This document shows positions 1 to 64,000 of a stretch of 64,000 nucleotides of DNA, piece after piece (within the stretch, counting starts at the first letter, position 1; each line of letters opens with the position of its first letter). The notes below the pieces were generated by a model. That model did not search any database and had not been told where the DNA came from. It worked only from the letters and a program-made list of their open reading frames with translations. The position numbers and the translations under genes were made by a program. The stretch comes from Faecalibacterium taiwanense (lineage in GTDB: Bacteria; Bacillota; Clostridia; Oscillospirales; Ruminococcaceae): NCBI RefSeq assembly GCF_036632915.2, contig NZ_CP155552.1, positions 62,001 through 126,000 on the forward strand, written 5' to 3'.

Positions 1-130
1 TATTACCTTCCTCATTTTTAACATTTTATGGGAATATCGTTGTTTCTTATCATAACATATCCGCAGACTATTTTCCACAGGCAAAAAACGTGGTATACTT
101 ATTTTTAAACTGGGTGTGTATCCCTTTTCG

Positions 131-190
131 ATTTTAAATAGCCTCCGCTTTCGCTCTGGCTATGTTCAGCGGAATCCAGATTTTTTATTT
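131..190 (-). repeat. Partial tail of the variable-palindrome element (copy G)
   Basis: Read on the minus strand, this stretch matches the constant tail of the element described at 390-500: a run rich in AAATAAAAA, then TTCCGCTGAA, then a small hairpin of the form TAGCC...GGCTA, then TTTAAAATCG. I see no 16-bp palindrome beside it, so the copy is partial. Positions 1-130 upstream hold nothing I can call. Confidence 0.55.
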
Positions 191-204
191 CGCGTTTGTC
201 GCGG

Positions 205-330
205 CCTGCGGAACTTGTCGGGGCAAGGCCCCGCCATCTGCTGACGCAGACCGCTCGCCGCTTAAAAGCCCCACCGGGGCTTTCATTGCTGCGCAAACGC
301 GGGCCGCTCCAAACGCATTTTCACCAGAAG
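205..330. repeat. Intergenic repeat segment shared with 49100-49210
   Basis: The segment contains a short hairpin (AAAGCCCC...GGGGCTTT) flanked by CGGCTTA-like and TTCAT sequence. A close relative occurs near 49119-49160 beside another element copy, so both look like parts of a composite repeat. No coding potential was recognised. Confidence 0.4.
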
Positions 331-389
331 GGCCGAAACCGGCAGATGCAGTAAAATCTCTTTTGTTGTTGGCCTTTACGGCCCCTTGC

Positions 390-500
390 GTGAAAAAGCA
401 GAATTGGAACGACCGCAGTCGTTCCAATTCTGCAAAAATAAAAATAAATTTTCCGCTGAATATGGCCAGAGCCTGCGGCGGCCATTTTAAATCGTCAAAC
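390..500 (+). repeat. Variable-palindrome element, copy A
   Basis: After GTGAAAAA comes a perfect inverted repeat at 398-433: 16-nt arms (GCAGAATTGGAACGAC and its complement) around the loop CGCA. It is followed by AAAAATAAAAATAA, TTTTCCGCTGAATATGG and a second small hairpin (ATGGCC...GGCCAT), ending TTTAAATCGTC. The same frame with a different palindrome recurs at about 23314, 48656, 56816 and 57019. It lies just upstream of the alaX-like gene. Confidence 0.75.
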
Positions 501-528
501 TGCACCCTGAACAGGAGGTACCCGCGCC

Positions 529-1845
529 ATGCAGCGCACAGAAAAATACTTTGAACAGGACGCTTTCCGCACCCAGTGCGAGAGCATCATCCTTGCCGCA
601 GAGCCGGACGAAAAGACCGGCGGCGGGCGCATTGCGCTGGACGGCACGGTGTTCTACCCGGAGGGCGGCGGTCAGCCTGCCGACCGGGGCACCCTGACCC
701 TGCCGGACGGCACCACGCTGAATGTGACCGATGTGCACGAGCATGACGGCATCCTCTGGCACAGCGTGGACGCCCTGCCGGAAAGTGCCGTTCCCGGCAC
801 TGCCGTTTCCGGCTGCATCGACTGGGAATGGCGGTTTGACAAAATGCAGCAGCACACCGGTGAGCACATCCTTTCCGGCATCCTGCACCAGATGTTCGGG
901 GCCGAGAACGTGGGCTTCCACATCGGTTCCGAGGCTGTGCGCATGGACACCAGCGTGCCCATTTCTGCCGAGGGCCTGCAGGCAGCCGAGCTTGCCGCCA
1001 ACCGCATCGTGTGGCAGGATGTGCCGGTGCTGGTCAGCTACCCCACCCGGGAGGAGCTTGCCGCCCTTGTCTACCGCTCCAAAAAGGAGATCGAAGGGCA
1101 GGTGCGCATCGTGACCATTCCCGGTGCGGATGTCTGCGCCTGCTGCGGCACTCACACCCGCACCACCGGACAGGTGGGACAGATCAAAATTCTGGCCAGC
1201 GAGAACTACAAGGGCGGCGTGCGGCTGAGCGTGGTGTGCGGCCAGCGGGCATTGCTTGCTGCACAGGCTATGCGCCAGCGGCAGGCAGAGATCGGGGCGC
1301 TGCTCTCGGCCAAGGCCGACCAGACCGCTGTGGCGGTGCATCGCGTCTACGATGAGTATACTGCGCTCAAGTTTACACACTTTGGTGTATGTTCTCAGCT
1401 GTTCGATGCACTTGCCCAGCTGGCAAACCCCGGTGAGGATGCCATCCGCACAGTGCCCGGCCTTGACCCGGACGGCCTGCACCGGCTGGCGGTGCGCCTG
1501 ACCGAAGCCACCACCGGTCTCTGCGCCGCCCTGACCCCCACCGAAAAGGGCACCGGCTACTGCATTGCGCAGGCAGACGGCGATGTGCGCGCCCTGACCA
1601 AAGCCCTGAACGCCGCCCTGAACGGACGCGGCGGCGGCAAGCCCGGCATCTGTCAGGGCAGCTGCGCCGCTGCACCGGAACAGGTGGAGGAATTTTGCGG
1701 GAGCAAAACCGGTAAGCATCCTCGCCCTCTCCGTCTTTGCTTCGCAAAGCCACCTCTCCCAAAGGGAGAGGCTTTGGCAGTACGGAAAACCTTCCGGCTT
1801 TGCCAAGGGCTCCCCCTTTGGGGGAGCTGGCGCGTCAGCGCCTGA
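529..1845 (+). CDS. Alanyl-tRNA editing protein (AlaX/AlaRS editing-domain family), probably frameshifted near its end
   Basis: This is a stand-alone homologue of the alanyl-tRNA synthetase editing domain, expected to hydrolyse Ser-tRNA(Ala) or Gly-tRNA(Ala). The zinc and catalytic motifs are visible: HTGEH near residues 109-113 and CCGTH near 205-209. A DHHA1-type Gly-rich stretch (GRGGGKP) lies near residue 365. The ATG at 529 has AGGAGG eight bases upstream. As read, the frame runs into the repeat at 1721-1854. Adding one T to TTTT at 1693-1696 gives a natural ending (EEFLREQNR, stop at 1713-1715) and a 395-aa protein. The real gene is therefore probably 529-1715, and the last 40 or so residues as read are repeat sequence. 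It is the first gene of a cluster with trmB. Confidence 0.85.
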   Translation: MQRTEKYFEQDAFRTQCESIILAAEPDEKTGGGRIALDGTVFYPEGGGQPADRGTLTLPDGTTLNVTDVHEHDGILWHSVDALPESAVPGTAVSGCIDWEWRFDKMQQHTGEHILSGILHQMFGAENVGFHIGSEAVRMDTSVPISAEGLQAAELAANRIVWQDVPVLVSYPTREELAALVYRSKKEIEGQVRIVTIPGADVCACCGTHTRTTGQVGQIKILASENYKGGVRLSVVCGQRALLAAQAMRQRQAEIGALLSAKADQTAVAVHRVYDEYTALKFTHFGVCSQLFDALAQLANPGEDAIRTVPGLDPDGLHRLAVRLTEATTGLCAALTPTEKGTGYCIAQADGDVRALTKALNAALNGRGGGKPGICQGSCAAAPEQVEEFCGSKTGKHPRPLRLCFAKPPLPKGEALAVRKTFRLCQGLPLWGSWRVSA

Positions 1846-1854
1846 GAGGGCGAG
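1721..1854. repeat. MITE-like repeat, type A, copy 1
   Basis: A 134-bp non-coding unit bounded by perfect 11-bp terminal inverted repeats (CTCGCCCTCTC / GAGAGGGCGAG). Inside are short hairpins (CCTCTCCC/GGGAGAGG, GCTCCCCC/GGGGGAGC). The same unit occurs at 19173-19301 and, diverged, at 63563-63693. It separates the alaX-like gene from trmB. Confidence 0.8.
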
Positions 1855-1884
1855 CCACGTTAATTTTAAGGAGAACAACAAACT

Positions 1885-2661
1885 ATGAGAATGCGTTTCA
1901 AACCCTATGCCCACGACGAGCTGATGGCAGCCGATTTCCATGTCCACGAGCCGCTGATCTGGGGCGGCAGGTGGCACGCCCAGTACGCCCGCCCGGAGCA
2001 GCCCTTTGTGCTGGAACTGGGCTGCGGCAAGGGCGGCTTCATCTCCCAGTTGGCCTGCGCCCACCCGGAAAACAACTATCTGGGCATTGATATCACCGAT
2101 AAGGTGCTCATCCTCGCCAAGCGCAAGATCGAAGCCGCCTATCAGGCTGCAGGCCGCCCCATCGACAACGTGAAGATCATGAGCACCGACATCGAGCGCA
2201 TCAAGGGGGTCATTACCGCCGAGGATACGGTCAGCCGCATCTACATCAACTTCTGCAATCCGTGGAGCAAGAACGGCTCTTCCCACAAGCACCGCCTCAC
2301 CTACCCGCGCCAGCTCATCAACTACCGTGAGTTCCTCAAGGACGGCGGCGAGATCTACTTCAAGACCGACGACGATGATCTGTTCCGCGACAGTCTGGAA
2401 TACTTCCCCGCTTCCGGCTACGACATCGAGTGGATGACCTTTGACCTCCATGAGAACGAGCCGGAGTGGAACATCCGCACCGAACACGAGGGCATGTTCA
2501 CCGAAATGGGCATCAAGATCAAGGCCCTGATCGCCCGCAAGGACCCGGACCCCGCCAGCGTGACCTGGATCGAGCCGAAGATCCTCAAGCGTCAGGCCCG
2601 CGAAGCGGCCGAGGCCGAGGCTGCTGCCAAGGCTGCACAGGAAGGCGAAGGCAATGAATGA
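1885..2661 (+). CDS. trmB: tRNA (guanine-N7-)-methyltransferase TrmB
   Basis: A SAM-dependent methyltransferase that makes m7G46 in the variable loop of tRNA. The SAM-binding motif LELGCGKG lies near residues 45-52 and the acidic GIDITDK motif follows about 25 residues later. The family PWSKN-like motif (NPWSKNGSSHKHR) and a C-terminal TEHEGMFTEMG segment support the call. At 258 aa it is slightly longer than typical because of an Ala/Glu-rich tail. AAGGAG precedes the ATG. The stop overlaps the start of the next gene, suggesting translational coupling. Confidence 0.93.
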   Translation: MRMRFKPYAHDELMAADFHVHEPLIWGGRWHAQYARPEQPFVLELGCGKGGFISQLACAHPENNYLGIDITDKVLILAKRKIEAAYQAAGRPIDNVKIMSTDIERIKGVITAEDTVSRIYINFCNPWSKNGSSHKHRLTYPRQLINYREFLKDGGEIYFKTDDDDLFRDSLEYFPASGYDIEWMTFDLHENEPEWNIRTEHEGMFTEMGIKIKALIARKDPDPASVTWIEPKILKRQAREAAEAEAAAKAAQEGEGNE

Positions 2662-2833
2662 CCCCTGCGAGATCTGCCTGAACAATGTGCAGGACGAGTA
2701 CGGCAGCTGGTACTGTGCTCAGGGCGGCTGTCTGGACGAGGACGAGATGGCCCGCTATCTTTCCCGCAGCACAGCTGCCTGCCCGTTCTTTGAGCCGGGC
2801 GATGAATACAAGATCGTACAAAAACAGAACTGA
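2654..2833 (+). CDS. Small cysteine-rich protein, 59 aa, function unknown
   Basis: The ATG lies inside the last codons of trmB (8-base overlap), which argues for coupled translation. The protein begins MNDPCEICLNN and contains two further cysteines (WYCAQGGC) and a late CPFF. Four or five cysteines in 59 residues suggest a metal site (zinc or iron-sulfur). Similar short Cys-rich proteins are common in Clostridia, but I cannot assign a function. It was identified from its position, coding continuity and the overlap. Confidence 0.7.
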   Translation: MNDPCEICLNNVQDEYGSWYCAQGGCLDEDEMARYLSRSTAACPFFEPGDEYKIVQKQN

Positions 2834-2869
2834 CCTGCACAGCAGCATGATTCTCACAGGAGGTGTTTT

Positions 2870-3973
2870 ATGCTCAACTTTCTCACGACCACCACAGTAT
2901 GCGGCTTTTCGCTGTATCATGTGCTGGCCTTCTTCCTCATTTATTCCTGCACCGGCTGGTGTCTGGAGGTCATCTTTGCCGCCGCCACCACCGGTCAGCT
3001 GGTGAACCGCGGCTTTCTCAACGGCCCGGTGTGCCCCATTTACGGCTTCGGCATGATCATTGTGCTGTTCACCCTGACCCCTTTGCAGGACAGCGTCCTG
3101 CTGCTGTACATCGGCGGTGTCATCCTGCCCAGTGCGCTGGAACTGGTAGGCGGCTGGGCACTGTATAAGCTCTATCACACCCGCTGGTGGGACTACAGTG
3201 ACTTTCCCTTCAACATCGGCGGCTACATCTGTCTGGAATTCAGCCTGCTGTGGGGCGTGGGCACGCTGGTGGTCATGCGCATCGTCCACCCGGTCGTCGC
3301 CGGTCTTGTGGATATGGTCCCGCCCTTTGTGGGCTTTGTCGTTATGTGTGTGCTCTATGCAGTCTACGCGGCAGACGTAGTCGTTACGGCCTTTGCCGCC
3401 TCCGGTCTGGCCAAGACGCTGGATGCCATGGAGCAGCTGGCCGACAGTATCCATGCCGTCAGCGATGCCATGACCCAGCTGCTGGGCACCACCACCCTGA
3501 ACGCCGACCAGAAGCTGGACGAGCAGCGCCTGCAGCTCAAGCTTGCTGCCGCTGAGGCCCGCGAAGCCGCACCGAAAAAGCGCGCCCTGCGTGAAACGCT
3601 GGCCGCCGTCCGTGCCAAGACCGAAGAGGCCCGCGAGGCCGCAAAGCGTGCTTCCGAGATCGCCAAGCTCAACACGGCCGAAGCCGCCAAGGCTGCACAG
3701 CTGGCCGCCAAGGGCACGATGGAGCGCGCTGCCGAGCTGCTGCGTCTGGAACAGCTGGCCGAGGAGCTGCAGGCCCGCAGCGATGAAATGCAGGCCCAGC
3801 TGCTGCGCACCCCCCGCATCGTTGGCCCGCGCCGCATGCTGCGCGCCTTCCCCGGCCTGAAGCATGGCGTAAAAAAGACCACCCTCAAGGCCCTGCGCCT
3901 TGGTCTTGCCCGCCGGGAAAGCCCCGAAGAAGAACCGAAGAAAAACGGCTCCGACACTCGCAAGGATGCCTGA
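2870..3973 (+). CDS. Putative ABC-transporter-permease-like membrane protein (CmpB/PF06541 type) with coiled-coil tail
   Basis: The first 190 residues form about five hydrophobic segments with the family hallmarks GWCLEV, NRGFLNGPVCPIYGFG and a WWDYSD...NIGGYICL motif. These are characteristic of proteins annotated as putative ABC transporter permeases in Firmicutes, though a transport role is unproven. The C-terminal half (from about residue 220) is Ala/Glu/Lys/Arg-rich and probably a long coiled coil in the cytoplasm. AGGAGGTG precedes the ATG. It is the last gene of the cluster and is followed by a terminator. Confidence 0.75.
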   Translation: MLNFLTTTTVCGFSLYHVLAFFLIYSCTGWCLEVIFAAATTGQLVNRGFLNGPVCPIYGFGMIIVLFTLTPLQDSVLLLYIGGVILPSALELVGGWALYKLYHTRWWDYSDFPFNIGGYICLEFSLLWGVGTLVVMRIVHPVVAGLVDMVPPFVGFVVMCVLYAVYAADVVVTAFAASGLAKTLDAMEQLADSIHAVSDAMTQLLGTTTLNADQKLDEQRLQLKLAAAEAREAAPKKRALRETLAAVRAKTEEAREAAKRASEIAKLNTAEAAKAAQLAAKGTMERAAELLRLEQLAEELQARSDEMQAQLLRTPRIVGPRRMLRAFPGLKHGVKKTTLKALRLGLARRESPEEEPKKNGSDTRKDA

Positions 3974-3985
3974 GACCGCTGCCCA

Positions 3986-4019
3986 AAAGACCGCTGCACA
4001 GGAATGCAGCGGTCTTTTT
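3986..4019 (+). terminator. Rho-independent terminator
   Basis: AAGACCGCTGCA pairs with TGCAGCGGTCTT around CAGGAA, followed by a T run. It closes the operon ending at 3973. Confidence 0.85.
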
Positions 4020-4172
4020 ATGCCCCGCCTTTCGGACCCGTCCGGCGTTCCGTTCTTTTTGCCGCAATGTCGCAATGTTTTAAATATCTATTTTCAAAGG
4101 TTTAAAATCGTGCTATACTGTTTTCTAAAATGCCATATTTTGTCGAAAACATCCAACAGCGAGGGATTTATC

Positions 4173-6488
4173 ATGTCCGAAGAACTGAAGTCGAATGAAA
4201 ATGTCGGCGCACTGCAACCCGATGCACTTGCACAGATCGCATCGGTAGACCCCAGCCCGGCCGTGGGCGGTGTGCACCGCTTTACTCCGGCCATGCTCGG
4301 CCGTCTCAAGAAGCAGCGTCAGCTGCTGAGCGAGCTGGAGCACGCCCTGAAAAATCACGAGTTCTGCTTCTTTCTGCAGCCCAAGTGCAACAGCATGACC
4401 CGCGCCATCGTGGGCATGGAAGCACTGGTGCGCTGGAACCACCCCACCCGCGGCTGCGTGCCCCCGTCTGAGTTCATGCCCCTGCTGGAAAGCACCGGCC
4501 TTGTGACCCAGCTGGATCAGTACATCTGGGAGTCTGTCTGCAAGACCCTGCACAAGTGGCAGGAGAGCGGCAGCAATCTTGTGCCTGTATCTGTGAATGT
4601 TTCCGTGGTGGATATCGTCAATCTGGACGTGCCGCAGATCTTCTCCAACCTTGTGGAAAAGTATCAGCTGGAGCCCAAGCTCCTGCTGGCCGAGATCACC
4701 GAGACCATGCTGGCCGAAAACGCTTCTCTGGTGGAAAACACCATCCAGGGCCTGCACCGCAAAGGTTTCTCTGTGATGATGGACGACTTTGGCAGCGGCT
4801 ATTCTTCGCTGAATATGCTCAAGGACACCAACGTGGATGCCATCAAGCTGGACATGAAGCTCATCGACATGAACCAGCAGAACCGCAGCAAGGGCGTGCA
4901 GATCGTGGAATCGGTGGTGGATATGGCCCACCGCCTGAATCTGCCCATCATCGCCGAGGGCGTGGAAACGCCGGAGCAGGTCTCCATGCTACAGGCCGCC
5001 GACTGCCTGTATACGCAGGGCTATTATTTCTACAAGCCCATGCCGGTGGAGAACGCCGAGGCCCTGCTGGCCCAGCCCAACAGCGAGGATTACTGGGATA
5101 TGCGCCGCGACCTGATGCGCCGCGACCTGATGCGCCATGACCGCCGGGTCCCCGTCTCCGACAGTGAGCAGACCGCACTGGCACTGCAGGCCTACCAGAT
5201 CTTTGCGGATAATGTGCTGGAGCTTTCCCTGCTGAATCTTTCCACCGGCGAATACCGGGTCATCAAGCGGGATTCACGCCTGCCCGGTGCCGGTTCGGAC
5301 ACCGAGGAGGACTTTGCCGCTTACTGTGAGCGCATGGTGACGAACAAGGTGATCCACCCGGACGACGCGGAGATGTTCACCGACCAGACCGATCTGGAGA
5401 CCCTGCGCTCCGCTGTTTTCAGCACCCAGCAGCCGGAGGCCTACCGCTTCCGCAAAAACGTGTCCGGCCAGTTCGTGTGGATCACCATGGAATTTCTGCC
5501 CTGCCGCAACTGCTGCGCCCAGAACCCATGGGCCACCGTGGTGGTGCGTGAGGATGCACAGGCCGACCATCTCAGCGAGGAGCTGGACTTCTCCTACAGC
5601 CACGACACCCTGACTGGCCTGCTGAACCGCAGCCTCTTCGAGACCGATCTGCGGACGCTGCAGTCCAGCGAATACGACTCCATGGTGTGCACCTACATCG
5701 ATGTGGTGGGCCTGCACGAGATCAACAACCATCTGGGCCACCGCAGCGGCGATGCCATGCTCTGCTTCATTGCCAATGCGGCCCGCAAGTTCTTTGTTTC
5801 CAGCCGCATCTACCGCATCGGCGGTGACGAATTCGTGATCTTCACCCCGAACCAGCCGCCCTACAGCGTGTGGGTGGCTGTGGACAAGATGCGTGCTTTC
5901 CTGCGCGAGAAGGAATATGAGATCTCGGTGGGCATCCAGAGCACCAACAACCTGCACCGGCTGGACGATGCCATGAATCAGGCCGAAGCTGCCATGCGGC
6001 AGGACAAGCAGGCCTATTATGCCCGCAACGGCCAGGAGCGCCAGCTGCGGGGCCTGAACGAGAAGCTGGAGCAGACCCTGACCGAAAAGCGGGATGCCGA
6101 GCATTTCCTGCGGGTCCTTGCCCCCAAGTACAAGAGCGTGTTCGTTGTGGATCTGAAGACCGACCGTATGCGCGGCGTGATCGTCCCGGACTATTTCCAG
6201 AAAATTCTGGACACCTCCGGCGGCTCTTTCCTCGCCGTTCTGCAGCAGTACCGTGATACGCAGGTGCAGCCCGCCTACCGCGAGAGTCTGGCGGACCTGC
6301 TGGACTACAACTATATCCGCAGCAAGGTCCTGACCGGCGACATCGTGGAGCACACCTATAAAAAGACCGACGACACCACCTTCCGCGTCAAGGTGACACC
6401 CTACTCCAGGAGTGGCTCTCATATCGATGAAACGCTCTGGATCTTCTCGGATGAAGGGGCATCCCTTACCCCTCCCCAGACAAAATAA
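4173..6488 (+). CDS. EAL-GGDEF protein, cyclic-di-GMP metabolism
   Basis: A 771-aa soluble protein with an N-terminal EAL phosphodiesterase domain (about residues 55-295) and a central GGDEF domain (about 470-600). The EAL domain keeps its catalytic set: EALVRW at 83-88, NVS near 142, EITE near 174, DDFGSGYSS at 204-212, AEGVE at 261-265 and QGYYFYKPM at 282-290. The GGDEF motif is intact near 550-554. The order EAL-first is the reverse of the usual GGDEF-EAL. No membrane segment or classical sensor is seen; a PAS-like segment may lie at about 330-460 and another at about 640-760. The ATG at 4173 is chosen for its GAGGGA site; upstream codons lie in terminator sequence. Confidence 0.88.
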   Translation: MSEELKSNENVGALQPDALAQIASVDPSPAVGGVHRFTPAMLGRLKKQRQLLSELEHALKNHEFCFFLQPKCNSMTRAIVGMEALVRWNHPTRGCVPPSEFMPLLESTGLVTQLDQYIWESVCKTLHKWQESGSNLVPVSVNVSVVDIVNLDVPQIFSNLVEKYQLEPKLLLAEITETMLAENASLVENTIQGLHRKGFSVMMDDFGSGYSSLNMLKDTNVDAIKLDMKLIDMNQQNRSKGVQIVESVVDMAHRLNLPIIAEGVETPEQVSMLQAADCLYTQGYYFYKPMPVENAEALLAQPNSEDYWDMRRDLMRRDLMRHDRRVPVSDSEQTALALQAYQIFADNVLELSLLNLSTGEYRVIKRDSRLPGAGSDTEEDFAAYCERMVTNKVIHPDDAEMFTDQTDLETLRSAVFSTQQPEAYRFRKNVSGQFVWITMEFLPCRNCCAQNPWATVVVREDAQADHLSEELDFSYSHDTLTGLLNRSLFETDLRTLQSSEYDSMVCTYIDVVGLHEINNHLGHRSGDAMLCFIANAARKFFVSSRIYRIGGDEFVIFTPNQPPYSVWVAVDKMRAFLREKEYEISVGIQSTNNLHRLDDAMNQAEAAMRQDKQAYYARNGQERQLRGLNEKLEQTLTEKRDAEHFLRVLAPKYKSVFVVDLKTDRMRGVIVPDYFQKILDTSGGSFLAVLQQYRDTQVQPAYRESLADLLDYNYIRSKVLTGDIVEHTYKKTDDTTFRVKVTPYSRSGSHIDETLWIFSDEGASLTPPQTK

Positions 6489-6495
6489 GTGACTA

Positions 6496-6541
6496 AAGAA
6501 AAAGAGACGGCTGATTTGAACGATCAGCCGTCTCTTTTTAG
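6496..6541 (+). terminator. Bidirectional terminator
   Basis: AAAGAGACGGCTGAT and ATCAGCCGTCTCTTT form a strong stem with A and T runs on either side. It lies between the convergent genes ending at 6488 and 6543 and can serve both. Confidence 0.85.
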
Positions 6542-6542
6542 T

Positions 6543-7463
6543 TTATGCCCACAGATTTTCCGGGTACTGGCCCTCTGCCGTTTTGCGGGCGATGGCTTCC
6601 ACCACCAGCGGCTTGTCCTCACGGTAGGTGACGCCGTACCATTTATCCGTGCTGCGCAGCACCTGAATTTTTGCCTTGCCCTCTTCGATCAGCTCCGTGA
6701 CCACCAGCGGCAGGAAATACTCACACTTGAGCGGGTTTTTAGGCAGATTTTCGGTCAGCCAGCCCGCAAAGCGCTGCTCGGCTTCGTCCAGAAAGCTTTT
6801 GCCGAAGCCCCACAGGTTCATGCTCACCGGGGTATCGCCGGGCAGATCGGTCCAGCTTGCGCCGCCGTCCTCGGTGAAGTGTACGCCGTTTTCGTACGTT
6901 TCAATGCGGGTGCGTTCGGTCACACTGTGCAGGGTGCCGTCGGGTTCGGTCACGCATACGCCGCGGGCCACGCTGCCGTTCTCGGAGACAGTGTTCCGGA
7001 GCAGATAGCTTACCATGCAGTAGTCGTAATAGCTGCCGTCCTCGTGGGTGGACAGGTAATCATACATCACCCGGAAGGCCTCCGGGCCGTAATAATCATC
7101 GGCATTGATGACTGCAAACGGGCCGTCGATGAGGTCCTTTGCAGCCAGAACGGCGTGGCAGGTGCCCCAGGGCTTGACACGGCCCTCCGGCACGGCAAAG
7201 CCTGCGGGCAGCTCATCCAGCTGCTGGAAGGCGTATTTCACGTTCATGGCCTTGGATACACGCTCGCCGATGGCTGCCTTGAAAGCATCCTCGATCTCAT
7301 GCTTGATAACAAAGATCACCGTCTCAAAGCCTGCGCGGCGGGCATCGTAAAGGGAATAATCCACGATCACCTGACCGTTCGGCCCCACCGGGTCGATCTG
7401 CTTCATGCCGCCGTAGCGGCTGCCCATGCCAGCCGCCATGACTACCAGTACCGGTTTGTTCAT
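6543..7463 (-). CDS. Sugar-phosphate nucleotidyltransferase family protein
   Basis: A 306-aa NTP_transferase-fold protein. The N-terminal nucleotide-binding signature is VVMAAGMGSRYGG (about residues 6-18) with the conserved Lys shortly after (MKQIDPVGPNGQ), and the metal-binding INADDYYG motif is near 117-124. These features resemble UDP/dTDP-glucose pyrophosphorylases, but the nucleotide and sugar cannot be read from sequence. It stands alone and converges on the EAL-GGDEF gene. AGGAACC precedes the ATG on the minus strand. Confidence 0.8.
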   Translation of the reverse strand: MNKPVLVVMAAGMGSRYGGMKQIDPVGPNGQVIVDYSLYDARRAGFETVIFVIKHEIEDAFKAAIGERVSKAMNVKYAFQQLDELPAGFAVPEGRVKPWGTCHAVLAAKDLIDGPFAVINADDYYGPEAFRVMYDYLSTHEDGSYYDYCMVSYLLRNTVSENGSVARGVCVTEPDGTLHSVTERTRIETYENGVHFTEDGGASWTDLPGDTPVSMNLWGFGKSFLDEAEQRFAGWLTENLPKNPLKCEYFLPLVVTELIEEGKAKIQVLRSTDKWYGVTYREDKPLVVEAIARKTAEGQYPENLWA

Positions 7464-7548
7464 ATAAGGTTCCTCCCGTATCTGAGCCGCAGCCGCGGCA
7501 GAATATTTATTGTCTCATTATACTCCATTTTGGACAGAAAAACAATTT

Positions 7549-7602
7549 GAAATGGCTCCGCCTCGCTCTGCCATTTTTCAATCGTCCCTTCGTTCAGCAA
7601 GT
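7549..7602 (-). repeat. Tail-only fragment of the variable-palindrome element (copy F)
   Basis: On the minus strand this reads GACGATTGAAAAATGGCAGAG...GGAGCCATTTC, matching the small tail hairpin and the ATTTTAAATCGTC end of the full element. No palindrome is present. Confidence 0.5.
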
Positions 7603-7641
7603 TAAAATTTCCAAAATATGCAATTTATTCTTGCAAAAGTA

Positions 7642-7670
7642 TTGTTTTTGCCATGTAAATATTGTATAAT
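7642..7670 (+). promoter_or_regulatory. Sigma-A type promoter
   Basis: TTGTTT, a 17-bp spacer and a perfect TATAAT at 7665-7670. It would start transcription near 7677, about 80 nt upstream of the membrane protein gene at 7760. Confidence 0.65.
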
Positions 7671-7759
7671 GGCGGCATCAATGCAGGTTTTACCTGTCAA
7701 AAAGTGTCCTTTAGTGAAAGCGAAGCTTTCCAACACGATCAAGAAAGAGGTATTTTATC

Positions 7760-8281
7760 ATGAATGAAGCCGTTACCAAGCGCTTTCTGCTGTATTTCCG
7801 CCTGATGCTGCTGGTGTGGATCCTGATCGCCAATGCCATCATCCATGTGACCGGCCTGGAGTACAGCTGGCTGATCTTTCTGAGCAATATCATGATGTTC
7901 ACGCTGGAAGGCGATGTGAAGGATCGCTTCGTCACCGTTGAGCTGGGTGGTCTTGTGGGCCTGATCCTCACTGTGATCGCTCTGCTTTCCATCACGGCCC
8001 TGACCCCGGTGCTGGGCGGCTTCTTCGGCTTCCTCATCCCGCTGGCCGTGGTGCTGTTCATCCTCATCATCCTGCACCCCTACGCACCCAAGGTGCTGAA
8101 CAACGTGGGCTTTGCCTACCTGACTGTGGCCTGCATCGACACCACCGCTCTGGCCACCCACCTGCCCCAGTTCTTCATCACCTTCATCGTGGGTTCCATT
8201 CTCTTCAACGGCGTGTGCGTGCTGCTGATGAAGCCTGCCAAGGCTCTGGCCGTCAAGAGCGTCCAGAAGGAAAACGTGTAA
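7760..8281 (+). CDS. Small integral membrane protein, function unknown
   Basis: 173 aa with about five hydrophobic segments (residues about 9-30, 36-52, 61-85, 90-112 and 130-155) and short charged ends. The acidic EGDVKDRF loop between helices 2 and 3 is distinctive, but I cannot place the family. It has its own promoter and a strong terminator after it, so it is probably monocistronic. AAGAGG lies upstream of the ATG. Confidence 0.7.
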   Translation: MNEAVTKRFLLYFRLMLLVWILIANAIIHVTGLEYSWLIFLSNIMMFTLEGDVKDRFVTVELGGLVGLILTVIALLSITALTPVLGGFFGFLIPLAVVLFILIILHPYAPKVLNNVGFAYLTVACIDTTALATHLPQFFITFIVGSILFNGVCVLLMKPAKALAVKSVQKENV

Positions 8282-8308
8282 CTCTCTTTACGGAGTATAT
8301 AACATAAG

Positions 8309-8345
8309 CGAAGGCCCCGTTCCGATCGGAACAGGGCCTTCCCGT
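8309..8345 (+). terminator. Rho-independent terminator
   Basis: GAAGGCCCCGTTCCGA and TCGGAACAGGGCCTTC form a near-perfect stem following the membrane protein gene. Confidence 0.8.
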
Positions 8346-8369
8346 TTATGTGTTGTTATTTGCCGAAAA

Positions 8370-8398
8370 TTGCACACTGTCGATTTTTGTGCTATACT
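8370..8398 (+). promoter_or_regulatory. Promoter of the toxin-like microgene
   Basis: TTGCAC, a 17-bp spacer and TATACT. The predicted start near 8405 leaves a leader of about 40 nt before the AGGGGGTGA ribosome site. Confidence 0.75.
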
Positions 8399-8445
8399 GG
8401 TCGCGCTGCCCTTCCCATTCTGGCATCAGAAGGGGGTGAGGACCG

Positions 8446-8544
8446 ATGAACTCAATTTTAGGCAACTTTCTCGTGGCTGTCGCAGCGCAGGTAACGGCAA
8501 ACTATCTGTGCAAGTGGCTTGATAGTCACCGCAAGGGCAAGTAA
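8446..8544 (+). CDS. Candidate type I toxin: 32-aa membrane microprotein
   Basis: The 32-aa product has one hydrophobic helix (about residues 3-21) and a basic tail after CKWLD. This plan recalls the short hydrophobic toxins of Firmicutes type I toxin-antitoxin systems and a common clostridial family of microproteins ending in YYICKWLD-like motifs. It has a very strong ribosome site (AGGGGGTGA), a near-consensus promoter, its own terminator and a convergent antisense promoter just beyond. The toxin role is inferred from architecture and not demonstrated. Confidence 0.7.
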   Translation: MNSILGNFLVAVAAQVTANYLCKWLDSHRKGK

Positions 8545-8631
8545 GCACAAGAACCCCCTTGGAGCGGCAACTCCGAGGGGGTTCACTTTTGTGTGAGACC
8601 GATGCAATACTCAATCTCTATCAACTTTCTC
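8545..8631 (-). ncRNA. Candidate antisense RNA antitoxin
   Basis: A minus-strand promoter at 8639-8666 (TTGACT, 16-bp spacer, perfect TATAAT) points at the toxin gene and would start RNA near 8631. The transcript crosses the toxin mRNA terminator. The plus strand at 8593-8607 (GTGAGACCGATGCAA) nearly repeats the toxin start region at 8436-8450 (GTGAGGACCGATGAA), so the antisense RNA could also pair with the toxin ribosome site. The left end is not defined; no clear terminator was found. Confidence 0.55.
8549..8590 (+). terminator. Terminator of the toxin mRNA
   Basis: GAACCCCCTTGGAG and CTCCGAGGGGGTTC pair around CGGCAA, then CACTTTTG. Confidence 0.75.
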
Positions 8632-8638
8632 TACCCTT

Positions 8639-8666
8639 ATTATATGCATCCTTGCAAAAAAGTCAA
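8639..8666 (-). promoter_or_regulatory. Antisense promoter facing the toxin gene
   Basis: On the minus strand TTGACT (8661-8666) and TATAAT (8639-8644) are separated by 16 bp. Confidence 0.7.
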
Positions 8667-8733
8667 GGCGGCGGTATTTTTTTCAGTTTGCGGCATCCAT
8701 ACGGATCCTTACATTCGTTGTTGCCATGCAAAA

Positions 8734-8772
8734 AAAGCGCCGCTCTCCCCTGCCGGAAAAGCGGCGCTTTGT
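8734..8772 (-). terminator. Terminator of thrS
   Basis: AAAGCGCCGCTTTTCC...GAGCGGCGCTTT followed by a run of T on the minus strand, directly after the thrS stop. Confidence 0.85.
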
Positions 8773-8788
8773 GTTTTGCAGTGTCTGC

Positions 8789-10573
8789 TTACAGGCTGCG
8801 GTTGCGGATCTCGGCAGTCACCTTTGCGATGAACGCATCCAGCTCCATCGTGGTGGTCTCGCCCTTGCGGTCACGCACCGAGATGTTGCCTGCCTCGGCT
8901 TCCTTGGCACCCAGAACCAGCATATAAGGCACACGGTCCACCTGCTGTGCCTCGCGGATCTTGTAGCCGATCTTCTGGTTGTCGTCGTCCAGCACAACAC
9001 GGACACCGGCTTCCACCAGCTTTTCGGTCACGCCCTCGGCGTAGTCCAGCGTCTTTTCGGAAACGGGCAGCACCTTGACCTGCGTGGGAGCCAGCCAGGT
9101 GGGGAACTTGCCCTTGGTCTCTTCGATCAGGTAAGCCATGAAGCGGTCCAGAGAGCCCAGGATGGCGCGGTGCAGCACCACGGGGGTCTTTTCGGTGCCG
9201 TCCTTGTCCACGTAGGTCAGGTGGAACTTTGCGGGCAGGCAGAAGTCCAGCTGGCAGGTGGACAGGGTGTACTCGGCACCCACGGCGGGCTTGACGTTCA
9301 CGTCCAGCTTGGGGCCGTAGAAGGCAGCCTCGCCGATCTCCTCGGTGAAGTGGATGCCCAGCTCGGTCAGCACTTCGCGCAGGGCCTGCTCTGCATGGTT
9401 CCACATGGCATCATCGTCGTGGTACTTCTTCTTATCGGCAGGATCACGCAGGCTCAGCACGCAGCGGTAATCGGTAATGTTGAAGTCCTTGTACACCTCA
9501 AAGATCAGGTCGCACACGTTTGCGACCTCGCTCTTGATCTGCTCCGGGGTGCAGAACAGGTGAGCATCGTTCTGGCAGAAGTGACGGCCGCGCTCGATGC
9601 CCTTCAGGGTGCCGGAGGACTCGTAACGGAAATCGTGGGCGATCTCACCGATGCGCATAGGCAGGTCACGGTAAGAATGGGGACGATTTGCGTAGATCAT
9701 CATGTGGTGGGGGCAGTTCATCGGGCGCAGAACATAGCTCTCGCCCTCCATCTCCATGGCGGGGAACATGTTCTCACGGTAGTGATCCCAGTGACCGGAG
9801 GTCTTATACAGGTTCACAGTGCCGATGCAGGGAGTCATAACGTGCAGATAGCCGCGTGCACGCTCCTTCTCCTTGATATAGTTCTCCAGCTCCTGCCAGA
9901 CGGTGTAGCCTGCGGGCAGGAACATGGGCAGGCCGCGGCCAACCAGATCGTCGGTCATGAACAGGCCCATTTCCTTGCCGATCTTGCGGTGATCGCGCTC
10001 ACGGGCCTCCTGCTGCTCCTTCTCCCATGCATCCAGCTCTTCCTGATTGCGGAAGGCCACGCCATTGATGCGGGTGAGCATCTTGTTTTCTTTGTCGTTC
10101 TTCCAGTATGCGCCGGACTGCTGGGTGATCTTGAAGGCCTTCAGCGCCTTGGTGTAGGTCAGGTGGGGTCCGATGCACATATCCACGTACTCGCCCTGCT
10201 GGAAGAAGCTGAACTCGGTCTCATCGGCCAGATCAGCCATGTGCTCGATCTTGTAGTTCTCCTTGCGCTCTTCCATCAGCTTCACGGCCTCGGCGCGGGG
10301 CAGGATGAAAGGCTTGATGGGCAGGTTCTCCTTGACGATCTTGCGCATCTCTTTTTCGATGTTTGCCAGATCCTCGTCGCTGAGCTTCTGGTCGCCCAGA
10401 TCGACGTCGTAGTAGAAGCCGTTCTCGGTAGCGGGGCCGAAGGCGAAATCAGCCTGCGGATACAGGCGCTTGATGGCCTGCGCCATGATGTGGGCTGCGG
10501 TGTGACGGATAACGTGCAGTTCCTGATCCTGCGGGCACTCGTCCACATGACCGTCCTTATAGATGATCTTCAT
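8789..10573 (-). CDS. thrS: Threonyl-tRNA synthetase
   Basis: A class II synthetase charging tRNA-Thr. The N2 editing domain starts almost at once (RHTAAHIMAQA near residue 21, the HxxxH motif). The class II motifs and zinc site follow: MNCPHHMMIY, GEIAHDFRYESSG, GIERGRHFCQNDAHLF and, near the end of the core, VVLHRAILGSLDRF. An anticodon-binding domain occupies the last 100 residues. At 594 aa it is shorter than the usual 640 because the N-terminal TGS domain is absent. The ATG at 10573 has AAAGGAG upstream. Expression is probably controlled by the T-box leader. Confidence 0.95.
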   Translation of the reverse strand: MKIIYKDGHVDECPQDQELHVIRHTAAHIMAQAIKRLYPQADFAFGPATENGFYYDVDLGDQKLSDEDLANIEKEMRKIVKENLPIKPFILPRAEAVKLMEERKENYKIEHMADLADETEFSFFQQGEYVDMCIGPHLTYTKALKAFKITQQSGAYWKNDKENKMLTRINGVAFRNQEELDAWEKEQQEARERDHRKIGKEMGLFMTDDLVGRGLPMFLPAGYTVWQELENYIKEKERARGYLHVMTPCIGTVNLYKTSGHWDHYRENMFPAMEMEGESYVLRPMNCPHHMMIYANRPHSYRDLPMRIGEIAHDFRYESSGTLKGIERGRHFCQNDAHLFCTPEQIKSEVANVCDLIFEVYKDFNITDYRCVLSLRDPADKKKYHDDDAMWNHAEQALREVLTELGIHFTEEIGEAAFYGPKLDVNVKPAVGAEYTLSTCQLDFCLPAKFHLTYVDKDGTEKTPVVLHRAILGSLDRFMAYLIEETKGKFPTWLAPTQVKVLPVSEKTLDYAEGVTEKLVEAGVRVVLDDDNQKIGYKIREAQQVDRVPYMLVLGAKEAEAGNISVRDRKGETTTMELDAFIAKVTAEIRNRSL

Positions 10574-10878
10574 AATGTTTGCTCCTTTGACAGATAAAGT
10601 AAAACAAAAAAGCGCTTCATCCCGCACACTTACTCACGGGATGAAGCGCCTGAAAAAATCAGAAACGTTCCACGGTTCCACCCGAATTGCGTGCTTTTCT
10701 GCACGCCACTCGCTGTGCTGTAACGGGCGCACCCGGCAGAGGTTCTCCTCTGCGCTCTGCGGTGGTAGAGCTCCGGCACATGACAGGCTGCTTGCAGCGC
10801 CCTTGCGGGGCAGCCCTCTCTGCATCATGGAGACGGGAACTCAGTTTGTCCGCATCATCGCTTTTACAGGATGAAACT
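10574..10878 (-). promoter_or_regulatory. T-box riboswitch of thrS
   Basis: The leader carries the T-box core GGGTGGAACCGTG on the minus strand (10670-10682) followed by a terminator stem (GCGCTTCATCCCG...CGGGATGAAGCGC and a T run) at about 10606-10652. The UGGA bulge would pair with a tRNA ending UCCA, consistent with tRNA-Thr. An ACC triplet in the upstream stem could be the specifier codon, but I could not fold stem I well enough to be sure. Uncharged tRNA-Thr would promote antitermination. Confidence 0.88.
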
Positions 10879-10884
10879 ACGCTG

Positions 10885-10913
10885 ATTGTAGCACGTCCCG
10901 CCGAAAAAATCAA
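10885..10913 (-). promoter_or_regulatory. Promoter of thrS
   Basis: TTGATT (10908-10913), 17-bp spacer and TACAAT (10885-10890) on the minus strand, immediately upstream of the T-box. Confidence 0.75.
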
Positions 10914-10938
10914 GAGACGCAGCCATGAAATTTTTTCT

Positions 10939-12207
10939 TCATTTTTCTTCCTTCGGCTGCAGGAATTCCGAAAAAAGCTTGCTGGTGCGGAACCCCTGAC
11001 TGGAGTACAGGCTGTGATAGCCAGAGAACATATAGCTCAGGCCGCAGGCCAGCGCCATCAGCTCAAACCCGGCCCCGCTGAACAGCTCAGCCGCCAGTAC
11101 AATGGAAGCCACCAGCGTATTGGTCGCCCCGCAGAACACGCACACCAGACCCACTGCAGCAGAAAAGCCCGCCGGGAGCCCCAGCAGCGGCCCCACCACG
11201 CAGCCAAACGTTGCGCCGATGTAAAAACTCGGCACCACTTCGCCGCCCTTGAAGCCCACGCTCAGGGTCAGCACTGTAAGCACCATTTTGCACACAAAGT
11301 CCCACGGCAGAGCCTGCTCCAGCTCAACGGCATCCATAATGACATCCATGCCGGCACCGTTATAGCGGCCCACCCCCATCAGGTAGGACAGCGCTACCAC
11401 AGCCGCACCGCCTGCAGCAGCCCGCACCCACGGATTCGGCAGCAGTTTGGGGATCTTATGCTCAAAAAAGTGCAGCATCTGGCAGAAAATCACCGCCACC
11501 ACCGCGCAGCACATGGCCAGCACGGCGGTGCGCACCACCGTCCGGGCATCCAGCGGCGGCGCTTCCATCACAAACCGTGTGGGCGCAATGCCGGCCTTCA
11601 GCGAGATGCTGTATGCAATGAGCGCCGCCAGAAAGCCCGGCACGAAGGCCACGGTCAGCATCAGGCCCACATCCACCACCATCATCGCAAACAGGGTCGC
11701 GGTCAGCGGTGTACCGAACAGCGCCGAAAAAAATGCCGCCATGCCGCACACGGTAGCCGTGCGGCAGTCATGATTGTTGAAGTGCAGCACCCGGCCGATA
11801 TTCCAGCCGATGCTGCCGCCCATCTGCAGCGCTGCGCCCTCGCGGCCGGCCGAGCCGCCGCACAGATGGGTGAGCACAGTGCCCAGAAAGATGGCCGGGA
11901 CCAGCCACGGCGTCACCGAGCTGCCGTCCTGCACGGCCCGCAGCACATCGTTGGTGCCCTTGCCGACACAGCCTGTCGCCTTATACAGAGCCGTAATGGC
12001 AATGCCTGCCGCAGGCAGAAGCCATAGCAGCCAGACCTGCTCTGCGCGCTGCTCGGTCACCCATTCCACTGCCAGATGGAACAGCGTTCCGATACCGCCG
12101 CACAGCACGCCGGTGCACACAGCCAGAAGCGTCCACCGGAACAGTGCCAGAAGCGAGACCCGGATCGCTTCCTTATAATGCAGGAACCATTCCTTTATTT
12201 TCCACAT
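10939..12207 (-). CDS. ClC-family chloride channel or anion/proton antiporter
   Basis: A 422-aa multi-pass membrane protein. The ClC filter segments are recognisable: GSSVTPW near helix D, GGSAGREGAALQMGG (the GREGP-type motif with Ala for Pro) and KGGEVVPSFYIGATFG (the GxFxP-type motif). The substituted motifs mean anion preference cannot be read directly. The ATG at 12207 is preferred over more upstream codons because it directly starts the MWKIKEW amphipathic segment; it has a GGGGAAG site. It has its own promoter. Confidence 0.85.
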   Translation of the reverse strand: MWKIKEWFLHYKEAIRVSLLALFRWTLLAVCTGVLCGGIGTLFHLAVEWVTEQRAEQVWLLWLLPAAGIAITALYKATGCVGKGTNDVLRAVQDGSSVTPWLVPAIFLGTVLTHLCGGSAGREGAALQMGGSIGWNIGRVLHFNNHDCRTATVCGMAAFFSALFGTPLTATLFAMMVVDVGLMLTVAFVPGFLAALIAYSISLKAGIAPTRFVMEAPPLDARTVVRTAVLAMCCAVVAVIFCQMLHFFEHKIPKLLPNPWVRAAAGGAAVVALSYLMGVGRYNGAGMDVIMDAVELEQALPWDFVCKMVLTVLTLSVGFKGGEVVPSFYIGATFGCVVGPLLGLPAGFSAAVGLVCVFCGATNTLVASIVLAAELFSGAGFELMALACGLSYMFSGYHSLYSSQGFRTSKLFSEFLQPKEEK

Positions 12208-12261
12208 GTTTCTTCCCCGCACCTCTCTTATTTTCGATCTGATTTTGTCTATATGCGCCAA

Positions 12262-12290
12262 AACATAACATGTTTTTCTATCAATGTCAA
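12262..12290 (-). promoter_or_regulatory. Promoter of the ClC gene
   Basis: TTGACA (12285-12290), 17-bp spacer, TATGTT (12262-12267) on the minus strand. Confidence 0.65.
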
Positions 12291-12345
12291 CCAAAGAACG
12301 GCAAAGGATATTATACAATTTTTACATACCCGGTAAAACAAATGC

Positions 12346-12385
12346 CAAAAGCCCCGCTTCTTTGTGCGCAGAAGCGGGGCTTTTG
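12346..12385 (-). terminator. Terminator of the ammonium transporter gene
   Basis: AAAAGCCCCGCTTCT and AGAAGCGGGGCTTTT pair around a short loop just beyond the stop at 12415. Confidence 0.8.
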
Positions 12386-12414
12386 ATTTGGTTGCCATTA
12401 GAGATTTTGGAGCT

Positions 12415-14160
12415 TTACTCCACATCCTGCAGGGCGGCAAAGTCCTCTTCGCCGGTGCGGATCTTGACCACGCGGGTCACGTTGTACACAAAGATCTTGC
12501 CGTCGCCGATATGGCCGGTGTACAGTGCCTTCTTGGCAGCCTCCACCACAGCGTCCACGCTGATCTTGGAGACGATCACCTCCACCTTGATCTTGGGCAG
12601 CAGGGTGGTATCCACAGGCACGCCGCGGTACTTTTCGGAAGTGCCCTTCTGGATGCCGCAGCCCATCACCTGAGTGACGGTCATGCCGGTAACGCCCAGA
12701 TCGTTGAGGGCAGTCTTGAGCTGATCGAACTTGGAAAGCTTTGCAATGATGGACACCTTGTGCATACCGGTGTCGTACACGCCATCGTGGATCACGGGCG
12801 AAGGCTCGCGCACCACAGGAACGGCAGCGCTGATCTGCTTGTCGGTGGCCTTGGTCACATCGTCCTCGCCGAGGTCGGTGTTCTCGTTGGGCACCATGGC
12901 AGCAGAGTTTGCATCGGAGATGGAGAAACCAGCGTAAGCGGATGCCAGACCATGCTCGTGGATATCCAGACCGTCGATCTCCACCTCTGCGGGAACGCGC
13001 AGGCCGATGAACTTATCGATGAGCTTGAAGATAATGAACATCACAACGACAACGTAGATGTCAACGGTCACGAGGCCCAGCAGCTGGGTGCCCAGCTGTG
13101 CCAGACCGCCGCCGTAGAAGAGACCTGCGTGCTCAGTGTTGGCACCGGTGGAGAACAGGCCCACCGCAATGGTGCCCCACACGCCGTTTGCAAAGTGGAC
13201 GGAAACTGCACCAACAGGGTCATCCACCTTGGCGATGTTATCGAAGAACTCAACGCTCAGAACAACGAGCAAGCCGGCCACAAAGCCGATGAAGAATGCG
13301 CCGAACGGAGAAACGGTATCGCAGCCTGCAGTGATCGCCACCAGACCGGCCAGAGAACCGTTCAGGGTCATGGAGACATCGGGCTTTCCGTAGCGCAGCC
13401 AGGTGAAGATCATAGTCACACAGGTGGCAACGGCTGCGGCAAGGTTGGTGTTGAAGCAGACCAGACCGGTCATGGTCATGGCCTCGTCGGTGGCAAGGCT
13501 CAGAGAAGAACCGCCGTTGAAGCCGAACCAGCAGAACCACAGGATGAACACGCCCAGAGCACCGGCGGTCAGGTTGTGGCCGGGAATGGCGTGAGGCTTG
13601 CCGTTCTTGTCGTACTTGCCGATGCGGGGACCCAGCATCCATGCGCCCAGCAGAGCGATGACACCGCCCACATTGTGGACTGCTGCAGAGCCTGCAAAAT
13701 CATGGAAGCCCATGCTCTGCAGCCAGCCGCCGCCCCACATCCAGTGGCCGCAGATGGGGTAGACCACCAGCGAGATCGCAGCAGAATAAACGCAGTAAGC
13801 CTTGAAGTTGGTGCGCTCGGCCATGGAGCCGGAAACGATGGTGGCGGCCGTTGCGCAGAACACGGTCTGGAACACGATGTAGACCCACAGCGGGATATCC
13901 AGACCCAGATGGCTGTAATCGCCCTGAATGAACGGGTCGAAGCCGCCGATCAGTGCGCCGGTGCCGCCGAACATCAGGCCAAAGCCGATAATCCAGTAGC
14001 ACGGAGTGCCGATGCAGAAGTCCATCATATTCTTCATCAGAATATTACCGGTGTTCTTGGCACGGGTGAAACCGGCTTCGCACAAGGCGAAGCCCGCCTG
14101 CATGAAGTAGACAAGGAACGCTCCCACGAGCGTCCAACAGGTGTTGACGGAGCTGAACAT
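12415..14160 (-). CDS. amt: Ammonium transporter fused to a PII signalling domain
   Basis: 581 aa. Residues 1-410 are an Amt/Mep ammonium channel with about 11 membrane segments and the hallmark FMQAGFALCEAGF, FAGSAAVHNVGG and WFGFNGGSS motifs. After an acidic linker, residues about 467-581 form a GlnK/PII-like domain (MHKVSIIAKLSKFDQLK...GHIGDGKIFVYNV). In most bacteria amt and glnK are separate; here the regulator is tethered. The T-loop reads EKYRGVPV, so the Tyr that is uridylylated in the RGAEY of proteobacterial PII is missing and control by ligand binding is more likely. A promoter lies at 14366-14394. Confidence 0.92.
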   Translation of the reverse strand: MFSSVNTCWTLVGAFLVYFMQAGFALCEAGFTRAKNTGNILMKNMMDFCIGTPCYWIIGFGLMFGGTGALIGGFDPFIQGDYSHLGLDIPLWVYIVFQTVFCATAATIVSGSMAERTNFKAYCVYSAAISLVVYPICGHWMWGGGWLQSMGFHDFAGSAAVHNVGGVIALLGAWMLGPRIGKYDKNGKPHAIPGHNLTAGALGVFILWFCWFGFNGGSSLSLATDEAMTMTGLVCFNTNLAAAVATCVTMIFTWLRYGKPDVSMTLNGSLAGLVAITAGCDTVSPFGAFFIGFVAGLLVVLSVEFFDNIAKVDDPVGAVSVHFANGVWGTIAVGLFSTGANTEHAGLFYGGGLAQLGTQLLGLVTVDIYVVVVMFIIFKLIDKFIGLRVPAEVEIDGLDIHEHGLASAYAGFSISDANSAAMVPNENTDLGEDDVTKATDKQISAAVPVVREPSPVIHDGVYDTGMHKVSIIAKLSKFDQLKTALNDLGVTGMTVTQVMGCGIQKGTSEKYRGVPVDTTLLPKIKVEVIVSKISVDAVVEAAKKALYTGHIGDGKIFVYNVTRVVKIRTGEEDFAALQDVE

Positions 14161-14314
14161 AACTTTTCATACCTCCCACGAATGTGATGCCGCAAGGCCA
14201 CCAGAACCTTTTGGCGTGTGCGGTGTTCCCCGTGCCGATCGCACGCAGGAACGCTTCATTTGCACTCAGGAGACCCTCTATCTTCCCCCGAGCGGCAATA
14301 TCCCCGAAAACACA

Positions 14315-14351
14315 AAAGGCGCTGGCGGAATCAATTCCGTCAGCGCCTTTG
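14315..14351 (-). terminator. Terminator-like hairpin in the amt leader
   Basis: AAAGGCGCTGACGGAAT and ATTCCGCCAGCGCCTTT form a stem followed on the minus strand by TTTTGTGTTTT. It sits only a few bases after the predicted amt transcription start and about 130 bases after the stop at 14482. It could be an attenuator for amt or the terminator of the upstream operon. Confidence 0.65.
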
Positions 14352-14365
14352 CTTTCGATGGCAAG

Positions 14366-14394
14366 AGTATAGTCCCTTTGTGCAAAAGTGTCAA
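14366..14394 (-). promoter_or_regulatory. Promoter upstream of amt
   Basis: Consensus TTGACA (14389-14394), 17-bp spacer, TATACT (14366-14371) on the minus strand; start near 14359. Confidence 0.7.
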
Positions 14395-14481
14395 GGGCTC
14401 ATGTTAAGGTTTTACGTTTTTCACAACGCAAAGAAAGTTATCACGGCAAAAGTTTGGCAAAACTTTGTTTTCAGCTGCGCA

Positions 14482-14889
14482 CTAGTCATTCTTTTCCGTT
14501 TCTGTGTCGTTTTCTGCTTTTTTGCGGCCGGAGCGGTGTCCGCCCTGCATTTCCCAGTGCAGCATCAGGCTCATCATGGCGCGCAGCGCAAAGGTGGCAG
14601 CCAGCGGCACCACCGACTCCAGATTCTGCAAAAGGAAGGTCTTTGCGATCTCCGCCGACATCAGGAATTCCAGCGCCGTGGTCAGGCCGCTGCTCATCTC
14701 GTGGTGGAAATCATGGTGGTCATGGAAGAAGGTCGCCCGCACATAGTGGTAGGTGGCCTTGATAAGACTGGTGACGATGATGAACAGACCGATCACTTCG
14801 GCAAGGCCCGCGATCATGGGCACTGCGGTCTCCAGAAAGCCTTCCAGTCCATGGGTAACGCCTGCGTTCAGATGATAAAGCCAGCCCAT
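14482..14889 (-). CDS. DUF1622-type small membrane protein
   Basis: 135 aa with a hydrophobic helix at about residues 22-42 and two more between about 75 and 115, a His-rich stretch (FFHDHHDFHHEM) and a charged C-terminus. The plan and motifs match the DUF1622 family, whose function is unknown. It begins 12 bases after the isomerase gene and is probably the last gene of the uronate operon by position only; no metabolic role is apparent. Confidence 0.75.
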   Translation of the reverse strand: MGWLYHLNAGVTHGLEGFLETAVPMIAGLAEVIGLFIIVTSLIKATYHYVRATFFHDHHDFHHEMSSGLTTALEFLMSAEIAKTFLLQNLESVVPLAATFALRAMMSLMLHWEMQGGHRSGRKKAENDTETEKND

Positions 14890-14901
14890 AGCAGCATCCT
14901 C

Positions 14902-15537
14902 TTACAGCAGCGTCTTGACGTATGCTGCCAGCTCCTCGTCCTTGCAGGAGGCGAAGAACAGCTCGCTGAACTTTGCACCGGCCACAGCGCCCTTCAGCAG
15001 GTCCTGATCGATGCTCTTCAGGCACTCGATCAGCGGCTTGAAGGTAGCGGCACGCACGCCGTCCAGGATCTTCTTGTTGCGCTGCTCAGGCTCCACGCGC
15101 TCCTTGGGGTAGCCCTGACCGTGGCCGAAGCCGAACAGTTTCTCGAAGCAGTACTCAAGGTTCAGCTCACCGCCCCAGCCGAAGCCCTTGGCAAACGGCA
15201 TGGCAACGGCGTTGCCGTCGTTCACGTGGGCAAAGGTGTAGGCATCCACAGGGTCCTCCACATGGCCGCAGATCACGCCGGGGAAGCTGTTCAGTGCCAG
15301 CATGGCACCCTCGCCGGTGCCGCAGCCGGTGATGACATAATCGGCTGCGCCGCTGTTCAGCAGGATGGCAGCCAGAATGCCGCACTGCACATAGGTCAGC
15401 TGGGCAGCATCGTCGGCAGCGTACATGCCGTAGTTGACCACCTCGTGGCCCATGGGCTCCACCACCTTTTTCAGGGCAGCTTCAATGATGCCATTCTTGG
15501 CGGCCTGACTGTTCTCGTTGATGAGTGCAATCTTCAT
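14902..15537 (-). CDS. RpiB/LacA/LacB-family sugar isomerase, probable DhuI-type uronate isomerase
   Basis: 211 aa. The N-terminal 150 residues match the RpiB/LacAB fold (KIALINENSQ..., GCGTGEGAMLALNSFPGV). It is longer than classical RpiB (about 150 aa) because of a C-terminal extension, as in the DhuI isomerases that convert 4-deoxy-5-hexosulose uronate in streptococcal glycosaminoglycan and pectin breakdown. The neighbours, a KdgF-like cupin and a KduD/DhuD-like SDR, support that substrate rather than ribose 5-phosphate. The call on substrate is inference from context. Confidence 0.78.
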   Translation of the reverse strand: MKIALINENSQAAKNGIIEAALKKVVEPMGHEVVNYGMYAADDAAQLTYVQCGILAAILLNSGAADYVITGCGTGEGAMLALNSFPGVICGHVEDPVDAYTFAHVNDGNAVAMPFAKGFGWGGELNLEYCFEKLFGFGHGQGYPKERVEPEQRNKKILDGVRAATFKPLIECLKSIDQDLLKGAVAGAKFSELFFASCKDEELAAYVKTLL

Positions 15538-15582
15538 AGTAGTTTCTTCTCCTTTTATGATCTTCTCCTGCAGGTGCAGGTG

Positions 15583-15927
15583 TTATACAAAGTCCTCGCG
15601 CATGGGGGTAAAGAAGTCCATCATCACGCCGCCTTCCAGACACACACAGCCGTGCATCACGCCGTCCTGCTTGAGCAGGGTGTCGCCGGGGCCCACCTCG
15701 CGGGTCTCGTCGCCGATGGTAAAGCGGTAGCGGCCGGAGACGATGTAGGTGACCTGCGTGTGCGGGTGGCAGTGCATGGCACCCACACCGCCGGTCTCAA
15801 AGGTATTTTCCACGCACATGGCATCCTTGCTGTAGGCCAGAATGCGGCGCTTTACGCCCTTGCCGCACACCTCCGGCTCGATCTCGGCATGGGGCACCCA
15901 TACTGCGTCTTTATGCTGTTTTTCCAT
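15583..15927 (-). CDS. kdgF: KdgF-like cupin, unsaturated uronate ketonisation
   Basis: 114 aa, one cupin domain. The metal-binding motif is MHCHPHTQVTYIVSG (about residues 49-63) with the second cupin motif GDTLLKQDGVMHGC further on. The protein ends FTPMREDFV, a C-terminus typical of KdgF proteins. KdgF opens the 4,5-unsaturated uronates released by polysaccharide lyases to linear ketonised forms. The downstream gene would then isomerise the product and the upstream SDR reduce it. The ATG at 15927 follows AAAGGAT at a long spacing. Confidence 0.82.
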   Translation of the reverse strand: MEKQHKDAVWVPHAEIEPEVCGKGVKRRILAYSKDAMCVENTFETGGVGAMHCHPHTQVTYIVSGRYRFTIGDETREVGPGDTLLKQDGVMHGCVCLEGGVMMDFFTPMREDFV

Positions 15928-15957
15928 TATAACACAACATCCTTTCCCATACAAACA

Positions 15958-16003
15958 CAAAAAGCGGCAGCCAGCAGGCAAAGCCTGCCCGGCTGCCGCC
16001 GTG
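15958..16003 (-). terminator. Intra-operon terminator
   Basis: GCGGCAGCCGGGCAGGC pairs with GCCTGCTGGCTGCCGC around TTT, then TTTTTGTGTTTG on the minus strand. It lies between the SDR gene and kdgF, so it may reduce expression of the downstream genes relative to the SDR. Confidence 0.75.
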
Positions 16004-16030
16004 CTCAGTCCTTTGGGATATCCTCAGCCA

Positions 16031-16840
16031 TTACTGGGGCTGCTTGCCGATGTAAGCCAGAATGCCGCCATCGACGTACAGGATCAGGCCATTGACAAAG
16101 TCAGAAGCCTCGGATGCCAGGAAGACAGCAGGTCCGCCCAGATCCTCTGCCTCGCCCCAGCGGCCTGCGGGGGTCTTGGCAACGATGAACTGGTCGAAGG
16201 GATGACGGCTGCCGTCGGGCTGGATCTCGCGCAGAGGTGCGGTCTGCGGAGTAGCGATGTAGCCGGGTCCAATGCCGTTGCACTGGATGTTGTATGCGCC
16301 GTACTCAGAAGCGATGTTCTTGGTGAGCATCTTCAGGCCGCCCTTGGCTGCAGCGTAGGCGGAGACGGTCTCACGGCCCAGCTCACTCATCATGGAGCAG
16401 ATGTTGATGATCTTGCCGCCGCCCTGTGCGATCATGTCGGGGATGATGGCCTTTGCCACGATGAAGGGAGCGTTCAGGTCAACATCGATGACCTGACGGA
16501 ACTGAGCAGCGCTCATCTCGGTCATGGGGATGCGCTTGATGATACCGGCGTTGTTGACCAGAATGTTGATGTGGCCCACTTCCTCGGTGATCTTTGCCAC
16601 CATGGCGTTGACGGCATCCTCATCGGTAACGTCGCAGACATAGCCGTGAGCCTTGATGCCTGCTTCTTCGTAAGCAGCGATGCCCTTATCCACCAGCTCC
16701 TGCTTGATGTCGTTGAACACGATGGTAGCGCCATTGGCTGCCATTGCCTTTGCAATTGCCATGCCAATGCCGTAGGATGCGCCGGTGATCAGCGCGACCT
16801 TGCCGGTCAGATCAAAAGATTTGGGAGTGCACTGTGCCAT
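16031..16840 (-). CDS. SDR dehydrogenase, KduD/DhuD-like
   Basis: 269 aa short-chain dehydrogenase. The NAD(P) motif is TGASYGIG, the NNAG motif is present, the catalytic Ser lies in ICSMMSELG and Tyr/Lys are in YAAAKGG. The sequence most resembles 2-deoxy-D-gluconate 3-dehydrogenase/gluconate 5-dehydrogenase enzymes. With kdgF and the RpiB-like gene it would complete conversion of unsaturated uronate to 2-keto-3-deoxygluconate. ATG at 16840 has GGAGGAC upstream. Its promoter overlaps a palindromic operator. Confidence 0.85.
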   Translation of the reverse strand: MAQCTPKSFDLTGKVALITGASYGIGMAIAKAMAANGATIVFNDIKQELVDKGIAAYEEAGIKAHGYVCDVTDEDAVNAMVAKITEEVGHINILVNNAGIIKRIPMTEMSAAQFRQVIDVDLNAPFIVAKAIIPDMIAQGGGKIINICSMMSELGRETVSAYAAAKGGLKMLTKNIASEYGAYNIQCNGIGPGYIATPQTAPLREIQPDGSRHPFDQFIVAKTPAGRWGEAEDLGGPAVFLASEASDFVNGLILYVDGGILAYIGKQPQ

Positions 16841-16936
16841 AATAGAGTCCTCCAATCAAATTGTTCCTTTGCGGGGAAGCCCCGTTTTTGCTCTGCAGGA
16901 CGCTCAAAAAGCCGAACTCTCGATTTCAGCATCCTT

Positions 16937-16974
16937 CTTGTATACAGGGTAACATTCTTTTTGGGCTCTGTCAA
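16937..16974 (-). promoter_or_regulatory. Promoter with overlapping palindromic operator of the uronate operon
   Basis: On the minus strand TTGACA (16969-16974), 17-bp spacer and TACCCT (16946-16951). The palindromic CCTGTATACAAG (16937-16948) overlaps the -10 element and start site, as expected for a repressor site. A second CTTGTATACACGG lies at 17066-17078. The GTATAC-centred palindrome is of the type bound by GntR/FCD regulators; such a regulator is encoded at 25221-25952. Confidence 0.65.
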
Positions 16975-17065
16975 GGCATTTTCTTCTGCATTTTTGCTGT
17001 ATTTTTAATTTTCCGGGAAATTTTTTCGTGAAAAGTCGTGCAAAGCTGCAAAAACCCGGGTTTTT

Positions 17066-17078
17066 CTTGTATACACGG
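17066..17078. promoter_or_regulatory. Second GTATAC-centred operator copy
   Basis: CTTGTATACACGG repeats the core of the promoter operator about 125 bp further upstream. Two spaced sites would allow cooperative binding or looping. Confidence 0.5.
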
Positions 17079-17159
17079 TTTCAGCCATTAGCGGTGCGCA
17101 CAATTTCGGCGGAAAAATTTGGGCTTGTTGACAAGAGCCATCTTAAGCCATCCAGAATA

Positions 17160-17921
17160 TCATCCCAGCTTCTTTTTCTGCTGCCGTGCCACAATGGGCA
17201 TCAGCAGGGAGGCAGGCAGCAGCTTCTGCGCCGTGGTGCATGCCCGCATAAAGGCCGAGGGCACGATGATGGTCCTGCGGTGCATCATGCCGTGCATGGC
17301 TTCCTGTACGCAGAACTCCGGCGTGATGCCCTTGAGGGCAAACACCACCCCTGCCCGGTCGTTGAACTCGGTATCCACCGGCCCCGGGCAGAGCGCACAC
17401 ACGTAGACCGGGCTGTGCAGCTCCTGCAGCTCCCGGGCAACGCCCCGGGTCAGGCTGACCACATAGGCCTTGCTGGCATAGTAGCCCGCCATATAGGGCC
17501 CGCCGGGCAGCAGCCCCGCCGAGGACGCCACGTTCAGGATGGTGCCGCCGCCTGCCGCGTGCATCCTGCGCACCGCAAAGCGGAACAGCCGCGCCATGGC
17601 TTCCACATTCACCCGGATCATTTCCTCTTCCCGGGCGTCGTCGGTCTCCAGATAGCTGCCGCACACGCCAAAGCCCGCGTTGTTGATAAAGATATCAATG
17701 GTCTCCCCCTCCAGCTCCTTGAAAAGGCGCTGGCAGTCCTCTTCCTTTGCAAGATCGGCAGGCAGGATGCGGCAGGGCGTGCCCAGCTTTGCGGCCAGCG
17801 CTTCCAGCCGGTCGGTGCGGCGGGCGGTCAGGATAAGCCGGCAGCCCAGCTTTGCATAGCGGCGTGCAAACTCCTGCCCGATGCCGGAGCTTGCACCAGT
17901 GATCCAAATGGTCTTTTGCAT
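17160..17921 (-). CDS. SDR-family NAD(P)-dependent oxidoreductase
   Basis: 253 aa. TGASSGIG at residues 8-15, INNAGFG near 84-90, catalytic Ser in NVASSAG and YYASKAY as the Tyr/Lys motif. The C-terminal 60 residues are hydrophobic and basic, as in the DltE/YqjQ-like branch of the family that is often membrane-associated. Substrate unknown. It lies upstream of the uronate promoter and appears independent of it. Confidence 0.82.
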   Translation of the reverse strand: MQKTIWITGASSGIGQEFARRYAKLGCRLILTARRTDRLEALAAKLGTPCRILPADLAKEEDCQRLFKELEGETIDIFINNAGFGVCGSYLETDDAREEEMIRVNVEAMARLFRFAVRRMHAAGGGTILNVASSAGLLPGGPYMAGYYASKAYVVSLTRGVARELQELHSPVYVCALCPGPVDTEFNDRAGVVFALKGITPEFCVQEAMHGMMHRRTIIVPSAFMRACTTAQKLLPASLLMPIVARQQKKKLG

Positions 17922-18028
17922 GGTGATTTTCCTTTTTCCTCTCGCCCCCAGAGCGGGGGCTTTCTGTACTTATTGCCCCTATTTTAACACAGTTTGGCCG
18001 CATTTTCTATGCAATTTTCGTAAACTAT

Positions 18029-18069
18029 AAAAAGAGTGTCCGGAACACCTGCGGCATCCCGGACACTCT
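18029..18069 (-). terminator. Terminator of trpS
   Basis: AGAGTGTCCGG and CCGGACACTCT pair and are followed by TTTTT on the minus strand. Confidence 0.85.
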
Positions 18070-18077
18070 CATAGATT

Positions 18078-19139
18078 TTATTTCAACAGGTTGTCGTTCT
18101 CGAAGTAATCGATCCGCATGGACTTGCGCACCTCGGCCAGCGTAGCAGCGGCAGTCTTTTCGGCATAAGCGCTACCCTCCTTCAGGATCTCCACCACCTC
18201 GGGCAGGCGCTGTTCCCACTCCTTGCGGCGGGTGCGGATGGGCTCCAGTTCGGCCTGCATGACGCTGTTCAGGAACTTTTTCACCTTCACGTCGCCCAGA
18301 CCGCCGCGCTGGTAGTGTGCCTTTACCTCGTCGAGGTTCTGGTATTCCGGCCAGAACTCGGCAAAGTGCTCCGGGCGGCAGAAGGCATCCAGATAGATGA
18401 ACACCGGGTTGCCCTCCACCTTGCCGGGGTCCTGCACCCGCAGGTGGTTGGGGTCGGTGTACATGGACATGACCTTCTTTTTGATGTCCTCCGGTTCCTC
18501 GGAGAGGTAGATGCAGTTGCCAAGGCTCTTGCTCATCTTGGCCTTGCCGTCGGTGCCGGGCAGGCGCAGGCAGGCGGCGTTCTGGGGCAGCACGATCTCC
18601 GGCTCGGTCAGGGTATCGCCGTAAACAGCGTTGAATTTGCGCACGATCTCGCAGCACTGCTCGATCATGGGCTTCTGGTCCTCACCGGCAGGCACGGTGG
18701 TGGCGTGGAAGGCGGTGATGTCCGCAGCCTGACTGATGGGGTAGCAGAAGAAGCCCACCGGGATGCTGGTCTCAAAGTTGCGCATATGGATCTCGCTCTT
18801 GACGGTGGGGTTGCGCTGCAGGCGGCTCACGGTGACGAGGTTCATATAGTAGAAGCTCAGCTCAGTCAATTCCGGCACCATGGACTGGATAAAAATATGG
18901 GTCTTGGCGGGGTCGATGCCGCAGGCCAGATAATCCAGCGCCACCTGCAGGATGTTCTGGCGCACCTTTTCCGGGTTGTCGGCGTTATCGGTCAGGGCCT
19001 GTGCATCGGCGATCATAACGTAGATCTCATCGTACTCGCCGGAGTTCTGCAGGCGCACCCGCTCCTTCAGGGAACCGACATAGTGGCCCACATGCAGGCG
19101 GCCGGTGGGACGGTCGCCGGTCAGAATAATCTTTTTCAT
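18078..19139 (-). CDS. trpS: Tryptophanyl-tRNA synthetase
   Basis: 353 aa class I synthetase. The HIGH-like motif is GRLHVGHYVGSL (about residues 12-23) and KMSKSLGN is the KMSKS loop (about 200-207). The ATG at 19139 begins MKKIILTGDRPTG, the canonical N-terminus, and has AGGAGAAC upstream. More upstream codons would translate a MITE-like repeat and are rejected. I see no T-box; the leader instead contains the repeat at 19173-19301. Confidence 0.95.
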   Translation of the reverse strand: MKKIILTGDRPTGRLHVGHYVGSLKERVRLQNSGEYDEIYVMIADAQALTDNADNPEKVRQNILQVALDYLACGIDPAKTHIFIQSMVPELTELSFYYMNLVTVSRLQRNPTVKSEIHMRNFETSIPVGFFCYPISQAADITAFHATTVPAGEDQKPMIEQCCEIVRKFNAVYGDTLTEPEIVLPQNAACLRLPGTDGKAKMSKSLGNCIYLSEEPEDIKKKVMSMYTDPNHLRVQDPGKVEGNPVFIYLDAFCRPEHFAEFWPEYQNLDEVKAHYQRGGLGDVKVKKFLNSVMQAELEPIRTRRKEWEQRLPEVVEILKEGSAYAEKTAAATLAEVRKSMRIDYFENDNLLK

Positions 19140-19172
19140 GATGTTCTCCTTTATTTTGCCGGAAGGCGGCTT

Positions 19173-19301
19173 GCCCTCTCCGTCTTTGCTCCGCAAATCC
19201 ACCTCTCCCAAAGGGAGAGGCCTTGGCATAACGGTATACTTCGTGTAGACTGCCAAAGGCTCCCACTTTGGGGGAGCTGGCGCGAATGCGCCTGAGAGGG
19301 C
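19173..19301. repeat. MITE-like repeat, type A, copy 2, in the trpS leader
   Basis: Same unit as 1721-1854 with terminal GCCCTCTC / GAGAGGGC and the same internal hairpins. It lies between the predicted trpS transcription start (about 19357) and the ribosome site, so it is part of the mRNA leader. Confidence 0.78.
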
Positions 19302-19363
19302 GAGGATGCTGCCCTTAAAAGCATCCGCCCACCAACAAATTTTCAATTCTAAAACATGCTTTA

Positions 19364-19392
19364 AGTATATCCCGCCTCGCATTTTCTGTCAA
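19364..19392 (-). promoter_or_regulatory. Promoter of trpS
   Basis: TTGACA (19387-19392), 17-bp spacer, TATACT (19364-19369) on the minus strand. Confidence 0.75.
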
Positions 19393-19411
19393 CAAAAGCG
19401 GCCGGAGAAAA

Positions 19412-19444
19412 AGAAAAAAGCGATGGAAAACTTCCATCGCTTTG
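19412..19444 (-). terminator. Terminator of the tRNA-Glu/tRNA-Asn transcript
   Basis: AAAGCGATGGAA and TTCCATCGCTTT pair, followed by T-rich sequence on the minus strand right after tRNA-Asn. Confidence 0.8.
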
Positions 19445-19445
19445 C

Positions 19446-19522
19446 TGGCGCCTCTTGCCTGACTCGAACAGGCGACACCCTGATTAACAGTCAGGTGCTC
19501 TAACCGACTGAGCTAAAGAGGC
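19446..19522 (-). tRNA. tRNA-Asn (anticodon GTT)
   Basis: Full cloverleaf with acceptor GCCTCTT/AAGAGGC, anticodon loop CTGTTAA, T-loop TTCGAGT and encoded CCA. Confidence 0.95.
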
Positions 19523-19563
19523 ATCTATATAAAACGGCACATGACCGTTTTACTACTATAAAA

Positions 19564-19638
19564 TGGTGACCCGTACCGGAATCGAACCGATGTTAAAGGC
19601 GTGAGAGGCCTCTGTCTTAACCGCTTGACCAACGGGCC
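19564..19638 (-). tRNA. tRNA-Glu (anticodon CTC)
   Basis: Acceptor GGCCCGT/ACGGGTC, anticodon loop CTCTCAC, T-loop TTCGATT and encoded CCA. It is co-transcribed with tRNA-Asn from the promoter at 19680. Confidence 0.93.
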
Positions 19639-19679
19639 ATACGTCCATTTTGCATCGGGTGTTCGCTCCCGACTTGGCT

Positions 19680-19708
19680 ATTTTAGCATAGCACGCCTAC
19701 TTTGTCAA
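19680..19708 (-). promoter_or_regulatory. Promoter of the tRNA-Glu/tRNA-Asn pair
   Basis: TTGACA (19703-19708), 17-bp spacer, TAAAAT (19680-19685) on the minus strand. Confidence 0.75.
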
Positions 19709-19726
19709 CACAAAAATTCAATTTTT

Positions 19727-20359
19727 TCAAAAAATCTTCCGCACCCGGGCTGCGCCGGTGTGGAACAGGCCCAGCGCCAGCCCCAGATATACGCTGATCA
19801 CCGTATCGTTCTGGTCAAATTCCATCTGCTGGCGCTGCGGCAGGCCGGCCAGTGTACCCTTGTATACGCACCGCAGCTCTTCCAGCCGGGTGTAGTCGTT
19901 CGGGTGCATCAGGGTGCTGTGCTTGGGCAGCTCCATGGCACCGCTCTTTTCCAGCACCTCGCTGACGAACTGGGAGCAGAAATAGTGCCGGCGGCGCTTC
20001 CAGCGGATATGCATCCCGCAGAGCGCAAGACCGATAACGTTGAACTGGTAAAGGCTGCCGTGGGCCATCATGTGCTCGGCACGGCGGCGGGCACGGGTGT
20101 AGGCTTCATCGCTCACATCCAGCGCATACAGTGCGCAGGGCACGTTCTCCCGCAGACGGAACACGCCCCGGTTCAGGTATTCCCTGCTGGGCCCTGCCGG
20201 GAACATGGTATAGCCGTTTTTGCGGGTAGAGCTGTACAGGCAGCTCAGGTCTTCGTCAAAAGCCAGCGAAGCGTGGGTATAATTTGCACCGGTAACAGCG
20301 TAAACAAGGTTTGAAAGCAGGGTACCCGACCGGGTGAGCAGGATGTAGATGGTCTTCAT
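19727..20359 (-). CDS. Permuted NlpC/P60-superfamily (YiiX/C92-like) protein
   Basis: About 210 aa from the ATG at 20359. A conserved His in YTHASLAFDE (near residue 37) precedes a Cys in HYFCSQFVSEVLEKSG (near residue 130). His before Cys is the order seen in circularly permuted papain-like hydrolases (YaeF/YiiX, LRAT-like). Members may act on lipids or peptidoglycan; the substrate is unknown. No signal peptide is clear. It stands alone downstream of a 500-bp gap. Confidence 0.65.
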   Translation of the reverse strand: MKTIYILLTRSGTLLSNLVYAVTGANYTHASLAFDEDLSCLYSSTRKNGYTMFPAGPSREYLNRGVFRLRENVPCALYALDVSDEAYTRARRRAEHMMAHGSLYQFNVIGLALCGMHIRWKRRRHYFCSQFVSEVLEKSGAMELPKHSTLMHPNDYTRLEELRCVYKGTLAGLPQRQQMEFDQNDTVISVYLGLALGLFHTGAARVRKIF

Positions 20360-20722
20360 GATCTTTTTCCTTTTTATATGTAGCACACAGAAAAAGCGAG
20401 GCTGTCCTTTTGTCAGATACAGTATACCACAGGCAAAGCTTCTTTGTCATAAAAATCGTCAAAATCTCGTAAATTTTGCACAAATCGGGCTGTGGTTCCT
20501 GTTCCGCTCTTCCCTGCCGCGCCGTTTTGCGGGAAGGGCCGTTTTTGTGCTCGGTTTTTCATGGATACCAGCTCGTCAAAATTTTATCAAAAAATTGTTT
20601 TTCTGCCTTTCCACCTTATTTTTTCAGGTTTCGCCCCCTGCTTTTGTTTCCTGAATTTGTTTCAGGCAGTTAAATTTCTTAATGAAATTTGTTTCTTTTC
20701 TGCAAATAGCACGATTCGTTTA
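20360..20722. other. AT-rich intergenic gap
   Basis: No gene was recognised. The stretch is T-rich and includes an imperfect GGGAAGGGCC hairpin but no clear terminator. Confidence 0.5.
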
Positions 20723-20750
20723 TTGATTTCGGGATACTTTTATGTATAAT
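20723..20750 (+). promoter_or_regulatory. Promoter of pckA
   Basis: TTGATT, 16-bp spacer, perfect TATAAT (20745-20750). The leader of about 115 nt contains GC-rich inverted repeats near 20795-20820. Confidence 0.7.
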
Positions 20751-20870
20751 GATATGCAGGAGAATTTGCATTTACAAACTGCAAGCCTTCTGCGCAGCGC
20801 CCGGCCCGCCGGGAAACGCTGTGCCCTATACAGGACGTATGGATCAAACGAAAGTAGAGGTATAGCGAAT

Positions 20871-22475
20871 ATGGCAAAGTTGGATCTTACCAAGTATGGC
20901 ATTACCGGCACGACTGAGATCGTGTACAACCCCTCCTACGAGCAGCTGTTCGAGGAAGAGACCAAGCCCGGTCTGGAAGGCTACGAAAAGGGCCAGGTCA
21001 GCGAGCTGGGTGCTGTGAACGTTATGACCGGCATCTACACCGGCCGTTCTCCCAAGGACAAGTTCATCGTTATGGACGAGAACTCCAAGGACACCGTGTG
21101 GTGGACTTCCGACGAGTACAAGAACGACAACCACCCCGCTTCTCAGGAAGCATGGGCTGCTGTGAAGGCCATCGCTCAGAAGGAGCTGTCCAACAAGCGC
21201 CTGTACGTGGTGGATGCATTCTGCGGTGCCAACAAGGATACTCGCATGGCCATCCGCTTTGTCATGGAAGTTGCATGGCAGGCACACTTCGTCACCAACA
21301 TGTTCATCAAGCCCACCGCTGAGGAGCTGGAGAACTTTGAGCCCGATTTCGTTGTCTACAACGCATCTAAGGCCAAGGTTGAGAACTACAAGGAGCTGGG
21401 CCTGAACTCTGAGACTGCTGTTGTGTTCAACATCACCAGCAAGGAGCAGGTCATCGTGAACACCTGGTACGGCGGCGAGATGAAGAAGGGCATGTTCTCC
21501 ATGATGAACTACTTCCTGCCGCTGAAGGGCATGGCTTCCATGCACTGCTCTGCCAACACCGACCTGAACGGTAAGAACACCGCTATCTTCTTCGGTCTGT
21601 CCGGCACCGGCAAGACCACCCTGTCCACCGATCCCAAGCGTCTGCTGATCGGCGATGACGAGCACGGCTGGGACGACAACGGCGTGTTCAACTTCGAGGG
21701 CGGCTGCTACGCAAAGGTCATCAACCTGGATAAGGACTCCGAGCCCGATATCTACAACGCCATCAAGCGCAACGCTCTGCTGGAGAACGTCACTCTGGAT
21801 GCTGAGGGCCACATCGATTTCGCTGATAAGAGCGTTACCGAGAACACCCGTGTGTCCTACCCCATCAACCACATCAAGAACATCGTCCGCCCCATTTCTT
21901 CTGCACCCGCTGCAAAGAACGTCATCTTCCTGTCTGCTGACGCATTCGGCGTTCTGCCCCCGGTCTCCATCCTGAGCCCCGAGCAGACCCAGTACTACTT
22001 CCTGTCCGGCTTCACTGCAAAGCTGGCAGGCACCGAGCGCGGCATCACCGAGCCCACCCCCACCTTCTCTGCATGCTTCGGCCAGGCCTTCCTGGAGCTG
22101 CACCCCACCAAGTATGCTGAGGAGCTGGTCAAGAAGATGCAGAAGAGCGGCGCCAAGGCTTATCTGGTCAACACCGGCTGGAACGGCACCGGCAAGCGCA
22201 TCTCCATCAAGGATACCCGCGGCATCATCGACGCCATCCTGAACGGCGACATCAACAATGTGCCCACCAAGAAGATCCCCTACTTCGACTTCGAGGTTCC
22301 CACCGTGCTGAACGGCGTGGACACCGGCATTCTGGATCCTCGCGACACCTATGCTGACGCTTCCCAGTGGGAAGAGAAGGCCAAGGATCTGGCAAGCCGC
22401 TTCATCAAGAACTTCAAGAAGTACGAGGGCAACGAGCACGGCAAGGCTCTGGTCTCTGCCGGCCCCCAGCTGTAA
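20871..22475 (+). CDS. pckA: Phosphoenolpyruvate carboxykinase (ATP)
   Basis: 534 aa. It interconverts oxaloacetate and PEP with ATP/ADP. The kinase-1a P-loop GLSGTGKTT is at about 242-250, followed by LIGDDEHGW (kinase-2 and metal site); the N-terminal half has [13 protein letters not shown], a substrate-binding motif. The length is typical. The ATG at 20871 starts [10 protein letters not shown]; a longer frame upstream would translate the leader. Codon use is strongly biased, suggesting high expression, which fits the anaerobic role of PEPCK in gut Firmicutes. Confidence 0.95.
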
Positions 22476-22501
22476 GCTGATCTCCGCCTGATACTGAAGC
22501 G

Positions 22502-22545
22502 ATAAAAAAGGACGTGTTCCCGCAAGGGAGCACGTCCTTTTTGTT
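22502..22545 (+). terminator. Terminator of pckA
   Basis: AAAAGGACGTGTTCCC and GGGAGCACGTCCTTTT pair around GCAA, followed by T-rich sequence. Confidence 0.88.
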
Positions 22546-22625
22546 TTGTAAACCGGAAGGTAAACGTTCCGTCGGTTGTGTTTTCCACATTTCTGTGTTA
22601 TCCTGTGGAAAAGGATGTGAGCAGA

Positions 22626-23288
22626 ATGGATGCAAAAGAATTTGGTGCATTCCTTGCACAAGTGCGCCGGGAGCGGAACATGACGCAGGCCGAACTGGCT
22701 CAGCAGCTTCACGTTACGGATAAAGCTGTCAGCCGCTGGGAACGCGGCATCGGGCTGCCAGACATCAACACGCTGGAGCCGCTGGCCGATGTGCTGGGCC
22801 TGACCCTCGCTGACCTGATGCACTGTCATGACTCCCGTCAAAAAGATGCCACTCCTCCCGTTCCTCTGGAAGATTTTTTCACCATGCTGCGCCGCCAGCA
22901 CACTGTAGACTGGCATTCTGTGCGTACTGCTCTTCTTGCATTAAGCATTGCACTTGCCCTGTGGGGAATTTTTGCCTGTCCAGGCAGATTAGCTGTGCAC
23001 TGGCGGACTCTCAGCGATGGTTCGCTTCAGGCCGACGGCTGGATGTCCTCCCTGGTCATTTTTCCATTGTTTGCCGGATTTGAATTTCTATCTCTTGAGC
23101 TCTGGAACAATTTTGAGCAAACCGGTTACTACCGGCGCTGGGGTGAGGTGAATCTTTTTATCATTCATGCCATGTCTTTCGGCACGCCGCTTACCCGTCT
23201 GATGCGGCTCGTGCTGGATCTTCTGTTCTTTTTCTGTTTTGGATTTCTGCTTCCATGCTGCGAAGCATGGCTGATCCTTTTGAATTAA
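22626..23288 (+). CDS. XRE-family transcriptional regulator with membrane domain
   Basis: 220 aa. Residues about 6-62 form a Cro/CI-type helix-turn-helix (MTQAELAQQLHVTDKAVSRWE). After a linker, residues about 100-215 contain three or four hydrophobic segments, so the DNA-binding domain is tethered to the membrane. Such proteins are common in Firmicutes and usually sense envelope or small-molecule signals, but the ligand is unknown. AAGGATGTGA precedes the ATG. Repeat copy B follows immediately and may serve as terminator. Confidence 0.82.
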   Translation: MDAKEFGAFLAQVRRERNMTQAELAQQLHVTDKAVSRWERGIGLPDINTLEPLADVLGLTLADLMHCHDSRQKDATPPVPLEDFFTMLRRQHTVDWHSVRTALLALSIALALWGIFACPGRLAVHWRTLSDGSLQADGWMSSLVIFPLFAGFEFLSLELWNNFEQTGYYRRWGEVNLFIIHAMSFGTPLTRLMRLVLDLLFFFCFGFLLPCCEAWLILLN

Positions 23289-23313
23289 ATGCCGCTTTCC
23301 TCTGCGTCCCCAC

Positions 23314-23421
23314 CCGTGAAAAAGCAAAAGAGCAAAGCCCGCCGGCTTTGCTCTTTTGCATAAGGATCAATCATTTTTCCACTGCTATGCCCAGAGCACA
23401 GCGGAGGGCATTTTAAATCGT
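23314..23421 (+). repeat. Variable-palindrome element, copy B
   Basis: CCGTGAAAAA is followed by a perfect inverted repeat at 23324-23359: arms GCAAAAGAGCAAAGCC and its complement, loop CGCC. Then comes an A/T-rich spacer, TTTTTCCACTGCTATGCCC, and the tail hairpin ending ATTTTAAATCG. Frame and geometry (16-4-16) equal copy A, but the palindrome sequence is unrelated. Confidence 0.75.
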
Positions 23422-23423
23422 TT

Positions 23424-24941
23424 TTACTTGGCAGCGTCGAACTCTGCCTCGATCTCTGCCGAGGGTGCCGGGGTGACAAGGCTCACCACAACACAGACCA
23501 CCAGAGACATCAGGAAGGCAGGCAGCAGCTCGTAGATGCCAAACACGCCGCCCAGCGGGCTGATGATGTACTTCCATACAAAGACCATCAGGCCGCCGGA
23601 GAGCATACCGGCCAGTGCGCCCTGCCAGTTGCAGCGCTTCCAGAACAGGGAGCACAGCACCACTGCGCCAAAGGAGCCGCCAAAACCGGCCCATGCAAAG
23701 CTGACGATGCCGAACACGCTGGAGTTGGGGTCGCGGGCTAGCACCACGCCCACCACACTGATGCAGATGATGGTCAGGCGGGCAGCGAACAGGCTCTGCT
23801 TCTCGGTCAGCTTCATGTGGCCGAACTCCTGCAGGATGTTCTGGGATACGCTGGAGGCCGCTGCCAGCATCTGGCTGTCGGCGGTGGACATGGTAGCGGC
23901 AAGGATGCCGGCAAGGATCAGACCTGCCAGAATGGCTGCCAGCACGCCGTGCTGAGCGATCAGGCTGGCCACGCGCACGATCAGGGTCTCGCTGGAAGAG
24001 CCGCTCAGGAACTCCAGCGCGCCCGCCTTGGTCATGCCCAGACCCACCATGCCGATGACGATGGAAGCGGTCATGGCAATGACCACCCACACGCTTGCAA
24101 TGCGGCGGCTGAGCACCAGCTTCTTTTCGTCCTCAATGGCCATGAAGCGCAGCAGGATGTGGGGCATGCCGAAGTAGCCCAGACCCCATGCCAGCGTGGA
24201 CGCGATGTCCAGCAGACTGTAGGAGGTAGCGGTGTTGTCTGCCGCATTGTGGCTTGCAGCCATGGTCAGGTAGCCGGGCAGGCTGCGGGCGTTGTCCAGA
24301 ACCACGTCCCAGCCGCCTGCCACGCTGACACCATACACCAGCACTGCGATCAGCGCCATGCTCATGACAACGGACTGGATCAGGTCGGTGGTAGACACCG
24401 CGCGGAAGCCGCCCATGATGGTGTAGCCCACAATGACCACAGCGGACAGGATCATAGCCGCCATGTAATCCACGCCAAACAGGCTGTTGAACAGCTTGCC
24501 GCAGGCGGCAAAGCCGGAAGCGGTGTACGGGATGAAGAACACGATGATGATGACCGCGCCCAGCGCGTTGAGCAGGTTGCGCTGGTCATGGAACCGCAGG
24601 GAAAGGAACTGCGGCACCGTGATGGCATCCAGATTGGCCGAGTAGCGGCGCAGGCGGCGGGCCACGATGAGCCAGTTGAGCCATGTGCCCACAGCAAGGC
24701 CGATGGCCGTCCAGCCCGGCGACGCGATGCCGGTGAGATATGCAAGGCCCGGCATACCCATCAGCAGCCAGCTGGACATATCGCTGGCTTCGGCGCTCAT
24801 AGCCGTGACCAGCGGGCCCATCGTGCGGCCGCCGAGGTAGAAATCGCTGCTGTCCTCGTTGGATTTGCTGTAGACAAAGCCAACCAGCAGCATTCCCACC
24901 AGATAGATCACAATGGTGGCAATGATGCAGATATTGATCAT
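23424..24941 (-). CDS. putP: Sodium/proline symporter
   Basis: 505 aa solute:sodium symporter with about 13 membrane segments. The N-terminal FYLGGRTMGPLVTAMSAEASDMSSWLLMG region is the classic PutP signature, with the Na+-site Ser/Asp motif, and GWTAIGLAVGTWLNW follows. The C-terminus is acidic. It lies alone; GAGGGG precedes the ATG. Proline specificity is inferred from these motifs. Confidence 0.92.
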   Translation of the reverse strand: MINICIIATIVIYLVGMLLVGFVYSKSNEDSSDFYLGGRTMGPLVTAMSAEASDMSSWLLMGMPGLAYLTGIASPGWTAIGLAVGTWLNWLIVARRLRRYSANLDAITVPQFLSLRFHDQRNLLNALGAVIIIVFFIPYTASGFAACGKLFNSLFGVDYMAAMILSAVVIVGYTIMGGFRAVSTTDLIQSVVMSMALIAVLVYGVSVAGGWDVVLDNARSLPGYLTMAASHNAADNTATSYSLLDIASTLAWGLGYFGMPHILLRFMAIEDEKKLVLSRRIASVWVVIAMTASIVIGMVGLGMTKAGALEFLSGSSSETLIVRVASLIAQHGVLAAILAGLILAGILAATMSTADSQMLAAASSVSQNILQEFGHMKLTEKQSLFAARLTIICISVVGVVLARDPNSSVFGIVSFAWAGFGGSFGAVVLCSLFWKRCNWQGALAGMLSGGLMVFVWKYIISPLGGVFGIYELLPAFLMSLVVCVVVSLVTPAPSAEIEAEFDAAK

Positions 24942-25165
24942 TTGATTACCCCTCTCTTTCTTCCCCTCAACGGGAACATATCTTAAATATTACCACAAAA
25001 ACCTGCATTCCTGCAAGCTTTTCGGGCAATTCAAGAGCACAAACTGCTGTTTTTCCGGGTTTTGAACAGAAAAAGCAGCATTTCTGGTGCAAAATCCATC
25101 AGAAACACTGCCGTCGTAAATTGATATCCGCAGCCCGGCGTAAAGCCGTATCCGTATTGAACCAA
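24942..25165. other. Intergenic gap
   Basis: Upstream region of putP; no gene, repeat or clear promoter was recognised. Confidence 0.4.
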
Positions 25166-25216
25166 AAAAGCACCCCCTGCCATGGCCTTGTAAGGGTCAG
25201 CAGCGGGTGCTCTTTT
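25166..25216 (-). terminator. Terminator of the GntR gene
   Basis: AAAGAGCACCCGCTGC and a matching GGGGGTGCTTTTTT on the minus strand, right after the stop at 25221. Confidence 0.75.
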
Positions 25217-25220
25217 TGGT

Positions 25221-25952
25221 TTATGTCTGTACAAAGAAATCCGGGAACCGTTCCAATATCTTCTGGAAATTCTCGCGGTACATGCCAAGGTGATGCTCAA
25301 ACAGGGCTTCTACGTCCACGTCCAGCGGCAGGCCGTCCCGCAGATAGCCAAAGATCTGCTCGTGCTCTTTCTGCACCGAGGCAATATTTCCCCGGCAAAG
25401 GGCCGAGTCCAGATACCGCACACGGTCCATATGGGAAGTAACGTTGTGCATGGCCTCCCAGATGCGGTCGTAGCCGGAATCGTGGTACAAAAGCCTGTGG
25501 AAGTCGTTATCCAGCGAGATGAAGAAGTCATCTGCTGCATCCTGATCCAGATAAAGGTCTTCGTTCTGCCGGTTCAGCAGTTCCTGAAATTCGTTCAGCT
25601 GTTCCCTTGTCAGCTTTCCGGCCAGCCCGCGCAGCAGCGCCGGTTCCAGAATGCGGCGCATGGCAAAGCCTTCGTTCAGGTATGGAACGCTGATCTTGGA
25701 CACAATGCTGCCGCGCTGCGGCAGAACATCCACAAGCCACTCGCTTTTCAGCATCATCAGCGCTTCGTGTACCGGTGTGCGGCTCATGGCCAGCTGTTCG
25801 CACAGTTCGGCCTCGCTCAGCTGACAGCCCGGCTGCAGCTGCAAGGTCATAATATTTTTGCGCAGCATACGGTAGGCGTAAGCCCGGTTATTTTCGTCCA
25901 TTCTGCGCACGTCCAGCAGCAGCGGCAATGCGCTGGCCTTTTCTTCTCTCAT
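25221..25952 (-). CDS. GntR-family (FadR/FCD) transcriptional regulator
   Basis: 243 aa. An N-terminal winged helix (residues about 20-85; LSEAELCEQLAMSRTPVHEALMML) is followed by a helical FCD domain with likely metal ligands in DNDFHRLLYH, KEHEQI and FEHHLGMY. FCD regulators respond to sugar acids and other carboxylates. The palindromic GTATAC operators at the uronate promoter (16937 and 17066) are a plausible but untested target. AAAAAGGGAA precedes the ATG at 25952. Confidence 0.85.
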   Translation of the reverse strand: MREEKASALPLLLDVRRMDENNRAYAYRMLRKNIMTLQLQPGCQLSEAELCEQLAMSRTPVHEALMMLKSEWLVDVLPQRGSIVSKISVPYLNEGFAMRRILEPALLRGLAGKLTREQLNEFQELLNRQNEDLYLDQDAADDFFISLDNDFHRLLYHDSGYDRIWEAMHNVTSHMDRVRYLDSALCRGNIASVQKEHEQIFGYLRDGLPLDVDVEALFEHHLGMYRENFQKILERFPDFFVQT

Positions 25953-26053
25953 AGCAGTTCCCTTTTTTGCTTGCCGTAATTTTACCGCAGGGCGCACCGC
26001 CCCGCAGACATCTGAAATCATTCTTATTATAAAGCATCCCGCGGCACATGTCA

Positions 26054-26086
26054 AAAGAAAAAGCACCAAGCATTGCTGCTTCGTGC
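26054..26086. terminator. Terminator-like hairpin
   Basis: AAAAAGCACCAAGCA and TGCTTCGTGCTTTTTT pair with one mismatch. It separates the GntR promoter region from the gene remnants that follow. Confidence 0.55.
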
Positions 26087-26095
26087 TTTTTTGTG

Positions 26096-26295
26096 GTGCG
26101 CCTCGCGCACTCCTATCCGGACGGTGCGCCGCTGGTGGCCATCACCGGCCAAGTGGGCACCGACCGGATGCACATCCCGGTGGTGAATACCATGATGGCA
26201 AAGGGCATCATCCCCATGGATGACAAGTACAGCCTGTGGACCATCGGCATCCCCCAGAAGGACTATGTGAACCAGCTGTTCGACCGGGCCGATCC
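26096..26295 (+). pseudogene. Fragment of acetolactate synthase (large subunit)
   Basis: About 65 residues resemble the central domain of a thiamine-diphosphate acetolactate synthase: IPVVNTMMAKGIIPMDD followed by YSLWTIGIPQKDY. Both ends run out into unrelated sequence, with no catalytic N-terminal or cofactor C-terminal domain. It is a remnant and not a functional gene. Positions 26296-26406 after it are AT-rich with nothing recognised. Confidence 0.7.
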
Positions 26296-26406
26296 ATATT
26301 CTGTACTTTTTTATTTGTTCTTTGTCATTTTTATTTTTGAATAAGTATTACTTCTGCCATTATTCTGCAATAAACTTTCCAAAATCAAGTCCAGAACACT
26401 ACACTG

Positions 26407-26965
26407 TCACGCCCAGTTCATCCGGCCGTAGCGGGTGGTCAGCTGGCAGATCTCCTTTTGGAGCTTTTTGCTCAGCTGGGTCTTTTTCAGCCGCCAGCGC
26501 CAGTTCTGGCCCACGGTGGAGGGCTTGTTGATGCGGGCAGAGTTGTCCAGCCCCAGCCAGTCCTGCATGGGAACGATGCAGGTCGCCGCTGCGCTGCGCA
26601 GGATCAGTGCGATCATGCTTTTATAGAGCTGCTCCTCCGGGGTGGCATAGTCGTACAGGTAGTCCCGCACCATGGCGCGCTCGGCATCGGTGACAGTCTG
26701 ATACCACGATACCAGCGTCTCGTTGTCGTGGGTGCCGGTATAGGCCACGCTGTTCACCGGGTAGTTGTGGGGCAGATAGTCGCTGGCACTGCCGGTGTCG
26801 CGGGAGTCAAAGGCAAATTCCAGCACCTTCATGCCGGGGAAGCCGCTGTCCCGCACCAGCTGACGGACCGTCTCGCTCATATAACCAAGATCCTCCGCAA
26901 TGATCTCCCGCTTGCCCAATGCCTGCTCCACGGCGCGGAACAGCTCGATCAACCACATCGAAAAC
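26407..26965 (-). pseudogene. malQ: C-terminal fragment of 4-alpha-glucanotransferase
   Basis: About 185 residues match the C-terminal part of MalQ/amylomaltase: LFRAVEQALGKREIIAEDLG, then AYTGTHDNETLVSWY (catalytic HDN region) and MQDWLGLDNSARINKPST near the end. The first two thirds of the roughly 500-aa enzyme are missing and the sequence upstream of about 26965 is unrelated. Its place beside glycogen phosphorylase suggests an ancestral maltodextrin cluster. Confidence 0.8.
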
Positions 26966-27055
26966 CCGAATCTTCTGGCAACCAAGATCATCGTGCCGCA
27001 TAAGCTCATCCAACGGGAGAGCTGCTGCCCGCCGCCGGAGATCTGATGTGCAAAA

Positions 27056-27108
27056 AACGAGGCCGTTCCCTCTCTTTTCCAGAGAGGCAGAACGGCCTCG
27101 TTTTGCTT
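27056..27108 (-). terminator. Terminator of the AraC-family gene
   Basis: AACGAGGCCGTTCTGCC and GGAACGGCCTCGTTTT on the minus strand, with the internal CTCTC/GAGAG stem. It overlaps the last bases before the gene at 27107. Confidence 0.75.
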
Positions 27109-27964
27109 ATTTTTTCCGGTACTCCCGGGGTGTCATGCCGAAGTGCGCCTTGAACGCCCGGTTAAAATAGGAGAGGTTCTCAAACCCGCACCGGGAAGCG
27201 ATGGTCAGAACCGTCTCATCCGTGGCCTGCAGCGCTTCGGCGGCGGCGTTGAGCCGGTACTCGTTCAGAAAGGCCACAAAGCTCTGCCCGGTCATCTGCC
27301 GGAACCACCGCATGAAGTGGCTGGCACTGAAGGAGCAGACCCCGGCGGCATCGGCGACCCGGAGTTCCTCGGTATAATGGGCCGAGAGCCATTGCAGGAG
27401 CGTTTTCAGCCGCTGGGTGTCGGCTGTCTCGGCGGCAAGCCGCTGCCGGCCCTGTGCAAGGAGCAGAGCAAGAAACCGCAGCAATGCCCCCTTGACCTGC
27501 AGCTCGTAGCCGGGGAGCTTGGCGCGGTTGGCATCCTCCACCTCCCGCAGGCAGGCAGCGGCCTGCAGATAGCACAAATCGTTCGGGGTCAGCCGCGCAG
27601 GCAGCGACAAGCGCCCGCTTTGCAGCGGAAGCAGATATTTCTCGGCACAAAGGTCCTCTGCGCCGCCCAGAAGCTCCAGCTCAAAAATGATATTTTCGTA
27701 TTCCATGCACTGCCCTTCGGCCTGCCGCAGGGCATGGAGGGTGCCGGGCGTAAAAATAAAGATGTCTCCCATGCGGGCCGGGCAGCTCTCAGCGCCCACC
27801 TGCACCAGTCCTGTGCCCCGCTTGACAAAGACCAGCTCCATGCTCTCCTGCCAGTGGAGCGCCACCTGCGGAAAGTCCCCCGGAATGGTGCAGGGATACA
27901 GATTGAAGGGAAACCGCACGGCACCATGCTGCTTGGTCTCCTGCAAAGATGCCTGATTTTGCAT
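27107..27964 (-). CDS. AraC-family transcriptional regulator
   Basis: 285 aa. The N-terminal half is a cupin-like sensor domain (about residues 20-120). The C-terminal 100 residues carry the two helix-turn-helix motifs, with SASHFMRWFRQMTGQSF and the family signature ASRCGFENLSYFNRAFKAHFGMTP near the end. It is divergent from glycogen phosphorylase, its most likely regulatory target. The region between (27965-28222) should contain both promoters; I did not find a clear -35/-10 pair. Confidence 0.88.
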   Translation of the reverse strand: MQNQASLQETKQHGAVRFPFNLYPCTIPGDFPQVALHWQESMELVFVKRGTGLVQVGAESCPARMGDIFIFTPGTLHALRQAEGQCMEYENIIFELELLGGAEDLCAEKYLLPLQSGRLSLPARLTPNDLCYLQAAACLREVEDANRAKLPGYELQVKGALLRFLALLLAQGRQRLAAETADTQRLKTLLQWLSAHYTEELRVADAAGVCSFSASHFMRWFRQMTGQSFVAFLNEYRLNAAAEALQATDETVLTIASRCGFENLSYFNRAFKAHFGMTPREYRKK

Positions 27965-28222
27965 TGTTTCACCTCCCGATGATAGGATTGTACCACAGTC
28001 TGCGCTTTTTAGGCAAGATTTTGATTGTTTTATGTGGTATATCTGGAAGTACAGATGTCAAACCTGTTTTCCGCAAGGTGTATTTGAAAACAAAGAAAAT
28101 GACGAATATTTCGCAAGCACAAGCGAGATCCAAGGCTGTTTCACGCAAGATCCGGCTGTGCTTGCAGAAATAGACTAAATTTTCAACTTTTCAGATACAC
28201 CCTAACAAAGGAGGATGCATTT

Positions 28223-30484
28223 ATGAGCTTTACCGAAACGTTACAGGGTCTCACGGGCAAGCCGCTGGCAGACTGCACGAATCAGGAGCTGTATCTCGCG
28301 CTGCTGGAACTCGTCCGGCAGAAGAGCGCCGACCGTGTGCAGCCGGTCACCGGCCGCAAGCTGTACTATATCAGCGCCGAATTTCTCATCGGCAAGCTGC
28401 TGTCCAACAACCTCATCAATCTGGGACTGTACGATGAAGCCCGCGATGCACTGGCTGCCGTCGGCAAGAGCCTTTCCGATATCGAAGAGGTGGAGCCGGA
28501 ACCTTCTCTGGGCAACGGCGGTCTGGGCCGTCTGGCTGCCTGCTTCCTCGACTCTCTGGCAACGCTGAACCTGCCCGGCGACGGCGTGGGCCTGCGGTAT
28601 CACTTCGGCCTGTTCCACCAGTCCTTTGAGGACGGCGTGCAGAACGAAAAGCCCGACCCGTGGCTCACCGCCCACAGCTGGGCAGAAAAGACCGACATCA
28701 CCTACCCGGTGGAGCTGGCGGGCAAGGAGTACACTGCCCGGCTGTACAAGCTGGCGGTCACCGGCTACGAGGGCCGCACCAACACCCTGAACCTGTTTGA
28801 CCTTGACACCATCGATGAGAGCATCGTCCATGACGGCATTGCCTTCGATAAAACTGCCATCGACAAGAACCTGACCCTCTTCCTCTACCCGGACGATTCC
28901 GATGAGGCAGGCCGCCGCCTGCGGGTGTACCAGCAGTACCTGATGGTCTCTGCCGGTGCCCAGCTCATTCTGGCCGAGTGTGCCGCCCGGGGCTGCGATT
29001 ACCATGATCTGGCCGACTACGCCGCCATCCAGATCAACGACACCCACCCCAGCATGGTCATCCCGGAGCTGATCCGGCTGCTGGGCGAAAAGGGCATCGA
29101 ATTTGAGGAAGCCGTAAAGATCGTCACAAAGACCTGCGCCTACACCAACCACACCATTCTGGCCGAAGCGCTGGAAAAGTGGCCCCGCGCCTATCTGGAT
29201 ACCGTGGTGCCCCAGCTGATGCCCATTATCGAAAAGCTGGACGCACTGGCCCGCACCCGCACCAAGGACGAGAGCCTTGCCATCATCGACAAGGACGACC
29301 GGGTGCACATGGCCCACATGGACATCCACTTTACCCACTCCACCAACGGCGTGGCAGCGCTGCACACCGAGATTTTGAAAAATTCCGAGCTGCACGGCTT
29401 TTACGAGCTGTATCCGGAAAAGTTCAACAATAAGACCAACGGCATCACCTTCCGCCGCTGGCTGCTGGAATGCGACCCCCGCCTGACCGCCGCGCTGGAA
29501 CAGCACATCGGCTCCGGCTTCCGTAAGGATGCCACCGAGCTGGAAAAGCTGCTGGCTTTTGCTGACGACGAAGCTGTGCTGGAGCAGCTGACCGCTGTGA
29601 AAAAGGCCAACAAGGAAGCACTGGCAGACTGGCTGCTGCGCACCCAGAAGGTGAGCGTGAACACCGATGCTGTGTTCGATATCCAGTCCAAGCGCCTGCA
29701 CGAGTACAAGCGCCAGCAGCTGAACCTGCTGTACCTCATCCATCAGTACTACGAGATCAAGGCCGGGCACCTGCCCGCTGCTCCGCTGGTGAGCATCTTC
29801 GGTGCCAAGGCGGCACCTGCCTACACCATTGCAAAGGACATCATCCATGCGCTGCTGACCCTGTCCAAGGTCATTGCCGCAGACCCGGAAGTGTCCAAGT
29901 GGCTGCAGGTGGTGTTCGTGGAGAACTACAACGTTACCGCCGCCGAAAAGCTGATCCCTGCCTGCGACCTGTCCGAGCAGATCAGCCTTGCCTCCAAGGA
30001 AGCTTCCGGCACCGGCAACATGAAGTTCATGCTGAACGGCGCGCTGACGCTGGGCACCATGGACGGTGCCAATGTGGAGATCAGCCAGCAGGTGGGCGAG
30101 GAGAACATCTATATCTTCGGCCAGACCTCCGATCAGGTCATCCACCGCTACGCCGTGGGCGACTACGACCCCGCCCAGTGGGTGGAGGGCGATGTCAACA
30201 TCCGCCGCGCCATCAACTTCCTCACCGGCCCGGAGATGCTGGCCGCCGGTCACGCCGAAAACCTGACCCGCCTGCACAACGAGCTGATCCATAAAGACTG
30301 GTTCCAGACCCTGCCGGACTTCAACGCCTACGTTGTGCGCAAGGGGCAGGCCCTCAGCGATTACGCCTGCGACCCGAAGGGCTGGCGGCGCAAGTGTCTG
30401 GTGAACATTGCCAAAGCGGGCATGTTCTCCTCCGACCGCACCATTGCCGAGTACGACCGCGACATCTGGCATCTGGGCAAATAG
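28223..30484 (+). CDS. glgP: Glycogen/maltodextrin phosphorylase
   Basis: 753 aa GT35 enzyme releasing glucose 1-phosphate from alpha-1,4-glucans. [15 protein letters not shown] near residue 94-108 and the PLP-binding [11 protein letters not shown] with Lys near residue 601 are diagnostic. The shorter N-terminus than animal enzymes is typical for bacterial maltodextrin phosphorylases. AGGAGG precedes the ATG. It is divergent from the AraC regulator. Confidence 0.94.
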
Positions 30485-30727
30485 TTTATTATCGCAATTT
30501 TATTGATCTTCTGCCGCAGGACGAGATCTATCTAACCATGGGCACCGCCTACGATTTGCGGCATCAAAGAAGATTTCCAAAATCTACTGTACGCAAAATT
30601 TCTATCGGCACAAACTCTATGCTGCCAGAATTTCTGCGCGACCCGCCTGGATGAGGTGGTTGCCGCCATCCGGAAGCACCCCTATTTGGAGCTGCTCTAT
30701 GAGCCGGGCGCAGATGAACACAAATAA
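30485..30727 (+). pseudogene. Unidentified coding remnants after glgP
   Basis: Two short open stretches in different frames look protein-like (IDLLPQDEIYLTMGTAYDL, and later a C-terminus LDEVVAAIRKHPYLELLYEP ending at 30727). Neither has a proper start and no family was recognised. They probably represent decayed genes. Confidence 0.4.
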
Positions 30728-30770
30728 AAGACGGGGTGCTGCACAAATGCACAGCACCCCGTCTTTTACT
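30726..30770. terminator. Strong terminator hairpin
   Basis: AAAAGACGGGGTGCTG and CAGCACCCCGTCTTTT pair; usable in either direction. Confidence 0.8.
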
Positions 30771-30992
30771 TATTCTGCTTTCCCTTCCAGTCTGCTTTTA
30801 TACCCTTCGCCCCATGCCCACATGGCATCCAGAACCGGCTTCAGGCTATACCCCAGTTCCGTCAGCGTATATTCCACCCGGGGCGGCACTTCAGCGTAGA
30901 CCTTCCGGGTCAGCAGCCCGCTTTCCTCCATCTGCCGCAGCTGAGCGGTCAGAACCTTCTGAGTTACATGACCGATGGACTTTTTCAGCTTC
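30770..30992 (-). pseudogene. HxlR-family regulator, truncated
   Basis: About 70 residues of the conserved HxlR/MarR-like winged helix remain: KVLTAQLRQMEESGLLTRKV, PPRVEYTLTELG and a C-terminal WAWGEGYK. The N-terminal 40 residues are missing; at 30992 the sequence switches to an unrelated plus-strand fragment (30993-31071). It is a recombination remnant. Confidence 0.75.
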
Positions 30993-31193
30993 TATGACCG
31001 CTCTGCTGGAACTGCTGAAGAATGCAGACCCCGAAGTAAAGGCGCAGCTCCGTCTGGCTCTGCTGACCTAATGCAAAATTTACCACGCATTTCAAAGTAA
31101 TTCCAGCCCATGCAGAGGATTCCTATGAAAACTCCAACCGTGCAAAAACCGTGCATTGACCGTGCAAGCCCCGATTTTTCGGGGTTACATAAC

Positions 31194-31227
31194 AAAAAAG
31201 AACGCCAAATCTTACGATTTGACGTTC
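31194..31227 (-). terminator. Terminator of the rRNA operon
   Basis: GAACGTCAAATC and GATTTGGCGTTC pair, followed by TTTTTTG on the minus strand, right after tRNA-Lys. Confidence 0.85.
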
Positions 31228-31233
31228 AATATC

Positions 31234-31309
31234 TGGTGCACCTCCAGGGACTCGAACCCTGGGCCCACTGATTAAGAGTCAGTTGCTCTACCAACTGAGC
31301 TAGAGGTGC
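31234..31309 (-). tRNA. tRNA-Lys (anticodon CTT)
   Basis: Acceptor GCACCTC/GAGGTGC, anticodon loop CTCTTAA, T-loop TTCGAGT, encoded CCA. It is the last gene of the rRNA operon. Confidence 0.94.
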
Positions 31310-31349
31310 ATATTATCAGAATGCGGTTTCTTCATTCTGATAACTCAAG

Positions 31350-31463
<114 letters not shown>

Positions 31464-31592
31464 CCGATCTGACTGAACCAGTATAACATGTTTGTTGTAC
31501 TTTGTCCAGTGTTTCTTAGAAGGACGTGCCTTCAAAACTGAATAATCACTGCTTACATTTTTTCGTTGACTCTCAGAGTCTCAAGCGAATTG

Positions 31593-36203
<4,611 letters not shown>

Positions 36204-36394
36204 AATGATATTTATCACTTAAAAGTGTTAAATCTTGTTCGCTCAGCACGCAATCGCTTGCGTCCTGTGTGAATTACTTTTGGAATTGTTTTTAGTGTTT
36301 TTCCAAACACTTAAAAGGTTCCTTACAAGTTTTTCGATATTGTTCAATTTTCAAGGTCCTGTAGCGCCTCAGCCTTGTGGCTGACGACCTGTTT

Positions 36395-36423
36395 ATTGTA
36401 CCACCGAAGTGGTTTTTTGTCAA
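36395..36423 (-). promoter_or_regulatory. rRNA operon promoter P2 (proximal)
   Basis: TTGACA (36418-36423), 17-bp spacer, TACAAT (36395-36400) on the minus strand, about 190 bp before 16S. Confidence 0.8.
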
Positions 36424-36678
36424 GCCTTATTTTTTAGAAGCTTTTGAACTTTCTGAACTTGGACATCCAAAAAGTTTCTCAGAACAAACCGTGAGCTTGT
36501 CGGGGTGAGTCCCCTCCATCTTGCTTTCGCAAGACCGCTCTGTTTGCTTGAACGCCCCATTGGGGCGATTCATTGCTTTCGCAACCGCAAAACTTTTCAG
36601 CGTCTATTGGTTCTTTTCAAGGGCTTCCTGCTGTGGCTTCGGAAGTCATTCTTTTGCCTCAGCGCTTGGCGCTCAAGT

Positions 36679-36707
36679 ATAATACCACACCCCCGCCTCC
36701 TTGTCAA
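36679..36707 (-). promoter_or_regulatory. rRNA operon promoter P1 (distal)
   Basis: TTGACA (36702-36707), 17-bp spacer, TATTAT (36679-36684) on the minus strand. Between the two promoters are short hairpins and no gene. Confidence 0.75.
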
Positions 36708-36790
36708 CACTTTTTGACAGATTTTCTCCAATTTCTTTGCAGAATAAAGGATCTCCCTGTTTTTCACCCGTTACAGGACGTGCCTTTTTC

Positions 36791-36819
36791 TTGACAAGGC
36801 GGCGGGCAGAACGTATTAT
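36791..36819 (+). promoter_or_regulatory. Promoter upstream of coaX
   Basis: TTGACA, 17-bp spacer, TATTAT. The first nine bases after TTGAC and the -10 closely resemble the divergent rRNA P1 promoter 84 bp away. Confidence 0.7.
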
Positions 36820-36961
36820 GGAGTCATCCCCCAGCATCCTGTGTAAGGTAGCTATACTTATTCTATAAGGGAGAAGCGCCATGTCCTGTGTCAGTATCCG
36901 CGGCGGGCGCGCTATTATATTATATATACATTATATTGCGCTGCAGAGGAGGGCTTTGTTT

Positions 36962-37738
36962 ATGATACTCACCGTCAACATTGGCAACACCCACATCACC
37001 GTGGGCGGCTACGAGCAGGATACTCTGCGTTTTTGTGGACGGCTGCACTCTGATACCGCCGCAACGGTGGACGAATACGCCATCCGTCTGGTGAATCTAC
37101 TCTCTCTGCACGGTGCATCGCCGGCACAAATTGAAGGCGGTATTCTGGGCAGTGTAGTGCCCGTGCTGAGCGGCCGGGTTCTTTCCGCTTTGCGTATCCT
37201 CTGCAATGCGCGCATCCTGACGGTCGGCCCCGGCCTGAAAAGTGGCATCAAGCTTCGGCTGGACAACCCCGCCCAGCTGGGCGCCGAGCTTTTATGCGGT
37301 GCTGTTGCTGCACTGGCAGAGTGTTCCGGGCCGCTGGTGGTGATCTCAGCCGACACCGCTATCTCCATGATGGCAGTCAATGCCAAGCAGGAGCTTGTGG
37401 GCGGAGTGATCCTGCCCGGGCCGCAGCTCTCGCTGAGCGCACTGGTAAAGAACACCGCTCAGCTGCCGCAGATCGACCTTGCTGCAAAGGCTCCTGCATC
37501 CATTCTGGGCAAGAGCACCTCTTCCTGCCTGCAGAACGGCTTTGTACTGGGCACTGCCAGCCTGCTGGACGGTCTGGCGGAACGTTTCTGCGCAGAGCTT
37601 GGCCCGCAGACAGCATTCTACGCCACCGGCAATCTGCCCATTCCCATCCGGGAAGCATGCTGCACCCCTATTCTATACCGGGAGACCCTCATCACAGACG
37701 GGCTGTACCGCATCTGGATGAAAAACAAAAAAGGATAA
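36962..37738 (+). CDS. coaX: Type III pantothenate kinase-like protein (CoaX) with altered active site
   Basis: 258 aa ASKHA-fold protein. The overall pattern (N-terminal xIGNT, GSVVP, GGVILPG) is that of CoaX, which phosphorylates pantothenate at the start of CoA synthesis. Key positions deviate: the usual DxGNT reads NIGNT (N6), the GADR motif reads GAEL (107-110), and the DFGTA phosphate loop reads SADTA. The enzyme may be inactive, altered in substrate, or complemented by another kinase. An alternative start at 36881 (27 residues longer) has a good GGGAGA site; 36962 is preferred because MILTVNIGNT matches the family N-terminus. Confidence 0.8.
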   Translation: MILTVNIGNTHITVGGYEQDTLRFCGRLHSDTAATVDEYAIRLVNLLSLHGASPAQIEGGILGSVVPVLSGRVLSALRILCNARILTVGPGLKSGIKLRLDNPAQLGAELLCGAVAALAECSGPLVVISADTAISMMAVNAKQELVGGVILPGPQLSLSALVKNTAQLPQIDLAAKAPASILGKSTSSCLQNGFVLGTASLLDGLAERFCAELGPQTAFYATGNLPIPIREACCTPILYRETLITDGLYRIWMKNKKG

Positions 37739-38063
37739 CTCGAATCCTCCCGGCGCACCGAAAAAGAAAAACCAGAACACGAATGTGTTCTACGGGTTTC
37801 AGGACAGTTCGATTTTTCCCCGGATGAACAGTAGTCCTCTTGTTAGACATTCCTACAGGTTGGCAACCGCAGGCTAAGCAAAGCCGCGCTGTGGCTGATT
37901 GCTTGCCCTGCTGTGCAGGGCCTGACGGGTTGCGTTTGCTGATTTTTCTGCAGCCCCTTGGCAGGGCTTTGAAAAATCAGAACGCGGCCCCAACAACTCC
38001 TCCCTGTTTCAGCCGCAGGCTGCGGTCGTCGTCGTTGCTGTTCGAATCCTCCCGGTCGCACAA
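37739..38063 (+). repeat. Remnants of tRNA-Arg 3' ends in plus orientation
   Basis: TCGAATCCTCCCGGCGCACC at 37743-37762 and TTCGAATCCTCCCGGTCGCA at 38041-38060 both copy the T-arm and acceptor of tRNA-Arg, but inverted relative to the intact gene at 38102-38178. Each is followed by A-rich sequence and a hairpin. Between them are hairpins (e.g. CTGATTTTTC/GAAAAATCAG) and no gene. This looks like a scar of integration, inversion or tRNA duplication. Confidence 0.6.
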
Positions 38064-38101
38064 AAAGAATCCCCGGCACACGAAAGTGTGTCGGGGATTC
38101 T
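38064..38101 (-). terminator. Terminator of tRNA-Arg
   Basis: AAGAATCCCCGACACAC and GTGTGCCGGGGATTCTT pair, followed by TTT on the minus strand. Confidence 0.8.
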
Positions 38102-38178
38102 TGGTGCGACCGGGAGGATTCGAACCTCTGGCCTTCCGGGTCGGAGCCGAACGCTCTATCCAGCTGAGCTACGATCGC
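38102..38178 (-). tRNA. tRNA-Arg (anticodon CCG)
   Basis: Acceptor GCGATCG/CGGTCGC with one G-T pair, anticodon loop CTCCGAC, T-loop TTCGAAT, encoded CCA. Confidence 0.93.
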
Positions 38179-38204
38179 ACATATTTATTTCATCGGTGTA
38201 AAGT

Positions 38205-38233
38205 AGTATAGCACAGCCACACAAAAAAATCAA
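38205..38233 (-). promoter_or_regulatory. Promoter of tRNA-Arg
   Basis: TTGATT (38228-38233), 17-bp spacer, TATACT (38205-38210) on the minus strand. Confidence 0.7.
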
Positions 38234-38254
38234 ATATGAAATGTCGATGCTATC

Positions 38255-38282
38255 TTGCAAAAGCCGCAGCGGCCCATATAAT
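38255..38282 (+). promoter_or_regulatory. Promoter of the MATE gene
   Basis: TTGCAA, 16-bp spacer, TATAAT. The leader has a short GTGCCC/GGGCAC hairpin at 38288-38310. Confidence 0.65.
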
Positions 38283-38338
38283 AGAGGTGTGCCCCGGTGT
38301 GCGCGGGCACGGTTTAGGTTAAAGGATAAAAAGAGAAC

Positions 38339-39703
38339 ATGAAATCAAATACCAAAACACTGACCGAAGGCCCTCTGGCCAAACAGATCTTTCTGGTCAG
38401 TCTGCCGCTGGCGCTTTCCAACCTGCTGCAGGTGCTGTTCAACATGTCGGACGTGGCCGTGGTAGGCCGGTTTGCAGGCTCTACAGCGCTGGGCGCGGTG
38501 GGTTCCACCAGCATCCTCGTCAGCCTGTTCACCGGCTTCCTGATCGGCCTGAGCGGCGGCATCAACGTGCTGGTGGCCCGCTTCTACGGTGCACGGCACG
38601 AGCACGATGTGGAAAAGACTGTCCACTCCGCCGCCATCGTCAGCCTGATCGCGGGTGTGGTGCTGCTGTTCGTCGGCCTGCTGGGTTCCCCCTTCATGCT
38701 GCGGCTGCTGAACACCAAGGACGACCTGCTGCCCGGTGCCATCCTGTACCTGCGGGTGTACTTCCTTGGTATGCCCGCTCTGGCCTTGTACAACTTCGGC
38801 AACGCTGTGTTCAGCGCCATCGGCGACACCAAAAAGCCGCTGATGTACCTGTCCATTGCGGGCGCACTGAACATTGCACTGAACCTGTTCTTTGTCATCG
38901 TGTGCCAGTTAAGCGTCATGGGCGTGGCGCTGGCCAGTGCCATTTCGCAGTGCGCCTCTGCCGGGCTGATCCTGCACGCTTTGACCAAAGTGCAGGACTG
39001 CTATGTACTGGACACCAAAAAGCTGCATCTGGACCCCGCCACAACAAAGAGCATTCTGGGCCTTGGTCTTCCGTCCGGTTTCCAGAATGCCATTTTCGCC
39101 ATTGCAAACCTGTTCATTCAGGCAGGGGTCAACTCCTTCGACTCTCTCATGGTCAAGGGCAACAGCGCCGCCGCCAATGCCGATGCCATGATCTACGACT
39201 GCATGGCCGCATTCTATATGGCCTGTGCAAGCTTTATGAGCCAGAACTACGGCGCTGGCAAGCCGGACCGCGTAAAGAAGAGTTATTTCATCAGTCTGGC
39301 CTACTCCTTTGGTGTGGGCCTGATCCTGGGCGGAAGCCTGTTCCTCTTTGGCCGCACCTTCCTTGCCCTGTTCACCACCGAGAGCGCCGTCATTGATGCC
39401 GGCATGAAGCGCGTGGGCGTGATGGGCTTTGCCTACTGCATCTCCGCCTTTATGGATTGCACCATCGCCGCTTCCCGCGGACTTGGCAAGACTGTGGTGC
39501 CCACCATTATTGTGGTAATGGGTTCCTGCGTGTTCCGGGTGATCTGGGTATACACCATCTTCGCGCACTTTCACACCATTCCCTCGCTGTACGCACTGTA
39601 CCCCTGCAGCTGGGCGCTGACCGCCCTTGCCGAGATCGTGTACTTCGCACACTGCTATAAGGAATCGATGAGGATTTTTGAGCAGCCAAAAGCTGCCGCA
39701 TAA
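38339..39703 (+). CDS. MATE-family efflux transporter
   Basis: 454 aa, about 12 membrane segments in two homologous halves. The first half has the typical PLALSNLLQVLFNMSDVAVVGRF start and the second half LPSGFQNAIFAIANLFIQ. It belongs to the DinF/NorM-like branch that exports cationic drugs using Na+ or H+; the substrate is unknown. It is a single gene with its own promoter and terminator. Confidence 0.9.
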   Translation: MKSNTKTLTEGPLAKQIFLVSLPLALSNLLQVLFNMSDVAVVGRFAGSTALGAVGSTSILVSLFTGFLIGLSGGINVLVARFYGARHEHDVEKTVHSAAIVSLIAGVVLLFVGLLGSPFMLRLLNTKDDLLPGAILYLRVYFLGMPALALYNFGNAVFSAIGDTKKPLMYLSIAGALNIALNLFFVIVCQLSVMGVALASAISQCASAGLILHALTKVQDCYVLDTKKLHLDPATTKSILGLGLPSGFQNAIFAIANLFIQAGVNSFDSLMVKGNSAAANADAMIYDCMAAFYMACASFMSQNYGAGKPDRVKKSYFISLAYSFGVGLILGGSLFLFGRTFLALFTTESAVIDAGMKRVGVMGFAYCISAFMDCTIAASRGLGKTVVPTIIVVMGSCVFRVIWVYTIFAHFHTIPSLYALYPCSWALTALAEIVYFAHCYKESMRIFEQPKAAA

Positions 39704-39745
39704 AGCACAAAAGCTCCTGTCTGAATGGGCAGGAGCTTTTGTGTT
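39704..39745. terminator. Bidirectional terminator
   Basis: CACAAAAGCTCCTG and CAGGAGCTTTTGTG form a stem between convergent genes. Confidence 0.82.
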
Positions 39746-40772
39746 ACTGAACTTTTACTTCACCGGCCAGAACGCGCTTGTAATCCTCATAGTTGCGGGC
39801 CAGCAGGGCGGGGGTATCCAGACCATATGGGCACTTGGCCTTGCACCGGTTGCAGTGCAGGCAGCCCTCGATCTTTTTCATCTTGGCCTGACCTGCGGGG
39901 CTGAGATGCTCTGCCGAGGGCGAACGACGCAGCAGCAGGCTCATGCGGGCGCAGTTGTTGATCTCGATGCCTGCCGGGCAGGGCATACAATAGCCGCAGC
40001 CGCGGCAGAACTCGCCGCACAGCTCGGCACGATCCCCCTCAATGACGGCACGGATGTCGTCGGTCATGCGCGGCGGGTTGTCGATATAGGAGAGGAACTC
40101 GTCCAGTTCCCTTTCACGCTGCACGCCCCAGATGGGCAGAACTCCATCGAACTGCGCCTCAAAGGCATAGGCTGCGGCGCTGTTGGTGATCAGTCCACCG
40201 GACAGGCCCTTCATGGCGATAAAGCCCATATTTGCCGCCTTGCACTTGTTCACCAATTCCAGCTCCTGCTCACCGGAGATATAGCTGAACGGGAACTGCA
40301 GCGTCTCGTACAAACCGCTGTCAATGGCCTCATGGGCCACCTTCAGGCGGTGGTTGGTGATGCCGATATGCCGGATCATGCCCTTGGTTTTGGCCTCCTG
40401 CATAGCCTCGTAGAGGCCGGAGCCGTCGCCTGGCTTCGGGCAGAATGCGGGATTGTGGAACTGGTACAGGTCAATGTAATCGGTGCGCAGATTGGTGAGT
40501 GAGGTGTGCAGATCCTTCCAGAAGTCCTCTGCGTTCTGCGCTGCCGTTTTGGTGGCGATATACACTTCCGTGCGGATGCCGTCAAAGGCTTCGCCCAGCT
40601 TCACCTCGCTGTCGGTGTAGGCGCGGGCGGTATCAAAAAAGCGGATGCCTGCCTTGTAAGCCTTGCGGGCCAGATAGACGGCATCTTCCTGCGAGATGCG
40701 CTGGATGGGCAGTGCGCCGAAGCCATTTTTGTTCACCGTGATGCCGGTGCTGCCAAGGGTGACCATATCCAT
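39744..40772 (-). CDS. Aldo/keto reductase with C-terminal ferredoxin-type iron-sulfur domain
   Basis: 342 aa. Residues 1-260 form an AKR barrel with the catalytic Asp and Tyr in FFDTARAYTDSE, Lys in IATKT and His in YQFHNP. The last 90 residues hold two Cys clusters (CGEFCRGCGYCMPCP and CLHCNRCKAKCP), which would bind two 4Fe-4S clusters. This fusion is frequent in anaerobes and suggests electron exchange with ferredoxin-like donors. The ATG at 40772 has GGAGGAA upstream. Confidence 0.9.
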   Translation of the reverse strand: MDMVTLGSTGITVNKNGFGALPIQRISQEDAVYLARKAYKAGIRFFDTARAYTDSEVKLGEAFDGIRTEVYIATKTAAQNAEDFWKDLHTSLTNLRTDYIDLYQFHNPAFCPKPGDGSGLYEAMQEAKTKGMIRHIGITNHRLKVAHEAIDSGLYETLQFPFSYISGEQELELVNKCKAANMGFIAMKGLSGGLITNSAAAYAFEAQFDGVLPIWGVQRERELDEFLSYIDNPPRMTDDIRAVIEGDRAELCGEFCRGCGYCMPCPAGIEINNCARMSLLLRRSPSAEHLSPAGQAKMKKIEGCLHCNRCKAKCPYGLDTPALLARNYEDYKRVLAGEVKVQ

Positions 40773-40856
40773 AGCTGTTTCCTCCACTCGTGGGTGTAAA
40801 GACTCTCCTTTTTCATTATAAAACGAACGATTCTGCTGTGCAAGAAGTTAGGCAAA

Positions 40857-40895
40857 GCAAAAGGGCCTTTCCCGAAGGAAAAGCCCTCTTTGCTT
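40857..40895 (-). terminator. Terminator
   Basis: AAAGAGGGCTTTTCC and GGAAAGGCCCTTTTGC on the minus strand, following the gene at 40901. Confidence 0.7.
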
Positions 40896-40900
40896 ACTTT

Positions 40901-41922
40901 TTACTGATAATCGTGGTTCAGGAACATCGCCTTGATGACCACCACCTCGTCGTATTCCTCCTGTTCCACCTGCACATCTGCGTTCAGGGACTTCAGGCGG
41001 TTTTCCACGGCAGTCAAAGCCTCCGGCACGGTGACGGCGCGGCCCTCTTCAATGGCATCGGCCATCTGCTTGAGCACGATGGGATGTGCGTAATGGCTGG
41101 GCACCGGGAAGGCACCGTTCGGGTAGTGCTTCACGTATTCTGCCATAGCAGCTTCGGCCTTCTCGGCCCGCTTCATGATGGCGCTGTGGTTGTTGTGGGC
41201 AGTGGGCAGCATGTTGTAGCTGGAGAACAGGAAGATGGCTGCAAAGCCAAACAGTGCAAAGTAGATGCCATAGCCGCCGGTGTGGGTGGTAACGGCATAC
41301 AGGCCGTAGGCCGCGGAGACGATGCCCATAACAAAGATGGCAAGTGCCACATAGCGGTACACCGGCTTGCTTTGCAGCTGGGCGCGCTTGCGGCGCTCGG
41401 CTGCACTCAGCTCATCGGCGATTTCCGGCTTTGCTTCCAGATATTCCTTTGCCCTGCGCAGCACGGTGATGCTGTGACGGGCATCGTCGGTCAGCTCGCT
41501 TTCCGGCAGCTTGCGGGAGGCCTTTTCGGCTTCCTTCTTCTGCAGCATCTGTTCACCGGCTGCGCTGAGCAGATGGATCTGCGGCTGCTCTTTGGCCAGC
41601 ACCTCCAGCAGCTTGTCCACATCCCGCTCGTCCTTGAAGTTGCACTGCTTCTGCTTGCCGCCATCGTACTCCACCACAAGGTAGGCCATGGAGGCAAACA
41701 TGCCCTTGCCGGTAAAGCCGCCGGAGCTCATAGCCACCCGCTTGAACACGCGGCTGATGCTGCCATAGGGCAGATAATAGCGGCGATCGATGTAAAAGCT
41801 GTTGAGGTACAGCGCCTTTTTGCCAACGCCGCAGGGGCCGATCTTTTGCAGGACTTTCTGTCCTCCACCAGCTCCTGATTATCAAGCTTTGCCATACCCA
41901 GCTGTGCAGGTTTGAAGATCAT
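40901..41922 (-). CDS. Membrane protein of unknown function, frameshifted as read
   Basis: From the ATG at 41922 (AAGGGAAC upstream) the frame MIFKPAQLGMAKLDNQELV is open for 23 codons, then the protein-like frame jumps at 41855-41857. Adding one base to the AAA run there gives a continuous 340-aa protein. Its first 100 residues form a soluble domain with a YIDRRYYLPYGSISR segment. Two membrane helices follow near residues 190-235, and the last 90 residues are soluble and acidic at the end. I do not recognise the family. The break is more likely a sequencing error than a real pseudogene. Confidence 0.65.
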
Positions 41923-42073
41923 GGAAGTTCCCTTCTTTACTGTTAGTTTCCGGTCCAGCCGCAGATGCTGCAGCCATTCCAAATAAAATCACCGGTTCTA
42001 TTTTCGCACTGCAGCCCTCAAAATGCAACCCCTTCTGCTGCTAAGATTTGCACAAAAGGTTTGTCTGTTATGT

Positions 42074-42117
42074 CAAAACACCCCCGTCACTGCGGGGTGC
42101 AGCGGCGGGGGTGTCAG
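42074..42117 (-). terminator. Terminator of the first cstA-like gene
   Basis: ACACCCCCGCCGCTGC pairs with GCAGTGACGGGGGTGT, then TTTTGACA on the minus strand. Confidence 0.75.
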
Positions 42118-42149
42118 AGTTTAAGGCTTATGCGGTGCGGCAGACATCC

Positions 42150-43655
42150 TTATGCCTTCTGAGAAGCGGTGTGCTTCTTGGTGGCATGGATGAAGAGTGC
42201 CAGCATTGCGATTGCAAAGATGATGCCGATGGGGTATGCAACGGCAGTGTTGTAAGCGACCAGCTTGCCGTCTGCGTAAGTATTGATCATCTTGCCCAGG
42301 CACTCAGGTGCCAGCACGAAGTAGGTGCAGGACACAGCGCTCATGAAGGTAGCGGGCACAGCGGTGATCCAGTAGTTCTTCTTCTCCTTGAACAGGTACA
42401 TGGATGCAGCCCACAGAACGATCATGGCCAGCGTCTGGTTGGTCCAGCTGAAGTAGCGCCAGATCACGGTGTAGTTGATGAAGCCCAGTGCGTTGCCGAT
42501 GCCAAGGAAAGCGCCAACGCCCAGAACCGGAATGCAGAGCTTCAGGCGGTTTGCGTAGCTGTCCTGATCGATCTTGAGCCAGTCGGCCAGGGTCAGACGA
42601 GCGGAACGGAACGCGGTATCGCCGGAGGTGACGGGGCAGATGACAACGCCGATCATTGCCAGAGCAATGCCAACGCCGCCCATGGTCTTTGCACACACGT
42701 CGTAGATGGCAGCAGACTGACCAGCAGCCAGAGCCTCGGCCAGACCAGCCATCTTGCCGTCGGTGATGGTGTACAGTGCGCAGCCGGCAGCGGCCCAGAT
42801 CAGAGCGATGACGCCCTCGCAGACCATTGCGCCGTAGAACACGAAGTGGCCCTGCTTCTCACTCTTCATGCAGCGAGCCATCAGAGGCGACTGGGTGGAG
42901 TGGAAGCCGGAGATAGCGCCGCAGGCAACGGTGATGAACATGAAGCTCCAAATGGGAGTGCCCGACGGATGCATGTTGCCGAAGTTTGCCCAGATCTCGG
43001 GGATGGTGTAGGCGGGGTTGGTAAAGATGCCGAAGATAACGCCCACAGCCATGATGATCAGGCAGATGCCGAACACGGGGTAGATCTTACCGATGATGGC
43101 ATCAATGGAAATAAAGGTTGCGATGAAGTAGTACACCAGAATGATGATCAGCCAGAACAGGGTGGTGGTCAGCAGACCGGACATGCCGCTGTTCTTGCAC
43201 AGGGTAACGATCAGGCCTGCGGGGCCCACTGCGAACACGGTACCAACCATGATCAGCAGCACAACAGAGAACACACGCATGATGTTCTGCATGACAGGTC
43301 CGAGGTATCTGCCGGTGACCTCAGCGATGGATGCGCCATCGTTGCGCTCGCTCATCATACCGGAGAAGTAGTCATGCACACCACCTGCAAAGATGGTGCC
43401 GAAGGTGATCCACAGGAACACCACGGGACCCCACAGAGCACCCTGCAGTGCACCAAAGATGGGGCCCAGACCTGCAATGTTCAGCAGCTGGACGAGGAAC
43501 AGCTTCCACTGGGGCATCACAACGTAGTCAACGCCGTCGTTGATGCGCACAGCAGGAGTTTCGCGGTCGTCCGGTCCGAACGTGTTGTCAACGATCTTGC
43601 CATAGACAAAGTAGCCGATGATCAAGAGCGCCAGACAGAGTAAGAAACTAATCAT
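42150..43655 (-). CDS. cstA: CstA-family (carbon starvation) transporter, paralogue 1
   Basis: 501 aa with about 13-15 membrane segments. The N-terminal GPDDRETPAVRINDGVDYV and later WGPVVFLWITFGTIFAGGVHDY and SERNDGASIAE motifs are diagnostic for CstA/BtsT proteins, which import pyruvate or peptides. It is about 90 percent identical by eye to the gene at 44085-45584, with the tail after residue 460 the least conserved. The ribosome site is AAAAAGGAGG. Its leader can pair with its start codon (see 43653-43807). Confidence 0.9.
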   Translation of the reverse strand: MISFLLCLALLIIGYFVYGKIVDNTFGPDDRETPAVRINDGVDYVVMPQWKLFLVQLLNIAGLGPIFGALQGALWGPVVFLWITFGTIFAGGVHDYFSGMMSERNDGASIAEVTGRYLGPVMQNIMRVFSVVLLIMVGTVFAVGPAGLIVTLCKNSGMSGLLTTTLFWLIIILVYYFIATFISIDAIIGKIYPVFGICLIIMAVGVIFGIFTNPAYTIPEIWANFGNMHPSGTPIWSFMFITVACGAISGFHSTQSPLMARCMKSEKQGHFVFYGAMVCEGVIALIWAAAGCALYTITDGKMAGLAEALAAGQSAAIYDVCAKTMGGVGIALAMIGVVICPVTSGDTAFRSARLTLADWLKIDQDSYANRLKLCIPVLGVGAFLGIGNALGFINYTVIWRYFSWTNQTLAMIVLWAASMYLFKEKKNYWITAVPATFMSAVSCTYFVLAPECLGKMINTYADGKLVAYNTAVAYPIGIIFAIAMLALFIHATKKHTASQKA

Positions 43656-43807
43656 ACCAGAAACCTCCTTTTTGATTCAAACCACAGCCAGCATTTTGCG
43701 TGCCCAGCTGCGGCTCTGACCAATCTCTGGCTTCATGTTAACACTTTTTTCATAAAGCAGTTAATATTTTTCTGGTATGGTTCCCATATCAAAAAGTATA
43801 TGGCAAG
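43653..43807 (-). promoter_or_regulatory. Conserved cstA leader with start-codon complement, copy 1
   Basis: The leader contains CATACCAGAA (43770-43779, minus strand), an exact complement of TTCTGGTATG at the start codon (43653-43662). Around the upstream element about 65 bases (TTTGATATG, ATATTA, TTATGAAAAA, TGTTAACAT) are shared with the second cstA-like gene. A TTGATA may be the -35. Confidence 0.6.
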
Positions 43808-43999
43808 ATGCTTCCGCGGAATACCCGCAAAGAATTTTTATCGCGTTCACGACAAATTTTCTTAATTCCCCGGCAAAGACCTTTCCCGGAACCGGTCAAA
43901 GCCGCTGCTGCCAAACTTTCTGGCCTGCTTTTGTGCAAGTTGCTCAATCGTTTTCAATTTTCTCCGCAAATCGTGATTTCTTTGCCTGAAACGCCGCAA

Positions 44000-44045
44000 A
44001 ATACAAGGCACCCTCCGCCGAGCCATTTCAGCGGAGGGTGCCTTA
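44000..44045 (-). terminator. Terminator of the second cstA-like gene
   Basis: AAGGCACCCTCCGC and GCGGAGGGTGCCTT pair around a 12-base loop. Confidence 0.8.
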
Positions 44046-44084
44046 TTCAGCAGATCATTTGTATATATCTTTGTATATATCGTG

Positions 44085-45584
44085 TCATGCCTTCTGGGCT
44101 GCCTTCTTCGTTGCGTGGAGGAAGACTGCCAGCATTGCAATGGCAAAGATGATGCCGATGGGGTATGCAACGGCGGTGTTGTAGATGGTTGCGCCTTCTG
44201 CGGTCTTGGCGTTCAGCAGGCCGCCCAGGCATTCGGGAGCCAGAATGAAGTAGGTGGAAGAGACCGCGCTCATGAAGGTAGCGGGCACAGCGGTGATCCA
44301 GTAGTTCTTCTTCTCCTTGAACAGGTACATGGATGCAGCCCACAGAACGATCATGGCCAGCGTCTGGTTGGTCCAGCTGAAGTAGCGCCAGATCACGGTG
44401 TAGTTGATGAAGCCCAGTGCGTTGCCGATGCCCAGGAAAGCACCAACGCCCAGCACAGGAACACAGAGCTTCAGGCGGTTTGCGTAGCTGTCCTGATCGA
44501 TCTTGAACCAGTCGGCCAGAGTCAGACGAGCGGAACGGAACGCGGTATCGCCGGAGGTGATGGGGCAGATGACAACGCCGATCATTGCCAGAGCAATGCC
44601 AACGCCGCCCATGGTCTTGGAGCAGACATCATAAATAGCCTTGGACTGGCCCATGGCCAGTGCTTCGGCCAGACCGGTGTTCAGGCCGCCGGTCACCTCG
44701 TACAGGCTGCAGCCAGCAGCGGCCCAGATCAGAGCGATGACGCCCTCGCAGACCATTGCGCCGTAGAACACGAAGTGGCCCTGCTTTTCACTCTTCATGC
44801 AGCGAGCCATCAGGGGCGACTGGGTGGAGTGGAAGCCGGAGATTGCACCGCAGGCCACCGTGATGAACATGAAGCTCCAGATGGGAGTGCCCGACGGATG
44901 CATGCTGCCAAAGTGATCCCAGATCTCCGGGATGGTGTAGGCGGGATTGGTGAAGATGCCGAAGATGACACCGATGGCCATGATGATCAGGCAGATGCCA
45001 AAGATGGGGTAGATCTTGCCAATGACGGCATCAATGGAGATAAAGGTTGCAATAAAGTAGTACACCAGAATAATGATGAGCCAGAACAGCAGCGAGGTGA
45101 GCACGCCGGAAGCGCCGCTCTGACTGCACAGCTCCACGATCAGGCCTGCGGGACCCACCGCGAACACAGTACCCACCATGATGAGCAGCACCACCGAGAA
45201 CACACGCATGACGTTCTGCATCACAGGGCCTAAGTACTTGCCGGTGATCTCGGCGATGGAAGCGCCGTCGTTGCGCTCGCTCATCATGCCGGAGAAGTAG
45301 TCGTGCACACCGCCCGCAAAGATGGTGCCGAAGGTGATCCACAGGAACACCACAGGCCCCCACAATGCGCCCTGCATGGCACCAAAGATGGGGCCAAGGC
45401 CGGCGATGTTCAGCAGCTGAACGAGGAACAGCTTCCACTGGGGCATCACAACGTAGTCCACACCGTCATTGATGCGCACAGCAGGCGTTTCGCGGTCGTC
45501 CGGGCCGAAGGTGTTGTCCACGATCTTACCATAGACAAAGTAGCCCACGATCAGGATCGCCAGACAGAGTAAGAAACTGATCAT
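44085..45584 (-). CDS. cstA: CstA-family transporter, paralogue 2
   Basis: 499 aa from the ATG at 45584, chosen because it matches the first residues of paralogue 1 and has the identical AAAAAGGAGGTTTCTGGT before the ATG. The protein carries the same CstA motifs. Differences from paralogue 1 are clustered in the region around residue 315 and in the C-terminal 30 residues. Tandem duplication is recent in appearance because long DNA blocks are identical, but each copy has its own leader and terminator, so they can be regulated separately. Confidence 0.9.
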   Translation of the reverse strand: MISFLLCLAILIVGYFVYGKIVDNTFGPDDRETPAVRINDGVDYVVMPQWKLFLVQLLNIAGLGPIFGAMQGALWGPVVFLWITFGTIFAGGVHDYFSGMMSERNDGASIAEITGKYLGPVMQNVMRVFSVVLLIMVGTVFAVGPAGLIVELCSQSGASGVLTSLLFWLIIILVYYFIATFISIDAVIGKIYPIFGICLIIMAIGVIFGIFTNPAYTIPEIWDHFGSMHPSGTPIWSFMFITVACGAISGFHSTQSPLMARCMKSEKQGHFVFYGAMVCEGVIALIWAAAGCSLYEVTGGLNTGLAEALAMGQSKAIYDVCSKTMGGVGIALAMIGVVICPITSGDTAFRSARLTLADWFKIDQDSYANRLKLCVPVLGVGAFLGIGNALGFINYTVIWRYFSWTNQTLAMIVLWAASMYLFKEKKNYWITAVPATFMSAVSSTYFILAPECLGGLLNAKTAEGATIYNTAVAYPIGIIFAIAMLAVFLHATKKAAQKA

Positions 45585-45735
45585 ACCAGAAACCTCCTTT
45601 TTCTTTGTGCCGGAATCATGGGAGCATTTTCCATATTTTCCATTCATCCCGGCCAGCTTTCTAGGTCTATGTTAACATATTTTTCATAAAAGTGATAATA
45701 TGCTTCTGGTATGGGGGCATATCAAAGACCATATA
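45582..45735 (-). promoter_or_regulatory. Conserved cstA leader with start-codon complement, copy 2
   Basis: CATACCAGAA at 45704-45713 (minus strand) is again the exact complement of TTCTGGTATG at the start codon (45582-45591). The flanking TTTGATATG, ATATTA, TTATGAAAAA and TGTTAACAT blocks match copy 1, while the sequence between this block and the ribosome site is unrelated. Confidence 0.6.
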
Positions 45736-45791
45736 GCCGCAAAGTTTTTTAGCCGATGTTTCGTCTCTTTTTCGCTCGATTTATCAGCAAA

Positions 45792-45829
45792 AAGACAGCC
45801 GCAGCGCATAAAGCGCTGCGGCTGTCGGC
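45792..45829 (-). terminator. Terminator of the LysR gene
   Basis: GACAGCCGCAGCGC and GCGCTGCGGCTGTC pair around five bases, followed by TTTTTGCTG on the minus strand. Confidence 0.85.
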
Positions 45830-45896
45830 CAAATTCCTTTGCTTTCCGGTTTTTCCGCATTCCGATATTTTGCCAGTTCTTAACCGGTTTCGGCGG

Positions 45897-46814
45897 TCAT
45901 TTCACGGTCAGCGCCGCCTGCTTGTGCAGCAGCTGCACAAAGGTCTGCTCTTCCGGGCGCAGGGTCCCCCTGTCCGGATAGACCAGAACATCCTTCATGC
46001 GCTGGCGCTGGGCCGGGCATTTCCTGAGCACCAGATGGTATTGTTCCAGCGCCCGCTTTGGCATGGGCGAAGCCCACATATAGGCATTGGGCAGGTTCTG
46101 CAGGATGGAAAACTGGCTGCACCGCTCATACACATGGATGCGGCGGTTCGGGTTCGTATGCCAGCGCAGGCCGCTGTCCTCACCGCCGGGCAGCTGGAAA
46201 TCACCGTGCAGGACTTCCATATAGCTGTTCAGCTGGGTGATGTCGGTCACTTCGCACTTTGCCAGCGGGCCTTCACGGTTGGTCAGCAGCCGGTATTCAA
46301 ACTCCATCACCGGCTCCCGGTGCAGGCCGTGACGGTCGCAGTAGCGGTGGTAGTAATCCTCGTCCTCCTCCGCGTAGCGCAGCAGGGCCAGATGATAGCC
46401 CCGCCGCAGCACATGGTCCAGCGCTTCCATGGAGCCGGATTCCCGGATATGCACCCGCAGCTGCTGGCTGTCTGCCATCTGCTGCAAAAAATCCACCGTC
46501 GCGTAGGAAGCGTAGGTGGCGTGGGGCAGCACCACCCGCAGCTCCGCACAGCTGCTCTGCCGGCTGCGGGCATCCAGATCCAGCCGGTCCACCTCGTCCA
46601 GCACCCGCTCTGCCTGCCGGATAAAATGCCGTCCCTGTTCGGTGGGGATCATGCCGGTGGACGAGCGCTCAAAGATGCGGATGCCATATTCCTCTTCCAG
46701 GTTCTTGAGCGCCTTGCTCACATTGGGCTGGGCCGCATACAGCTGCTTTGCCGCCGCACTCACGGAGCCCCACTTGCGGATGGCCACCAGATAACGCAGT
46801 TCCGTAATATTCAT
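45897..46814 (-). CDS. LysR-family transcriptional regulator
   Basis: 305 aa. The N-terminal winged helix (residues 1-65) has the LysR signature AAAKQLYAAQPNVSKALKNLEEEYG, and the remainder is the periplasmic-binding-protein-like effector domain. It is divergent from the operon starting at 46952, the usual target arrangement for LysR regulators. It is also just upstream of cstA paralogue 2 in the same direction. Effector unknown. Confidence 0.88.
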   Translation of the reverse strand: MNITELRYLVAIRKWGSVSAAAKQLYAAQPNVSKALKNLEEEYGIRIFERSSTGMIPTEQGRHFIRQAERVLDEVDRLDLDARSRQSSCAELRVVLPHATYASYATVDFLQQMADSQQLRVHIRESGSMEALDHVLRRGYHLALLRYAEEDEDYYHRYCDRHGLHREPVMEFEYRLLTNREGPLAKCEVTDITQLNSYMEVLHGDFQLPGGEDSGLRWHTNPNRRIHVYERCSQFSILQNLPNAYMWASPMPKRALEQYHLVLRKCPAQRQRMKDVLVYPDRGTLRPEEQTFVQLLHKQAALTVK

Positions 46815-46886
46815 GTGACTGCCCCCTGTTCCAAAAATCATTCCTATTTTATCAAGCCGGGCGGCCGGCTGTCAAGCCAAATGCGG

Positions 46887-46915
46887 TTGACGCGCCCCGC
46901 GCAGAGCTTTATAAT
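46887..46915 (+). promoter_or_regulatory. Promoter of the 46952-48636 operon
   Basis: TTGACG, 17-bp spacer, TATAAT (46910-46915). Confidence 0.75.
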
Positions 46916-46951
46916 AAAAATGCTGTATTTACAAAAAGGAGTTTAGCTGCT

Positions 46952-47167
46952 ATGGAGACTACCTACCGTGTTCTGCGCATTGAAGAGCAGATGTATGGCT
47001 GCGAGGAGCTGCCCGCCGGTCAGCCGGTGCTGTACGATGTCACGCTGGCCGATCCCGCCGGGGAGCGGCGCACCCTGCCCTACCCGGACAAAGAGCTCAC
47101 CCGCCTAGGCATCGACGAGGGCAGCACGGTCGTCCTGACCGCAGACGGCACACTGAAAAAAGCATAA
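46952..47167 (+). CDS. Small acidic protein, 71 aa, function unknown
   Basis: The product is soluble, with an N-terminal YRVLRIEEQMYGCEELP and a C-terminal VVLTADGTLKKA strand. It looks like a compact beta-rich fold but I recognise no family. AAAGGAG precedes the ATG. It leads a three-gene operon with a PanE-like reductase (16 bases downstream) and a histidine phosphatase, and may be controlled by the divergent LysR. Confidence 0.7.
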   Translation: METTYRVLRIEEQMYGCEELPAGQPVLYDVTLADPAGERRTLPYPDKELTRLGIDEGSTVVLTADGTLKKA

Positions 47168-47183
47168 AATGCAGGAGGAACTT

Positions 47184-48086
47184 ATGAAAAAGATCAAAAC
47201 CTCTGCCCTGATCGGTCTGGGCGCACTGGGCATCCTGTTTGGCCGCAAAATGCCCGGCGTGCAGGTCATTGCCGATGAGGACCGCATTGCCCGCTACTCT
47301 GCCGAACCGGTCGTCTGCAACGGCGAAGCGTGCAGCTTCCGTTACGTCACCCCTGCCGAGGGCAAACCGGTAGACCTGCTTCTGGTGGCCGTCAAGGCTA
47401 CGGTGCTGGAACAGGCCATTCAGGACATTGCAAAGTTCGTAGGGCCGGACACCGTGATCCTCAGCGTGCTGAACGGCATCACCAGCGAGGAGCACATTGA
47501 CGCAGCCTATCCCGGCCACACCCTGTGGAGCGTTGCCATCGGCATGGACGCCACCCGCACCGGGCGCACGCTGGTGTTCAATCAGGCGGGCAAGATCCAG
47601 TTCGGTGAGTGCAGCGGCGAGATGACCGACCGTGTGCAGGCCGTGGCTGACTATCTGGACGAGTGCGGCATTGCCAACGAGCCCTGTGGGGATATCCTTT
47701 ACAAGCAGTGGAACAAGCTGATGGTGAATGATGGCCTGAATCAGGCCGCAGCCGCCTTTGACCAGCCCTACGGCGGCCTGCGCCAGCCCGGCGAAGCACA
47801 GGACATGATGCGCGCGGCCATGCAGGAGGTCATCCGGCTGGCGAACCTTGAGGGCGTGCCCCTGCCGCCGGACAACGATGTGCAGTTCATCGATGCCATG
47901 ATGCCCACCTTTAACCCCGAGGGCATGCCCAGCATGCGGCAGGATGTGCTGGCAAAGCGCCCCACCGAGGTGGAGGAGTTTGCCGGTGTGGTGCGCCAGC
48001 GGGCCAAGAAGTACGGGATGCCCACCCCTGCCAACGACTTTTTCTACACCCGCATCCGCGAGATCGAGGCGGGATACGACCAGTAA
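47184..48086 (+). CDS. Ketopantoate reductase-like (PanE/ApbA family) oxidoreductase
   Basis: 300 aa. The N-terminal ALIGLGALGILFG is the Rossmann nucleotide-binding turn; the family Lys is in CGDILYKQWNKLMVNDG (near residue 177) and the Asn/Ser C-terminal substrate region is present. PanE reduces ketopantoate in pantothenate synthesis, but many paralogues act on other 2-keto acids, and the genes around it are not pantothenate genes. ATG at 47184 with AGGAGG upstream. Confidence 0.82.
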   Translation: MKKIKTSALIGLGALGILFGRKMPGVQVIADEDRIARYSAEPVVCNGEACSFRYVTPAEGKPVDLLLVAVKATVLEQAIQDIAKFVGPDTVILSVLNGITSEEHIDAAYPGHTLWSVAIGMDATRTGRTLVFNQAGKIQFGECSGEMTDRVQAVADYLDECGIANEPCGDILYKQWNKLMVNDGLNQAAAAFDQPYGGLRQPGEAQDMMRAAMQEVIRLANLEGVPLPPDNDVQFIDAMMPTFNPEGMPSMRQDVLAKRPTEVEEFAGVVRQRAKKYGMPTPANDFFYTRIREIEAGYDQ

Positions 48087-48096
48087 GGAGCCACCC

Positions 48097-48636
48097 ATGC
48101 ATACGCTTTATTTCACCCGCCACGGAGAGACCGTCTGGAACGTTGAAAACAAGATCTGCGGCATGACCGACAGCCCCCTCACCGAGCGGGGCCGCCAGCA
48201 GGCCCGGAAGCTGGGCGAAGCCGTCAAAGCCAGCGGGGTGCACATCGATGAGATTCTGTACTCTCCCCTGTCCCGCGCCGCCGACACCGCCATGGCCATT
48301 GCCAAGGCCACCGGCCTGCCCGCCCGGTGTGAGCCGCGCCTGCGGGAGCAGTGCTTTGGCAAATACGAGGGCACGCCCCGCAACGGCGGCGAGTTCCGCG
48401 TTTCCAAGACCCACTTCGCCGACCGCTACGACGGCGGCGAGAGCATGATGCAGCTGGCCCAGCGCATCTATAACCTGCTGGACGAGCTGAAGGCTGACAC
48501 CGGCAAGACCTATCTTCTGGTAGCCCACAACGGCATCGCCCGGGTGGTGCAGACCTATTTCTACGATATGACCAACGAGGAATACGCAGCTGCGGGCATC
48601 AAAAACTGCGAACTGGTGGAATATCATTTTGAATGA
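48097..48636 (+). CDS. Histidine phosphatase (phosphoglycerate mutase-like)
   Basis: 179 aa. The phosphohistidine motif FTRHGET is at residues 6-12 and the second catalytic His lies in LVAHNGIAR (near 145). The length and the CGMTDSPLTERGRQQA segment match the broad-specificity phosphatase branch (CobC/PhoE-like) rather than glycolytic mutase. It starts 10 bases after the reductase with AAGGAG. Substrate unknown. Confidence 0.88.
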   Translation: MHTLYFTRHGETVWNVENKICGMTDSPLTERGRQQARKLGEAVKASGVHIDEILYSPLSRAADTAMAIAKATGLPARCEPRLREQCFGKYEGTPRNGGEFRVSKTHFADRYDGGESMMQLAQRIYNLLDELKADTGKTYLLVAHNGIARVVQTYFYDMTNEEYAAAGIKNCELVEYHFE

Positions 48637-48655
48637 TGTCAGCGGGAAGCAGACG

Positions 48656-48760
48656 ATTTAAAATGGCTCCGCGTGCGCTGCGCCATAAACAGCGGAAATA
48701 TTATTTTTATAGAAAGAAAGCCGGAAAATCTGCGGATTTTCCGGCTTTCGCTTTTCACGG
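48656..48760 (-). repeat. Variable-palindrome element, copy C
   Basis: On the minus strand CCGTGAAAAGC leads to an inverted repeat at 48716-48749 (arms GAAAGCCGGAAAATC and complement, 15 nt, loop CGCA). It is followed by ATAAAAATAATATTTCCGCTG and the tail hairpin ending CCATTTTAAATCG. Confidence 0.72.
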
Positions 48761-48803
48761 GAGGGAACTGGACGGCAAACGGCAGCGCGGGAGAAAGCAG
48801 GCG

Positions 48804-48951
48804 CAGACTCCTTCCGTCATTGCCTGCGGCAATGCCACCTCCCTCATGGAGGGAGGCTTTATCCGTGCGGCAAAGTTACTGGCTCGAGTACAAAGCTTAC
48901 GAGCGCGCCTGCTCCCCTGCGGGGAGCTGCCGCAGCAGCGGCTGAGGGGCC
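48804..48951. repeat. MITE-like repeat, type B, copy 1
   Basis: Opens CAGACTCCTTCCGTCATTGCCTGCGGCAATGCCACCTCCCTC and closes with a CGGCTGAGGGGC end (split here as two motifs: CAGACTCCTTCCGTC at the left, GCTGAGGGG at the right). Related units are at 62582-62736 and 63509-63562. Confidence 0.65.
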
Positions 48952-48964
48952 TTGAAATCGGCGT

Positions 48965-49260
48965 AACACAAAAAATCCTTTAGCGAAGCGACTTGGATTT
49001 TTTGTATGGAGCCCATCTTCTTTGGGGTTACTAGGGGCGTGTAGCCCCTAGTTCGTGCCTCCCGCGCCTCGAAAGTAGCGGAGACCTTGCCGCGCTGAAC
49101 GCGCGGTATTTGCTACGCAAACCGGTCTGCGGCTTAAAAGCCCCACTGGGGCTTTCATGCCCTGCGGGCACCGCCGTCCTTTCTGGTTCTCTTTTGGCAC
49201 GCAAAAGAGAACATACCCGGCGGCGATGCATTTTGCAAAAAGCATGAAACTTTAAACACG
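48965..49260. repeat. Composite hairpin-rich intergenic region
   Basis: No gene. In order: AAAAAATCC/GGATTTTTT stem (48970-49002), ACTAGGGGC/GCCCCTAGT stem (49029-49051), AAAAGCCCC/GGGGCTTTT-like stem near 49137-49156 shared with 240-290, and CTCTTTTG/CAAAAGAG near 49190-49210. It is a cluster of repeat fragments downstream of the heptad-repeat gene. Confidence 0.5.
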
Positions 49261-49302
49261 CGACTACTCTCTGTGCGGGAAGCATCCCCCGTATCATAAA
49301 AA

Positions 49303-51009
49303 TCAGCCTTTATACAGCCCAAACAGCTTGAGCAGCTTCTGCCAGAAGGTCAGGGTCACAGCCGCCGGTTCCGGCTGGGCAGCCGGGGCCGGGGCCGTGA
49401 TGGCAGTGGTCTGCAACGCAAACTGCACCGCGCCCACCTCGGTGTTCTCTGCCGAGGTGAAGCTCTGCACCTCCCCGCCGCCGGAAAGACTGTTCAGCAG
49501 GCCGTCCAGCTGGGCACCCATGTCGATGTCGGAAACGCTGCTGCGCAGCTCGCCGGTGCCGCCGGTCAGCTGAGACGCTCCCTCCGCCAGCTGCGCAACG
49601 CCCGCCTTCAGCTGGGCCACGCCGTCGGTGTAGGCGTTCAGGCCGTTGTCCAGCTGGACGTACTGGGCGGCAAGCTGGTTCACGCCGTCGGTGAGCACCG
49701 AGAGATTGCCCAGCATCCCAGTAAGCACACCGGCCAGCTGACGCACACCGGCGTCAAACTCGCCGTAGCTGCCGTTCAGGGTGCTGCTGCCCTCGTGCAG
49801 CTGGGCGATGCCGCCGTTCACGGTGTCGAGATAGGTCTGCATGGCATCGATGTTGGCCGTAGACCCCTGCAAAAGCAGGATCACATCCTTGAGCTGCGGC
49901 ATCATCCACACCATGCCCTGCAGCTGCTGGATGGCCTTGGCATTGCCATCCTTTACCACGTCAAGGTCAAGGCCGTTCTCTTTCAGGATGGCCTTGTAGG
50001 CTTCAAAGCTCACCTGCTGTTCCAGCTGTGCCGCGCCCTCATCCAGCCGGGCAATGCCGTCCCGGATCTGGGTAGAGGCATCCAGCAGGGTGTTCAGCTC
50101 GTCGGTGGAGGCCGAGATGCCGTTCAGCGCGGTCTGCATCTGGGTGAGGGCGGCACGCACCCGGGCTGAGCCGCCGGTCAAGGCACCGGAATTGCCGTTC
50201 AGGGTGTCGATGCCCGCCTGCACCTGCGCAATGCCGTCTGCCAGCGCGTTGGCACCATCGTCCAGCTGCACGGAACCGCTCTGCAGCTGTTCCAGCATCC
50301 CGGTCAGGTCCATATCCCCGAGGTCGAGGTTCAGGTTCAGCCGCACGCCGTTCAGGGAAACGGCATCCATGGCAAAGTCCGTCACATCGGCAGTGACGGT
50401 CACATCGCTGTCCGCGCCCGGCAGCAGGATGTAGGAAAGCTGCTTTTTGCTGCCCACATTCGCCACCGTAGCGCCCGGCGCGCTGATGTTCCGGGCAAGG
50501 CCGGTGTCCAGACTCATGGTCACCTGCAGCGCGTAGTCGTCAAAAAAGCTGCCGGTGCAGTCCGGGTTGCGGCTCACCTGCAGCCGGATGGAAAGGGCAC
50601 CGCTTTTGCCGCCCAGCTCGTCGGGGCTGATTTCTGCCCCGTCCAGCGTATAGGTCAGCTTTACCACCCATGGCAGGGCCGTGGCGGCGTCCATGGTGCC
50701 CTCATAATAGAGCTTGCCGTCCTCGGTCACATGCACCGTGACCGTATCGCCGCTCTGCTCCACGGCATCGCTCGTGGTCATGTTGCGCACGGCAGTGTAG
50801 CTGCCGTGGTCCGCAACGGTGTCCCCCGCCTGCACGGAAAAGCTGTTCACGGCGTACACGCCGGTCACCGCACCGGAGGCCGTAAGATTTGCATAAATGA
50901 CCTCTTCCTTGGCAGCGGAGGCTGCTGCAAAAGCTGGCAGACTGCTGCCCGCCAGCAGGCAGCCTGCCAGCGCCAGCGCCGACACCCGGCGCACAAATCG
51001 ATGTTTCAT
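49303..51009 (-). CDS. Secreted xxxLxxG heptad-repeat protein, partner of the MMPL exporter
   Basis: About 568 aa. A signal peptide (basic start, LALAGCLLAG, cleavage near AFAA) is followed by a beta-rich domain to about residue 235. The next 270 residues carry many repeats of the form xxxLxxG (for example IAQVQAGIDTLNGNSG and LDEGAAQLEQ). Such proteins are typically encoded beside MMPL/YhgE transporters and are thought to be envelope partners. The C-terminal WQKLLKLFGLYKG is a short amphipathic tail. It starts 5 bases after the exporter stop, so the pair is an operon. Confidence 0.8.
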   Translation of the reverse strand: MKHRFVRRVSALALAGCLLAGSSLPAFAAASAAKEEVIYANLTASGAVTGVYAVNSFSVQAGDTVADHGSYTAVRNMTTSDAVEQSGDTVTVHVTEDGKLYYEGTMDAATALPWVVKLTYTLDGAEISPDELGGKSGALSIRLQVSRNPDCTGSFFDDYALQVTMSLDTGLARNISAPGATVANVGSKKQLSYILLPGADSDVTVTADVTDFAMDAVSLNGVRLNLNLDLGDMDLTGMLEQLQSGSVQLDDGANALADGIAQVQAGIDTLNGNSGALTGGSARVRAALTQMQTALNGISASTDELNTLLDASTQIRDGIARLDEGAAQLEQQVSFEAYKAILKENGLDLDVVKDGNAKAIQQLQGMVWMMPQLKDVILLLQGSTANIDAMQTYLDTVNGGIAQLHEGSSTLNGSYGEFDAGVRQLAGVLTGMLGNLSVLTDGVNQLAAQYVQLDNGLNAYTDGVAQLKAGVAQLAEGASQLTGGTGELRSSVSDIDMGAQLDGLLNSLSGGGEVQSFTSAENTEVGAVQFALQTTAITAPAPAAQPEPAAVTLTFWQKLLKLFGLYKG

Positions 51010-51014
51010 CTCGG

Positions 51015-53072
51015 TCAAGCCTCCTTCGGCTGTCTTTTCTTTTTTATAATGAGCGGGTCGGCCAGATACAAAAAGCCCGGCAGTGCCGAAAGCACGATGG
51101 CCAGTGACACCAGACTGCCCACGCCCAGAAAATTGCCCAGCTGGCCCAGCAGCTGGTTTGTGGAAATGGCTCCCATCAGGAAGCCCACCACCGCCATGGC
51201 GCTGCCGGTGGTGCTGACCGAGGTGGTCACGGCGGACACCGTGGCCGCAACGGCTTCTTTGCGGCCCAGCGTCTCGCGGAACTCCTGATAGCGGTCGGAG
51301 AAGAGGATGGCGTAATCCACCGTAGCACCCAGCTGCACCGAGCTGATGATGAGATAGGCAATGTAGAACACGTACTGGCCCCGGAAGTACGGGATGGCCA
51401 GATTGATCCAGATGGCGGTCTCGATGCTGAGCACCAGAATGATGGGCAAAAGCAGCTGCCGCTTCATGAGGAGCAGGATCAGGAATACTGCGCCGATGGC
51501 CAGCAGGTTCACCTTGACCATGTCGGCCGTGATGGTGTCCATCAGGTCATAGGTGCTCACGCCCTGACCGGCCAGATAATAATTGTCCGGGTAATATTGC
51601 TGCACCGTAGCGCGCACCCGCTCCACCAGCGCAAAGGCCCCATCGCCCTCGGTGTCGGCGTCCACCGTAAGCACCATGCGGGTGTAGCCGCCGGAGACCA
51701 GCAGCCCCAGCGTATCCCCGGGCACGAACTCCGGCGGAATGGACGCGCCTGCGTTGTCCACATAGGAAAGGATGCCGGTCACCTCCGGGATGGCGTGCAA
51801 TGCATCCGAAAGCTTTTGCTGCGTGGCAGTGTCGCCCTCCGGCACCAGTACAACGTAGGTGTCGCTGCGGCCAAAGGTCTCCTCGATGGCGGCGGTGTCC
51901 GCACCCAGACGGGTGTTCTCGCCAAACATGTGGGCGGCACCGTAGTAATACTGGTTCGAGTTGGAGGCCAGATAGCTGGGCACCATCAGAATGACCAGCA
52001 CCAGCGCCATGGGCAGCATGATGCGGGCCACAAAGCGGCCAAACTTGTCAAAGCTGGGCAGCAGTGGCCTGTGGCAGGTCTTATCCATCCACTGATACGC
52101 TGCCAGCGTGAGCGCGGGCATAAAGGTGAACACGGTGACAAGGCTCAGCACCACGCCCTTTGCCAGCGCAAGGCCCAGATCCGGGCCGATCTGGAACTGC
52201 ATGAGCACCAGTGCCAGAAAACCGATGACGGTGGTCAGGCCGCTGGACAGGATGGAGCCGGTGGATCTGCACAGGGCATCCACCATGCACTCCTCCGGGC
52301 TGGCATCCGGGTTTTCAGCCCGGCACTCCGCAAAGCGGTGGATCAGGAACACCGAGTAGTCCAGCGACACCGCCAGCTGCAGGATGCTGCCCGCCGCATT
52401 CGTCACAAACGAGATGGTGCCGAAGATGAGGTTCGTGCCGTTGTTGAGCAGGATGGCCGCGCCAAGGCCCGTCAGCACCAGCAGCGGCTCCGCCCAGGAA
52501 TCGGTGGTCAGGATCAGGATGAACAGCACATACACCACCGCGATGGCGGCGATCTTTGCCACCTCGGTCACGGTGGAGTTGGTGGCAACGGCAGTGGAGA
52601 CCGCCGCGCCCTCCAGCGCGTTGCCCTCCCCGATCAGATCCCGCACGGCAGCCACGGCTTCCAGACGCTTCTCGTCCTCCACCGTCACGGTGAACAGGGC
52701 GCAGCCATCCTTATAATAGCTCTCCACCGTGGCGGTGTCCTGCATCTGCAAAGGCACTGTCACATCCAAACTGTCGTCCAGCCATGCAACGGAGGACACT
52801 CCATCGATGGCGGCAAGCTTTTCCTTGTACTCCAGCGCCTGCGGCACCGTCACATCCCGCACCATGACCCGCATGTTGGGGATGCCGCCGGTGAAAGCAC
52901 CGTTCATCACCTCGATGGCGGTGGTGGAGGGGGATTCCGGCGGCAGATAGTCGTTGATATCGTAATCCACCTTTACCTGACGCACAGCGAACACGCTCAG
53001 CACAGCCGTCAGTGCAAACACCGCCAGCACCAGCCTGCGGCGGCGCACGATGGCGGTATAAAAACGTTTCAT
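51015..53072 (-). CDS. MMPL/RND-family exporter
   Basis: 685 aa with 12 predicted membrane segments in two sets of six, each preceded by a large extracytoplasmic domain. The N-terminal VDYDINDYLPPES and the SLDYSVFLIHRF and ATVDYAILFSDRYQE segments are diagnostic of the MMPL branch; the Asp-Tyr pairs are the proton relay. Members export lipids or drugs. AAAGGAG lies upstream of the ATG at 53072 at a long spacing. It is divergent from the second MATE gene. Confidence 0.9.
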   Translation of the reverse strand: MKRFYTAIVRRRRLVLAVFALTAVLSVFAVRQVKVDYDINDYLPPESPSTTAIEVMNGAFTGGIPNMRVMVRDVTVPQALEYKEKLAAIDGVSSVAWLDDSLDVTVPLQMQDTATVESYYKDGCALFTVTVEDEKRLEAVAAVRDLIGEGNALEGAAVSTAVATNSTVTEVAKIAAIAVVYVLFILILTTDSWAEPLLVLTGLGAAILLNNGTNLIFGTISFVTNAAGSILQLAVSLDYSVFLIHRFAECRAENPDASPEECMVDALCRSTGSILSSGLTTVIGFLALVLMQFQIGPDLGLALAKGVVLSLVTVFTFMPALTLAAYQWMDKTCHRPLLPSFDKFGRFVARIMLPMALVLVILMVPSYLASNSNQYYYGAAHMFGENTRLGADTAAIEETFGRSDTYVVLVPEGDTATQQKLSDALHAIPEVTGILSYVDNAGASIPPEFVPGDTLGLLVSGGYTRMVLTVDADTEGDGAFALVERVRATVQQYYPDNYYLAGQGVSTYDLMDTITADMVKVNLLAIGAVFLILLLMKRQLLLPIILVLSIETAIWINLAIPYFRGQYVFYIAYLIISSVQLGATVDYAILFSDRYQEFRETLGRKEAVAATVSAVTTSVSTTGSAMAVVGFLMGAISTNQLLGQLGNFLGVGSLVSLAIVLSALPGFLYLADPLIIKKKRQPKEA

Positions 53073-53198
53073 CAAAACAGGAGTTCTCCTTTCCGGATCC
53101 ATAAAAAACTTTTATCATTCTAACAGGTTTGATAAACGTTGGAAAGAGACAGTTTATGAATTTTGACCCTCGAATGCCGATTTTTTGATTTTTCTGCC

Positions 53199-53227
53199 TT
53201 GACAACAAAAATAAATTCTGATATGCT
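53199..53227 (+). promoter_or_regulatory. Promoter of the structured leader
   Basis: Consensus TTGACA, 17-bp spacer, TATGCT. Start near 53234. Confidence 0.75.
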
Positions 53228-53234
53228 CTTTTTC

Positions 53235-53385
53235 GGTTCATCGGAGGACCGTTTTCAACGTAATTTGAAACGGGCCGGATAAGATGCCGTGCAGACAGCG
53301 CCCCGCCGGAGGTTTCGTTGCCGTAGTGACGAAGCAGATCGAGGCCGGGCGTGCACTCACGGACATTTATCCGGCCCGTTTTTTG
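53235..53385 (+). promoter_or_regulatory. Structured leader with terminator: candidate riboswitch or attenuator
   Basis: A short hairpin CGGT/ACCG (53235-53253) is followed by AAACGGGCCGGATAA (53268-53282), which pairs perfectly with TTATCCGGCCCGTTT (53367-53381) and ends in a T run. The long stem encloses about 85 nt that can form further stems. It precedes a MATE transporter. I could not match it to a riboswitch class I know. Confidence 0.6.
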
Positions 53386-53410
53386 CACCTTGTGCAGAAA
53401 GGAGGACGCC

Positions 53411-54758
53411 ATGTCCAAGCATCGGATCCAGCTTTCCGATCATTTTACCTATTCCCGCCTTTTGCGGTTCGTGCTGCCCTGCATCGGCACCATGCTGTTC
53501 ACCTCCATCTACGGCATCGTGGACGGCCTGTGTGTCTCCAACTTTGTGGGCAAGACGGCCTTTGCGGCGGTCAACCTCATCATGCCGCTGCCCATGCTGC
53601 TGGGCACCATCGGCTTTATGCTGGGCACCGGCGGCAGCGCCATCGTGGGCATCACGCTGGGCGAGGGCGACCAGAAAAAGGCCGACCGCTATTTTACCCT
53701 GTTCCTTCTGGCGGCTCTGATCTCGGTCAGTGTGCTGGCCGTGCTGGGCATTGTGTTCCTGCGGCCCATTGCCGTGCTGCTGGGCGCAAAGGGGAGCTTT
53801 TGGACTATGCGGTGCGCTATGGACGCATCCTGATGGTGTCCCTGCCCACCTTTGCGCTGCAGAATATGTTCCAGAGCTTTTTCGTCACCGCCGAAAAGCC
53901 GCACCTCGGCTTCTGGTTCACCGTGGGCGCGGGCTGCACCAACATGGTGCTGGATGTGCTGATGGTGGGGATCTGGGGCTGGGGCGTGGAGGGCGCGGCC
54001 ATTGCCACCTTTATCAGCCAGCTGGTGGGCGGCGTACTGCCGGTGTTCTACTTCATCGACCGCAGCAACTCCAGCCGCCTGCACCTGTGCAAGACCAGTT
54101 TTTACAGCAAAGTCCTGCGGGATGCCTGCATCAACGGCTCTTCCGAGCTGATGACCAACCTTTCCATGTCGCTGGTCAATATCCTGTACAACTACCAGCT
54201 GCTGCGTCTGGCCGGTGAGAACGGCGTGGCCGCCTACGGTGTCATCATGTACGCAGCCTTCCTGTTCGTGGCGGTGTTCGTGGGCTATGCCGTGGGCAGT
54301 GCACCCATCGTCAGCTTCCACTACGGTGCCCGCAACCACGCCGAGGTGCACAATCTCTACCGCAAGAGCCTGCGGCTCATCGCCGTGGTGGCTGTGACCC
54401 TGACGCTGGCTTCCATGTTCATCATCCCCTGTGTAGCGCGCATTTTCGTGGGCTACGATGCGGAATTGCTGGCCCTGACCAGCCGGGCCTTCCGGCTGTA
54501 TGCGCTGAGCTTCCTCATCATGGGCTTCAATGTGTATGCGTCCTCCTTCTTCACGGCGCTGGGCGACGGCGTGACCAGCGCGCTGATCTCCTTTTGCGCA
54601 CGCTGGCGTTTCAGGTGATCGCCATTCTCCTGCTGCCGCTGCTGCTGGGCATCGACGGCATCTGGCTGGCCGTCACCGCCGCCGAGCTGGCGGCTCTGGC
54701 CGTGAGCGCAGCCATGCTCCTCACCAAGGACAAGGTGTTCCATTACCGCAAGGTGTAA
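53411..54758 (+). CDS. MATE-family transporter, two frameshifts as read
   Basis: The first frame (ATG 53411, AGGAGG upstream; MSKHRIQLSDHFTYSRLL) is open to 53833. The conserved continuation (VRYGRILMVSLPTFALQN) is in another frame, and a third frame holds the end (FQVIAILLLPLLLGIDGIW...) to 54758. Adding one G at 53791-53794 and one T at 54592-54595 gives a single 449-aa MATE protein. The second halves of the helices are well conserved, so the gene is probably intact in the cell. It lies behind a structured leader. Confidence 0.75.
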
Positions 54759-54788
54759 GCCGTTTATCTATATTCTTTCTATTAAACG

Positions 54789-54834
54789 CATAAACGCAGA
54801 AATTCGACAAATAAACGAATTTCTGCGTTTATTT
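54789..54834 (+). terminator. Terminator
   Basis: AAACGCAGAAATTCG and CGAATTTCTGCGTTT pair and are followed by ATTTTTG. Confidence 0.82.
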
Positions 54835-54917
54835 TTGTCTATCATCTCCATTGAAGCCCGCATATGACCATATTATACTTAATCAAAATAATGTTTTTGT
54901 TCGCAAGGAGGTTTTAT

Positions 54918-55897
54918 ATGAAACGCAGAAAATTTCTGGTCTCGTTACTGCTGGCACTGCTTATGCTTCCGTTACACGTATTCGCTGAAGAGCCCCCACC
55001 TATGCATTTACTGATGCGGAAGTTCTTGCACGTGGACAGCTGTATTATTCTTCTCTAAACCAGTTTTTCAGCAATGTTGCAAATGATAACGGCAATGCCG
55101 CCGAAGTCACCTTGACCGGTGCCATTGGTTTTTGTGACACAGATTACTGGGTTCAAAGCGAGTTTGATGCAAGAGTTGCTCAGGGTACTACATATGGTCC
55201 TTGTCTTTATATCGAGTATGTTGTGACCGACCAGAACGGCCACAGTAAAACTGGCTATTCCTATGATTTGCTACCCGTTGGCGGACATTTCAACGAAGGT
55301 CTTGCCAAACTCAACTATACAACTGCTGTTAAAAACTTTTCGGGTGGTTCCGGCATCAGCATTTTAGGAAACAACTTTGTCAAAGACTCTCTCAATTACA
55401 AAGTTCGCATTGACCTTTCTGATTATGCCGCCAAAGGGTACTCCACTACTAAAACACAGGTCGACGCTGCCCGTGCGGCAAAAGTGGCTTCTATTGTGGA
55501 AACACCTGAGCGCTACTACGCCAACCTTGAAAAACTTTTAATGACATTTGATTCCAATACTCAGACAAACGAAGTTATCGTTTGCGTAAAGGGCATCTAT
55601 ACAGATGATGAACTTGCTTCTATCAGCTATACCGATGACAGTAAGATTCAGTACTGGCTGGACTACACTACCGTAAATCTCAACTTGAAACAGGTTCGTG
55701 TTAAGAAAGCCTACTCTGTACTTGGCTCTATTACTGTTATCGGCAATGCAAGTGAATATAATAAAATGGCTTTGATTGCAAACGGCAGAAATCCTTCTTA
55801 CACTGAGATTGCACCCGGTATGTATCGCAATGCGGATGGCTGGACAGTTTTCCGTGTCAATCTGAGCGATTATACCGCCAAAGGCTATGTTTACTGA
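54918..55897 (+). CDS. Secreted protein of unknown function, frameshifted as read, AT-richer than neighbours
   Basis: ATG 54918 (AAGGAGG upstream) encodes a signal peptide (MKRRKFLVSLLLALLMLP, cleavage near VFAEE), then the frame breaks in CCCCC at 54993-54997. With one extra C the protein is 326 aa. The mature part contains VQSEFDARVAQGTTYGPCL and two copies of a motif ending RIDLSDYAAKGY / RVNLSDYTAKGY, so two related domains are likely. Base composition is visibly more AT-rich than the genes on either side, suggesting acquisition. No family recognised. Confidence 0.65.
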
Positions 55898-55912
55898 ACT
55901 TTAATTTCTTCT

Positions 55913-55964
55913 AAAGATCCCCTGCTTTCTGCGAAACGGCGAAAAGCGGGGGATTTTTTTGGTG
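55913..55964 (+). terminator. Terminator
   Basis: ATCCCCTGCTTT pairs with AAAGCGGGGGAT, followed by TTTTTT. Confidence 0.75.
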
Positions 55965-56042
55965 ATTCTGGCTCTGCCGCTGGCAGCAAAATCGTGTTAG
56001 AATGGACACAGCTTCTTATTCACTGTTTTACGAGGGATCATT

Positions 56043-56780
56043 ATGACATTGTTTTTGACCAGCAGCCCCAGCGGCTGCCCCTTTGAGCCGGGGCCGGATA
56101 TTCCGGTGCTGGACACGCGCAACCACTTTGTGGCGAACCTGCGGGCCGTCTGGCCGGATCACGCCGTGCTGGGCCTTGCCATTGCGGCAGACCCCTATGC
56201 CTACGAGCAGAACGACGAGATGTGCCGGGTGTTTGCCCAGAGCTTTGCGAACGCCCACCTGCCCCTGACGGCGCTCATCCCTTGCGATGCCCGCAATGCC
56301 GAGGAGATCGGTTCTCTTCTGCCCCAAAGCGGCTTTGTGATGCTGTGCGGCGGGCACGTACCCACCCAGAACCACTTTTTTGCTCAGCTGGGCCTGCCGG
56401 GGCTGTTCCACAACTACCACGGCATCGTGCTGGGCGTGAGTGCCGGCAGCATGAACGCCGCCCACATCGTGTACGCCGCGCCCGAGGAACCGGGCGAAGC
56501 CGCCGACCCGCACTACTCCCGCTGGATGAACGGCCTTGGCCTGACCGAGACCCGCATCCTGCCCCACTACCAGTTCATCCGGGATCATGTGCTGGACGGG
56601 CAGAAGATGGAGGACATCGCCCTTGCCGACAGCAAAAAGCGGCATTTTCTCGCTTTGCCGGACGGCTCGTATATCCTGTGCGCCGACGGCAGCGAGGCGC
56701 TGTACGGCAGAGGCTGGTACTTTGCGGATGGGATGATGGAAGAGATCAACGAGGATGAGGATGTGCTGCCTTTACGGTAA
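56043..56780 (+). CDS. Peptidase S51 (peptidase E-like) family protein
   Basis: 245 aa of the class I glutamine-amidotransferase-like fold. The nucleophile Ser lies in GVSAGSMN (near residue 137), with a catalytic His likely in LPHYQF. The family includes aspartyl dipeptidase PepE and cyanophycinase. No cyanophycin genes are nearby, so a peptidase role is the default. GAGGGATC precedes the ATG. Confidence 0.8.
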   Translation: MTLFLTSSPSGCPFEPGPDIPVLDTRNHFVANLRAVWPDHAVLGLAIAADPYAYEQNDEMCRVFAQSFANAHLPLTALIPCDARNAEEIGSLLPQSGFVMLCGGHVPTQNHFFAQLGLPGLFHNYHGIVLGVSAGSMNAAHIVYAAPEEPGEAADPHYSRWMNGLGLTETRILPHYQFIRDHVLDGQKMEDIALADSKKRHFLALPDGSYILCADGSEALYGRGWYFADGMMEEINEDEDVLPLR

Positions 56781-56815
56781 AGCGCGACAAAAGCGGGGCT
56801 TCTACGGCAGCCTTG

Positions 56816-56924
56816 ACGATTAAAATGGCCTCCGCTGCGCTCTGGCCATCATCAGTGGAATTATTATTTTTATTTGCAGTTCCGAAACGCCTGCGGGCGT
56901 TTCGGAACTGCTTTTTCACGAAAG
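56816..56924 (-). repeat. Variable-palindrome element, copy D
   Basis: On the minus strand CGTGAAAAA is followed by the perfect 16-4-16 inverted repeat at 56876-56911 (arms GCAGTTCCGAAACGCC and complement, loop CGCA), then AAATAAAAATAATAATTCC and the tail hairpin ATGGCC...GGCCAT ending TTTTAATCGTC. Confidence 0.75.
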
Positions 56925-57018
56925 GGCTTGTAACGTCAAGCGGGCAGCCCATCCACAGTGCCGCTGTTTCCGTAGGAAACAGGCGCTGCAGATGCCGTTT
57001 TCCCTTGCGGCCTCTCTG

Positions 57019-57125
57019 GTGAAAATGCGACACCGGGCAGCCTGCAGGCTGCCCGGTGTCGCTCAATTTAAAATCATTTTTCCGCTGAATATGCCCAAAG
57101 CAACGCGGCGGGCATTTTTGATCGT
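57019..57125 (+). repeat. Variable-palindrome element, copy E
   Basis: GGTGAAAAT leads into a perfect 16-4-16 inverted repeat at 57027-57062 (arms GCGACACCGGGCAGCC and complement, loop TGCA), then TTTTTCCGCTGAATATGCCC and a tail hairpin with GGGCAT ending TTGATCG. It faces copy D about 95 bp away and lies directly after jetC. Confidence 0.75.
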
Positions 57126-57177
57126 TCCACGTTCATTTCCGGCGCAGGCAGACATCATTGCGCATATAATGCGCACA

Positions 57178-60100
57178 TCATTCCGCCGCAAGGCGGATAA
57201 AGGGCGCTATTGCGTTGGTGTCGCCGTGGCGGACGATGGAGTAGGTGATGTCGCAGTAGGGCTGGATGGCGGTACTCTTTTCCACGGTGGAGATGAGCAG
57301 CACCTGCAGCTGCAGGCGGCGGAACAGTTCCATCATGGGGCGGATGCGGTCGCTGGTCATCTTGCTGAAAGCTTCGTCCAGCAGCACAAGGCGGATGCTG
57401 TTCTCGCTCTTTTCGTAGATCTGCAGCAGGCTGGCGCAGATGGCCACATAGAAGGGGGCCTGATTCTCGCCGCCGGAGGAGTCGCGGCTGACGCGGGACA
57501 GATATGCCTGCTGGCCGGTGACCCGGTTCGTCACCTTGATGTCGTAGTCCAGATAGGTGCGGTAGTCCACATAGTCCGACAGGGTCACGCCGCCGGTGCG
57601 GCCCTCCTGCCGGGCGCGGGTGTTCTCGTCCACGTCCGCCATGATTTTTTCCATCAGCTCGTCCACCTGACGCTCATAAGCAGGGTCGGCGGTGGCGGCA
57701 AGGTTGTCCAGCGAGTCGCCCTCGGTCATCTGCTGGTTGCCCTTGTCCACGATGACCTGATAGAAGGCCGCCAGCTGCGGGTCACGGCTGGGCTCCAGCT
57801 CAAAGCGGTAGACCTCCTCGCCGTAGGTCAGCTGCTCCATCACCTTGTTCAGCTCCCGGAACTGCCGCCGGGCGTTGAAGATATCGTCCTTCATGCGGAA
57901 CAGGATATCTTTGCGGAAGCGGTCCTTGCAGTCCCGCTGGGCCTGCTCCAGACGGGCGGCGTAGCGTTCCAGATCGATGCGCACAAGGCTCTCGTGCTGA
58001 GCGCGGTACTGATCCAGCCCCGCAAGGCCCAGCGGATAATCGCACACATAGTGCTCGTTGTAGGCCTTCTGGGCCGGTTCCAGCGTGCCGGTCAGATAGA
58101 CGGCCAGCGCATCGTCCAGCTTGGCCTGCGCCTTTTCCGCAGCCTGTGCGGCGGCGCGGGGCTTATCTGCCGGGGCCAGCGCCAGCATCCGGGTGCGGGC
58201 CAGCGGCTCCACCAGCGGGTGCGCCGCAAAGAAGCTCCGGGCAGCATCGGCGCTCTGCTGGGCCGTTTCCCCTGCCTTTTTCTGCTCTGCTTCGCAGGAG
58301 GCGATCTGCTTTTGGCACACGCGGATGTCGCCGCCCGTCTGCTCCACGGCGGCGCGGGCAGTCTCCCACGCGGCTTCGCGGGCTTCTTCCTCCTTGTAAA
58401 GCTGCTGCAGCAGCGGGTTCTCGCGGCACTCGGTGAGCTTTGCTTCCTGTTCGGTCACAGCATTCTGTGCGGCAGTCAGTGCGGCGCGGGCATCCCACAG
58501 TGCAGCCAGCTCGTCCAGTGCCGTGCCCCGCAGCAGGGTCTGGTACTGGTTATAGGCGGCTTTCAGGTTCTGTTCTGTCTGGGCGGCAGCACGGGCGCTT
58601 TCCCCCAGAGCTTCCAGCTCGGCCGCCAGCGCCCCGGTGCGGGCGCGGCGTGCGTCCAGACCGATATACCGCTGGGGAGTGCGCAGCCGTTCCAGCCGGA
58701 AGGGATGGTGGCGCAGAAGGTCGCGGGTGGCGCTGTCGGGATGCTGTTCCAGCGTATCGGGGGTGTCGCAGCAGACGATGCGGCCCAGAATGGTCTGGGC
58801 ATACTGTGCAGCCAGCGGGTTTTCGCTGCTCACCTGCGCGGCAAGGCTGTCCGGGCCGTACTTGTCGGCGCGGCGGTTGGCCTTGCGGATGCCCGGGGTG
58901 TCCAGCAGGCTGATGGGGCCTACCTTGTCCTTCAGAGCCACAAAGGCGCTTTTGGCGGCTTCGTAGTGGGCGGGCGGCACAAGGATATCAAAGCGGCGGT
59001 CGCCAAGGCAGGCTTCCACGCAGTCCTGCCAGCTTTCGTCCTCCACGTTCAACAGTTCACAGAAAATTTTCGCATCCGGCTGCATGCCCCGGCTCTTGAG
59101 TTCCGCATTCACGGCATCCCGCACCCGGGTGGCGGCATCGCCGTGGGGGTAGACCCACTTGCCGCCGGACACCGCGTCCAGCTCGGCGCGCTTCACGGCC
59201 TGATCCCGGTGCAGGGCGGCGGTGTTCTGGCGGGCAGCAAAATAGGCTTCCTCCAGCGGTTTTTCCTGCGCGGAGAGCCATGCGGTGAGCTGCGGCAGAG
59301 TGTCCGCCGTCAGCTCTTCGGCCTTGATGCCGGCAGCAAAGCCGCTGCGGCGCAGCACAGCCAGCAGGCTCTGGGTGCAGGCAAGGGCACTTTCTGCCTT
59401 TTCGGCTTTGCGTGCGGCGGTATCCAGCGCCGTTTTGCGGCGGGAAAGCTCCTCGGTCAGGGCGTCCAGTGCCCGGCCCTCGCCGCTGGCGCTGGCGGCA
59501 CCGTGGGCGGAAAGATAGGCCCGGCGGGCTTCCGCTTCGGCATTTTTGGCCTCGGCATAGCGGGCGTTCAGCCCGTCCAGCTGGCGGCGGCCCGCATCCA
59601 GATGCTCCTGCCAGACGGTCTGTTCGCTGCCGTCGGCAGCGGCGCGGGCCAGCAGCGCCGCGCCCCGGTTCACAAGGGTCTGGGTCTGCTTTTCGGCAGC
59701 TTCGCGGCCAAAATTCACGATCTCTTCCAGCGCGTTGGCGCGGGTCTGGGCCTCGGCCAGCACGGCGTGCAGATTTTCCAGTTCCAGCCGGTCGCCCTGC
59801 AAAGCGTCCAGATCCAGCTCCGGCTGGGGCAGGATGTACTGGTACAAAAACTCCCGGAAGTTGGGGATCTCGTCCATGCTGGTGCCCATCTGGAACACCT
59901 CGTTGAACTTTTTGCCCAAGGGGCTGGAGGCGCGCCCGATGCCCAGCGCACGGCAGATGCGGTCCCGCGCTTCGCTGGGGCTGCGGGTGTAGGAGAGACG
60001 GCCCGTTGCGGGCTTGAAGTCCTCCTTTGCGCTGGGTGCACCGGTCTTGGGGTCGATGAAGGGCAGCTGTTCCAGCGTGCAGCCGTCCTCCGAAAGATAC

Positions 60101-60471
60101 CATGTCTGATCGCCGGGGTGCAGCTCCTGCATGGGGCCTTCGGACTCCACCCGCACCGCGATGACGAAGGGGGTGCGCTTGACGCTGTCCCAGAACTCCG
60201 CCCCGATGTAGGCCACGGTATGGCCCGGGCGGCGGTAGGCGTTCTCGCCGCGCTGCTTTGCGTGCACCGAACCCTGCAGGGTGCGGCCGCTCTTTTTATT
60301 GCCCAGCGCATTGAAATTGCGGTTGGTGGTCAGGCAGTAGCGGATGGCATCCAGAATGGTGGTCTTGCCCACGGCGTTCACGCCGATCATATAGGTGAGC
60401 CGTGCGCAGTCGAAGGTGACATTTTCAAAGTTGTGCCAGTTGATAAGCTTCAGCCGTTTGAGTTCGATCAT
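57178..60471 (-). CDS. jetC: JetC: SMC/MukB-like ATPase of a Wadjet-type system
   Basis: 1097 aa. Walker A GVNAVGKTT is at residues 30-38. Two long Ala/Glu/Arg-rich coiled-coil arms (about residues 230-450 and 590-800) flank a hinge-like globular region near 450-590. The ABC signature SSGGENQ is near 998-1004 and Walker B IRLVLLDEAF near 1026-1035. This is the MksB/JetC architecture. The start overlaps jetB by ATGA. In Wadjet systems JetABC extrude DNA loops and JetD cuts small circular DNA; no jetD follows here. The sequence after the stop is copy E of the repeat. Confidence 0.88.
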   Translation of the reverse strand: MIELKRLKLINWHNFENVTFDCARLTYMIGVNAVGKTTILDAIRYCLTTNRNFNALGNKKSGRTLQGSVHAKQRGENAYRRPGHTVAYIGAEFWDSVKRTPFVIAVRVESEGPMQELHPGDQTWYLSEDGCTLEQLPFIDPKTGAPSAKEDFKPATGRLSYTRSPSEARDRICRALGIGRASSPLGKKFNEVFQMGTSMDEIPNFREFLYQYILPQPELDLDALQGDRLELENLHAVLAEAQTRANALEEIVNFGREAAEKQTQTLVNRGAALLARAAADGSEQTVWQEHLDAGRRQLDGLNARYAEAKNAEAEARRAYLSAHGAASASGEGRALDALTEELSRRKTALDTAARKAEKAESALACTQSLLAVLRRSGFAAGIKAEELTADTLPQLTAWLSAQEKPLEEAYFAARQNTAALHRDQAVKRAELDAVSGGKWVYPHGDAATRVRDAVNAELKSRGMQPDAKIFCELLNVEDESWQDCVEACLGDRRFDILVPPAHYEAAKSAFVALKDKVGPISLLDTPGIRKANRRADKYGPDSLAAQVSSENPLAAQYAQTILGRIVCCDTPDTLEQHPDSATRDLLRHHPFRLERLRTPQRYIGLDARRARTGALAAELEALGESARAAAQTEQNLKAAYNQYQTLLRGTALDELAALWDARAALTAAQNAVTEQEAKLTECRENPLLQQLYKEEEAREAAWETARAAVEQTGGDIRVCQKQIASCEAEQKKAGETAQQSADAARSFFAAHPLVEPLARTRMLALAPADKPRAAAQAAEKAQAKLDDALAVYLTGTLEPAQKAYNEHYVCDYPLGLAGLDQYRAQHESLVRIDLERYAARLEQAQRDCKDRFRKDILFRMKDDIFNARRQFRELNKVMEQLTYGEEVYRFELEPSRDPQLAAFYQVIVDKGNQQMTEGDSLDNLAATADPAYERQVDELMEKIMADVDENTRARQEGRTGGVTLSDYVDYRTYLDYDIKVTNRVTGQQAYLSRVSRDSSGGENQAPFYVAICASLLQIYEKSENSIRLVLLDEAFSKMTSDRIRPMMELFRRLQLQVLLISTVEKSTAIQPYCDITYSIVRHGDTNAIAPFIRLAAE

Positions 60472-61064
60472 TCTTCACCCTCCCCTGCTTCTTCCGGTCG
60501 TTCATAAAGGCCAAGCTCTGTGCGGGTGCGGGCAGATTCTGCCGCTGCATCCGCAAGGTCGGCATCCGGCAGGGCCAGCAGCACGGTGGGAAATACCTCA
60601 ATGCGGCTGTCCAGCCCGGAAAGCCGCCCCACAGGCCGCGCCAGATTGTACCGGCGCAGGGTGCGCATGAGGTTTTCCAGCGTTTTCTGGTCCAGACGGC
60701 GGGGCAGATTCATCTTCTGCAGTTCGGTCTGCACCTCTTCCACCGTCACCAGCACCTCGTCGGCATTGGCCGCAAGGCTCTCGCGCTTTTGCAGGTACAA
60801 AAGCCGCAATACCAAAAGCAGGATGCTCTCGTATTTCAGCAGCCGGGCCTGACTGCCCTCGTGGCCGTTGACCAAAGCCGCCGCCTGCAGGGGTGCCGGG
60901 TACAGCAATACAGAATAGCCCAGCGGGGCGAACACAGCGCGCACCTCGTCCAGATGGTCCTGCACATAAAGATATTTTGCCCGCTGATCCTCCACGCCGC
61001 CCAGCACGAAGCAGTGGTTCAGCAGGTAATTCGCGGTTTCTTCCAGCATGTTAATGGTTGCCAT
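60468..61064 (-). CDS. jetB: JetB: kite subunit (DUF4194 family)
   Basis: 198 aa from the ATG at 61064 (MATINMLEETANYLL), which overlaps the end of jetA by 14 bases; longer starts would run through jetA. The two winged-helix-like halves and the LLVLRLLYLQKRE segment near residue 80 match the DUF4194/MksE-like kite proteins that bridge kleisin and SMC heads. The C-terminus is acidic. The tight overlaps on both sides indicate strict co-translation with jetA and jetC. Confidence 0.85.
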   Translation of the reverse strand: MATINMLEETANYLLNHCFVLGGVEDQRAKYLYVQDHLDEVRAVFAPLGYSVLLYPAPLQAAALVNGHEGSQARLLKYESILLLVLRLLYLQKRESLAANADEVLVTVEEVQTELQKMNLPRRLDQKTLENLMRTLRRYNLARPVGRLSGLDSRIEVFPTVLLALPDADLADAAAESARTRTELGLYERPEEAGEGEE

Positions 61065-62477
61065 TTTCTTCCTCCCTGCGGCGGGTGAGGACAAAGTCCT
61101 CAAAGCGGAAACCGCCGCGCTCCACCCAATTGCCGGTGAGCTGAATGTCATAATCCCGGTGCGGCGACTGCGAGTAGGTGTGCAGGCCGATGATGCGGGC
61201 AAAATCGTTCGGGTATTCGTCTGCCAGAAGTGCCGCGTTCACCTGCGGGCGGGCGGCAAGGGCCTGCCGGGCCAGCAGGGCCACGTTCTCCTCGGTAACG
61301 GCAAGGCGGGCGTAATCCAGCAGCAATTGCTGCTCTTTTTTGAGCTGTTCCGGATCGAATACTTCGGTGCGCACCGGGGCCAGCGGCTCGGCGGTGCGCT
61401 GGGCAGCGGGCGGGTAGAGGAATTTTTCCCCGAACACTGCCGCCGGGTACAGATGCAGCCGCTTTGCCACCGGGCCGTCGTCCGGCTCAAACAGCTGCTC
61501 CGGGGTGCGGATGTCCTCGGCGTAGCGGCGCAGCAGGGCGGTGACGCTGCCCTGCGAAGAACGGTCGCTCAGCAGCAGGAACTGTGCCCGCTGCACAGCC
61601 CGCTTGCGGTAGCGGATGTGGCTTGCATCGATCTCGCGCATGAGCAGGCTCATCTCTTCCAGCGCGTCCCGCTGCTTCTGGATGAGTGCACGCACGGCAG
61701 GTGTCGCTTCGTTCGGGGCGCAGCGCTCCACCCGGGCATAATCAAAGGCCAGCTGCGGCAGGTAGTTCTCCTCGCAGTCGTCCAGCTCCTCTTCCAGATA
61801 GGCGCGGTAGTTGAACAGGTTGTCGCTGGTCTTGAAGCGGTGGTAGGCCGCCGCCACCACCTTTTCCTCGTACTGGTCGAACAGTTCCAGCACCTCCTGC
61901 GGGGTGCGGTTGCGGGTGAGCCGGTCGATATAGTGGCCGATGGAGGCGTTGAGCGCCCGGAGAGAGCGGTTCAGCGCGTCAAGATCTGCGTCCACCTCCC
62001 GCAGAACGTTCTCATAGGGGCTTTTTTCCTGCCCGATGCTGCCCAGCAGCTGCCATGCCTTGTACAGCTTGCCGGTATAGGTAACTACGCGGGGTTCAAT
62101 ATTTCTTCCAGCGCTTCCAGCAGCGGCGTTACCTCCGGCACAAAGGCAAGGGACGCTTCCCCCTCGTAGCTGCCGGGCTGCTCTTCCAGCCAGCCGGTGC
62201 GGCGCAGCCGCAGCAGAAAGCCCACGGCCAGCGTGTGAGGGTCGCGGGTGGGCTGCTCGTCTTCATCGCCCGCACCGTCGGCATCCAGCGCAAGGGGCTT
62301 TGCCAGTGCGGCAAAGTAATCCTCGGCACGCCAGACGGCCTCCGCACGGGAAATGCTGTAATCCGCCGTGTGGCGGCACTCCTCCCAGAGCAGAAGCAGC
62401 AATTCCGCATAAAAAGCCCGGTTCGGCCCCGCCAGCGGGCGGAACAGCCGCGGGGACACCAGTTCAAACAGCTGCAT
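61051..62477 (-). CDS. jetA: JetA: kleisin subunit, frameshifted as read
   Basis: ATG 62477 (AAAGGACG upstream) encodes MQLFELVSPRLFRPLAGPN, an N-terminus typical of JetA-family proteins of the type III-like Wadjet systems. The frame breaks in the GGGG at 62091-62094 (plus strand); one extra base gives a continuous 475-aa protein including ENVLREVDADLDALNRSLR and ending at 61051. The winged-helix N-terminus and long helical middle fit a kleisin. It begins the operon jetA-jetB-jetC. Confidence 0.82.
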
Positions 62478-62581
62478 GGAAACGTCCTTTCCTGTTCACA
62501 TCAGAATACGTTTTTATTGTACCACAAAACGACACGGTTTGACAGAGAAACCATTCAGAATTGCCGCCGGGAGGGGCGGGG

Positions 62582-62736
62582 CAGACTCCTTCCGTCAAAC
62601 CCTGCGGGTTTGCCACCTCCCTCAGTGAGGGAGGCTCTGGCGAAACCGGAAGCTTTGCACCTGAGCCGGAAGCTTTGCCGATGCGAAAGGCTCCCTCTTT
62701 GAGGGGGCTGTCGCCGCAGGCGACTGGGGGAGTTTG
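62582..62736. repeat. MITE-like repeat, type B, copy 2
   Basis: Left end CAGACTCCTTCCGTC, right end GACTGGGGGAGTTTG, near inverted repeats. Internal stems AAACCCTGCGGGTTT and CCTCCCTC/GAGGGAGG. It lies upstream of jetA. Confidence 0.7.
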
Positions 62737-62743
62737 CCCTAAA

Positions 62744-62782
62744 CGCAAAAAAGCCCCGGGGAGCGGGGTGCTCCTCGGGGCA
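62744..62782 (-). terminator. Terminator of the small lipoprotein gene
   Basis: GCCCCGAGG and CCCCGGGGC-type stem followed by TTTTTTGCG on the minus strand. The same CGCAAAAAAGCCCC block recurs at 63486 and 63697. Confidence 0.75.
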
Positions 62783-62802
62783 ATAGTTTAATTGTAATCC
62801 GC

Positions 62803-63335
62803 TTACTTGCTCAGTTTATAGCCAATTGCAACATAGGTCTTTCCGCCAACGGTCTTAGTGCCAACACCCAAACCAGTAACTTCGATTTTCGTGTTATTAT
62901 TTTTACCAGCTTCGATTACGAAATCTGTTACAATCTTCATCAACTCAACCATATCAGAATTAACCGTAATCGTTCCTGCCGTTGTTTCTTCATAGTAAAC
63001 AGCCGTATACACTTGAGCGTTCTGCTTCGCATTCTCAGCACAAACAACTGCACCTACGTAGTTTTTCTCGGTTTTTTCTCTGCAGTAATAGCAGTCAATG
63101 CAATCTTGCCGTCTGCAATTTTGTTCAGTGCTTCTGTTGCCAGTTCCTTGACTTCACTGTTATTGGACCATTCTGTGCCGTATTCCTTGTTCAGTGCAGC
63201 CATATATACATCCTGAACTTTCTTCTCGAACTCACTTTCACCAGGGCCACCAGCGCCACCGCCGCAGGCGGTGAGCATTGCCAGAACCATCACGCCGGCC
63301 AGAAGGGCGGCTGCGAAACGCTTGAACATTTTCAT
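62803..63335 (-). CDS. Small lipoprotein, frameshifted as read
   Basis: ATG 63335 starts MKMFKRFAAALLAGVMVLAM with a lipobox LTAC near residue 23. The frame breaks in the six-base run at 63072-63077; one extra base gives 177 aa ending YVAIGYKLSK. The first half after the lipobox is acidic (GESEFEKKVQDVYM). It appears paralogous to the partial gene at 63758 in its C-terminal half. Function unknown. Transcription may start at the G10-containing promoter at 63406-63436. Confidence 0.7.
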
Positions 63336-63405
63336 TGTAATGTTCCTCCTGTTTTCAAATTCTGACGGTTTGGGCGACCCCAAATCGCTTTACCCGTCTG
63401 AATTT

Positions 63406-63436
63406 ATTTTATCCATACCCCCCCCCCGCATGTCAA
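63406..63436 (-). promoter_or_regulatory. Candidate phase-variable promoter with a ten-base G run in the spacer
   Basis: On the minus strand TTGACA (63431-63436) is followed by TGC, ten G (63427-63418), TATGGA and TAAAAT (63411-63406). The spacer is 18-19 bp with ten G and would reach 17 bp with one or two fewer. Confidence 0.55.
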
Positions 63437-63481
63437 CAGGCATATCGCCCAAATTCCGCAGTTCTTTTTGGCAATTGTCCC

Positions 63482-63508
63482 TAAACGCAAAAAAGCCCCG
63501 GAGCAGGA
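63482..63508. repeat. Orphan terminator half
   Basis: AACGCAAAAAAGCCCCGGAG repeats the terminator block found after both small lipoprotein genes, but no gene precedes it and a type B repeat starts right after, suggesting that a third gene copy was lost here. Confidence 0.45.
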
Positions 63509-63562
63509 CGAACTCCTTCCGTCAAACCCTGCGGGTTTGCCACCTCCCTCAGCGAGGGAGGC
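63509..63562. repeat. MITE-like repeat, type B, left half
   Basis: GAACTCCTTCCGTC, the AAACCCTGCGGGTTT stem and CCTCCCTC/GAGGGAGG match 62582-62640. It is truncated by the type A unit that follows. Confidence 0.6.
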
Positions 63563-63693
63563 AACCCTCTCAGTCATCGCTGCGCGATGCCAGCTCCCCG
63601 AGAGGGGGAGCTTATTTGCTGCAAACCGTCAGATGCCTAAAAGCTCCCCCCTTTTGGGGAGCTGGCACGCCGTAAGGCGTGACTGAGAGGGTT
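63563..63693. repeat. MITE-like repeat, type A, copy 3
   Basis: A 131-bp unit with perfect 13-bp ends (AACCCTCTCAGTC / GACTGAGAGGGTT) and internal AGCTCCCC-type stems. It is inserted next to, or into, the type B unit at 63509. Confidence 0.78.
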
Positions 63694-63696
63694 CAA

Positions 63697-63746
63697 ACGC
63701 AAAAAAGCCCCGAAGGGCGGCCTTGCAGCCACGCTCCGGGGAAAGG
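63697..63746 (-). terminator. Terminator of the partial gene at the window end
   Basis: CCCCGGAG...CTTCGGGGC with TTTTTTGCG on the minus strand. Confidence 0.65.
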
Positions 63747-63757
63747 GTGATAGATTT

Positions 63758-64000
63758 TTACTTGTAGTAGTTCTTAATGCGGATGGTGATGCCAATGTAG
63801 TTCTGCTCGTTATCGCTCTTGACCACCACGCCTATATTCGACCAGATGCCATCCTGACTCACGTTGCCGCTGACATCCGTTTTAACATACTGCGAGATAT
63901 AAGTCAGAACCGTGCTCAGGAACGTATCCTCATAGTTGTGCCGGGCAGTAATGGTGACAGCCAGATCATTTCCTACTCGATTCTGATAGAACCTGTACGC
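63758..64000 (-). CDS. Partial gene: C-terminal 80 residues of a small secreted protein
   Basis: The frame is open from the window edge to the stop at 63758. The segment FYQNRVGNDLAVTITARHNY and the ending YIGITIRIKNYYK resemble the C-terminal half of the lipoprotein at 62803-63335 (TITVNSDM..., YVAIGYKLSK). It is therefore probably a paralogue with its start beyond the window. Confidence 0.65.
   Translation of the reverse strand, partial: AYRFYQNRVGNDLAVTITARHNYEDTFLSTVLTYISQYVKTDVSGNVSQDGIWSNIGVVVKSDNEQNYIGITIRIKNYYK

Follow-up and report, generated by a model that had tools for sequence, protein, structure and literature searches.

The window, a stretch of 64,000 nucleotides from Faecalibacterium taiwanense, carries a type I Wadjet operon, jetABC, from which the nuclease gene jetD is missing. 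In the Faecalibacterium genomes that have it, the jetD-less locus diverges together with a core gene, lies close to the origin and is under purifying selection. The reading that we favour, at a probability of about 0.48, is that a type I Wadjet core has lost JetD and has been kept as a resident chromosomal, nuclease-free loop extruder resembling MksBEF.

All three genes are on the minus strand. jetC (57178–60471) encodes an SMC-like ATPase of 1097 aa (PADLOC PDLC00508 JetC1, 1932.7 bits); jetB (60468–61073) a KITE subunit of 201 aa (PADLOC PDLC00479 JetB1, 222.8 bits; Pfam DUF4194, 64.4 bits, cut-off 32.7); and jetA a kleisin that is split over two frames, the C-terminal part at 61051–61995, its frame extending slightly upstream of that start (Pfam JetA, 188.8 bits; PADLOC JetA1, 517.4 bits), and the N-terminal 130 codons at 62085–62477 (38.4 and 205 bits, respectively). 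JetA, JetB and JetC thus all match PADLOC type I profiles, and the operon has the tight A-B-C order of that type, with jetA frame-broken in the window; the order is the same in 15/15 orthologous loci, and jetB and jetC overlap by 4 nt in all 16 loci examined, window included. Walker A (GVNAVGKT), signature (SSGGE) and Walker B (LVLLDEAF) motifs of the window JetC are identical in all 15 orthologues, a comparison made within the orthologue clade, as the narrow signature pattern missed most other loci; jetC is free of internal stops in the same 15 (the window and 14 other genomes of the genus). The preliminary description had a tight operon for kleisin, kite and an SMC ATPase with intact motifs, which holds for the profiles and the JetC motifs, but jetA is not intact in the window. 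It had also named a different SMC family with three genes as the norm as a possible home of these proteins. By profile they are type I Wadjet, and Pfam MksE scores JetB at 22.2 bits, below its cut-off of 27 and far below the type I Wadjet models; yet three genes without a nuclease, as in MksBEF, are indeed the norm in this Faecalibacterium lineage. Sequence matches of JetA (that of G271), JetB and JetC to solved structures were not found at E 0.001.

Around the jetA break the window lacks one base that 14/14 relatives have, and all of these have jetA in one frame; the break is therefore unique to the window among 15 genomes, and intact jetA copies exist. Over about 30 kb aligned with a genome of the same species, the window lacks one base at 15 sites and has one extra at 7, not all of them inside genes, and its jetA break may be an assembly error. 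Rare breaks also occur elsewhere. Short proteins matching JetA numbered 179 (the best 120 of 179 are listed), many of them on short contigs, where such cases cannot be judged; of six that were fetched, five break frame early, and the sixth, P0121, shares 98% identity with intact JetA as far as residue 190 of 196. At least five broken clusters come from contigs between 99 kb and 3.1 Mb long, among them P0133 (a single member, on a 3.1-Mb contig) and P0137 (10 members, on a 494-kb contig), and the breaks in other assemblies fall at about codons 80, 126–129 or 150. The five broken clusters have 1 to 10 members each, against 5235, 4605 and 4389 member sequences in the three largest intact-length clusters among those listed.

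As the preliminary description had reported, no jetD follows jetC; a repeat and then a convergent S51 peptidase gene come next, and the TOPRIM nuclease of type I Wadjet is lacking from the operon. The genome-wide search that it had proposed was run with the JetD_C profile (PF09983) and gave no match in the window's single-contig genome (98% complete), so that its suggestion of a jetD elsewhere is not supported; among 14 control genomes the same search matched in one, C. glutamicum. The comparison of the same locus across Faecalibacterium, likewise proposed there, found jetD beside orthologous jetABC at 0/14 loci with long flanks, and the contig of the fifteenth stops 309 nt past jetC with no jetD in that stretch. 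JetD_C has no match anywhere in 11/15 carriers (one of these, G268, is only 79% complete), and the remaining four hold a JetD inside a second, complete jetABCD, whose JetC is 27–36% identical to the orthologous JetC over matched stretches. The genus yielded eight further jetC loci, and all of them have jetD, a 59-residue match in G271 being left out of this count. The absence of jetD is more than a local deletion.

The hairpin repeat after jetC (57019–57125, no strand assigned) is a dispersed element outside the system. It has 30 matches in the window genome, self and palindromic double matches included, and the 181 nt around it give a fold z of -3.57. Within 1500 nt past jetC it occurs at 1/16 loci, in the window strain only (one locus has just 309 nt there), and it was not found after jetC in the same-species genome. 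It does not, therefore, explain the missing jetD, and loss of jetD together with the repeat, as put forward in the preliminary description, was rejected, jetD being absent from the related loci checked. The next gene encodes a MATE transporter at 10/14 loci (nine on the same strand, one opposite) and an S51 peptidase at 4/14, the window's group; in the window the latter lies at 56043–56780 on the plus strand (Pfam Peptidase_S51, 28.8 bits, cut-off 23.9). Neither is conserved throughout, and a replacement effector after jetC was rejected. In 9/14 genomes without the orthologue, ppaC and the S51 gene lie on one fetched stretch, and none of these 14 stretches gave a jetC match.

Orthologous jetABC is present in 15/31 Faecalibacterium genomes and missing from 16, several of which are less than 90% complete and 12 of which have no jetC match at all; the operon is thus dispensable. 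A scan of the named collection with two peptide patterns returned 10 loci, all in Faecalibacterium; a scan of this kind does not demonstrate restriction to the genus. Four species hold both kinds of system. Their jetD-bearing copies are nearly identical (dS 0.01–0.10) and form a discrete 8.4-kb block whose surroundings differ between genomes, whereas the jetD-less copies of the same dual carriers diverge much as the nearby core gene ppaC does (dS 0.11–1.03 against 0.19–0.66). Over 78 pairs drawn from 13 genomes, and hence not independent, dS of jetC and ppaC correlate (Pearson 0.91, Spearman 0.73) with medians of 0.62 and 0.56, respectively; jetD is absent across species with synonymous divergence above 0.5. 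The jetD-less locus lies 33–48 kb from dnaA in 13/13 genomes that have both on one contig. By our own arithmetic about 3% of random sites would lie 50 kb or less from dnaA, and since the position may stem from one event, the 13 cases count as one observation. The jetD-less copies near dnaA thus follow a core gene in their inheritance, and the jetD-bearing ones sit on an apparently moving block.

Purifying selection on the jetD-less genes is seen in dN/dS values of 0.03–0.21 for jetA, jetB and jetC (three genes in each of 11 genome pairs, chosen among 105 possible ones, for 33 comparisons in all). These values and dS were computed from longest open reading frames, some jetA and jetB frames including upstream, possibly non-coding codons. 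The jetD-bearing copies are likewise low (0.06–0.29 for A–C, 0.23–0.43 for D), so low values alone do not argue for a new role.

With the nuclease absent and jetABC nonetheless kept under selection, the complex probably now handles DNA instead of destroying it. In the favoured reading, a type I Wadjet core of JetA, JetB and JetC would have lost JetD and stayed as a resident chromosomal locus; its three proteins would form, by homology, an ATP-driven, DNA-loop-extruding dimer of dimers; and, as a meeting of two motors would set off no nuclease, DNA loops would be extruded or held uncut. On the chromosome JetABC would then work alongside Smc-ScpAB, the way that MksBEF works in Pseudomonas aeruginosa. 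That the three proteins form a complex, that this complex extrudes loops and that its target is chromosomal rather than plasmid DNA are predictions from sequence. Of the three options in the preliminary description, a nuclease-free loop extruder with another role is the best supported, its extrusion and role being putative.

The nearest known system is type I Wadjet (JetABCD; MksBEFG in Corynebacterium, EptABCD in Mycobacterium), with the same JetA, JetB and JetC families, gene order and subunit sizes; the window locus differs in having jetD neither in the operon nor in the genome. According to passages of a review and a second paper (PMC10586767, PMC7485682), MksBEF of P. aeruginosa is a three-gene, nuclease-free, Wadjet-related condensin that coexists with Smc-ScpAB and presumably originated when JetD was lost. 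The likeness lies in the three genes, the lack of a nuclease and the coexistence with Smc-ScpAB, seen here as ScpB. The difference is that the window JetB fits DUF4194 and the PADLOC type I JetB model rather than MksE (the Pseudomonas system was compared by description), and that action on the chromosome, as by MksBEF, is only predicted for the Faecalibacterium complex. MukBEF of enterobacteria, as portrayed there, is also a nuclease-free kleisin/KITE/SMC complex, for which the review finds descent from Wadjet a tempting speculation; it has apparently replaced Smc-ScpAB (PMC10586767), whereas canonical ScpB is retained in 31/31 Faecalibacterium genomes. JetABC as the sole condensin was rejected on that count, and the need for another condensin is not obvious. 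We advance more tentatively, and at rather less than even odds, that Faecalibacterium has domesticated a defence complex as a second chromosomal condensin, one that lacks a nuclease and lies near the origin, through a loss of JetD separate from that proposed for Pseudomonas MksBEF, with jetD-bearing relatives still moving through the same species.

Continued defence against plasmids or phages is rather unlikely, with JetABC loading on small circular DNA and silencing, sequestering or mis-segregating it uncut. Every profile match is to a Wadjet profile, the ATPase motifs are intact, and the review regards JetABC as the half of Wadjet that senses, but the same passages state that suppression of plasmid transformation in B. 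subtilis took all four subunits (PMC10586767), and the core-like inheritance of the locus is unlike that of the jetD-bearing copies. It is improbable that the locus is a decaying remnant, in which loss of jetD was followed by the broken jetA of the window and some other strains: the frame breaks, including those of P0133 and P0137, the patchy presence across the genus and an apparently isolated jetD loss elsewhere (G493) would fit, but jetA is in one frame in 14/15 orthologues with jetC stop-free in all 15, dN/dS is low, jetD is missing across well-diverged species, intact-length JetA clusters count thousands of members, and the window's own break may be artefactual.

Slightly more doubtful still is a nuclease supplied in trans, either an unrecognised one encoded elsewhere, which PF09983 would miss if unrelated, or the JetD of the second Wadjet system found in 4/15 carriers; against it stand the 11 carriers lacking a JetD_C match, the low identity of the second JetC and the want of any conserved gene in jetD's place. 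Those four dual carriers would also suit a role in modulating mobile elements or other Wadjet systems, perhaps as a resident competitor keeping incoming jetABCD complexes off the chromosome, which we consider highly improbable given the 11 carriers without a JetD_C match and the sequence distance between the subunits of the two systems.

The locus cautions against reading a plasmid barrier into every gut genome that has three of the four Wadjet genes. Faecalibacterium is an abundant gut commensal, and the genus offers a natural experiment, having the motor with and without the nuclease, sometimes in the same cell and with contrasting modes of inheritance. The action of the Wadjet motor on chromosomes and the descent of MksBEF and MukBEF from defence complexes are both treated as open in the passages of the review cited above (PMC10586767).

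Other Clostridia loci, G600, G493, G836, G657, G685a and G878, likewise show jetABC but no jetD in the flank that was fetched; G600 belongs to the JetC clade of the window and the other five lie elsewhere on the tree. By-eye inspection of open reading frames downstream of G836, G657, G685a and G878 recognised no nuclease beside jetC. The JetC tree requires jetD to have been gained or lost five times or more; it comprises 50/69 rows, the other 19 being partial or nearly duplicates, and G707 was scored as unknown, its contig ending shortly past jetC. A locus comparison including G493 used 38/40 loci, two with partial JetC being left out. Context was fetched for matches resembling real JetC, weak ones being left out, as were, among the matches listed, G644, G768 and G857 (JetC fragments, or loci at the ends of contigs); G600 and G753 were retrieved by searches other than the named-collection scan. 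An N-terminal IFDR motif of JetB contacts JetD, according to the same passages (PMC10586767). The N-terminal segment is retained in jetD-less G493 and short throughout the window's clade, equally so in jetD-bearing G081 and G753; it is therefore no marker of lost JetD docking, and its shortness was rejected as a sign of JetD loss. The JetD of G081 keeps 26/29 near-invariant positions, a change of E to Q being among the three differences; a dead relic is unsupported, the EN, DLD and EQE positions, which we take to be catalytic, all being kept.

The jetA, jetB and jetC genes of the window (57178-62477, minus strand), read as a Wadjet set in the preliminary description, were all three assigned to type I Wadjet by Pfam and PADLOC profiles (PADLOC, window proteins: JetC1, 1932.7 bits; JetB1, 222.8 bits; JetA1, 517.4 and 205 bits for two jetA pieces); jetB and jetC overlap by 4 nt. 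The Walker A, signature and Walker B motifs ascribed to JetC were found and are identical in 15/15 orthologues. Judged from these close PADLOC matches, the protein families are already known; a relative is labelled 'Wadjet anti-phage system protein JetA family protein' in its source, and the JetC cluster nearest to the window sequence holds 9747 member sequences.

The absence of jetD, likewise claimed before, was borne out: PF09983 (JetD_C) gave no match in a profile search of the own 2.96-Mb single-contig genome (98% complete); in the control of this search, one of 14 genomes matched (C. glutamicum). Across the genus, JetC at at least 67% identity was found in 15/31 genomes and JetD_C in 8/31. 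The comparison of the same locus in other Faecalibacterium genomes, which the preliminary description had suggested, detected no jetD at the 15 orthologous loci with profiles iterated over the loci (the contig of G268 ends 309 nt past jetC). Outside the genus, jetD was likewise not found beside jetC in genomes G600 and G493; JetD_C was not found genome-wide in G268, G600 and G493. All eight other jetC loci of the genus carry jetD (G081, G251, G252, G253; second copies in G248, G249, G260, G272), a 59-residue match in the same-species genome G271 being left out of the JetC locus count. Of the 40 loci in the first set, 23 have jetD immediately behind jetC; in the second set, 29 loci of the class, jetD was matched in 24 (in pieces in G896), not found in four (G836, G657, G685a, G878) and left uncalled in G707, where the contig ends. 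Together, 47 of the 69 loci have jetD, 21 lack it and one is uncalled, a split that gives no frequency estimate, 15 of the 21 belonging to a single Faecalibacterium lineage. The four second-set loci (L214, L215, L216, L219) are further jetD-less jetABC loci in the class, at two places in the tree; G685 additionally holds a jetD-bearing copy.

The orthologue was not found in 16/31 genomes of the genus and is therefore dispensable. The nearby core gene ppaC is present in 31/31 genomes, 23-32 kb from dnaA in the three non-orthologue genomes with both on one contig (G236, G264, G081). No jetC match occurred on the stretches starting at ppaC in 14 non-orthologue genomes, nine of which have S51, the peptidase gene convergent with the window's operon, on the same stretch; in the four with ORFs searched (G236, G247, G252, G257) the jetA-D profiles had no match between ppaC and S51. 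The operon was therefore probably inserted once at this site, or lost in the non-carrier genomes. In 13/15 carriers jetC and dnaA share a contig, separated by 33-48 kb in 13/13 and in the same orientation in 12/13 (distances worked out by hand, single-contig genomes taken as circular); this origin-near position counts as one event, not as independent observations.

Four species carry both kinds of system. In six genome pairs from these, dS was 0.19-0.66 for ppaC and 0.11-1.03 for the jetD-less genes, whereas it was 0.01-0.10 for the jetD-bearing genes. An 8.4-kb block, 97-98% identical in five of the six pairs (those compared), is common to the jetD-bearing copies, with flanks unmatched in these pairs except for a 397-nt stretch at 65% in one. 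The block (L094:4167-12578 in G249; matching blocks in L095, L096 and L148, in different surroundings in the four species) opens with a 157-bp direct repeat, present again after jetD, ends with a 320-aa ATPase ORF, and looks mobile. Judged by the dS contrast and the discrete block, the jetD-bearing system seems to move and the jetD-less one to be inherited within the same genomes. For jetA, jetB and jetC, dN/dS was 0.03-0.21 (33 comparisons, from 11 chosen genome pairs); the jetD-bearing copies gave 0.06-0.29 for A-C and 0.23-0.43 for D, values based on few changes.

In the careful JetC tree (38/40 loci), G600 (no jetD) branches first and G081 (jetD) next, ahead of the 15 jetD-less orthologues; the wider quick tree (50/69 loci) places G753 (jetD) basally in the same clade and requires a minimum of five jetD state changes overall. 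Several branches are long and were flagged by the program's warning. The jetD of G081 may have been retained, or regained. A short JetB N-terminus is no marker of JetD loss, since jetD-bearing G081 and G753 have it as well. The jetABC of G600 (L131) adjoins putative ComEC-like, HolA-like and RNase M5-like genes, which we take, from ORFs judged by eye, to be competence/replication housekeeping genes.

In the parts of the literature consulted, Wadjet is described as sensing circular DNA by extrusion through JetABC and cutting it by JetD, and P. aeruginosa MksBEF as likely derived by JetD loss and contributing to chromosome organization (PMC10586767), with a segregation role alongside SMC (PMC7485682). 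An intact JetABC motor without JetD would extrude without cutting; since ScpB is kept in 31/31 Faecalibacterium genomes, jetABC would be a second condensin there, and by analogy we infer that its target may be chromosomal. The likeness to MksBEF would lie in a nuclease-free complex that probably arose through JetD loss. No description of a jetD-less Faecalibacterium lineage was found in the main texts of the open-access papers searched; Faecalibacterium and Wadjet co-occurred there in one paper, as mentions in separate contexts. A survey of jet genes versus plasmids across Bacillota, centred on jetD, includes some strains without at least one jet gene; Faecalibacterium is unnamed in its main text, as far as consulted (PMC12287153).

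Several results weigh against reading jetABC as a second condensin: the orthologue missing from 16/31 genomes, the uninformative JetB N-terminus, the origin-near position counting as a single event, and jetA frames broken both here and in a handful of other assemblies. In the window, jetA has 130 codons in one frame and the remainder in another, with one base fewer in this stretch than in 14/14 relatives, all of which have jetA in a single frame. Compared with G271 (29,845 aligned columns), the window has 15 one-base deletions and seven one-base insertions; two of the deletions, the ones assigned to a gene, coincide with the neighbouring MATE transporter gene (53351-54618), also split here and one long ORF in relatives. 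The split MATE gene is compatible with indel errors in the assembly, and the whole indel pattern, jetA included, with residual assembly errors. Among six short JetA proteins fetched from a large protein collection, five lose their frame early, around codons 80, 126-129 or 150 (P0133, P0137, P0212, P0224, P0225). These come from other Faecalibacterium-like assemblies, from contigs 99 kb to 3.1 Mb long, and each represents 1 to 10 member sequences. In three of them the break lies close to codon 80, possibly a hot spot of mutation or of sequencing error. Intact-length JetA clusters have up to 5235 members.

The sequence at 57019-57125 is a dispersed hairpin repeat with 30 genome matches (self and palindromic double matches included); in the same-species genome G271 no copy was detected behind jetC. 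Elsewhere in the window, 42174-42593 and 44103-44522, 1929 nt apart, contain two near-identical pairs, one of 300 nt (94%) and one of 81 nt (90%), perhaps tandem paralogous genes.
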